Shown piece by piece: positions 1 to 34,618 of a DNA stretch of 34,618 nt. Location of the stretch: positions 1 through 34,618 of the forward strand of contig CANJQI010000040.1 of NCBI GenBank assembly GCA_947476215.1, in the 5' to 3' direction. The notes below the pieces were generated by a model. The model was not told where the DNA came from, searched no databases, and saw only the letters and a list, made by a program, of their open reading frames with translations. Position 1 is the first letter of the stretch. Each line of letters starts with the position of its first letter. This DNA comes from Betaproteobacteria bacterium. Lineage in GTDB: Bacteria; Pseudomonadota; Gammaproteobacteria; Burkholderiales; SG8-41. Both the position numbers and the translations under genes were made by a program.

Positions 1-156
1 ATCGACCGTGAGTTGCTCGCGGTCTTCCGCCCCGAGATGCTTTGCCGTACCGGCATATTCGCCTGCTTCGACCAGAAATAGCGCCTCGGCCTTGAGGAGT
101 CGCGCCTGTTTGCAGGAAAACTCCGGCCAGTCGGGTTGTTGCCAGTTCCATTTCAT
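1..156 (-). CDS. Fic family protein, N-terminal part (cut by window edge)
   Basis: Reading leftward from an ATG at 156, 52 codons stay open to the window edge. The protein starts MKWNWQQPDWPEF, followed by an L..E..FL...GEY.GT.KHL...DREQLTV pattern. This matches the DUF4172 domain found at the N-terminus of many Fic proteins, which precedes the helix carrying the (S/T)xxxE(G/N) inhibitory motif and the Fic core. Fic proteins usually transfer AMP from ATP to a target hydroxyl group. The catalytic HxFx(D/E)GNGR motif would lie beyond the edge, so activity cannot be judged. The gene lies just past the broken 3' end of an integrase gene on the same strand, which suggests an acquired segment. The family call rests on N-terminal pattern recognition only. 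Confidence 0.72.
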   Translation of the reverse strand, partial: MKWNWQQPDWPEFSCKQARLLKAEALFLVEAGEYAGTAKHLGAEDREQLTVD

Positions 157-174
157 GATCGATTGGGGCTCCGT

Positions 175-231
175 CTATCGCTCACTATACATGACTAATA
201 TAATCGATAGAAGGTCTGCCCTATCGCTCAC
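175..231. repeat. Paired 11-bp direct repeats upstream of the Fic gene
   Basis: CTATCGCTCAC occurs at 175-185 and again at 221-231, 46 bp apart. Between them is an AT-rich stretch containing ATCGATAG. The pair lies 19-75 bp upstream of the Fic start codon, where a promoter and operator would be expected. It could be a repressor site, but no regulator gene is visible. Confidence 0.4.
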
Positions 232-275
232 CAGCCTTCGGTCAGCGTGCCGGTCAAATCAAGGAACCAAGCCAG

Positions 276-1127
276 CTAGCGTTTCGCACGTACCGGCTCA
301 CCGTTCTTTGTCTCGCGGATCATCCATACCGCGCGCTCCAGGTCGATGTCGCGCCATAACGCGGCCACCACTTCGCCCGAGCGGCAGCCGGTAAAGAGCA
401 CCAGCGCCAGCGCATCCCGCACGGTCCGGCTGTAGGGACTGCGCGGCAGCCATCGCACGAACGTCGCGAGCCCGCTGTCGCTGAAGACGCGCTTTCTGCG
501 CACCTGCGGCGCACCTTTGATGCCCAGCGTCGGAATCACGAAGTCATCGGGAAGACGCCCCTGTTCTGCCGCGTGGGTATACGCGCATCGAATGCGGCCA
601 AGCAGGTAAGTGCCACACCGTGGGGCGCGATTCAGAATGGGCCGGATGACTTCGTCCTGAAGTTCGCGCCGCGTTACAGCCGCTGCCGGTCGCTCGCCAA
701 GCTTGGAGACCATTTCGCGACACAGCAGCCGTGCGCCCTCGTCACCGCGCTTCTGTTTGCTCAGGCGCTCAGCGACGTAGTCCTCAACCATATTCTCCAC
801 CGTATAGCGCGCGAGATTCTCGGCTTCGCGCTGGCGTCGCGCTTCCGTGCGCGCCTGCTGCTTCTCTAACTGCGGGTCGAACCCGCGCTCGCGTTCGAGC
901 TTCAAGCGTCCCAGCGCTTTGCGTGCTTCCGCCAGGGTCATGGGACCGAACTCGCCGAGCTTGATCTCGCGCAGTGCGCCATCGCTGGCCCGGTAACGGT
1001 AGAAAAACACCCGTGCGGCATTCGTGCGGCGCACCCGCAATCCCGGATGATCGGGATCGGCGCACTCGTCTCCCGAACGCAGGTCGGCGATAATGCGGGG
1101 TGTGAGCATTGGTGGCGGTTTTTTCAT
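276..1127 (-). pseudogene. P4-type tyrosine recombinase (integrase), 3'-truncated
   Basis: The likely start is the ATG at 1127 (MKKPPPMLTPRIIADL), giving 283 residues; full-length P4-type integrases are about 400. The N-terminal part carries the family pattern of an R-x-Y-R-x-DG strand, a KLGEF...LAEAR segment and a helical SAM-like domain. Near the C-terminus is the box I arginine in LFTGCRSGEV. The reading frame stops soon after the beta-strand lysine region (TKNGEPVR). The HxLR box II, the third catalytic residue and the nucleophilic tyrosine are absent, so the protein cannot perform strand exchange. An upstream in-frame extension to 1361 overlaps mutS and is unlikely to be real. This is probably a relic of the element that brought in the Fic gene. 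Confidence 0.8.
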
Positions 1128-1161
1128 TTCGCGATTTTTTTGATCTCGAACCGAGCGTAAA

Positions 1162-1183
1162 CCTATACCGCCACCTATACCAA
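1162..1183. repeat. Short direct repeat upstream of the integrase
   Basis: ACCTATACC occurs twice in close tandem, about 35-55 bp upstream of the proposed integrase start. In integrase genes this position often holds promoter or accessory recombinase-binding sites, but nothing more specific can be said. Confidence 0.3.
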
Positions 1184-1302
1184 ACCGCCTGACAAGGCTG
1201 GACAAGACTGGACGAGTCCAGCCATCAAGCGGAGACCAGAATTTGCAATAAGCGCCATCTGTACAAGTGATTACACGCAGTTTTGCCAAAGAAGAGAAGA
1301 GC

Positions 1303-3873
1303 TTGAACGACCCCAGTTTCAGCAACCACACGCCGATGATGCAGCAGTACCTGCGCATCAAGGCGCAGCACCCCGATATGCTTTTGTTCTATCGCATGGG
1401 CGACTTTTACGAGCTTTTCTACGGGGACGCGGAGAAAGCCGCGCGCCTGCTCGATATCACGCTGACCAGCCGTGGCGCTTCGCGTGGCGAGCCGATCAAG
1501 ATGGCGGGTGTGCCCTACCATGCCGTGGAACAGTATCTGGCGAAGCTGGTAAAGCTCGGCGAATCGGTTGCGATCTGCGAACAGATCGGCGATCCGAACA
1601 CCTCCAAAGGTCCGGTTGAGCGCAAGGTCATGCGCGTGGTCACGCCTGGCACGCTGACCGACACCGCGCTGCTTGATGACAAGCGCGACAATCTGCTGGT
1701 TGCCGTGTGGCAAAAACAAAACGTCGCAGGCGTTGCGTGGCTGGCGCTGGCCGCCGGGCGCTTTCGCGCGACGGAAATCAAGTTCGACAACCTGACCGCC
1801 GAACTTGAACGACTGCGCCCCGCTGAAGTGCTGATCGCGGAAAACGCGGGGTTTGAGTTGCCCTCCGGCGCGCCGTACGCGATCCGGCGCCTGCCCGCAT
1901 GGCAGTTCGATGCCGATACTGCGACGCGCGCGCTCACTCGACAGTTCAATACCCACGATCTGACTGCATTTGGGATTCAGAAACTCCCCGCCGCCACGTG
2001 CGCCGCCGGCGCGCTGATCGAATACGCCCGTGCAACGCAGGGCAACTCGATTGCGCACGTTAACGCGCTGCAGATCGAGTATGCGTCGGCATACGTTGCG
2101 CTTGATCCCGCGACGCGGCGCAACCTTGAAATCTCCGAGACGCTGCGTGGCGAACCCGCGCCGACCCTGTTATCCCTGCTCGACACCTGCGCCACCAGCA
2201 TGGGCAGCCGCTTTCTCCATCACACGCTGCACCACCCACTGCGCGACCGCACGCGGGTGCACGAACGGCTGGCGGCGGTCAAACTCTTCGCCGGCGATGG
2301 TGCGACCACCTGTGCGTCATTGCGTGCCGAACTCAAAATGTGCGCCGATGTCGAGCGCATCACCGCGCGGGTGGCATTGAAAAGCGCGCGCCCGCGTGAT
2401 TTGTCCGGGCTGCGCGAGACGCTCGTGCGCCTGCCGCAGTTCAGCGAGCAGCTGCGAGCACTCGACTCACAGCGCTTGCAGACGCTGGCAGCGGATCTGC
2501 ATCCGCTCGACGGCGTCGCATCGTTGCTTGTGCGCGCGATACTTCCGGAACCTGCCGCGGTGGTGCGCGAAGGCGGCGTGATTGCCGATGGTTACGACGC
2601 CGGCCTCGACGAGCTGCGCGCGATCGATCGGAACTGCGGCCAGTTCCTGCTGGACCTGGAAACACGTGAACGCGCGCGCAGCGGCATCGCCAATCTGAAG
2701 GTCGAATACAACCGCGTACATGGCTTTTACATCGAAGTCACGCGCGCGCAATCGGTACACGTACCCGACGATTACCGGCGGCGCCAGACGCTAAAAAACG
2801 CCGAACGCTACATTACGCCGGAACTCAAGACCTTCGAGGACAAGGCGCTGTCGGCGCAGGAGCGCGCCCTGGCACGTGAAAAACTCCTGTACGACCAGTT
2901 GCTCGACGAGCTTGCGCCCGCCATTCCCGATCTGCAGCGCATTGCTGCAGCGCTTGCCGAAGTCGATCTGCTGACCACGTTCGCCGAACGTGCGCAGACG
3001 CTCAATTTCTGCGAACCGGAACTTGCCGACGAGCCGCTGATCGAGATCGATGCCGGCCGGCATCCGGTGGTCGAAGCACAAATCGGCGAATTCATCGCCA
3101 ATGACACTCGCCTCGCCTCGACGCGCCAGATGCTGCTCATTACCGGCCCCAACATGGGCGGCAAATCGACCTATATGCGGCAGGTCGCGCTGATTGCGCT
3201 GCTCGCGCACTGCGGCTCATTCGTTCCCGCGGCGCGCGCGCGCATCGGCGCGCTCGATCAGATCTTTACGCGCATAGGTGCGGCGGATGATCTTGCCGGC
3301 GGACGCTCGACCTTCATGGTCGAGATGACCGAGGCGGCGTACATCCTGCATCACGCCACGCCGGCTAGTCTGGTATTGATGGACGAGATCGGCCGCGGCA
3401 CGTCGACCTTCGACGGGCTGGCGCTGGCGTGGGCCATTGCGCGTCATTTGCTCGACACGAGCCGCGGCCTGACCCTGTTTGCCACCCACTATTTCGAGTT
3501 GACGCGGCTCGCCCAGGATTTTGACCAGCTTGCCAACGTGCATCTCGACGCGGTGGAGCACAAGGATCACATTGTGTTTTTACACAGCGTCGAGGAAGGG
3601 CCCGCGAATCAGAGCTACGGACTGCAGGTGGCGCAGCTTGCCGGCGTGCCGGCCGGGGTGATACGCGCCGCGCGCAAACATCTGCAGCAATTGGAACAGG
3701 AAGGCGTGAACCGCAGTGTGCAACCCGACCTGTTTTCGCAGTCGCCGGCAACACCTGAGGCCGCGGAAGAACACCCGGTTCTTACGAGGTTGCGCGATCT
3801 GAATCCGGACGAACTAAGCGCACGGCAAGCGCTGGAGCTTATTTACAGCCTCAAGCACGAACTCGATCAGTGA
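1303..3873 (+). CDS. mutS: DNA mismatch repair ATPase MutS
   Basis: MutS binds mismatches and small loops and recruits MutL. I chose the TTG start at 1303 because a purine-rich AGAAGAG sits just upstream. It gives 856 residues (E. coli 853) and E. coli-like numbering: the mismatch-reading Phe-x-Glu is F35/E37 in MGDFYELF, the Walker A GPNMGGKS is at 615-622, and the Walker B Asp-Glu is at 694-695 in [17 protein letters not shown] 1267 and ATG 1336 are possible alternatives. The domains run in normal order: mismatch-binding, connector, core/lever, clamp, ATPase with helix-turn-helix, and a C-terminal segment ending [18 protein letters not shown]. The gene is complete. Its 3' end overlaps the convergent slyD gene by 7 bp. 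It is preceded by the decayed integrase on the other strand. Confidence 0.97.
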
Positions 3874-4346
3874 TGGTGTCCGTGTGCTCCATGCACATGT
3901 CCGTGTTTTAATTCTTCGGCAGTCGCCTTGCGCACGCCTTTGACGGTGCACTGAAACCGCAGGGCTTTGCCGGCCAGCGGATGATTGCCGTCTACCACGA
4001 CTTTTCCATCCGCGATGTCGGTCACGGTATAGGTCAGCGACTCTCCGGATTCTCCGGCTTCGCCCTGAAAACGCATGCCGACTTCCATCGTTTCCGGAAA
4101 CTTGTCGCGCGCCTCAATCTGAACCAGCGCCGCATCGTAGTCCCCGAACGCATCGGCGGGCTGCAGATAGACCTCGCACGACTCGCCGGCATTTTTGCCC
4201 TGCAGCGACTTCTCAACCGCCGCGAATATGCCGTCATATCCCCCATGCAGGTATTCAATCGGTTCGTCGGTCTTCTCGATCAGCTCACCGTCGGAACTGA
4301 ACAACTCGTAATCCAATAAAACCACCATGTTCTTTCTTACTTGCAT
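3867..4346 (-). CDS. slyD: FKBP-type peptidyl-prolyl isomerase, SlyD-like
   Basis: This 159-residue protein has the SlyD layout: an FKBP half-domain with [15 protein letters not shown], an inserted IF-type chaperone flap in the middle ([17 protein letters not shown]), and the second FKBP strand block with [15 protein letters not shown] His-rich tail, [12 protein letters not shown], replaces the longer Cys/His tail of E. coli SlyD (196 residues). Known family roles are cytosolic prolyl isomerisation, chaperoning and Ni/Zn binding, including metallocentre assembly. The start MQVRKN aligns with the E. coli start and has AGGAG 9 nt upstream. It overlaps the end of the peroxiredoxin gene by 10 bp, so the two are probably co-translated. 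The last bases overlap convergent mutS. Confidence 0.93.
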
Positions 4347-4843
4347 TTAACCATGCTCCTGATCAATCCCAGCACATCAGCCGCATGCCCCCGCGCGCTG
4401 ACCCCGTACAGCGTGTGCTTGACTACGCCGTGTTTGTCGATAATGAATGTTGATCGCCTGATACCGGTTTTCCTGACACCATCGTGCTCAACCTCCTGCA
4501 TGACGCCGTAGTTGTTGCACACTTCGCCTTCAACATCCGCCAACAGCCGCAGAGACAGGCCGTGTTTGTCGCGAAATGCCGCATGGCTCAAGCAATCATC
4601 CATGCTGACCCCCAGCACAACCACATCGAGTTTATCAAACTCGTCCTGCTTGTCCGTGAACTCGATCGCCTCCGCCGTACATCCGGGTGCGTCGTCCCTG
4701 CGATAGAAATACAGCACCACGTTCTTGTGACTCTTGTATTCGGCAAGACTGACGAGATCCATGTCCGCGTCCGCCAGTTCGAATGCCGGTGCCGGCTGAC
4801 CTGCATGCAACAGTCCTTGCGCTAAATTTGGTTTGTCCGACAT
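4337..4843 (-). CDS. bcp: Peroxiredoxin, BCP/PrxQ type
   Basis: This is a 168-residue thioredoxin-fold peroxidase that reduces hydrogen and organic peroxides using thioredoxin-type donors. The peroxidatic cysteine is C55 in DDAPGCTAEA, with the conserved Arg in GIRRSTFIID. In the common PrxQ type the resolving cysteine lies five residues after the first, but here that position is not Cys (GCTAEAIEF). C84 (MDDCLSH) and C109 (EVCNNYG) are the other candidates, so it may be an atypical 2-Cys or a 1-Cys enzyme. The 3' end overlaps slyD, forming a two-gene minus-strand unit. No strong ribosome binding site is visible before the ATG at 4843. Confidence 0.9.
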   Translation of the reverse strand: MSDKPNLAQGLLHAGQPAPAFELADADMDLVSLAEYKSHKNVVLYFYRRDDAPGCTAEAIEFTDKQDEFDKLDVVVLGVSMDDCLSHAAFRDKHGLSLRLLADVEGEVCNNYGVMQEVEHDGVRKTGIRRSTFIIDKHGVVKHTLYGVSARGHAADVLGLIRSMVKCK

Positions 4844-4885
4844 AAAGATGATTCTAGCAAATTACCGGTGCCATCCATACCACAT

Positions 4886-5277
4886 TCAACCGAGATTATT
4901 CGATAGTTGCACGCGGCTGCTGGTAGCCAGATCAAAGCGTTCAAAAAGCCTGACCACGGCGCGGCGTCCAACACACTTTGTCCAGCCGAACACGCGCGCC
5001 AGCACGCGGTCGTGGCGATTGATCTCAAGCTGCGAGAAGCGATTGGCCCCACACCACAGGCTGACCGGAAACTGCTCGATGAGCATGACCGGGGCAAAGC
5101 CTCGGTTAGAACCCGGTGGTGGCGGTGAGCAGGCTGTGCTGCAGCGCGAAAGCCGATAGCGTTGAGCATGCGCTGCATGAGCGCCAGACCACCCCAAGCG
5201 CTCACCGCTTTGCCGCTGCAGTGGAGAGATGACTCCGTGGCCGTCGCACCCATGGCGTAATTGTTCCAAAAAAACAA
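4886..5277 (-). pseudogene. Transposase fragment (IS4-like), frameshifted and truncated
   Basis: Between the peroxiredoxin gene and roxA (about 600 bp) no intact gene is seen, but two adjacent minus-strand frames join into the N-terminal third of an IS4-type transposase. The first frame, from 5277 to about 5128, reads GGLALMQRMLNAIGF. The next frame, from about 5125, reads PPPGSNRGFAPVMLIEQF, then SLWCGANRF, then INRHDRVLARVFGW and RRAVVRLFERFDLAT, and stops at 4886-4888. In intact relatives these blocks are contiguous, so one frameshift lies near 5125-5135 and the catalytic DDE core is missing. I found no terminal inverted repeats. The remaining spacer, 5278-5434, holds nothing I recognise. 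Confidence 0.68.
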
Positions 5278-5434
5278 GGAAACTCATTGTATTTCAATAG
5301 CTTGCTCTAATGGGTTTCATTAGAAATTCATCACATGCTCACGATGACAGATGTGCAAAACGACCTAATGGATAATCTCGGATAAAACAAGTGTAGCGTG
5401 TCATGACAGCCCAAGTCCGCGCCATCGGGCAAGC

Positions 5435-5440
5435 TATAAT
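5435..5440 (+). promoter_or_regulatory. Consensus -10 box 7 nt before the roxA start
   Basis: A perfect TATAAT ends 6 nt before the ATG at 5447, so transcription would be expected to begin about at the start codon. No ribosome binding site and no good -35 box are visible. This may indicate a leaderless roxA message, or it may be chance. Confidence 0.35.
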
Positions 5441-5446
5441 TAGAAA

Positions 5447-6565
5447 ATGACAGACAGCTTGCTAAGCGCGCGCGCCGCACGCCGTTTTCTCGATGAATAC
5501 TGGCGGAAGAAGCCCAAGCTTGCGCGCAATCAAGTGTCCGGTCTGGACGCATCCATAGATCGCAAAACACTGATCGAACTTGCTTGCCGCGACGACGTGG
5601 AGTCCCGTCTTGTCATCGGCGCGCGCCGCGACTGGAGCCTGCAGCACGGCCCATTCCGGAAACGGGATTTCACGCGATTGCCGTCCCGCAACTGGACGTT
5701 GCTGGTCAATGGCGTCGAAAACCACATACCTGCCGCACGCGCATTACAGATGCGGTTCGGCTTCATACCTTACGCCCGCCATGATGACGTCATGGTGAGT
5801 TACGCAGCCCCCGGTGGCGGCGTCGGACCACATTACGACAGCTACGACGTATTCCTGCTGCAGGGAACCGGCCGGCGGCGCTGGCAAATCAGCCATCAGT
5901 CCGATCTCGCGCTGATAGATGGCGCGCCTCTCAAGATACTTAGACGCTTTCGCGCACACCGCGAGTGGGTGCTGCAATGCGGAGATGCGCTCTATCTGCC
6001 CCCCAACCATGCGCATCACGGCGTTGCGCTTGACGAATGCATCACCTGGTCGATAGGCTTGCGTGCGCCCAGCCAGCAGGAAATGGCCGCGCGGTTTCTC
6101 GATTACCTGCAGGATCGTCTATCGCTTACGGGCAGCTACGACGACCCACAACTTCAAGCGCAACGACATCCGGCGGAGATTGATTCCGATATGCTGAGCC
6201 AGATCAGATCTATGATAGACGGCATACGCTGGAACAACGCGGATGTTCAGCGCTGCCTCGGCGAGTATCTGACCGAGCCGCGATCCAGCGTCGTATTCAA
6301 ACAGGAACGCAGCATGCCGTCTCGCAGGTTTGCGGGTGCCGTCGCGACGCGCGGCGTAAGTCTAGCTCTGAAAAGCCGCATGCTGCGGTGTGCCGGCATG
6401 ATATTTATCAATGGCGAGACCGTGACGCCAAGCACGACGGCGCGCAAGGCGCTGCGGGAACTTGCCGATCAGCGCAGACTTCGTCCGGGTGCGCGCCTGG
6501 CTGCGGATGCGCGCGAGATACTCTACCAGTGGTATCGAGCAGGATATGTTGTTCTTGGTGAGTAG
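5447..6565 (+). CDS. roxA: Ribosomal protein uL16 arginine hydroxylase, RoxA/YcfD-like
   Basis: This 372-residue JmjC/cupin-fold 2-oxoglutarate and Fe(II)-dependent oxygenase matches the family that hydroxylates an arginine of ribosomal protein L16 in E. coli (YcfD). The metal triad is visible as H129 and D131 in GPHYDSYDVF, with the distal histidine at H190 in LPPNHAHHGVAL. The basic strand GRRRWQIS carries the likely 2-oxoglutarate-binding arginine. After the cupin core come a helical dimerisation region and a C-terminal winged-helix domain (about 300-372), in family order. The C-terminus VVLGE and the stop codon overlap the first unit of a heptamer repeat that fills the gap to the next gene. 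Substrate assignment is by family. Confidence 0.88.
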   Translation: MTDSLLSARAARRFLDEYWRKKPKLARNQVSGLDASIDRKTLIELACRDDVESRLVIGARRDWSLQHGPFRKRDFTRLPSRNWTLLVNGVENHIPAARALQMRFGFIPYARHDDVMVSYAAPGGGVGPHYDSYDVFLLQGTGRRRWQISHQSDLALIDGAPLKILRRFRAHREWVLQCGDALYLPPNHAHHGVALDECITWSIGLRAPSQQEMAARFLDYLQDRLSLTGSYDDPQLQAQRHPAEIDSDMLSQIRSMIDGIRWNNADVQRCLGEYLTEPRSSVVFKQERSMPSRRFAGAVATRGVSLALKSRMLRCAGMIFINGETVTPSTTARKALRELADQRRLRPGARLAADAREILYQWYRAGYVVLGE

Positions 6566-6646
6566 TGCAGTGGGCAGTTATCAAGAATAGACCACGTCCC
6601 GGGTGTTACGACTTACCGCTTACCAATCACCATTTACCACTTACCA
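6556..6646. repeat. Heptamer repeat element, copy 1 (roxA to DUF7931-like gene)
   Basis: Five tandem heptamers lie at 6612-6646: CTTACCG, CTTACCA, ATCACCA, TTTACCA, CTTACCA. The opposite orientation (TGGTGAG, then decayed TAGTGCA and GTGGGCA) begins at 6556 and covers the roxA stop codon. The two halves could pair into an imperfect hairpin. The same architecture occurs at 18803-18876, so this is a dispersed element rather than local slippage. Confidence 0.7.
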
Positions 6647-6657
6647 TACGCGCAACC

Positions 6658-7158
6658 ATGGAACCGGTCCCGCCAGAACGCATGCCCGGTGAGCGCAAGC
6701 TCGAAGGCCTGGTCGCGTACGACGCAGCGCTTGATGAACTGATTGCAAACACGGATCAGACTCTACGCATATTCGACCGGAAAATCGGTCGCGCCTTCAA
6801 TACCGTGCAACGATACGATCTGTTGCGACGAATGCTGTTGCCTGGCCGCACGCGCCGTGTCTTGATCGTGTTACACGAGACATCCAACATCGTGCGTGAC
6901 TGCCCCCGGCTGATGTTGCTGCTGCGACAATTCAGCCACAACGTTTTTATTCACCAGACGCAGTCCGCCGCGCACAGCGTTTACGATCCGTTTGCGATCG
7001 GCGATGACACGCGTTTCGTGCGCCGTTTCCATTATGATGATGTACGCGGCGCCGCGACCATAGGAGACGTCGCCTATACGAGCCTGTTGCTGCGCCGGTT
7101 TGAAGAAATCTGGGGCGTATCCACGCCTGCTATTTCGGCAACTACCATAGGCCTCTGA
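6658..7158 (+). CDS. Conserved protein, DUF7931-like
   Basis: The ATG at 6658 gives 166 residues (MEPVPPERMPGERKLEG). An in-frame extension to 6565 would run through the heptamer repeat and is rejected. The pattern is that of a betaproteobacterial conserved family: an early DQTLRIFDRKIGRAF block, an R.R.VLIVLHET strand, RDCPRLMLLLRQFSHNVFIHQT, a YDPFAIGDDTRFVRRFHYDD block, and the terminal signature FEEIW..STPAISATTIGL. The fold resembles one half of a phospholipase D/HKD-type module without a clear HKD catalytic motif. No signal peptide or membrane segment is seen. It follows roxA on the same strand and may be co-expressed. The function is unknown and the family assignment is from memory of the C-terminal signature. 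Confidence 0.65.
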   Translation: MEPVPPERMPGERKLEGLVAYDAALDELIANTDQTLRIFDRKIGRAFNTVQRYDLLRRMLLPGRTRRVLIVLHETSNIVRDCPRLMLLLRQFSHNVFIHQTQSAAHSVYDPFAIGDDTRFVRRFHYDDVRGAATIGDVAYTSLLLRRFEEIWGVSTPAISATTIGL

Positions 7159-7256
7159 CATCGCCGATCGACGGGCTGGAAATCGTGTGTGAATCGGCAT
7201 ATAATTCCCCTCCATGGCTGGTTAGCTTGAAGACCGGCCGGACCAGCGTTCCGGAC

Positions 7257-7292
7257 TAAATCTAAATCTAAATCTAAAGCTAAAGCTAAAGG
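7257..7292 (+). repeat. Hexamer microsatellite that includes the lipoprotein gene's RBS
   Basis: Six uninterrupted hexamers precede the ATG at 7300: TAAATC three times (7257-7274), TAAAGC twice (7275-7286) and TAAAGG once (7287-7292). The last unit with the following A's makes the AAAGGA ribosome binding site. Unit gain or loss would alter the leader but not the RBS-to-start spacing, unless the last unit is affected. Confidence 0.8.
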
Positions 7293-7299
7293 AAAAATA

Positions 7300-7596
7300 A
7301 TGAATCGTTCACTTCTAATTGCTGCACTCGTAGCAGTCGGCTTGACCGCCTGCGGTGAAAAACCTGCGCCGACTCCGGCACCCGCTGCTGCTCCGGCACC
7401 CGCTGCTGCTCCGGCAGCTGCTCCTGCTCCGGCGGCTGATGCTGCCAAGGATGCAGCCAGCGACATGGCGAAAGCGGCTGACACCGCCAAAGGTGCGGCC
7501 AGTGATATGTCCAAAGCGGCCGATGTCGCGAAAGACGCAGCTGCTGGCGCCGCATCTGGAGCCAAGTCAGGCGCAATGGACGCAATGAAGAAGTAA
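7300..7596 (+). CDS. Small Ala/Pro-rich lipoprotein
   Basis: This 98-residue protein has a type II signal peptide, MNRSLLIAALVAVGLTAC, with the lipobox cysteine at C18 (LTAC). A Pro-Ala linker (about residues 22-46) would extend from the membrane. The rest is an Ala/Lys/Asp amphipathic helix with repeats of the form AAKDAASDMAKAAD, ending MDAMKK. It resembles small low-complexity envelope lipoproteins, loosely Lpp-like or LEA-like in composition, but I recognise no family. It is a monocistronic unit: a good ribosome binding site (AAAGGA) upstream and a strong hairpin terminator 16 bp after the stop. Sorting to the outer membrane is likely because no Asp follows the cysteine. Confidence 0.85.
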   Translation: MNRSLLIAALVAVGLTACGEKPAPTPAPAAAPAPAAAPAAAPAPAADAAKDAASDMAKAADTAKGAASDMSKAADVAKDAAAGAASGAKSGAMDAMKK

Positions 7597-7612
7597 GAAT
7601 TCTTCATGCTCG

Positions 7613-7640
7613 AAAAAGCCAGCCTGCGGGCTGGCTTTTT
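7613..7640 (+). terminator. Rho-independent terminator after the lipoprotein gene
   Basis: A 12-bp perfect stem (7613-7624 with 7629-7640; GGCTGGC core) and a TGCG loop are followed by a T-rich run on the + strand. The A-run on the left makes it symmetrical, so it could also end transcription of the convergent hydrolase gene. Confidence 0.92.
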
Positions 7641-7669
7641 TATTTATATTTCAATAACTTAGAAATTCA

Positions 7670-8434
7670 CTACGCAACCTGACGCCACGCAAACCCATCG
7701 GCCTGCGTGGCGATGCCGATCCAATCCTGCGTACAGTTCAGCGCTCCGGCCAAGGCTGCGCCCGCCAACTCCGGCGTGTTATTGCTCAGGCTCAGGTGCG
7801 CGGCCACGAGATGCTGCAAACGGCTGCAGTCTATGCTTTCAAGCAGGCGTGCGGCGGCGGTGTTGTCGAGATGACCAAAACTTCCGGAAATGCGCTGCTT
7901 CAGTTGCCGCGGATAGCTGCTTTTCCCGAGCATTTCAAGATCGTGATTGCATTCCAATATCAGCGCATCCAGTCCGCTCAAAGTGCTGCGCATGTGCGGG
8001 GTAAGTGAACCCGCATCGGTGAGCAACCCGACCCGCGCGTTGCCGTCTCCGAAAACAAACTGCGCGGGCTCACGTGCATCATGTGGCACGGTATAGGGCT
8101 CGATGGCAATGGCGCCAACGGAAAAGCGCTGATGGCAATCGAACACTTCCACGCCGACAGCCGAAAACTGATCTTGCGCTGCCTGCAGGGTGCCATAGGT
8201 CAGCCACACCGGCACACCGAATTTACGCGCAAACCGGCCCGCGCCGCCGACGTGATCGTCGTGTTCATGAGTAATCAGCACCGCGCTTACAGACGAAGGC
8301 TCGATGCCGTTACGCTCGAGGCGAGCGATGGTCTCCTTCAGCGTAAATCCGCAATCGGCGAGTATCCGGGTGCTGCCCACCTCGACCACCAGGCAGTTGC
8401 CTTCGCTGCCGCTGCCCAATGACGCAAAGCGCAT
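7670..8434 (-). CDS. MBL-fold metallo-hydrolase, YycJ/WalJ-like
   Basis: The chosen start at 8434 (MRFASLGSGSEGNC) gives 254 residues and matches the usual N-terminus of this family; a start at 8482 would add 16 unsupported residues. The zinc-binding motif is THEHDDH (H56, H58, D60, H61). Downstream metal and active-site positions lie in VPHDA, LLTDAGSL, LILECNHD and LVAAHLSLSNNTPE. YycJ/WalJ relatives are cytosolic metal-dependent phosphodiesterases, some with 5'-3' exonuclease activity, but the substrate here is not known. The gene follows bamC on the minus strand with about 110 bp between them and is probably the last gene of the dapA-bamC unit. The bidirectional hairpin at 7613-7640 ends the block. 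Confidence 0.87.
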   Translation of the reverse strand: MRFASLGSGSEGNCLVVEVGSTRILADCGFTLKETIARLERNGIEPSSVSAVLITHEHDDHVGGAGRFARKFGVPVWLTYGTLQAAQDQFSAVGVEVFDCHQRFSVGAIAIEPYTVPHDAREPAQFVFGDGNARVGLLTDAGSLTPHMRSTLSGLDALILECNHDLEMLGKSSYPRQLKQRISGSFGHLDNTAAARLLESIDCSRLQHLVAAHLSLSNNTPELAGAALAGALNCTQDWIGIATQADGFAWRQVA

Positions 8435-8545
8435 CGTCGCGGTTATCCCGCGAATGACAACAAACCGCAACTCCCCGGGCAAACCCTCCGGCGCTTTGCA
8501 ATGCAGGATGCGCTGGTCAATCCATCAACCCCGCATCTTGCCTGC

Positions 8546-9712
8546 TCATTTCAGCTGCTCGTATAGCAGGGAGAGGATACGTGTCGCGGCATCGGACTTC
8601 TCCCTGGCACCGTCCTTGCTGAGCACGTTGATCTGGCTCGTGGTATCCGCATCCTTGACCTCAATGCGATATTGTTCACGGCTCGGCGGTTTCTCGCTCT
8701 TGCTGAATGGATTGAGCTTGGAGAAAAAGTCTTTCGACTGCGCATTTTTGTCACCGACGTCGGAATCGACGTAACGCACGAAATAGATGCCCTTCGACCG
8801 GTCGCGGTCCTCGACCGTGAATCCGACGCGATCCAGCGCCAACCCGACGCGCCGCCATGCACGATCGAATTGATCGTCCACCGATAACGTCCCCGAGCCA
8901 TCCGCGGCCTTGCGCAGCGTCGCGCGCTCCACCGTGGCAGCAACCTTCGCCGATGTGTCCGCCTTGGCCTGCTCCTGCTTTACGCCGAAACGCGCCATCA
9001 GTCTGCTGAGCATCTCGGCTTCCAACCCCGGGTCGGACGGCACCGCTTTCCAAACAGATCGGCTGCTGCTGCTCTCTGCTACCGCTTCCAACATGCCACG
9101 ATGGCTGATATATATTTCCATGGTACCCGGGTCCGTACCACGCTCCAGCCGAGTCCTGAACTTGACGCGCTCCCCGGCCCCGACCGGCCCGGCGGTCGTA
9201 ATTCTGGTGTTACCCAACGCTCGGTTGATCATGCCGCGTATCTTGTTGTCGTCGGGAAGCTTGGGGCGACTCTCCGCCCAGTCCGTCTCCATGACACCGG
9301 CTTCCAGATTTTCACTAAACAGGATAAAGCCGGCATCCTGCCAATAGTCCCGGACCGTATTCCAGACCGCGCCGGAATCGCCTTTTACCACGAGCCAGCG
9401 CTGACTGCCGTTGCGCTCCAGGCGCGCGCCTTCTGGCGTCAGCAGGATGGCCGCTGGCGCAGCACCAGGTGCGCGTTCCTTGTTGTACGCGGAATATGTC
9501 GCCGGCCCCTTGGCATTGCCATCAGGCACCACGAACGTATCGCTGGCACTGGGCCGCGTCAGGTCGGGCGGAATCTCCAGCGGCTGCAATTTCCCGGCAT
9601 TCTTGTACTCGACCTTGTCGCTTTCAAGGAGATTTCCAAGACCACCGCCGCACGCCGCGAGAGCGAACGATAACATCGGCACCAAGACAAATCTCAATCG
9701 CAGGGTTCGCAT
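8546..9712 (-). CDS. bamC: Outer-membrane assembly lipoprotein BamC
   Basis: This is the BamC/NlpB lipoprotein of the beta-barrel assembly machine. I chose the ATG at 9712 (MRTLRLRF) because AAAGGAGAG precedes it by 3 nt; an ATG at 9727 lies within that ribosome binding site region. It has 388 residues. The type II signal peptide ends LSFALAAC with the lipidated C21. An unstructured N-terminal stretch with DLTRPSASDTFVVP (the part that contacts BamD in E. coli) is followed by two helix-grip domains, roughly 95-215 and 265-385. BamC follows dapA with the spacing seen in many proteobacteria, including E. coli. The insertion DFFSKLNPFSKSEKPPS in the second domain is typical of betaproteobacterial versions. 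Confidence 0.93.
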   Translation of the reverse strand: MRTLRLRFVLVPMLSFALAACGGGLGNLLESDKVEYKNAGKLQPLEIPPDLTRPSASDTFVVPDGNAKGPATYSAYNKERAPGAAPAAILLTPEGARLERNGSQRWLVVKGDSGAVWNTVRDYWQDAGFILFSENLEAGVMETDWAESRPKLPDDNKIRGMINRALGNTRITTAGPVGAGERVKFRTRLERGTDPGTMEIYISHRGMLEAVAESSSSRSVWKAVPSDPGLEAEMLSRLMARFGVKQEQAKADTSAKVAATVERATLRKAADGSGTLSVDDQFDRAWRRVGLALDRVGFTVEDRDRSKGIYFVRYVDSDVGDKNAQSKDFFSKLNPFSKSEKPPSREQYRIEVKDADTTSQINVLSKDGAREKSDAATRILSLLYEQLK

Positions 9713-9723
9713 GATCTCTCCTT

Positions 9724-10608
9724 TCATAACCGGATGCCCGCCTGGAGCATGGCTGTGCGCACGCGCTCATGACAACTGTCCACCAGCGGCGTCAGCGGCA
9801 GGCGTATACCCGGCTTGATAAGCTTCATTTGATTGACTGCCCATTTAACGGGAATCGGATTGGCTTCGACAAACAGATTGCGGTGCAGCCCAAGCAGTTG
9901 ATTGTTGATGTCGCGCGCGCGCGCGACATCGGACTTCAGTGCCGCCATGCACATCTCATGCATCAGGCGCGGCGCGACATTGGCGGTCACCGAAATCACA
10001 CCGCAGCCGCCCAGCAACATCATCGCCAGGCCGGTCGCGTCGTCACCACTGTAGAGGGCAAAATCGGCGGAAACCTGACGCAACAGGTCAGAGGCGCGCT
10101 CGAGATTCGCGGTTGCGTCTTTCAGTCCGACGATATTCGGAATCCGCGCCAGCCGCAGCATGGTGTCGTTGGACAAATCGGCCACCGTGCGCCCCGGCAC
10201 GTTGTAGACGATCATCGGCATATCGACAGCCTCCGCAATGGTGCGAAAGTGCCGATACAAGCCTTCCTGTGTCGGCTTGTTGTAGTACGGGACAACCGAT
10301 AAGGTCATGTCGGCGCCTGCCTTGCGCGCATAGTCCGAAAGCTCAACGGCCTCGCGTGTCGAATTGGCGCCGGTGCCCGCGATGATGGGAACCCGGTGCT
10401 TTGCGTGTTCGGCGGCGGTTTTGATCAACAGGTGATGCTCGTCAAAATCCACGGTTGGCGATTCACCGGTGGTACCTACCACGACGATGCCGTCCGTGCC
10501 CTCTGCGATGTGCCAATCGATCAACTTGCGAAACGCATCGAGATCGAGGCTGCCATCGTCCTGCATGGGCGTGACTATCGCCACCAGGCTACCCTTCAGC
10601 ATCGCCAT
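9724..10608 (-). CDS. dapA: 4-hydroxy-tetrahydrodipicolinate synthase
   Basis: DapA condenses pyruvate and aspartate semialdehyde in the lysine/diaminopimelate pathway. The 294-residue TIM barrel is complete. It has [10 protein letters not shown] with the active-site threonines near 46-47, Y135 in IVYNVPGRT, and the Schiff-base lysine K163 in [18 protein letters not shown] and the [13 protein letters not shown] loop are also present. The stop codon overlaps an ATG at 9727, and the real bamC start lies 12 bp further on, so dapA and bamC are closely coupled. The start could be ATG 10608 or ATG 10602 ([13 protein letters not shown]). Confidence 0.97.
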
Positions 10609-10640
10609 CTATTTGATTTTCCGTGAAATTTATCTAGCGC

Positions 10641-10652
10641 CGGAAATTTCCG
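10641..10652. promoter_or_regulatory. 12-bp palindrome in the dapA leader
   Basis: CGGAAATTTCCG is a perfect palindrome 33-44 bp upstream of the dapA start. Just upstream on the minus strand is TAAAAT, a possible -10 box. It could be an operator for dapA, but no known consensus was recognised. Confidence 0.3.
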
Positions 10653-10738
10653 ACGGCATATTTTACCGCATTCATCCACGCCTAACGATATTACTGTGAC
10701 CCGCGCCCACTCTTAGCGTTCAATGTTTCACATTGCCG

Positions 10739-11245
10739 TTATGGCGCAATCGCGCAGATGCGCTGCACCATCGCTGGTTTCGGTGCATCAACATAGACGT
10801 CCTCATAGGCCACGACGCGCAACCGATCTCGCACCAGTGCAAGCAGTTCGCCAGCCTGAAGCAGGAAATCGGGACTACGCGGGCGTCCGTAGCGTTCGTT
10901 GCCGACCGCAAACGTCTCATAGATCAATACGCCCTGCGTACTCAGCGCGGCAAGCAGGTGCGGGAATAATGGCCGGTGCAGATAATTGGCAACGACGATG
11001 GCGTCGAATCGACGATCCATATAAGGCCACGGCGCGCTTTCAAGATCGGCGGCGCGCACGGTCACCCCGGCGACACCTTCAAGATCACGCAGTGCCACGC
11101 TGTCGCGGTCAACCGCCTCCAGTCGCAGCGACATTGCGGCAAGATAGTGCGCGTGCCGCCCGTGGCCGCACGCAATGTCGAGAACCGACCCGCCAGCGCG
11201 GATCAGCGGCGCGTATCGGCAGATCCAGGGGGACGGCTGGTCCAG
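10739..11245 (-). CDS. Class I SAM-dependent methyltransferase lacking a canonical start
   Basis: The open frame starts at the codon right after the homospermidine synthase stop and runs 168 codons. It reads PSPWICRYAPLI, then the SAM-binding motif I VLDIACGHGRH, then the acidic strand-2 end LEAVDRD, a later DAIVVANYLHRPL block, and GVLIYETFAVGNERYG. Homologues begin at or just before PSPW. No ATG, GTG or TTG exists in this frame between the upstream TGA (11246-11248) and the ATG at 11134, which lies beyond motif I and would give a non-functional protein. Expression must use CTG 11245, another non-canonical codon, or UGA readthrough, unless the gene is dead. The methyl acceptor is unknown. 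The gene precedes dapA by about 130 bp. Confidence 0.75.
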   Translation of the reverse strand: MDQPSPWICRYAPLIRAGGSVLDIACGHGRHAHYLAAMSLRLEAVDRDSVALRDLEGVAGVTVRAADLESAPWPYMDRRFDAIVVANYLHRPLFPHLLAALSTQGVLIYETFAVGNERYGRPRSPDFLLQAGELLALVRDRLRVVAYEDVYVDAPKPAMVQRICAIAP

Positions 11246-12664
11246 TCAATCCACCCGAAAGTTCTTGAACTGCCACGGATCAGACGTATCGACGTCCTCG
11301 GGAAACAATTTGCCGCGGTCGTCGAGCGGCGTCCAGTCACTGTATGTGCCCACGACATTTCCGAGATAAGGATTCGCGATCTCCAGTACGCGCTGAAAAT
11401 CCAGGTCATCCGGATCGCATACCCCGCGTTGCGGATTCTCGATCGCCCAGATCACGCCCGCCATCACACCCGCGGCGACCTGCAAGCTGGTTGCATTGTT
11501 ATAGGGTGCGAGCTTGCGCGCCTCGTGTATGGAGAGCTGCGAACCATACCAGTATGCGCCCCGCGCATGCCCCATCAGCAACGCGCCCAGTTCATCGACG
11601 CCGTCGTAAATCTCGTCCATCAGGATGCGCTTGTTCTCCGGCTGCGCCCAGTTCTTGCCCGCATACTCATGGAGTGACAATACGGTATTGTCGCAAGGAT
11701 GGTAGGCGTAATGACAGGTGGGGCGATAGACGACCTTTTTCCCGGCGCGCACGGTGTAAAAATCAGAGATGGAAATCGCCTCGCCGTGGGTAATCAGGTA
11801 GCCGTGGTACTGTCCTTCCATCGGTGTCCATGATCGCACACGCACCGAAGCGCCGGGGCGGGTCAGATATATCGCGGCCTTGCTGCCAAAGCGATGCTGT
11901 TTGGCGTCGCGCGGGAAATGCTTCTCGTGCGACCCCCAACCGAGCTCGCACGGCTGCGAACCTTCGCCGACGAATCCGTCCACCGACCACGTATTGACGA
12001 ATTCGAGGCGGCGTTTACCGGGAATCGCGACTTGCGTATCGCGCTCGGAGCAATGTATAACCTTGACGCCAAGTTCCATGGCCAGTTTCGCCCAATCAGC
12101 CTTGGTTTCAGGCTTGGCCGCGCGCTTCCGGATATCGCGTGAAAGATTGATCAGGGCCTGCTTTACCCAGTGCGATATGAGGCCAGGATTGGCGCCGTGC
12201 GTGGGTATCACCGTCGGTCCGCCATTCGGATAGCGCGTGCGCAGCTTCATCACCGCCTCGCGCAGGCCGTAATTGGAACGATGCGATGCCGACACGCTGG
12301 TATCCGTATAACCGCCCAGCCATGGCTCTATGCAGGTATCAAGATACATTACGCCGCGCTTGTGACAATACTCTATCAATTCGACGCTCGACACCTCGAC
12401 TGAAAGATTGAGCAAAAAATCCCCCTTGGCGAGCAAAGGGTCGAGAACGGTGCGGTAATTTTCACGCGTCAACGGCTGCACGGTGAATCTGATATTGAAA
12501 TGCTTCGCCTCTTCAATGCCGCGCGTATCCCCCGTTACGATGCGTATGCGTTCACGCGGCATGTCGATATGCCGCAGCAGCAGCGGCAACGTTCCCTGCC
12601 CCACGGATCCAAATCCCACAATAACGAGGCGCCCGGAAAATTCGACGTGTTTTTTTTCAATCAT
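11246..12664 (-). CDS. hss: Homospermidine synthase
   Basis: This 472-residue NAD-dependent enzyme makes homospermidine from putrescine (or putrescine plus spermidine). It is close to the length of characterised bacterial enzymes (about 477). The N-terminal Rossmann motif is VIVGFGSVGQGTLPLLLRH. Other blocks include SVEVSSVELIEYC, YLDTCIEPWLGGY, THGANPGLISHWVKQAL, NTWSVDGFVGEG and TCHYAYHPCDNTV. Polyamine production in the cytosol is the expected role. The gene ends in FRVD followed by TGA, and the following codon is already in the methyltransferase frame. I see no strong ribosome binding site before the ATG at 12664. Confidence 0.95.
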   Translation of the reverse strand: MIEKKHVEFSGRLVIVGFGSVGQGTLPLLLRHIDMPRERIRIVTGDTRGIEEAKHFNIRFTVQPLTRENYRTVLDPLLAKGDFLLNLSVEVSSVELIEYCHKRGVMYLDTCIEPWLGGYTDTSVSASHRSNYGLREAVMKLRTRYPNGGPTVIPTHGANPGLISHWVKQALINLSRDIRKRAAKPETKADWAKLAMELGVKVIHCSERDTQVAIPGKRRLEFVNTWSVDGFVGEGSQPCELGWGSHEKHFPRDAKQHRFGSKAAIYLTRPGASVRVRSWTPMEGQYHGYLITHGEAISISDFYTVRAGKKVVYRPTCHYAYHPCDNTVLSLHEYAGKNWAQPENKRILMDEIYDGVDELGALLMGHARGAYWYGSQLSIHEARKLAPYNNATSLQVAAGVMAGVIWAIENPQRGVCDPDDLDFQRVLEIANPYLGNVVGTYSDWTPLDDRGKLFPEDVDTSDPWQFKNFRVD

Positions 12665-12799
12665 AGGTCGTGTGCTCGCGATACGTGATTTGCGGCGCCG
12701 AGTTTAGCATTTTTGACTTGCATCGAGATCAAACGGCTACAAGCGTGATGTGCGCCGCGCGTATATCCACGATTCCTTTCAGTGGCTACAATTCGCTGC

Positions 12800-13498
12800 A
12801 TGCTACAGTGGCTCAATCCCGATGATCCTTTTCCGAGCGTGGAGCGTGCGCTCCATGAGCCCAATGGACTGCTCGCGGCCGGCGCGGACCTGTCGGTATC
12901 CCGCCTGATAGATGCATACAGTCGGGGGATTTTTCCGTGGTTCAACTCCGGCCAGCCCGTGCTCTGGTGGAGCCCCGATCCGCGCATGGTCTTGTTTCCG
13001 CGCGAGCTGAAAGTATCGCGCTCACTGCGCAAAGTGCTGCGCAACCGCGAGTACGAAGTGCGTGCGGACACGAGTTTCGAAGCGGTCATGCAGGGGTGTG
13101 CACAACCACGGCCATCGCAGGACGGCACCTGGATCAGCGCCGACATGATCGCCGCCTATTGCACGTTGCATCGCATGGGCATCGCGCACTCGGTCGAAAC
13201 CTGGATTGATGGCGAACTCGCCGGCGGCTTGTACGGCATTGCGATCGGCGGGGCATTTTTCGGGGAATCCATGTTTACCCGCATCGCCGATGCGTCAAAA
13301 ATTGCTTTTGTGCATCTGGTGCGGCAAATCGAGCGCTGGGAATTCGGCGTCATAGACTGCCAGATGCGCACGCACCACCTTGCCTCCCTCGGCGGCCGCG
13401 AAATCTCGCGCGCTGACTTTGTATCCAAACTTGGATACTTGGTAAACTGCGGCGGTGTAATCGGCGAATGGAAACTGGACCATGACCTTGCTCGGTGA
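12800..13498 (+). CDS. aat: Leucyl/phenylalanyl-tRNA-protein transferase
   Basis: Aat adds Leu or Phe from aminoacyl-tRNA to proteins with N-terminal Lys or Arg, marking them for ClpS/ClpAP. The ATG at 12800 ([13 protein letters not shown]) matches the family N-terminus and gives 232 residues; a GTG at 12782 is also possible. Family blocks are visible: [58 protein letters not shown] and [18 protein letters not shown]. The 3' end overlaps bpt by 17 bp, so the two N-degron transferases are translationally coupled. Confidence 0.96.
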
Positions 13499-14210
13499 TC
13501 TGCCGTTGTCGATTGTGCAGTTTTATGCCACGGCACCCTATCCATGCAGTTACCTGCCTGACCGTATGGCACGCTCGCAGGTTGCAACCCCCAGTCACCT
13601 GATTGACGGGCCGGTTTACGGCGAACTCGTCAAGGCGGGCTTTCGCCGCAGCGGTGCATTCACATACCGCCCCTACTGCGAACTATGCCGCGCCTGCGTC
13701 CCCGTGCGGATCGCGGTCGAGGACTTCGCGCCCAATCGCACACAACGACGCGTGTGGCGCACACACGCGACCCTGACCGTCGAAGTCGTGGAACTCAAGT
13801 ACAACCCGGATCATTATGCGTTGTATCTGCGTTATCAATCGACGCGCCATGCCGGCGGCGGCATGGATCAGGACAGTCGCGAGCAGTACCGGCACTTTCT
13901 GCTGCAAAGCAATGTCAACTCGCGGCTGGTCGAATTCCGGCACCAGGGTGTGCTGCACATGGTCAGCATCATCGACGAGTTACCGCGAGGACTATCGTCG
14001 GTCTATACTTTTTTCGATCCCGACATCAAGCCGGCAAGTCTGGGCACCTACAATATTCTGTGGCAGATAGATCGTTGTCTTAAACTCGAAATTCCATACC
14101 TGTATTTGGGTTACTGGATCAAGCAGAGCCGCAAGATGGCATACAAAAGCAACTTTCAACCGATGCAGGGACTCATCGGAGGTCAATGGCAGCCGCTGCC
14201 CCGTTCCTGA
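13482..14210 (+). CDS. bpt: Aspartate/glutamate leucyltransferase (Bpt)
   Basis: Bpt transfers leucine from Leu-tRNA to proteins starting with Asp or Glu, so with Aat it feeds the bacterial N-degron pathway. The 242-residue protein shows the two ATE-family halves. The N-terminal domain has the conserved cysteines in [16 protein letters not shown], and the C-terminal GNAT-like domain has [27 protein letters not shown] and [13 protein letters not shown]. Length and blocks are normal for the betaproteobacterial enzyme. The gene starts inside the end of aat and is the last gene of the pair. It faces a convergent permease gene 22 bp downstream. Confidence 0.95.
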
Positions 14211-14232
14211 GCAGTCCGCACGCAACGGCGCG

Positions 14233-15327
14233 CTAACCGGATGATGTCTCTACAGGCGGATTCGTCCAGCGTTGAGCCAGCGTGTACCCTATCGCCATCA
14301 ACGTCGGTCCTATGAAGATGCCGACGAAACCGAATGCGACCACACCGCCGAATACACCTATCAACACCAGGACAAATGGCAGGTTGCTGCCGCGACTGAT
14401 CAACAGCGGCTTGATCACGTTGTCGATGCCGCTGATCAGGAAGAATCCCCACGCCGCCATGAATATGGCCCAACCCATCTGGTCCTGGTAGATAAGCCAT
14501 GCGGTCGCGCCACCCCACAATAGCGGCGGCCCTATCGGCACAATCGACAATACGAATGTCAGGAACCCGAGCAGCATGGCACCCGGGATTCCGGCGATCA
14601 GAAACCCTATCAGGGCAAGCAACCCCTGCGCGATCGCAGTGCCGACAAGACCATAAACCACACCCTGTATCGTTCCACCCACGGTAAGCATCAGACCTGG
14701 CTCCAGATCACCGGCAACGCGCTTCATTGCCGAACGCACCGACGTAACCAGAGCCTCTCCATCGCGATAAAAGAAAAAACCCAGAAACGACACGAGGCTC
14801 ATTTCCAGCACGCCTTCGCCGAGCAGCAGTCCGAAATTGATCGCGCCCTGCTGTGCCGGGTGTGCGAGTTTCTGCAGTAGGTCGGCAAGCTTTTCCTTGC
14901 TCGACGCGACCTCTCTCCACCAGACATCCAGGCTGTCCCCCGCCAGCGGTATGGCGCGGACCCATTCCGGCAGCATCGGCAAGCCATGCACGAGCATGCC
15001 GCGCAACCACTCAATCAAGGGGCCGACCGCATCGGCGAGCGTAAACGCGATGAATGCGAGCGGCAGGATAATCACCAGTATCAGGAGCAAGGTCATGATC
15101 AACGCCGCCACCGTGCGGCGGCCGCGCAAGCCGGCAACCAGTCTCTGGTATATCGGCCACGTCGTGAAGCACACGATGGCCGCGGACAACATGGCCGTTA
15201 CAAACGGCCGCAGCACCAGCAGACAACCCGCGACCAGCAGCGCAACCGCCGCAAGCTGGGCAATTTGTTCAACGCGTTTCTCCATCACCATAGGGTCGTC
15301 CTCGATTAAATTCAAACCAACTGCCAT
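14233..15327 (-). CDS. AI-2E family transporter (PerM/TqsA-like permease)
   Basis: This 364-residue integral membrane protein has about seven or eight hydrophobic segments: two near residues 23-60, one near 75-100, and a cluster from about 170 to 350. A soluble, amphipathic stretch (about 100-170) sits between them. The family-typical [11 protein letters not shown], a glycine-rich [17 protein letters not shown] block and VPIGPPLLW are visible. Family members are proposed exporters of AI-2 or small solutes, and some act as Na+/H+ antiporters, so the substrate is open. The start could be ATG 15327 or ATG 15291 (MVMEKRVEQ). It is divergent from pyrD, with the two starts about 75-110 bp apart. 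Confidence 0.88.
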
Positions 15328-15401
15328 TGCAGGTTTCTAGCACGCGCAAGGTGGTGGGTCAAATCCACGTCTCTGGTCCAGCGCACGGTAGAATACGAAG
15401 C

Positions 15402-16430
15402 ATGGCATACGCACTTCTGCGCCCCCTACTGTTTGCACTTGATGCCGAGACCGCACACGCCGCCAGCCTGACCGCGCTCGATGCGCTGACCGCGGTCGGC
15501 TGCACAGGCATGCTCGGCGGCAAACACGTTGCGTGTGCGCGACGCGTGATGGGCATCGAATTTCCCAACCCTGTCGGTCTCGCGGCCGGACTCGACAAGA
15601 ACGGCGAACACATTGATGGGCTGGCAGCCCTGGGATTCGGGTTCATCGAAATCGGCACCGTCACGCCGCGTCCCCAGCCCGGAAATCCACGGCCACGGCT
15701 GTTCCGGTTGCCGGTGGCGCGCGCCATCATCAACCGCATGGGATTCAACAACCTCGGTGTCGCCTATCTGCTCGATCGCGTCCGTCGCGCGCGTTACCGC
15801 GGCGTGCTGGGAATAAACATCGGCAAGAATTTCGATACCCCGATTGAACGCGCCGCGGACGACTATCTGGCATGTCTGAAGCAGGTCTATCCGCTGGCGA
15901 GTTATGTCACGGTCAATATCTCCTCACCCAATACCCGGAATCTGCGCGCGCTGCAGCAGGCCGAAGAGCTGGGGCCTCTGCTCGCCGTCCTGAAACTTGA
16001 GCAGCAACGATTGACCGACAGACACGGAAAATACGTGCCTCTGGCCGTCAAGATCGCTCCTGATCTGGAGCCAGGACAGTTAGCGGCCATCGCAGCCCTC
16101 CTGTGCGAGCACAAGATCGACGCGGTCATTGCGACCAACACCACGCTGGATCGCAGCACTGTCAGGGGACAGCCTGGCGCCGACGAGGCGGGCGGACTGA
16201 GCGGCACGCCGTTGACCGCCAAGTCCGCGGGCATAGTACGCGCACTCGCAAGAGAACTCGACGGGGCGTTGCCGATCATAGGGGTGGGAGGCATCATGGG
16301 TGCCGGGGACGCGTTGGCGATGACAAACGCCGGCGCCAGCCTGGTGCAGCTATACAGCGGCTTGATCTATCGCGGACCCCGACTCATCGCCGAGTCCGCG
16401 TCCGCTCTGTGCAGGCATATTCAGCCATGA
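15402..16430 (+). CDS. pyrD: Dihydroorotate dehydrogenase (quinone), class 2
   Basis: PyrD oxidises dihydroorotate to orotate in pyrimidine synthesis, passing electrons to membrane quinone. The ATG at 15402 ([16 protein letters not shown]) gives 342 residues (E. coli 336), with an N-terminal amphipathic membrane-anchoring helix typical of class 2. The FMN site blocks are [29 protein letters not shown] and MGFNN. The catalytic serine is S175 in [12 protein letters not shown], the same number as in E. coli. Other blocks are [17 protein letters not shown] and [13 protein letters not shown]. The TGA overlaps the start of rsxB as ATGA, so the two are translationally coupled. Confidence 0.96.
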
Positions 16431-17026
16431 CGAGCTCATCCGTGGCAGATCGTATCGATGAGCTGCTGCCGCAAACCCAGTGTCGAAAATGCGGTTACGC
16501 CGGGTGCCGCCCGTACGCGGAGGCCGTCGCCGCCGGCCATGCCGACATCTATCAGTGTCCTCCTGGCGGCGCCGAAGTGGCGCGAGAAATGGCCGAACTC
16601 ACGGGCGTCGAATTCAAACTCGGCGATGCGCGACTTGGCGTTTCCGGCCAGGCCACGGTCGCATTCATAGATGAGCAGCTTTGCATAGGATGCACGCTAT
16701 GCATACAGGCGTGTCCGGTAGACGCCATCGTGGGCGCGGCAAAGTTAATGCACACCGTCGTGGGCCGCGATTGTACCGGCTGCGAGTTATGCGTAGCACC
16801 TTGTCCGGTGGCGTGTATCAGGATGGCGGAAACCGGCGCTGCACCTTCGCGCGAAGAACGTCGTGTGACTGCTGATCGAGCGCGCATCCGATTTCAACGG
16901 CGCGCCGCGCGCATCGGCTCCCTAGCGCGTTTCCGGAATAATTCAGACGACGTTGTCAAGATGGAGGCCGTGCGACGAGCGATTGAGCGCGCCAGAATTC
17001 GCCTCGCGCGGCGCGGACTGGCCTGA
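16427..17026 (+). CDS. rsxB: RsxB/RnfB-type iron-sulfur electron carrier
   Basis: Starting at the ATGA overlap with pyrD, this 199-residue protein has the RnfB order. An Fe4S4 domain has Cys19, Cys22, Cys27 and Cys44 (CRKCGYAGC...C). Two ferredoxin-type Fe4S4 motifs follow: [12 protein letters not shown] (Cys86-96) and [12 protein letters not shown] (Cys116-126). A basic helical tail follows. It lacks the N-terminal membrane helix of Rnf/Rsx complex subunits, which is usual for the stand-alone betaproteobacterial form. In gammaproteobacteria the rsx genes precede nth; here nth follows at 18177, with a diguanylate cyclase gene in between. Its partner is unknown, and a redox role near Fe-S enzymes such as Nth is an inference. 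Confidence 0.9.
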
Positions 17027-17060
17027 GAACAAGCGCGCACCGGCAATGACGCGATACGCG

Positions 17061-17936
17061 TCAACCGCTAAACACTTCCTGCTTGATCGCTCCCTTGCTG
17101 CTGTTCTTTACCTGGTACATGAGTTTGTCGGCCTGACTGATCATGTGGTCTATCGAAGCGGGCATACGGGTAAACGTCGCGATTCCGATACTGAATGTCA
17201 CCGGCCAGCCATTCTTCTGCATTTCCTGCAGGAACCGTTGCTGTAGGCTCTCGATCACCATATGGCACGCCTCGGCATTGGTTTCGGGCAGCATGACGGC
17301 AAATTCGTCGCCGCCCAGGCGTCCGGGTAAATCCGATCCCCGCAATTTACGCTGCATGATGTTCGCAATCGCGCGCAACAACGTGTCTCCGACATTGTGG
17401 CCGAACTTGTCGTTCACCTGCTTGAAATTGTCACAGTCGATATAAGCAATCGAAAGCGTGCGCGCATAGCGTCTGCATTGCTCCAATTCGGCGTTCACGA
17501 CCTGGTAGAAACCACCCTTGTTGACCAGGCCGGTCAGTGCATCCTTGCGCGACAGAAAGCGCGCTTCCTCTAGCGACCTGCGCAGTACGCTGAGACCAAA
17601 TACGAGCAAAGCGTAGCCCAACAAGACGGCGCCCCAATCCCAATAGAGCATTTGCGGATTGTCGACATACCGTCCTGAAAGCACATCGATATAGGCTTCG
17701 ACCGTCACGGTCACGATCGAAAGCATCACGCCAAAAAACCCGCCGAGTATCCATGTGAAGATCAGCAATGGCAGCAGGTAGAGCACGGTTAAGCGCAGCC
17801 GGAAGCCGGTCAGGTAATCGATCGTGCCCAACAGCAACAGCAAAGCCAATCCGAGCAACAGCCATTGCCCACGATATTGCTCTACAGCGACAGAGCCGAA
17901 CGCTACTTTCCTGGGAACGTCTTCAGATTCGATCAT
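17061..17936 (-). CDS. Membrane-bound diguanylate cyclase (GGDEF)
   Basis: This 291-residue protein has an N-terminal sensor with about four hydrophobic segments (residues 25-40, 48-65, 68-85, 102-117), a short helix and a GGDEF domain (about 128-290). The active-site loop is intact (RLGGDEF, 206-212). The metal-binding D168 lies in YIDCDNFK, and the allosteric product-binding RxxD is R199-D202, so both synthesis and feedback inhibition are expected. It makes cyclic di-GMP from two GTP. The membrane part resembles 4TM-type sensors of unknown ligand. The gene interrupts the usual rsxB-nth neighbourhood and points the other way. The upstream gap (17937-18176) holds no recognisable gene. Confidence 0.92.
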   Translation of the reverse strand: MIESEDVPRKVAFGSVAVEQYRGQWLLLGLALLLLLGTIDYLTGFRLRLTVLYLLPLLIFTWILGGFFGVMLSIVTVTVEAYIDVLSGRYVDNPQMLYWDWGAVLLGYALLVFGLSVLRRSLEEARFLSRKDALTGLVNKGGFYQVVNAELEQCRRYARTLSIAYIDCDNFKQVNDKFGHNVGDTLLRAIANIMQRKLRGSDLPGRLGGDEFAVMLPETNAEACHMVIESLQQRFLQEMQKNGWPVTFSIGIATFTRMPASIDHMISQADKLMYQVKNSSKGAIKQEVFSG

Positions 17937-18176
17937 GGTTGCACAGTGGAGGCGGGGCCCGTTTTGGGACTAGCCCAATTTCTATACTCGCAATGATAGG
18001 CAATATATATGCCAATTTCAGGTTGTGAATAAAATCACGCGATATTCACCGTCGACACCCGGTTCCCTAACGCGCCCTATAACGGCGGGATAAAGGTGAC
18101 GTCGGAATGAATGTTGTCAATTGTCCCGGCGGCGATTACCCTGTCCGTCTCAACGTACTGATACGACCCGCTTTGC

Positions 18177-18821
18177 ATGAACCTCGCTAAAAGATCCGAA
18201 ATTTTTGCCCGGTTACGCGCCCGAAATGCCGCACCTAAGAGTGAACTCGAATATCGTTCGCCCTTTGAACTGCTCGTATCGGTCATCTTGTCGGCACAGG
18301 CCACGGACAAAAGCGTTAACTTGGCCACTCGCGATCTCTACGCGGTCGCATGCACGCCACAGGCCATACTGGCTCTGGGTGTCACGGGCCTGGAAAAATA
18401 CATTAAACGCATTGGCCTATACCACACAAAGGCAAAGAACATTATCGCGACATGCCGGATGCTGCTGGATCGTCACGATGGCGAGGTGCCAAATACGCTT
18501 GAAGCGCTCCAGCAATTGCCCGGCGCAGGCCGCAAGACCGCGAATGTCGTACTCAATATCGCATTTGGCAAACCGACGATTGCGGTTGATACTCACATTT
18601 TCCGTGTTTCCAACCGCACCGGCATCGCGCCCGGCAAGGACGTTCTGCAAGTGGAAAAAAAGCTGCTCAAGTTCGTTCCGGACGAATTCAGGCAGCATGC
18701 CCATCACTGGCTGATACTCCATGGCCGCTACGTATGCAAAGCCCGCCAACCCGATTGTCCAGTCTGCGAAATCCGCGACCTGTGCGAGTTAAGGCACAAG
18801 ACGGTGAGCGATAAGCCGTAA
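18177..18821 (+). CDS. nth: Endonuclease III
   Basis: Nth removes oxidised pyrimidines and cleaves the abasic strand. The 214-residue protein keeps E. coli numbering exactly: helix-hairpin-helix LPGAGRKTANVV with catalytic K120, D138 in VDTHIFRVSNR, and the Fe4S4 ligands C187, C194, C197 and C203. The last residues (VSDKP) and the stop codon are encoded by a heptamer repeat that runs on into the intergenic space, so the repeat has shaped the C-terminus without affecting the Fe-S loop. The leader shows no clear ribosome binding site. Confidence 0.97.
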   Translation: MNLAKRSEIFARLRARNAAPKSELEYRSPFELLVSVILSAQATDKSVNLATRDLYAVACTPQAILALGVTGLEKYIKRIGLYHTKAKNIIATCRMLLDRHDGEVPNTLEALQQLPGAGRKTANVVLNIAFGKPTIAVDTHIFRVSNRTGIAPGKDVLQVEKKLLKFVPDEFRQHAHHWLILHGRYVCKARQPDCPVCEIRDLCELRHKTVSDKP

Positions 18822-18876
18822 GCGGTGAGCCGCGAAATTGGAACCGACATAGCCCGCTTACCGCTTACCGCTTACC
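18803..18876. repeat. Heptamer repeat element, copy 2 (nth to DUF1841 gene)
   Basis: The left half is GGTGAGC, GATAAGC, CGTAAGC, GGTGAGC (18803-18830) and covers the nth stop codon. The right half is three perfect GCTTACC units (18856-18876), 9 bp before the next ATG. The halves are inverted relative to each other and can form a stem of about 20 bp with a loop of about 25 nt. No T-run follows, so it is not a standard terminator. Confidence 0.78.
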
Positions 18877-18885
18877 AATTAAAAC

Positions 18886-19332
18886 ATGTTCGAGCCGACC
18901 CGCGATCAAGCACGCCAGTTCCTGTTCGACACGTGGCGCAAGTATCGCGACGGCGTGGTGCTAAGCGGTCTTGAAAACGTGGCGTTGCAGGTCATCTCCG
19001 CGCACCCCGAATACCACAAGCTGCTTGAGAGTCCGGAACGCCATCTGGGGCAGGACTACGCACCGCACGACGGCGGCATCAATCCATTCCTGCACTTGTC
19101 GCTGCATCTGGCCATCGAAGAACAGTTGACAATAGACCAGCCTCCCGGGATCTGTGCGCAATTTACCCGCATTGCGCAATCGACCGGCTCGGAACATGAC
19201 GCCCAACATGCGCTGCTCGAATGCCTGGCCGAAACGCTATGGCAGGCGCAACGTCTGGGCACTGCACCCGATCACATTTTGTATCTTGCGTGCGCGCAAC
19301 AGAAATTCGGAAAAATACCAGATAACTCGTGA
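18886..19332 (+). CDS. DUF1841 family protein
   Basis: This 148-residue protein matches the DUF1841 family common in beta- and gammaproteobacteria. It opens FEPTRDQARQFLFDTWRKY and has ISAHPEYH..LE, then NPFLHLSLHLAIEEQL, a DQPPGI block, and a late HALLECLAETLWQAQR helix. The family is soluble, all-helical and of unknown function. The short region 3' of nth suggests co-transcription, with only the heptamer hairpin between them. No ribosome binding site is evident in the AT-rich leader. Confidence 0.85.
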   Translation: MFEPTRDQARQFLFDTWRKYRDGVVLSGLENVALQVISAHPEYHKLLESPERHLGQDYAPHDGGINPFLHLSLHLAIEEQLTIDQPPGICAQFTRIAQSTGSEHDAQHALLECLAETLWQAQRLGTAPDHILYLACAQQKFGKIPDNS

Positions 19333-19335
19333 TGC

Positions 19336-19365
19336 AAAAAGGCCGGATAAAAACGCTATCCGGCC
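19336..19365 (-). terminator. Terminator for the cytochrome genes
   Basis: A 9-bp perfect stem (19341-19349 with 19357-19365, GGCCGGATA) and a 7-nt loop are followed, in the leftward direction, by five T's. It ends transcription of the two cytochrome genes and lies just past the convergent DUF1841 stop codon. Confidence 0.85.
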
Positions 19366-19388
19366 TATCAACTTACGCCGGATTACGT

Positions 19389-19706
19389 TCAGTGGCGTGT
19401 GCTTACCGCGGCGGGCTGACTTGAAAAATAAGCCGCGAGATCGGAGATATCTTCCTTCGTCAGATTGGCCACCATGCCGGGCATGATGGGGTTCTTGCGC
19501 TTGCCCGACTTGTAATCCGTCAATGCGCGCACCAGGTAGTCATAGTACTGCCCGGCCAACTTGGGGTTGTCCTGTATCGGAGTCGCACCTGTTTCGCCAT
19601 GACATGCGGCGCATACCTTGGATTTTTCCTTGCCGGCCGCGGGATTGGCGGCGTATAGCTGGGCGCTCATTGCAAACAATACTGCCAGGAAGAGAGTTCG
19701 TATCAT
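19389..19706 (-). CDS. Class I cytochrome c, c553-like (downstream copy)
   Basis: This 105-residue periplasmic protein has a Sec signal peptide ending about QLYAA. One haem c site is CAACH (C32, C35, H36), and a likely axial Met lies in NPIMPGM. The fold is that of small c553/c4-half cytochromes (GKEKSKVCAACHGETG, PKLAGQ, DISDLAAYFSSQ). It could shuttle electrons to a terminal oxidase or an oxidoreductase. It lies 23 bp downstream of a paralogous cytochrome on the same strand, and a hairpin terminator follows. The pair together resembles a split di-haem c4. Confidence 0.92.
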   Translation of the reverse strand: MIRTLFLAVLFAMSAQLYAANPAAGKEKSKVCAACHGETGATPIQDNPKLAGQYYDYLVRALTDYKSGKRKNPIMPGMVANLTKEDISDLAAYFSSQPAAVSTRH

Positions 19707-19729
19707 GATGTGGGCCTGAAGTTAACGGG

Positions 19730-20074
19730 CTAACGGGCTGAAGTCTTGACGGTGTCGGCGGCGTAATAGGCTGCGAGGTCGGCCATGTCCTGATCGCTCA
19801 ATCCGGCCGCGATGGCGCGCATGCTCGGGTGACTGCGCTGGCCGGATTTGTAGGCCTGCAATGCCTTGACGATGTAGTCCGGATTCTGACCGCCGATTTT
19901 TGGCACGTGATAAACAGAGGGGAACGCGGTCTTGTAGCCGGTTATGGAATGGCAGCCTTGACACATTGCTACCTTGGTCTTCCCCGCCGCGGCATCGCCG
20001 GCCGCTTGCACCGATACCGATGCAATCAGCGCCAACCCGAATGCCCCCATCGTAATCAAGTTATGCTTGTTCAT
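19730..20074 (-). CDS. Class I cytochrome c, c553-like (upstream copy)
   Basis: This 114-residue protein has a Sec signal peptide ending SVQAA and a single haem site, CQGCH (C38, C41, H42), with a likely axial Met at M85 in SHPSMRAI. It shares with its neighbour the ends GQNPDYIVKALQAYKSG / GQYYDYLVRALTDYKSG and the DMADLAAYYA helix, so the pair is a tandem duplication. An insertion after the haem motif (TGYKTAFPSVYHVPKIGG) distinguishes it and may tune its partner. It is the first gene of the minus-strand unit, divergent from the first Bug gene. Confidence 0.92.
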   Translation of the reverse strand: MNKHNLITMGAFGLALIASVSVQAAGDAAAGKTKVAMCQGCHSITGYKTAFPSVYHVPKIGGQNPDYIVKALQAYKSGQRSHPSMRAIAAGLSDQDMADLAAYYAADTVKTSAR

Positions 20075-20243
20075 TCGCTAGTCTTTCCAGGAGTCGAAAA
20101 AAGCACGGCAGATTATATACCGGAAATCCGGCAGCGCCACGCTTCACGCGCGAATTGCCGTCACGGTCATTCCTCCTGGTGTTTAGCTCGCCCCATTAGC
20201 AGTTCAAGTAAAATGGTTGGCCCATATCCGGACTTGGAACACG

Positions 20244-21212
20244 ATGTCTACTCTTCTCTGGTCCATTGCAGCAACAATTGCGCTGCTCGCGATGACTTTG
20301 CCCGTACCGATCGCGTCGGCGCAGAACTTCCCGGTCAAACCGGTACGCATGGTAGTGTCGGGCGTCGCCGGCAGCAGCAATATTACCGCGCGCCTGATTG
20401 CGCCTGGGCTGTCCGACCTTCTGGGGCAGCAGGTTGTGGTTGATGGCCGTGAAGGCGGCGTGGTGGTATCCGACCTCGTCGCGAAGGCACAACCCGATGG
20501 CTACACCCTGCTCCTGAATGGCAGCGCGATGTGGCTGCTGCCTTATATGCGCAGCAACGTGCCCTATGATCCGGTGCGGGACTTTGCGCCGGTCACGCTG
20601 GCGGTCAGCGCCCCCAATATACTGGTCGTGCATCCCACCGTTGCGGCGAAGTCCGTCAAGGAATTGATCGCAATTGCCAAGACTAGACCCGGCGAGTTGA
20701 ACTGTGCCACCGGCAACGCTGGAACGTCCAATCATCTGGCGGCGGAACTGTTCAAGGCCATGACAGGCACCATGATCGTACGCATCCCTTATAAGGGCGC
20801 AGCGCCGGCAATCACGGACCTGCTAGGGGGACAGGTCCAGCTTATGTTTGCGAGCGCGAGTTCGGTTACGGCGCATATCAAGTCCGGCAAACTGCGCGCG
20901 CTGGGCGTGAGCAGCCTGCAACCCTCGGCCCTCGCGCCTGGACTTGCAACCATAGCCGCTTCGGGCGTACCCGGATATGAGTCAGTGGCAATTTTCGGCA
21001 TACTCGCGCCGGCGAAAACGCCCGCGTCCGTCGTCCATAAGCTGAGCCAGGGCATCGTGCGTGTGCTGAACACCGCCGATGTAAAAGATCGGTTTTTCAG
21101 TGCCGGCTCTGAAATCGTAGGCAGTACGCCCGAACAGTTCGGGACCGCCATCAAAGCAGAAATGTCGCGCATGGGCAAAGTCATCAAGGACGCCGGCATA
21201 CGCGACGAATAA
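20244..21212 (+). CDS. Bug/TctC-type solute-binding protein 1 (atypical loop)
   Basis: This 322-residue periplasmic binding protein belongs to the tripartite tricarboxylate/Bug family. The ATG at 20244 opens a Sec signal peptide (MSTLLWSIAATIALLAM...IASA). The family core is clear: QPDGYTLLLNG, YDPVRDFAPVTL, LVVHPTVAAKSVKELIAIAK and a terminal MGKVIKDAGIRDE. The first ligand loop, normally PFPPGG..D.LAR, reads SGVAGSSNITAR, so binding differs from canonical members. The ligand is unknown. It is the first of three tandem + strand Bug genes and no TctA/TctB permease is near. Confidence 0.92.
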   Translation: MSTLLWSIAATIALLAMTLPVPIASAQNFPVKPVRMVVSGVAGSSNITARLIAPGLSDLLGQQVVVDGREGGVVVSDLVAKAQPDGYTLLLNGSAMWLLPYMRSNVPYDPVRDFAPVTLAVSAPNILVVHPTVAAKSVKELIAIAKTRPGELNCATGNAGTSNHLAAELFKAMTGTMIVRIPYKGAAPAITDLLGGQVQLMFASASSVTAHIKSGKLRALGVSSLQPSALAPGLATIAASGVPGYESVAIFGILAPAKTPASVVHKLSQGIVRVLNTADVKDRFFSAGSEIVGSTPEQFGTAIKAEMSRMGKVIKDAGIRDE

Positions 21213-21291
21213 ATCCCGCGTGGCACGGATGACTTCCTCCGCACCGCTGCGCCGGCCGATTCGCAATAACAATCCATACTGGAGAATATTC

Positions 21292-22263
21292 ATGAGGTTA
21301 TCGAAACCAGCGCCAATGATCCCCGCGCTCGTGGCCTTGATCGTCGGCACATCGACCGCCTGGAGCCAGGATTTTCCCGCCAAACCCATACGCATATGGA
21401 CGTCCGAAGCGGGAGGCGGCAACGATTTTGCAGCTCGTCTGATCGCGCAGGGTGTAGCGAGCGGAATCGGCCAACAGGTCATTATTGAAAACCGCGGCAC
21501 GGCGGGCGGGACGATTGCGGCGCAGGCCGTTGCCAAATCTCCCGGCGATGGATACACCCTGCTTTTCTACGGCAGCAACATATGGTTGATGCCGTTCCTG
21601 CGCGACAACGTCCCCTACGATCCGATCCGGGATTTCGCGCCAATCACGCTTGCGACGCGCGCGCCACACCTGCTGGTTGTGCACCCGTCGCTGCCGGTCA
21701 GAACCGCCAGGGAGCTGGTTGTTCTGGCAAGAAACAATCCGGGCAAACTCAACTACGGATCCGGCGGTGCGGGTTCCTCGACCCAGATCGCATCCGAACT
21801 GCTTAAATCGATGGCCCAGATCAATATTGTTCACATCGCCTACAAGGGCAGCGGACCGGCGCAAAAAGCACTGATCTCAGGCGAAGTCCAGATTGCATTC
21901 GCCACGCCCGGCGCGGTTGCAACACACGTCAAGTCGGGCCGCCTGCGGGCGCTGGCCGTATCCAGCGCGCAACCATCGCCACTGTTCCCTGACATGCCCA
22001 CCATCGCGGCAACGGGAGTGCCGGGTTACGAAACAGCCTCGATTCTCGGCGTTTTTGCGCCGGCCAGGACGCCGCCGGCGCTGGTCGCGCGCTTGAACCA
22101 GGAATTTGTCCGGGCGCTGCATCGGCCCGACGTAAAGGAAAAGTTTTTCAGCGTGGGCATAGAGACCGTCGGCACTTCATCTGAGGAACTTGGCAGCACG
22201 GTCAAATCAGAGATGACCCGCCTTGGAAAAGTCATCAAGGAAGCCGGTATACGCGATGAATAA
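21292..22263 (+). CDS. Bug/TctC-type solute-binding protein 2
   Basis: GGAG 7 nt upstream fixes the ATG at 21292, giving 323 residues. After the signal peptide (...TSTAWSQ) the mature protein starts DFPAKPIRIW. The first ligand loop is TSEAGGGNDFAARL. The family blocks QVIIENRGTAGGTIAA, GDGYTLLFYGSN, YDPIRDFAPITL and LGKVIKEAGIRDE follow. It has the same C-terminal signature as Bug 1 (KVIK.AGIRDE), so the two are close paralogues. The last 8 bp overlap the start of Bug 3. Confidence 0.93.
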   Translation: MRLSKPAPMIPALVALIVGTSTAWSQDFPAKPIRIWTSEAGGGNDFAARLIAQGVASGIGQQVIIENRGTAGGTIAAQAVAKSPGDGYTLLFYGSNIWLMPFLRDNVPYDPIRDFAPITLATRAPHLLVVHPSLPVRTARELVVLARNNPGKLNYGSGGAGSSTQIASELLKSMAQINIVHIAYKGSGPAQKALISGEVQIAFATPGAVATHVKSGRLRALAVSSAQPSPLFPDMPTIAATGVPGYETASILGVFAPARTPPALVARLNQEFVRALHRPDVKEKFFSVGIETVGTSSEELGSTVKSEMTRLGKVIKEAGIRDE

Positions 22264-23227
22264 TTTGCCATCCCATGTTGTTTTGCAGGTCTGCCTTGCC
22301 ACATTGGCGTTCGACAACATGGCCGTGCACGCGCAGACCTATCCAGTCAAATCGATACGCATCATCACCATAGAGGCGGGAGGCGGCAATGACCTGCTGG
22401 CGCGACTCATGGCGCAGGGCATTGCCACACCTATGGGCCAGCCGTTGATCGTGGAGAATCGAGGCGGTGCGGGCGGGTCGATCGCGGCCGAGCAAGTCGC
22501 ACGCGCGACGCCCGACGGCTACACCCTGCTGGTCTACACGGGCGGACTGTGGATACTGCCCATGCTGCAATCCGCGTCTTACGATCCCCTAAAAGACTTC
22601 TCTCCCGTAACTCTGCTCGCACGCTCGCCCAACATTGTCGTCGTGCATACGTCGCTGCCGGTGAAATCGATCAGGGAATTAATTGCACTCGCGAAAGCGC
22701 GTCCCGGCCAGCTTAACTATGCCTCGGCGGGTATAGGCGGATCCACGCATCTTGCGGCGGAACTGTTCAAGTCCATGGCCGACGTCAACATCGAGCGAAT
22801 TACGTACAAGGGTACCGCGCCGGCTCAAAACGACCTCGTCGGTGGCCAGGTACAACTCATGTTCTCGACCGCGGCGTCCGTCGCACCGCATATCAAATCC
22901 GGCCGATTGCGGCCGCTGGCGGTGACCTCCGCAAAACCCTCGCCTCTGGTTCCCAGCCTTCCGACAGTAGCGGCGTCCGGGCTTCCCGGCTACGAATCCG
23001 ACGTCGTGTATGGCGTTTGGGCTCCGGCCAAAACGCCTGCAGTCGTCGTCCATCGACTGAATCAGGAAATTACGTCACTGCTGCACAAGCCGGAAACGAT
23101 CGACCGATTGGCCGGTGTCAGCCTCGAAGCGGCGCCGACCACCCCGGACGAATTCGCGGCCGCGATCAAATCCGACATCACGCGGATGGGCAAAGTCATC
23201 AAGAGCGCCGGTATACGCGGTGACTAA
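22256..23227 (+). CDS. Bug/TctC-type solute-binding protein 3
   Basis: This 323-residue binding protein starts inside the end of Bug 2 (ATGAATAA overlap). The signal peptide is weak in its n-region (MNNLPSHVVLQVCLATLAF...VHA). The ligand loop is TIEAGGGNDLLARL, close to Bug 2, followed by IVENRGGAGGSIAAEQ, PDGYTLLVYTGG and YDPLKDFSPVTL, ending GKVIKSAGIRGD. It is probably co-translated with Bug 2. The 3' end faces convergent Bug 4, 35 bp away, without a clear terminator between them. Confidence 0.93.
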   Translation: MNNLPSHVVLQVCLATLAFDNMAVHAQTYPVKSIRIITIEAGGGNDLLARLMAQGIATPMGQPLIVENRGGAGGSIAAEQVARATPDGYTLLVYTGGLWILPMLQSASYDPLKDFSPVTLLARSPNIVVVHTSLPVKSIRELIALAKARPGQLNYASAGIGGSTHLAAELFKSMADVNIERITYKGTAPAQNDLVGGQVQLMFSTAASVAPHIKSGRLRPLAVTSAKPSPLVPSLPTVAASGLPGYESDVVYGVWAPAKTPAVVVHRLNQEITSLLHKPETIDRLAGVSLEAAPTTPDEFAAAIKSDITRMGKVIKSAGIRGD

Positions 23228-23262
23228 GCCCGTTCTGAACAAAGTGTGAGAAGGTTTGCCAG

Positions 23263-24240
23263 TTACTCTTCGTATGCCACACTTTTGTTTTTTAACAGTT
23301 TCCCAAGCATTGCCACTTCAGCCCTGACGGCGTCCGTGAGAACCGCAGGTGAACTTCCGACCGTTTCCAGTCCGCCGACCAGGTACTTCTCCTTGATGTC
23401 CGGTTGGCCGAGCGCACGCACGATCACGCGGTTTACGAGCCCGACGATCGCCATCGGCGTTCGCGGTGGGGCAAATACCGCGTTAATCGTGACCGAATCG
23501 TACCCGGGCAAGCCAGACGCAGCCACGGTCGGCAGATCAGGAAAGAGTGGCGATGGACGTATTGATGTAACAGCCAGCGCCCGCAACTTACCGACCTTGA
23601 CGTAAGACTCGAGCGAACTCGCGGTGGCAAACGACAATTGCACCTGGCCGCTTAACAGGTCCGTCTGCCGTGCCGCACCGCTCTTGTAGGTTACGCGCAC
23701 GATGTTGACACCCGCCATGGCCTTGAAAAGTTCCGCTGCAAGGTGAGACGCGGCTCCCGTCGCTGCCGATGCATAGTTGAGTTCACCGGGCCTGGCTTTT
23801 GCCAGTGCGATCAATTCCTTGACCGACTTTGCCGCCACCGACGGATGGACCACAAGAATGCTGGGCTGCGCGGTCACCAGCGAAACGGGTGTGAGGTCCC
23901 TAAGCGTATCGAAGGCCGCCTTCTGCAGCACAGCTCCTATCCATAGCGATCCGCCAGCCACCAGCAATGTATAGCCGTCGGGCGCCGCACGAAACACAAT
24001 CTCCCGAGGCACAGCGCCGCTGGGACGATTATCCACGATCACCTGCTGTGCGGAGACGCTGGTTAATCCCAGTCCGAGTATGCGCGTTACAAAATCGATG
24101 CCACCCCCTATGCCCCCCGTGACCATGCGTATCGGTTTGTTCGGGTAGCCGGAATCCGACGCGGCTTGCGTATGCGCACCCGACATGCCCGCCGCCACCG
24201 CCAATAGAATGCATGCAGCACGAACTGGCGAGCGCATCAT
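23263..24240 (-). CDS. Bug/TctC-type solute-binding protein 4
   Basis: The likely start at 24240 (MMRSPVRAACILLAV) gives 325 residues and a standard signal peptide. ATG 24270, which overlaps the hydrolase stop codon, would add ten residues. The ligand loop is TGGIGGGIDFVTRI, another departure from PFPPGG. Then come IVDNRPSGAVPREIV, PDGYTLLVAGGS, TLRDLTPVSLV and LVVHPSVAAKSVKELIALAK. The C-terminus ends LLKNKSVAYEE rather than the KVIK.AGIR signature. It lies directly downstream of the alpha/beta hydrolase on the same strand, so its ligand may be the hydrolase substrate or product. Confidence 0.92.
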   Translation of the reverse strand: MMRSPVRAACILLAVAAGMSGAHTQAASDSGYPNKPIRMVTGGIGGGIDFVTRILGLGLTSVSAQQVIVDNRPSGAVPREIVFRAAPDGYTLLVAGGSLWIGAVLQKAAFDTLRDLTPVSLVTAQPSILVVHPSVAAKSVKELIALAKARPGELNYASAATGAASHLAAELFKAMAGVNIVRVTYKSGAARQTDLLSGQVQLSFATASSLESYVKVGKLRALAVTSIRPSPLFPDLPTVAASGLPGYDSVTINAVFAPPRTPMAIVGLVNRVIVRALGQPDIKEKYLVGGLETVGSSPAVLTDAVRAEVAMLGKLLKNKSVAYEE

Positions 24241-24262
24241 CCGTTGCGCTGCGGGAACACGG

Positions 24263-25183
24263 CTAACCATGATAGAGCGGTGCCGGTTGGGAGAAGAATG
24301 CATGCAGTATGTGATACGCCATCCTATAGTTGATCTGCTGGAAGCTGGCGTGCGAGATACCCGCCATCACGGTGAACTGCTTGTCGGCATTGGGCAAGCG
24401 CATGAAAAAGGCTATGAGATCGTCCAGACTTGCGATGCCGTCAAACTCTCCGCGCATAATCAGCGTCGGCACGGTGATTTTTTCCGGATCGACCATGGGC
24501 AGCCTGGTGCACATATCGACGTAAGTTCCTGTCGGCATCGAGTCGTCTAACACAAGAATCGCGTCCGCAAACGCGTCCACCACGTACGCTTCGGCGCAAC
24601 CGGGATGGTCACGCGTAAAAATGCTGTGCACGAATGCGCGGTCTATCGGACGCCGGTTGACGTTGACGAACTGCGGCAGCCTCTTGCGCCGCTCGTCCAG
24701 CGTCGGGCTGCCCGCCCCCGTCCACACAAATGCATCCAGCGCCAGTCGCGCGACGCGCTCGGGAAAACGCTGTGCAAACAGCGCCGCACGCAGCGCACCT
24801 GACGATATGCCGTAAATCATGAAATCCTTCACGCCACGCGTTTTCATGATGTATTCAGTCACCGCAGCCGTGTCGTCGGCGCCATTCGCAATGTCGCAAT
24901 TGATGGGCCGCTGCTTGTCGGAACGTCCGTACCCTTCCATGTCGAAACACCACGTGTCGTATCCCTGATCCGCGAAATAGTCCATGACCGAGGAATAAGC
25001 GCGCCCCGGCACCTGCAGATCGAAGGTAGGCTGTGACGCCATCGATGACCCGTGCACGAACAACACCGTGCCGCGTTTTTCCGCCGTGCGCGCCGGTTTC
25101 TCCCACAGGAAAAGCCGGACATCGCCCTTGGTGGTCCAGTGTTCGTTGCCGTTGATGACCGGCGATGGTTTGAGTTGACTCAT
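24263..25183 (-). CDS. Alpha/beta hydrolase
   Basis: The start at 25183 (MSQLKPSPVING) has AAAAGGAT upstream and gives 306 residues. The canonical fold and triad are visible: oxyanion loop FVHGSSM (41-48), nucleophile S127 in GISSG (125-129), acid D248 in RGEFDGIASLDD and H278 in GISHASF. There is a lid region (about 150-225). No signal peptide is present, so it should be cytosolic. The VHG type is common to esterases, C-C bond hydrolases and haloalkane-type enzymes, so the substrate is open. It is transcribed with Bug 4 and divergently from the acyl-CoA ligase pair, which suggests that it releases an acid from an ester or amide for CoA activation. Confidence 0.92.
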   Translation of the reverse strand: MSQLKPSPVINGNEHWTTKGDVRLFLWEKPARTAEKRGTVLFVHGSSMASQPTFDLQVPGRAYSSVMDYFADQGYDTWCFDMEGYGRSDKQRPINCDIANGADDTAAVTEYIMKTRGVKDFMIYGISSGALRAALFAQRFPERVARLALDAFVWTGAGSPTLDERRKRLPQFVNVNRRPIDRAFVHSIFTRDHPGCAEAYVVDAFADAILVLDDSMPTGTYVDMCTRLPMVDPEKITVPTLIMRGEFDGIASLDDLIAFFMRLPNADKQFTVMAGISHASFQQINYRMAYHILHAFFSQPAPLYHG

Positions 25184-25283
25184 GACATCCTTTTGGTATC
25201 CATGGCGGTAAAGCAGTCTATGACACGCCATTGCACAGCGTCAACGGCTGCCGTCGCGCAATCCGTGCCGGCCCGGCTTGCGA

Positions 25284-25289
25284 TATACT
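25284..25289 (+). promoter_or_regulatory. Possible -10 box before the acyl-CoA ligase genes
   Basis: TATACT lies about 52 bp upstream of the ATG at 25341, in the divergent gap between the hydrolase and the ligase pair. No good -35 box at 16-18 bp was found, so this is a weak call. Confidence 0.25.
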
Positions 25290-25340
25290 TACCGGTCTCT
25301 GCAATCTCAATCGCGTGGTTCGCGCCCCCCCGCTGCTCCG

Positions 25341-26477
25341 ATGTTTCTTCTCGAACACGACGCCAAGACCCTGCTGGCGGCACATGGTGCTGCCATGCCT
25401 GCCGGCGCGCTGCTGGAGAGCCTGGACTTTGACACCGCCACGCTGCCCGCGCCACCGTGGATGATCAAGGCGCAAATTCCCGTCGGTGGGCGCGGCAAGG
25501 CGGGCCTGATCCGAACCGCGAACAGTGCCGATGAATTGCGTGCGCATGCACGCGATATTCTGGGCAAGGTACATAAGGGCATGACAGTGCGCTCGTGCCG
25601 CGTCGAAACCCGTGTCGGGGGCGCTGATGAGACATATCTGAGTTTCATGCTCGACCCGGTGAGCGCTGGCGTGCGCATCATGGTCGCGGCGCAGGGCGGT
25701 GTGGAAATCGAAACGCTGGCCGCAACCGAAGGCGCGGTGCGCAACGAAGTGGCGATGCCGCGGCTGCACGATCTCAACGCATGCTGGGCACGTCTGACCG
25801 CGGGCTTTGCTCCTCATGTGGCCGCCGCGATCAACAGCGCGGGACCGGCACTGGCACGGGCGTTCCTTGAGGGTGAACTTTCACTGCTGGAAATCAATCC
25901 CTTGTTTGTACACAAGGACGGCACGTGGACCGCCGGCGACGCAAAGGTTGTAACCAACGACGACGCGATCTACCGCCAGCCTGTGTTGCGGGCGCTGCTC
26001 GAACAGCGCGCGGCTGCCTATCCGGAGGCATACCGTAAACACAGGCATGGCTGCGATTACGTGGTAGTCGATCCGGACGGTGAAATCGGGTTGCTGACCA
26101 CCGGGGCCGGCCTGTCCATGATGCTGATCGATGAACTTCGTGCAACAGGCCTGAAACCGTACAATTTTCTTGACGTGCGCACCAGCGGATTACGGGGCGA
26201 TGCAACGCGGCTCGTCAACGTCATCGAGTGGATTGCGGAGGGCAAACGCGTGCGCGTGCTGCTGGTCAACATATTCGCCGGCATTACTGACCTGAAGGAA
26301 TTCGCGCAGTTGCTGGTGGAAGCGCTGGCACGCATACCCCATATCAAGCTGCCAGTGGTGGCACGGCTGGTGGGCACCAATCTAGAAGCGGCGCGCGATT
26401 TTCTCGCCACGCACGGCATTCCCGTGTCGACCGAACTCGGCGTTGCGCTCGAACACGTAAGGCGCAAACTGGCATGA
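25341..26477 (+). CDS. SucC-like acyl-CoA ligase, ATP-grasp (beta) subunit
   Basis: The ATG at 25341 (MFLLEHDAKTLLAAHG) gives 378 residues (E. coli SucC 388). The ATP-grasp N-terminal half has MIKAQIPVGGRGKAGLI and a DETYLSFMLDP strand. The metal/nucleotide strand is SLLEINPLFV..DGTW.AGDAKV, where the family usually has ALDAK. The C-terminal ligase domain has LLTTGAGLSMMLIDEL and NFLDVRTSGL. Relatives include succinyl-CoA synthetase, malate-CoA ligase and acetate/acyl-CoA ligases. The accessory context (binding proteins, acyl-CoA dehydrogenase, no TCA genes) argues against a housekeeping TCA role. The TGA overlaps the next start as ATGA. Confidence 0.88.
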   Translation: MFLLEHDAKTLLAAHGAAMPAGALLESLDFDTATLPAPPWMIKAQIPVGGRGKAGLIRTANSADELRAHARDILGKVHKGMTVRSCRVETRVGGADETYLSFMLDPVSAGVRIMVAAQGGVEIETLAATEGAVRNEVAMPRLHDLNACWARLTAGFAPHVAAAINSAGPALARAFLEGELSLLEINPLFVHKDGTWTAGDAKVVTNDDAIYRQPVLRALLEQRAAAYPEAYRKHRHGCDYVVVDPDGEIGLLTTGAGLSMMLIDELRATGLKPYNFLDVRTSGLRGDATRLVNVIEWIAEGKRVRVLLVNIFAGITDLKEFAQLLVEALARIPHIKLPVVARLVGTNLEAARDFLATHGIPVSTELGVALEHVRRKLA

Positions 26478-27364
26478 CGATTTATCCACGCGTCGACAAC
26501 ACCACACGCGTCATCGTGCAGGGCATGACAGGGCGCGCCGGGCGCATGCACACGCGCATGATGCGCGAGTACGGCACCAACATTGTCGGTGGCGTATCCC
26601 CGAAATCGGATGTTGCGGACGTAGGCGGGGTTCCGGTGTTCGCCTCGTGTCGCGACGCCGTGGCGGCAACCGGCGCGACAGCCACCGTTGCGCTGGTGGG
26701 CCCGGCCCAGTTGCTGGGCGCAATCGAGGACGCGGCGCACGCCGGGATCAAACTGATCGTGACGCCGACCGAAGGCATGCCCGTGCACGATGCGCTGCGC
26801 GCGCGGGCCGTGACACGCGAAGCCGGTGCCATGTGGATAGGTGCGTCGACGCCCGGAATCGCGGTCGCGGGCCAAGCGAAGCTCGGCTTTCTTCCGGAAG
26901 CATCGCTGCTACCGGGGCCCCTGGGCCTGATGTCCAAAAGCGGCACGCTTTCCTACGAAGCCGGTTACCGGCTTGTGCAACGCGGCGTCGGCACGTCCGT
27001 ATGGACGGGGGTCGGCGGCGATCCGGTCAAGGGCACGCGCTATGCCGAGCTGGTGCCGTTCTACGCGGCGGACACCCAGACTGAAGCGCTGCTCATCATC
27101 GGCGAGATCGGCGGCAATGAGGAAGAAGATTTCGCCGCAACGCTTACCGAACACCGTTTCGCGAAACCGGTATTCGCATTGATAGCCGGGCGCAGCTCGC
27201 CTGAAGGCGTAACCATGGGACACGCCGGCGCACTGGTGCATGGCGGCCATGGCGGATGGGCTGCAAAAAAAGACGCGCTGGAAGCCGCCGGTGCGCAAGT
27301 GTTCGCATCGCTCGATGACATGACCAACGCCGTCGCGGCGTGGCACGCCTCGCGTTTAACATAG
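26474..27364 (+). CDS. SucD-like acyl-CoA ligase, CoA-binding (alpha) subunit
   Basis: This 296-residue partner (E. coli SucD 289) carries the CoA-binding GMTGRAGRMHTRMMREYGTN region, ITPTEGMP-type loop (IVTPTEGMPV), SKSGTLSYEA and the GEIGGNEEEDF loop. The catalytic phospho-histidine is H250 in MGHAGAL. With the beta subunit it would use ATP (or GTP) to phosphorylate this histidine and form an acyl-CoA; the acid is unknown. It is coupled to the upstream gene by an ATGA overlap. Its stop codon is part of the TAGGAG that serves as the ribosome binding site of the acyl-CoA dehydrogenase gene. Confidence 0.9.
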   Translation: MTIYPRVDNTTRVIVQGMTGRAGRMHTRMMREYGTNIVGGVSPKSDVADVGGVPVFASCRDAVAATGATATVALVGPAQLLGAIEDAAHAGIKLIVTPTEGMPVHDALRARAVTREAGAMWIGASTPGIAVAGQAKLGFLPEASLLPGPLGLMSKSGTLSYEAGYRLVQRGVGTSVWTGVGGDPVKGTRYAELVPFYAADTQTEALLIIGEIGGNEEEDFAATLTEHRFAKPVFALIAGRSSPEGVTMGHAGALVHGGHGGWAAKKDALEAAGAQVFASLDDMTNAVAAWHASRLT

Positions 27365-27376
27365 GAGAATCAACTC

Positions 27377-28543
27377 GTGGATTTCAAGATCAGTGATCAG
27401 CAACGCGAATTCGTCGAAGTCGTGCGCAAGGTTTGTCAAAAGGAATTCGCGCCGCGCGCCATCAAATACATAGACGGCACGTGGCCAGCCGAAAACATGA
27501 AACGGCTCGGAGAGATCGGCGTGCTCGGCATGTCGGTGCCTCAGGAATATGGCGGTTCCGGACTCGGCATACTCGACACCGTATTGATACTCGAGGAAAT
27601 CAGCAAGGTATGCTATGTCACGGCCATGGCGGTTCTCGGCGAAGTGGGCGTGCAATGCCGCATCATCAGCACCTATGCACCGGAATCCATCAAGCAGAAA
27701 ATCCTGCCGCGCGTCGCAACCGGCGAGGCCATACTCGCGATCTGCATGACCGAACCCAACGCCGGCACCGACGTGCGCAATTACACGACCAATACCGTGG
27801 TCAAGGGCGATCGCATCGTTATCAATGGCCGCAAGACGCTGATCAGCCGCGCCGACATCGCGGACATGTTCGTGGTCTTCACGCGCGTCAACAGCGTGCC
27901 GGACGCGGCGGGTATCGGTTGCGTGCTGATACCGGGGGGCGTCAAAGGGCTGGTCGCGGACGCCAAATATCACACCATGGGCGGCGAATTTCTGAGCGAA
28001 GTTCAGTTTAACGACATCGAGCTGCCACTGGAAAATCTGGTCATCCACGACCATGGACTCAAGCGGCTGATGAACGCATTCAACACCCAGCGCTGCCTGA
28101 ATCCCTCAATCTGCCTGGGGCTCGCCGAAGGCGCGCTCGAAGAAGCCGTCAAGTATCTGCGGGATCGCTCGGCATTCGGCCACCCTATTGGAGACTTTCA
28201 GGGCATGCGCTGGAAAGCGGCCGACATGTATATCCAGATCGAAGCCGCGCGCGGGTTGCTCTACCGCGCCGCGGTCAGCGGCGAACAGTTTCCCGACCCG
28301 ACGCTGGCGGCAATGGCGAAGATATACACCAATGAGATGAGCATACGCGTGACTTCCGAAGCCATACAGGTCCACGGCGGATACGGCTTTACCGACGAAT
28401 ATCCGGTATCGCGGTTTTTCCGCGGCACACGTTACGGCAGCCTCGGCGGCGGCACCACCGAAACACTGCGTAATCTGGTCGGCAAGAAGCTCGTCGAGGA
28501 TATGGATCTTGCGACGGGCGTGCTGGGTATGGACACGTTTTAG
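27377..28543 (+). CDS. Acyl-CoA dehydrogenase family protein, catalytic Glu positions replaced
   Basis: The GTG start at 27377 is set by TAGGAG upstream. The 388-residue protein has the full fold: N-terminal helical domain with SVPQEYGGSGLG, FAD-binding TEPNAGTDVRNY, and the C-terminal helical domain with DRSAFGHPIGDFQ and VHGGYGFTDEYPVSRFFR. In most short- and medium-chain enzymes the alpha-proton is removed by the Glu of a YEGT motif; here that site reads GGGT (G358). The alternative Glu used by isovaleryl- and long-chain enzymes (ERLVLA) aligns with Q238 in NTQRCLNPS. It may use another base, need a partner subunit or catalyse something else. It belongs to the ligase operon and would be expected to act on the acyl-CoA product. 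Confidence 0.88.
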   Translation: MDFKISDQQREFVEVVRKVCQKEFAPRAIKYIDGTWPAENMKRLGEIGVLGMSVPQEYGGSGLGILDTVLILEEISKVCYVTAMAVLGEVGVQCRIISTYAPESIKQKILPRVATGEAILAICMTEPNAGTDVRNYTTNTVVKGDRIVINGRKTLISRADIADMFVVFTRVNSVPDAAGIGCVLIPGGVKGLVADAKYHTMGGEFLSEVQFNDIELPLENLVIHDHGLKRLMNAFNTQRCLNPSICLGLAEGALEEAVKYLRDRSAFGHPIGDFQGMRWKAADMYIQIEAARGLLYRAAVSGEQFPDPTLAAMAKIYTNEMSIRVTSEAIQVHGGYGFTDEYPVSRFFRGTRYGSLGGGTTETLRNLVGKKLVEDMDLATGVLGMDTF

Positions 28544-28580
28544 CCCGCCCCGGGGCCCGGGACTTCCGCAGACACTGCTA

Positions 28581-29618
28581 TCAGTAAATGGCTTTCGGCC
28601 GCAGATACTGGTGACGGTCGATCGATTTCACGCCCAGTTTCTTGATTTCCGCGCCCTTTAACACGTCGAGTATCACTTCCGCGCCGGCATCGCCGCTGGC
28701 CCACAGTTTGCGATAGAAATCGGCCTGCCCCTGCAACTGCTCGCCGCGCACACCGACAATGATATCGCCGACCACCAGGCCGGCGTGCTCCGCCGGGCTT
28801 TCCGGCGATACGCGCGTGACTATCATCTTGCCCTGCAATTCCTGCGTGCTGACGCCCAGCCAAGGACGCGGATTGGCTGACGCTTTCCCCTGTGCGATCA
28901 GATCTCCCAATATGGGCTTGAGCAGATCGATGGGTACGAACATATTGCCGGGGACCTGCGCGCGCGCGCCGAGCGCATCACCGACCGCCAGCGACCCGAC
29001 GCCAAGCAGCTTGCCCTCTTTGTTGATAAGTGCCGCGCCCTGCCAGTTGACGGTCGCGGGTGCGGTAAAAATCGCTTCGTCCAGCATGTATTCCCAATAA
29101 CCCGCGAACTGCCGACGCGACACGACGAACGCGGGCGCGACACCATCAAAACCCACGATCAGAACCGGCTCGCGAGTGGCCAGTGCCGACGAATCGCCGA
29201 ACGAAATCGGTTTGATCGCCGGTGCCTTGACGGCGCGTATCAGGCCGAATCCGGTGGAATAGTCATAGGCAATGACGCTGGCAGGTACTGCCCGCCCGTC
29301 GGCAGCGGAAATCTGCACCGTCTGGGCTTCCTGTATGAGGTAGCCTATGGTCAGTATCAGTCCGCTCGAATCGATCACGATGCCGGTTCCTTCGCGTTCT
29401 GGTCCCAGCGTCGAACGGCTGCGCGCGTCGGGAACCGCGCGGGCGTTGACTCTGACCACCGAAAACTTGTCCACCGTCATCGCCTCACGACCCTCGGCCT
29501 GCGGTTCATCGGCGGCGATCGCGACACCGGACGAACTGACCAGACATGCAAACATCAGCAGCAACAGCGCTGCAATGGGCAATGCCAGCCTGCGAACTTC
29601 TGATAACGATCTCAACAT
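28581..29618 (-). CDS. Trypsin-like PDZ protein without a catalytic triad (pseudoprotease)
   Basis: This 345-residue envelope protein has a signal peptide or anchor (about 11-36, ending VAIA), a DegP/DegS-type double-barrel domain (about 70-240) and one PDZ domain (about 253-325, PRPWLGVSTQEL..PAEHAGLVVGDIIVGV). Aligned by eye to DegP, all three triad residues are replaced. The His of ILTNNHVI is Y93 (ILTIGYLI), the Asp of DPKSDIAL is G123 (DYSTGFGL), and the Ser of GNSGGALVN is Q193 (NWQGAALIN). The core is otherwise kept, so it looks like a maintained non-proteolytic binding protein rather than a decayed gene. It lies convergent to the acyl-CoA dehydrogenase and divergent to Bug 5. A role in sensing or scaffolding for the uptake system is inference. 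Confidence 0.86.
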   Translation of the reverse strand: MLRSLSEVRRLALPIAALLLLMFACLVSSSGVAIAADEPQAEGREAMTVDKFSVVRVNARAVPDARSRSTLGPEREGTGIVIDSSGLILTIGYLIQEAQTVQISAADGRAVPASVIAYDYSTGFGLIRAVKAPAIKPISFGDSSALATREPVLIVGFDGVAPAFVVSRRQFAGYWEYMLDEAIFTAPATVNWQGAALINKEGKLLGVGSLAVGDALGARAQVPGNMFVPIDLLKPILGDLIAQGKASANPRPWLGVSTQELQGKMIVTRVSPESPAEHAGLVVGDIIVGVRGEQLQGQADFYRKLWASGDAGAEVILDVLKGAEIKKLGVKSIDRHQYLRPKAIY

Positions 29619-29773
29619 GGCTTGCCTCCGTTTCCCTGATTGAATCCCATAAACGTGGACATCATATGCCTAGCCAATAACTACGGCAATCGCGCGAAAC
29701 GTGCGAAAATTCTCTTTCTTCATCTCTGTTCGGACCTGTACCGCCCGCTTGGCGACGCCGATTAGGAAATCTC

Positions 29774-30766
29774 ATGAAAAATCACCACCTGACCGACACT
29801 GTGACAATCGTGCTGCTAATGGCTTACGCCGGTGGCGCGATGTCCGCCGCGGCCGACTCGAGCCGCACCTACCCGTCCAAATCGATCCGCCTTCTAGTAC
29901 CGTTCCCACCCGGCGGCCCGAACGATATCCTGGGCCGTGTCATGGCGGCAAAATTGTCCGAACAGATGTCGCAGCAGGTTGTTATCGACAATCGCGGCGG
30001 CGCCGGTGGCATCATAGGCGCGGAACTTGCCGCGCGCGCCGCGCCCGATGGATACACGTTGTTCCTTGGCGGGACCGCATCACTGGCAATAAATCCCAAT
30101 CTGCGCAAGTCACTGCCCTATGACGCGATCAAGGATTTCGCAGCGGTGAGTCTGATAGGCACGGCGCCCAGCCTGCTTGCAATTCATCCGACGGTCGCCG
30201 CAAAAAGCGTGCAGGACCTGATAGCACTTGCCAAAGCCAAACCGGGCACACTCAATTTTGCTTCCGCGGGAATCGGCACCCCACCACACCTTGCCGGTGA
30301 ACTGTTCAATTCCATGGCAGGCGTCAAAATGGTGCACATCGCATACAAGGGCGGCGGCCCCGCGCTCACCGAATTGCTCGCCGGTCAGGTCGGAATATAT
30401 TTTTCCGGTATATCTTCCGTGCTGCCGTTCGTCAAGGATGGAAAACTGCGCGGTATCGCAGTCACCAGCGCCAAACGCACGGCGCTCATGCCCGACACCC
30501 CGACGGTCTCCGAATCGGGGCTGCCTGGTTACGAAGTGGGCAACTGGTATGCCATCGTCGTGCCGGCCGCGACACCAAAATCCATCGTGACGCGGCTCAA
30601 CGGCGAAATTCTCAAGGCGCTGGCGGTGCCCGAAATCAGAAAACGTTTCATCGACCTCGCCGCCGATCCGCTCGGCAGCACACCCGAGGAACTGCTCAAA
30701 TACCATCGCAGCGAACTCGACAAGTGGGCCAAAGTCATCAAGTCGGCGGGCATACAGCCTGAATAA
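29774..30766 (+). CDS. Bug/TctC-type solute-binding protein 5 (canonical loop)
   Basis: This 330-residue protein has a signal peptide (...GGAMSAAA) and the canonical first ligand loop VPFPPGGPNDILGR. The mid region has QVVIDNRGGAGGIIGAELAA, APDGYTLFLGG, YDAIKDFAAVSLIG and MVHIAYKGGGPALTELLAG. The C-terminus is WAKVIKSAGIQPE. It is closer to Bug 6 than to Bugs 1-4. The stop codon is 13 bp before a perfect hairpin, and the SDR gene starts 90 bp downstream. Confidence 0.94.
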   Translation: MKNHHLTDTVTIVLLMAYAGGAMSAAADSSRTYPSKSIRLLVPFPPGGPNDILGRVMAAKLSEQMSQQVVIDNRGGAGGIIGAELAARAAPDGYTLFLGGTASLAINPNLRKSLPYDAIKDFAAVSLIGTAPSLLAIHPTVAAKSVQDLIALAKAKPGTLNFASAGIGTPPHLAGELFNSMAGVKMVHIAYKGGGPALTELLAGQVGIYFSGISSVLPFVKDGKLRGIAVTSAKRTALMPDTPTVSESGLPGYEVGNWYAIVVPAATPKSIVTRLNGEILKALAVPEIRKRFIDLAADPLGSTPEELLKYHRSELDKWAKVIKSAGIQPE

Positions 30767-30779
30767 TGATTTATTTTTT

Positions 30780-30836
30780 ACCGCCAAGATCCTTTTTAAT
30801 ACCCCCTTGAGGGGTATTAAAAAGGATCTTGGCGGT
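30780..30836. repeat. Perfect 26-bp inverted repeat, 5-nt loop
   Basis: Arms at 30780-30805 and 30811-30836 are exact reverse complements (core GATCCTTTTTAATACCCC) around a CTTGA loop. It begins 13 bp after the Bug 5 stop and ends 20 bp before the SDR start; the SDR ribosome binding site GAAAGGAG follows at once. The + strand lacks a T-run after it, but an AT-rich run lies to its left. It could be a transcript-stabilising or attenuating hairpin, a terminator for leftward transcription, or the end of a small mobile element. Confidence 0.9.
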
Positions 30837-30856
30837 TAATTGAAAGGAGTCACAAA

Positions 30857-31630
30857 ATGGAACTGGGATTGAAAGGCAAAGTGGCCATAGTTACCGGTGG
30901 CACCGAGGGTATAGGCCGTGCAGCGGCATTCATGTTTGCGCGCGAAGGCGCCAAGATTGCGATCTGCGGACGAAAAACCGAGACCGTGAGTAAGGTGGTC
31001 AGCGACATCGAGGCAGCGGGTGGCGATGCATACGGCATGGCGACCGACATTCGAAAATCCGAGGATATTGACCGCTTCATGACCGCGGTTCTGGATAAAT
31101 TCGGCCGCATCGACATCCTGGTCAACAACGCCGGCACATCGCAGCGCGGCAACTTCCTGGAAGTCGACGACGCAACATGGGCCGCGGATCTTGATCTGAA
31201 GATCTTCGGCGCCATACGCTGCAGCCGCATCGCGATACCGCATATGCGCAAGCAGGGCGGCGGCCGCATCATCAACGTCACCAGCACCGGCGGCAAGCAA
31301 CCGCCCGCGAGCAGCATGCCCACCACCCTGTCGCGCGCGGCGGGACTGGCGCTGACCAAGGCGCTGTCCAAGGAATTTGCCCCCGACAACATACTCGTCA
31401 ACACCGTATGCATAGGCAAGGTCAAATCGGGTCAGCATGAGCGCCGCATCGTGCGCACCGGCACGACACCCGAGGCTTACTACGCAAAAGCCGGCAAGGA
31501 TATTCCCATGGGCCGCGTCGGCGAAACAGACGAAGCGGCGAATATCATCGTGTTTCTCGCGTCCGCGGCGGCCAGCTATGTCACGGGCACCAGCATCAAC
31601 ATAGACGGCGGCGTATCGGGAGTCCTGTAA
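30857..31630 (+). CDS. SDR family protein with altered catalytic tetrad
   Basis: The ATG at 30857 has GAAAGGAG upstream and gives 257 residues. The nucleotide site TGGTEGIG (13-20) and the NNAG strand (90-93) are intact, so NAD(P) binding is likely. The classical Asn-Ser-Tyr-Lys tetrad is not: Asn aligns with K115, Ser is present (S143, VTSTGG), and the YxxxK motif reads TTLSR (T156, R160). This resembles the 'BKR-like' SDR-like subgroup that also departs from the tetrad. Without Tyr and Lys a normal ketone/alcohol reaction is doubtful. Its stop overlaps the Bug 6 start by one base (TAATG), so the two are translationally coupled. Confidence 0.9.
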   Translation: MELGLKGKVAIVTGGTEGIGRAAAFMFAREGAKIAICGRKTETVSKVVSDIEAAGGDAYGMATDIRKSEDIDRFMTAVLDKFGRIDILVNNAGTSQRGNFLEVDDATWAADLDLKIFGAIRCSRIAIPHMRKQGGGRIINVTSTGGKQPPASSMPTTLSRAAGLALTKALSKEFAPDNILVNTVCIGKVKSGQHERRIVRTGTTPEAYYAKAGKDIPMGRVGETDEAANIIVFLASAAASYVTGTSINIDGGVSGVL

Positions 31631-32616
31631 TGAATTTATGGTCTATTCCGGCACTTATCGCCGTTTCGATTTCCATATTCGCACCGGCTTACGCCGCCTC
31701 GAGCAGCCCGGAACAAGCTTATCCCACCAGGCCGATCCGGTTCATCGTGCCATTTCCGCCCGGCGGCGGAAACGACACCATGGCGCGCACCGTGGGATAC
31801 AAATTGTACGAGGCGCTCGGTCAACAGGTCGTGATCGATAACCGCGCTGGCGCGGGCGGTGTCATAGGCGCCGAAACCGCCGCGCGCGCGGCTCCCGACG
31901 GCTACACCTTGTTCCTCGGCGGAGTCGGCAGCCACGGCGTCAATCCCAGCCTGAACCCGAAACTTCCCTATGATGCAGTCAAGGATTTTTCTCCGATCAG
32001 CCTGATCGGCGCAGCGCCCTTGCTGCTTGCCGTTCATCCGTCGGTGCAGGCCAAAACGGTCAAGGAACTCATACAACTCGCGAAAGCCAAGGCTGGTCAA
32101 CTGAACTTCGCCTCGAATGGGAAAGGCAGCTCTTCGCATCTCGCCGCAGAGATGTTCATGATGATGACCGAGACCAACATGGTGCATGTCCCTTACAAAG
32201 GACTGGCGCCCGCGCTCACCGACCTGCTGAGCGGCCAGGTGCAACTGATGTTTTCAAGCACGGTCGCGATACTGCCGCAAGTGCGCTCGGGCAAGCTGCG
32301 TCCGCTGGCGCTGACCGGTGCCACGCGATCGGCGGCGCTCGCCGATGTACCCACGGTTGCCGAAGCCGGCGTTGCCGGTTATGTGACGTCGTCATGGTAC
32401 GGCGTGCTCGCGCCGGCCGGCACGCCCAAGCCCATCGTCGACAGGCTGGCACGCGAAATTGCAAAAATCGTGCAGTTCCCGGAAGTGCGCGAGAAGCTTA
32501 CCAACGAAGGCGCCGAACCGGTGGGAAATTCTCCGGCGGAATTCGCGGCTCATATCAAAGGCGAGCTAGCACGCTGGGCCAAGGTTATCAAGCAGGCGCG
32601 CATCACACTGGACTGA
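31630..32616 (+). CDS. Bug/TctC-type solute-binding protein 6 (canonical loop)
   Basis: This 328-residue binding protein starts one base inside the SDR stop. It has a signal peptide (...IFAPAYA), the canonical loop VPFPPGGGNDTMAR, VIDNRAGAGGVIGAETAA, APDGYTLFLGGVGS, YDAVKDFSPISLIG, and the terminal ELARWAKVIKQARITLD. It is close to Bug 5 but not identical, so the two may have different ligands. It ends 53 bp before the PrpD-like gene, which suggests that the binding protein and the dehydratase serve the same pathway. Confidence 0.94.
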   Translation: MNLWSIPALIAVSISIFAPAYAASSSPEQAYPTRPIRFIVPFPPGGGNDTMARTVGYKLYEALGQQVVIDNRAGAGGVIGAETAARAAPDGYTLFLGGVGSHGVNPSLNPKLPYDAVKDFSPISLIGAAPLLLAVHPSVQAKTVKELIQLAKAKAGQLNFASNGKGSSSHLAAEMFMMMTETNMVHVPYKGLAPALTDLLSGQVQLMFSSTVAILPQVRSGKLRPLALTGATRSAALADVPTVAEAGVAGYVTSSWYGVLAPAGTPKPIVDRLAREIAKIVQFPEVREKLTNEGAEPVGNSPAEFAAHIKGELARWAKVIKQARITLD

Positions 32617-32669
32617 ACGATCGGTCTACACGCTTCCCTTACTCTTATCTTCACTCTCACACCCACCAC

Positions 32670-34085
32670 ATGACATCAAAACCGAAAGCACCTGATCGTC
32701 CGCTGACCCTGATCGCGGACTACATGACGCGCTACAAAATTAACGACGATGCCGCTTACAAGGTTGCGCGCTGCAGCCTGCTAGACGCCCTGGCGTGCAT
32801 ATTCCACGCGCTGCCGTCGACGGAGTGCCACAAACTGCTGGGGCCGGTCGTGCCCGGCACGCTGGTGCCCAACGGCGCGCGTGTCCCGGGAACTCATTTC
32901 GAACTGGACCCGATCAAGGCTGCATTCGACATGGGCACGGCCATCCGCTGGCTCGACTACAACGATGCGTGGTTTGCCGCCGAAGCCGCGCACCCGTCGG
33001 ACAATCTCGGCGCCATACTGGCGGTGGCGGATTACATGAGCCGCCGCGGTTCCAGGCTCACGGTGCGCGACGTATTGACCGCGTTGATCAAGGCATATGA
33101 AATTCAGGGCGTGCTGGCGCTGAAAAACAATTACATGGCGGAGGGACTGGATTCCGTGGGCATGCTCAATGTCAGTTCGAGCGCCGTGGCGACCCATTTG
33201 CTCGGCGGGTCACGCCAGGAAATCGTCAATGCGCTGTCCAATGCCTGGCTGGATGGCATCAGTCCGCGCCTGTATCGCATAGGTGAAGGCACCGGCTGGC
33301 GCAAGGCATGGGCGTCGGGCGACGCAACCAGCCGCGGCGTGATGCATGGCCTGTTCGCGCTGCGCGGGGAAATGGGCTACCCCGCCGCGCTGTCCGCGAA
33401 ACGCTGGGGATTCTGCGACGTGGTGTTGAAGGGAAAACCGATAGTGCTCGACCAGGCGTTCGGCACCTTCATCATCAACAACATCCTGTTCAAAGTACCC
33501 TATCCGGCGCAGTTCCACACCCAGACCGCGAGCGAATGCGCACACCGGCTGCACCCTCTGGTCAAGGACCGGATCGACGATATCAGGAAGATCCACCTGC
33601 GCACACATACCAAGACACTGCAGACCTCGGTCAAGACCGGCCCACTGCACAATGCCGCCGACCGCGACCATTGCCTGCAATACATCGTTGCCATCGTGCT
33701 TCTACACGGCAAGCTCGAAGCCGAGGATTACGAAGACGGCGCAGCGGCGGATCCGAGGATAGATGCATTACGCGACAAAATGGTTGTGACCGAAGACCAG
33801 GAATTCACGCGTGGATTTTCCGACCCGCGCCGGCGAAACAACGCGAATGCCATACGCATCGAATTTCGCGACAGCACCCGCACGCCAGATGTCGTCATCG
33901 AGTACCCGCTCGGCCATCCGCGCCGTCGCCGTGAAGGCATCCCCATGGTGGAAGAAAAATTCCGCCGCAGCGTGGAACTGACGTTCCCACCGAAACGCCA
34001 GCGTCAAATCATGGAATGCTGCGGGGATATGAAACGGCTCACTGCCATGCCAGTCCACGCGTTCATGGATATGTTCGTAAAATAG
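32670..34085 (+). CDS. MmgE/PrpD family protein (2-methylcitrate dehydratase-like)
   Basis: The ATG at 32670 (MTSKPKAPDRPLTLIADYM) gives 471 residues (E. coli PrpD 483); a longer in-frame extension overlaps Bug 6 and is rejected. The PrpD signature MGTAIRWLDYNDAWFAAE..HPSDNLGAILAVADY is present, along with AYEIQGVLALKN, SDPRRRNNANAIRIEF and a C-terminal MPVHAFMDMF. PrpD dehydrates 2-methylcitrate to 2-methylaconitate without an Fe-S cluster, but the MmgE/PrpD family also acts on other hydroxy-polycarboxylates. No prpB, prpC or acnD is present, so the methylcitrate cycle itself is not supported. The gene ends the SDR-Bug 6 unit. Confidence 0.9.
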   Translation: MTSKPKAPDRPLTLIADYMTRYKINDDAAYKVARCSLLDALACIFHALPSTECHKLLGPVVPGTLVPNGARVPGTHFELDPIKAAFDMGTAIRWLDYNDAWFAAEAAHPSDNLGAILAVADYMSRRGSRLTVRDVLTALIKAYEIQGVLALKNNYMAEGLDSVGMLNVSSSAVATHLLGGSRQEIVNALSNAWLDGISPRLYRIGEGTGWRKAWASGDATSRGVMHGLFALRGEMGYPAALSAKRWGFCDVVLKGKPIVLDQAFGTFIINNILFKVPYPAQFHTQTASECAHRLHPLVKDRIDDIRKIHLRTHTKTLQTSVKTGPLHNAADRDHCLQYIVAIVLLHGKLEAEDYEDGAAADPRIDALRDKMVVTEDQEFTRGFSDPRRRNNANAIRIEFRDSTRTPDVVIEYPLGHPRRRREGIPMVEEKFRRSVELTFPPKRQRQIMECCGDMKRLTAMPVHAFMDMFVK

Positions 34086-34126
34086 GTGTCGCCCCTACGA
34101 TCCTCGCATTACGAAAGGGGCGTATA

Positions 34127-34154
34127 GAGTATTCGAATCACTTTCACCCCGCCA
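34127..34154 (+). tRNA. Relic of a tRNA 3' end (T arm, acceptor, CCA)
   Basis: The spacing is exactly that of a tRNA 3' end: 5-nt T-stem (34127-34131, GAGTA), 7-nt loop TTCGAAT, 5-nt return stem CACTT, 7-nt acceptor strand TCACCCC, discriminator G and CCA. The G53-C61 pair is lost (A against C) and no 5' half with a matching GGGGTGA acceptor lies upstream. It is therefore not a working gene. It resembles the attachment-site copy left when an element integrates into a tRNA gene. Confidence 0.4.
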
Positions 34155-34198
34155 GTACAAAGACCTCAAACCTGCTCAAGCGGCGTTGAGACTGCCTG

Positions 34199-34221
34199 AA
34201 GCCCCGCACCACGCGGGGCTT
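34199..34221 (+). terminator. GC-rich hairpin, probable terminator
   Basis: A 9-bp perfect stem (AAGCCCCGC, 34199-34207, with 34213-34221) and a 5-nt loop end in TTTGCGCTT. It lies about 115 bp after the PrpD-like gene and would end that transcript. Confidence 0.6.
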
Positions 34222-34232
34222 TGCGCTTAAAG

Positions 34233-34351
34233 CTCCTGACTGCGGCCGCGGCATTTTTCGGCAAAAACCGTCTCAAACCCCGTTTATCTCAAAACCTCCT
34301 GACTTTTTCGGGCTTGGTACGGCGGCGTGGGTTTTCTGTTTTCGGCAAAAA
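34233..34351 (+). repeat. Two-part short direct repeats
   Basis: CTCCTGACT occurs at 34233-34241 and 34286-34294, and TTTTCGGCAAAAAC at 34255-34268 and 34338-34351, in the same order and orientation. The second copy is spread by an inserted GGTACGG...CCGTACC imperfect inverted repeat (about 34316-34362). Two decayed copies of one element are likely. Confidence 0.45.
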
Positions 34352-34551
34352 CGCCCCCGTACCTTGATGAACGGGAGTTGGTGGTGAGGTGCGGTTTGGT
34401 AATCACTATCTCAATTTATTCTCAACCGTGACCCTCGAGCCCTTTGTCTTTAATATGAACACCATGTCCCCGCCAAAGGCAGGCACCGGTTGCCACCGGC
34501 AATCTGGGACCGAACCAGCCGCCGCCGGGCACTTTGAAGCGCTCGGTAATC

Positions 34552-34618
34552 ATGAAGCAAATTCCGGAGCTATCAGGCGCACAGAAACAGACCTTCTTCG
34601 TGACGGTGCGCCACGGCA
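34552..34618 (+). CDS. Start of an unidentified ORF at the window edge
   Basis: From the ATG at 34552 the frame reads MKQIPELSGAQ and continues open to the edge (22 codons). The frame is also open upstream to about 34460 without an obvious start or ribosome binding site. Too short to identify; it may be a real gene that continues to the right or an open frame by chance. Confidence 0.25.
   Translation, partial: MKQIPELSGAQKQTFFVTVRHG

Follow-up and report, generated by a model that had tools for sequence, protein, structure and literature searches.

A methyltransferase frame without a canonical start codon directly abuts the stop codon of a homospermidine synthase gene in a betaproteobacterium

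Among 688 annotated starts of E. coli that have been confirmed by N-terminomics, ATG accounts for 628, GTG for 50 and TTG for 10, and CTG for none (PMC13245402). Initiation complexes formed on CUG are described as less stable (PMC11497404), and expression from CTG was about ten times below that from TTG in a study cited in PMC11983097. A documented CTG start is that of the rep gene of the FIB replicon in F-like plasmids, where N-terminal analysis and mutation indicate that the full protein is made from a CTG with a good ribosome-binding site, and where annotations wrongly show a GTG located 14 codons downstream of the true start (PMC11983097). A second relevant arrangement is that of termination-reinitiation pairs, in which the stop codon of one gene and the start codon of the next lie within a few bases of each other on the same strand, as in ATGA and TGATG overlaps (PMC10666635; PMC6728339). 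According to PMC10666635, reinitiation in E. coli is most efficient where the two genes overlap or are separated by very few bases, and it falls steeply as the gap grows.

The locus described here shares features with both. It lies in a stretch of 34,618 nucleotides of a draft betaproteobacterial genome (contig CANJQI010000040.1, hereafter the window), in which a methyltransferase frame follows the stop codon of hss, the homospermidine synthase gene. As in the FIB rep gene, a full protein could be made from a CTG; the window case differs from it in being known from sequence alone, and the passages of PMC11983097 on FIB rep do not place its CTG after the stop of another gene. Stop and start would also lie on the same strand and within a few bases, as in termination-reinitiation pairs, provided that the CTG is the start, but this start would be CTG and would abut the stop without overlapping it. 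A CTG restart at such a junction would be an uncommon variant of known mechanisms, namely CTG starts and stop-start coupling. The hss-methyltransferase pair was not found in the best 10 of 162 literature matches on homospermidine synthase, methyltransferase, operon and Betaproteobacteria, nor in the listed matches on CUG or CTG starts and coupling.

The junction and its two proteins

The hss gene (11246-12664, minus strand) encodes 472 residues from an ATG start to a terminal FRVD followed by TGA. Its product carries the Pfam domains Sacchrp_dh_NADP and Sacchrp_dh_C, matches solved homospermidine synthases at an E-value of 3e-165 and is, judged by its sequence, a plain homospermidine synthase. 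All 13 hss copies displayed, from the window and 12 relatives, end in RV, one further residue and a stop, which indicates that the window copy ends where expected. Its TGA (11246-11248, minus strand) directly abuts a frame of 168 codons and a TAA (10741-10739) that occupies 10739-11245 of the same strand and encodes a class I SAM-dependent methyltransferase. The first codon of this frame, a CTG (11245-11243), is in frame with LDQPSPWICRYAPLIRAGGSVLDIACGHGRH..., open as far as the TAA; it is the only near-cognate codon 5' of the conserved PSPW and the proposed start. The first in-frame ATG (11132-11134, minus strand) lies 37 codons in, past SAM motif I, and is unlikely to be a functional start.

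A first-pass annotation of the sequence had drawn attention to this arrangement, and its description holds: coordinates and translation agree that the hss TGA is followed by a CTG already in the methyltransferase frame, the base 3' of the TGA is a C, no in-frame GTG or TTG precedes the ATG at 11134, which falls beyond VLDIACGHGRH, and the frame is family-like from PSPW on, the matches of relatives beginning at query residue 1-4. They do so in all 63 gene-bearing genomes among the 74 of the family, and the columns at which at least 85% of the other 81 aligned sequences agree include P4, S5, W7 and R10. Because homology extends from the first codons, the methyltransferase frame is no chance extension. 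The junction is real as assembled, and it is unusual.

Another frame also opens at the junction, where a TTG (11249-11247) overlaps the hss stop (TTGA) and would compete with the CTG; it runs for 46 codons (11109-11249, minus strand) and contains a CCC-C run where slipping by +1 would lead into the methyltransferase frame. The next gene 3' of the methyltransferase is dapA (9724-10608, minus strand), identified by TIGR00674 with 366 bits against a cut-off of 206. A scan of 10550-12900 returned one promoter-like site, inside hss, where 1.4 were expected, and five terminator-like sites where 2.3 were expected, none of them between hss and the methyltransferase gene. None of the repeats listed lies at the junction, where one might have marked a deletion. 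A perfect 10-nt inverted repeat with arms 32 nt apart (11129-11180) is found within the methyltransferase frame, where it spans the end of motif I and the first ATG.

The assignment of the second protein to the class I SAM methyltransferases is based on the Pfam domain Methyltransf_25 (PF13649; E-value 1.2e-8, 35.9 bits against a cut-off of 27), on motif I and on a Rossmann-like predicted fold. The predicted model has a pLDDT of 87.9, and its best matches in the PDB are TehB and Slr1183. Methyltransferases of the TehB type (2xva, 3mer) resemble it in fold, with TM-scores of 0.76-0.78 normalized by query length, and are only weakly similar in sequence, at about 18-24% identity in the structural comparison. 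An identity as the tellurite methyltransferase TehB itself was rejected on the NCBIfam equivalog cut-offs, with scores of 29.8 bits against 303, 26.4 against 218 and 20.9 against 219.5. The first helix of the model is formed by residues 6-14, so that no part of the predicted fold would be missing from a protein beginning at the CTG.

The junction in relatives

The family comprises 74 genomes and the genus of the window 15, and the methyltransferase is present in 63 of the 74. Start codons were surveyed at 83 loci, made up of these 63 (window included), three other members of the order and 17 named contigs that include Rhodocyclaceae, Pseudoduganella, Limnohabitans and Rhodoferax; of the 49 genomes with matches in one search, 12 order-level ones stand outside the survey. 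The first-pass annotation had proposed looking for an ordinary start in relatives, and one is available nearly everywhere: 81 of the 83 loci have an in-frame ATG, GTG or TTG 5' of the conserved W7 and after the preceding stop, although its presence does not prove its use. Both remaining loci, the window and L019, have a CTG there. Fourteen of the 15 genus members bear the gene, and among them the window alone lacks a canonical start 5' of the conserved domain residues. In L019, from genome G034, a CTG seven codons 5' of position 1 precedes PSAW and is a candidate start with a weak Shine-Dalgarno-like site (-3.3 kcal/mol); either a CTG start that arose independently or an error of the draft could explain it. 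Position 1, the codon occupied by the CTG in the window, is most commonly Leu in the relatives (23 of 82), and the CTG is probably an old internal Leu codon of the methyltransferase. In some relatives, such as Limnohabitans with MHGTE-PSAW, the sole start lies three codons before position 1, so that a window protein beginning at position 1 would be only slightly shorter than natural ones.

An hss gene lies 5' of the methyltransferase gene in 33 of the 83 loci, spread over several genera; the number is a minimum, each stretch covering about 1.5 to 4 kb on the 5' side or stopping at a contig end. The pairing is thus old and not new in kind, which speaks against a newly arrived hss. The suggestion that the start was lost when hss arrived upstream accordingly survives in part: a start does appear to have been lost, together with the spacer, but the pairing itself is not recent. 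In all 33 loci hss ends by its own stop before the methyltransferase, and in 13, window included, it does so within 100 nt of the first aligned methyltransferase codon. The distance from the hss stop to position 1 is 29-82 nt in the 12 others and 0 nt in the window, the only one of the 33 loci where the stop lies directly at position 1. The stop is TGA in nine close pairs and TAG in four, and the phase of the spacer varies. The spacer or overlap of the 12 other close pairs holds a start, -1 to +61 nt after the hss stop (a range that takes in starts at least five codons before position 1), and in genome G091 (L095) the two genes share a TGATG stop-start overlap. Phase 0 across one stop occurs in three of these 12 pairs (36 nt in L029, 75 nt in L079 and 45 nt in L090), near the one in three expected, so that a single stop before an in-frame methyltransferase is ordinary. 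The only canonical start in L029 is a TTG 12 nt past the hss TAG, with a Shine-Dalgarno energy of just -2.6 kcal/mol; its genome, G010, is placed as sister to the window, with weak support, in a four-gene tree (82/86).

The interval between the two genes is changeable, as whole genes lie within it elsewhere: opposite-strand genes of the enolase superfamily and of TauD type in G014 and G007, and opposite-strand genes for MutL, a methylaspartate mutase and a phosphoenolpyruvate carboxylase in G009. The carboxylase gene of G009 (L101, 5449-8171) is split in two frames that cover profile positions 1-573 and 647-919, which is a frameshift or a draft error. On the other side of hss, aat is divergent and lies about 120 nt away in the window (12664-12782), so that the window locus is compact on both sides of hss. 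By coordinates, aat and hss are about 7-10 kb apart in G001, G002, G005, G007 and G012 and 0.7 kb apart in G006; they are on different contigs in G008, G009, G010, G013 and G014.

The window hss is closest to those of G014 (89%) and G007 (88%), and its methyltransferase, dapA, aat and bamC genes are closest to those of G008, G009 or G013. Similarly, the window falls together with G014, G007 and five others in the hss tree (100/99), where a group of the window, G008 and G009 is rejected (p-AU 4e-6 and 3e-8 in two analyses), and a tree of mutS, aat, bamC and dapA groups it with G010, G003, G008, G009 and G013 (97/98). The four-gene data reject the window with G014 and G007 (p-AU 0.030), as well as the window with G003, G013, G008 and G009 without G010 (p-AU 0.036), and do not reject the window within the eight-member hss group (p-AU 0.149), all tested groups having been chosen after the hss identities were known. 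The methyltransferase gene yields a weak tree (p-AU 0.066 and 0.085 in one analysis, 0.21 and 0.09 in another), and dapA alone gives p-AU values of 0.079, 0.229 and 0.017. It is possible, judging from these trees, that hss was replaced in the window, with its end as the breakpoint. G013 has three hss matches on small contigs (L042, L044 and L045), one of them 55% identical to the window gene; this divergent copy is either a distinct paralogue or contamination.

Proposed restart at the CTG

These comparisons point to a junction that arose by deletion. In the ancestor, hss and the methyltransferase gene would have been separate, with a spacer between them and a start of the methyltransferase some 5-10 codons 5' of the present frame. 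Loss of the spacer, the start and about 5-10 N-terminal codons, as suggested by the relatives, would have placed the hss stop directly 5' of the internal Leu codon CTG. Ribosomes ending hss at the UGA could then begin again directly on the neighboring CUG, with a GGGUG in the last hss codons as a guide. A CTG start puts Met, not Leu, at the N terminus, and the product would therefore begin with MDQPSPWICR, not with the LDQPSPW named by the first-pass annotation, and would keep the whole predicted methyltransferase fold. That the junction is the scar of a spacer deletion and that the intact methyltransferase is translated at a low level by restart on the CUG is the most likely reading, with about an even chance of being right. 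The broader proposition, that a gene deprived of its spacer, ribosome-binding site and start is kept alive by termination-reinitiation on a former Leu CUG, with hss codons serving as the ribosome-binding site, is held more tentatively and stands somewhat below even.

The Shine-Dalgarno-like GGGTG (11252-11256, minus strand) is predicted to pair with the 16S tail at -7.2 kcal/mol, with an aligned spacing of 8 nt to the CTG. The anti-Shine-Dalgarno sequence had to be assumed, since no match to a 16S rRNA gene was found in the organism's own assembly, a draft that is 98% complete. The score is equalled or bettered by 7 of the 73 best ATG candidates of relatives (the ATG with the best Shine-Dalgarno score within 20 codons at each locus, loci with GTG or TTG only being left out) and at 24 of 439 internal Leu codons in 14 window genes. 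The site before the CTG, stronger than 415 of these 439, is thus suggestive, just short of the 5% level; its bases encode the RV residues of hss, which are conserved anyway. The RNA around the CTG is predicted to fold at -21.0 kcal/mol, more stably than at the ATG starts of relatives (median -13.6) and at most internal Leu codons (median -17.8), which counts against an efficient start. Given the Shine-Dalgarno-like site, the zero intergenic distance and the TGATG of G091, a non-AUG start coupled to hss termination appears to be the best remaining of the three options offered by the first-pass annotation, which had also considered readthrough of the UGA and a recent loss of the start codon.

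Silence, readthrough and error as alternatives

An unlikely but substantial alternative is that the methyltransferase is a young pseudogene, silent or nearly so since a recent loss of its start, whose frame has not yet decayed. The lack of a canonical start in this genus member alone fits such a loss, as does the competing TTG in the other frame. Under simulated neutral drift the frame stayed open in 52% of runs at 0.05 substitution per site (16% with indels) and in about 25% at 0.1 (2% when indels were added at 5% of substitutions); a very recent loss, too, would be expected to leave the frame open. On the other hand, the conserved motifs are intact, the Shine-Dalgarno-like site is still in place, no stop or frameshift interrupts the frame and the gene evolves at an ordinary rate. 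Thus, it changes 3 of the 61 columns conserved at 85% or more, against a median of 2 among all 82 aligned sequences, 13 of which change more. In a comparison of rates at 45 loci that include most of dapA as well, the gene ranks 25th for differences at the first two codon positions relative to the third, and its end branch, although long (rank 6 of 45), is matched by that of its dapA (likewise rank 6). Comparison with the four nearest copies gives a dN/dS of about 0.13-0.19 at a dS of 1.0-1.7, which is near saturation. Constraint is also apparent in codons 1-37, which would be free to change were the downstream ATG the start, with a dN/dS of about 0.08-0.24 against G008, G013, G003 and G009 and with 28, 27, 26 and 28 of the 37 residues shared, respectively. 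Neither disabling changes nor relaxed selection was found in the gene body, and the accumulation of disabling mutations that the first-pass annotation had named as a sign of decay is not borne out. The start loss would thus be either recent or harmless to function.

Readthrough of the UGA would yield an Hss-methyltransferase fusion of about 641 residues (an estimated 70 kDa or so), and the shared frame, the single UGA and the C that follows it speak in its favor. A UGA followed by C is a leaky context in E. coli. The fusion raised by the first-pass annotation finds no comparative support, however: distance, phase and stop codon vary across the 13 close pairs, every upstream hss has its own stop, the methyltransferase is complete by itself and an RF2 gene is present in this genome. 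With neither the frame nor the stop conserved across relatives, readthrough was rejected as the leading reading and is very improbable. A restart on the TTG followed by a +1 slip at CCC-C, which would reach the methyltransferase frame after seven codons, has in its favor that initiation is stronger at TTG than at CTG and that this TTG overlaps the stop. Slippage is known to occur at CCC-C and is normally rare there. A CCCCC before the Trp codon is found in none of the 12 other close pairs, and the conserved P4 and S5 lie in the CTG frame, not in the TTG frame, which makes this route highly unlikely as well. An error of assembly or sequence, the true genome having a spacer or a start codon, is less far-fetched and still improbable. 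The window comes from a single draft genome of 326 contigs, and L019 too is from a draft, of about 390 contigs; against an error, hss ends natively, the methyltransferase is homologous from its first codons, and neither a partial gene nor a broken frame is seen. A sequencing slip in the C run, which would put the TTG in frame, is not favored, as the resulting AVPW would mismatch the family's PS-x-W while the LDQPS read in the window agrees with relatives and could not result from a one-base slip into the TTG frame.

Because gene finders usually look for ATG, GTG or TTG as the start of a bacterial gene, this methyltransferase would probably be truncated to an ATG beyond its cofactor motif or left out. 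A silent gene would make the junction the record of an ordinary recent loss. If restart on the CTG is true, the gene survives the loss of its start by leaning on the terminating ribosomes of its neighbor, and the locus would be a compact natural test of how far adjacency to a stop makes up for a poor start codon. It would also exemplify, in nature, how a deletion can turn a sense codon into a new start codon.
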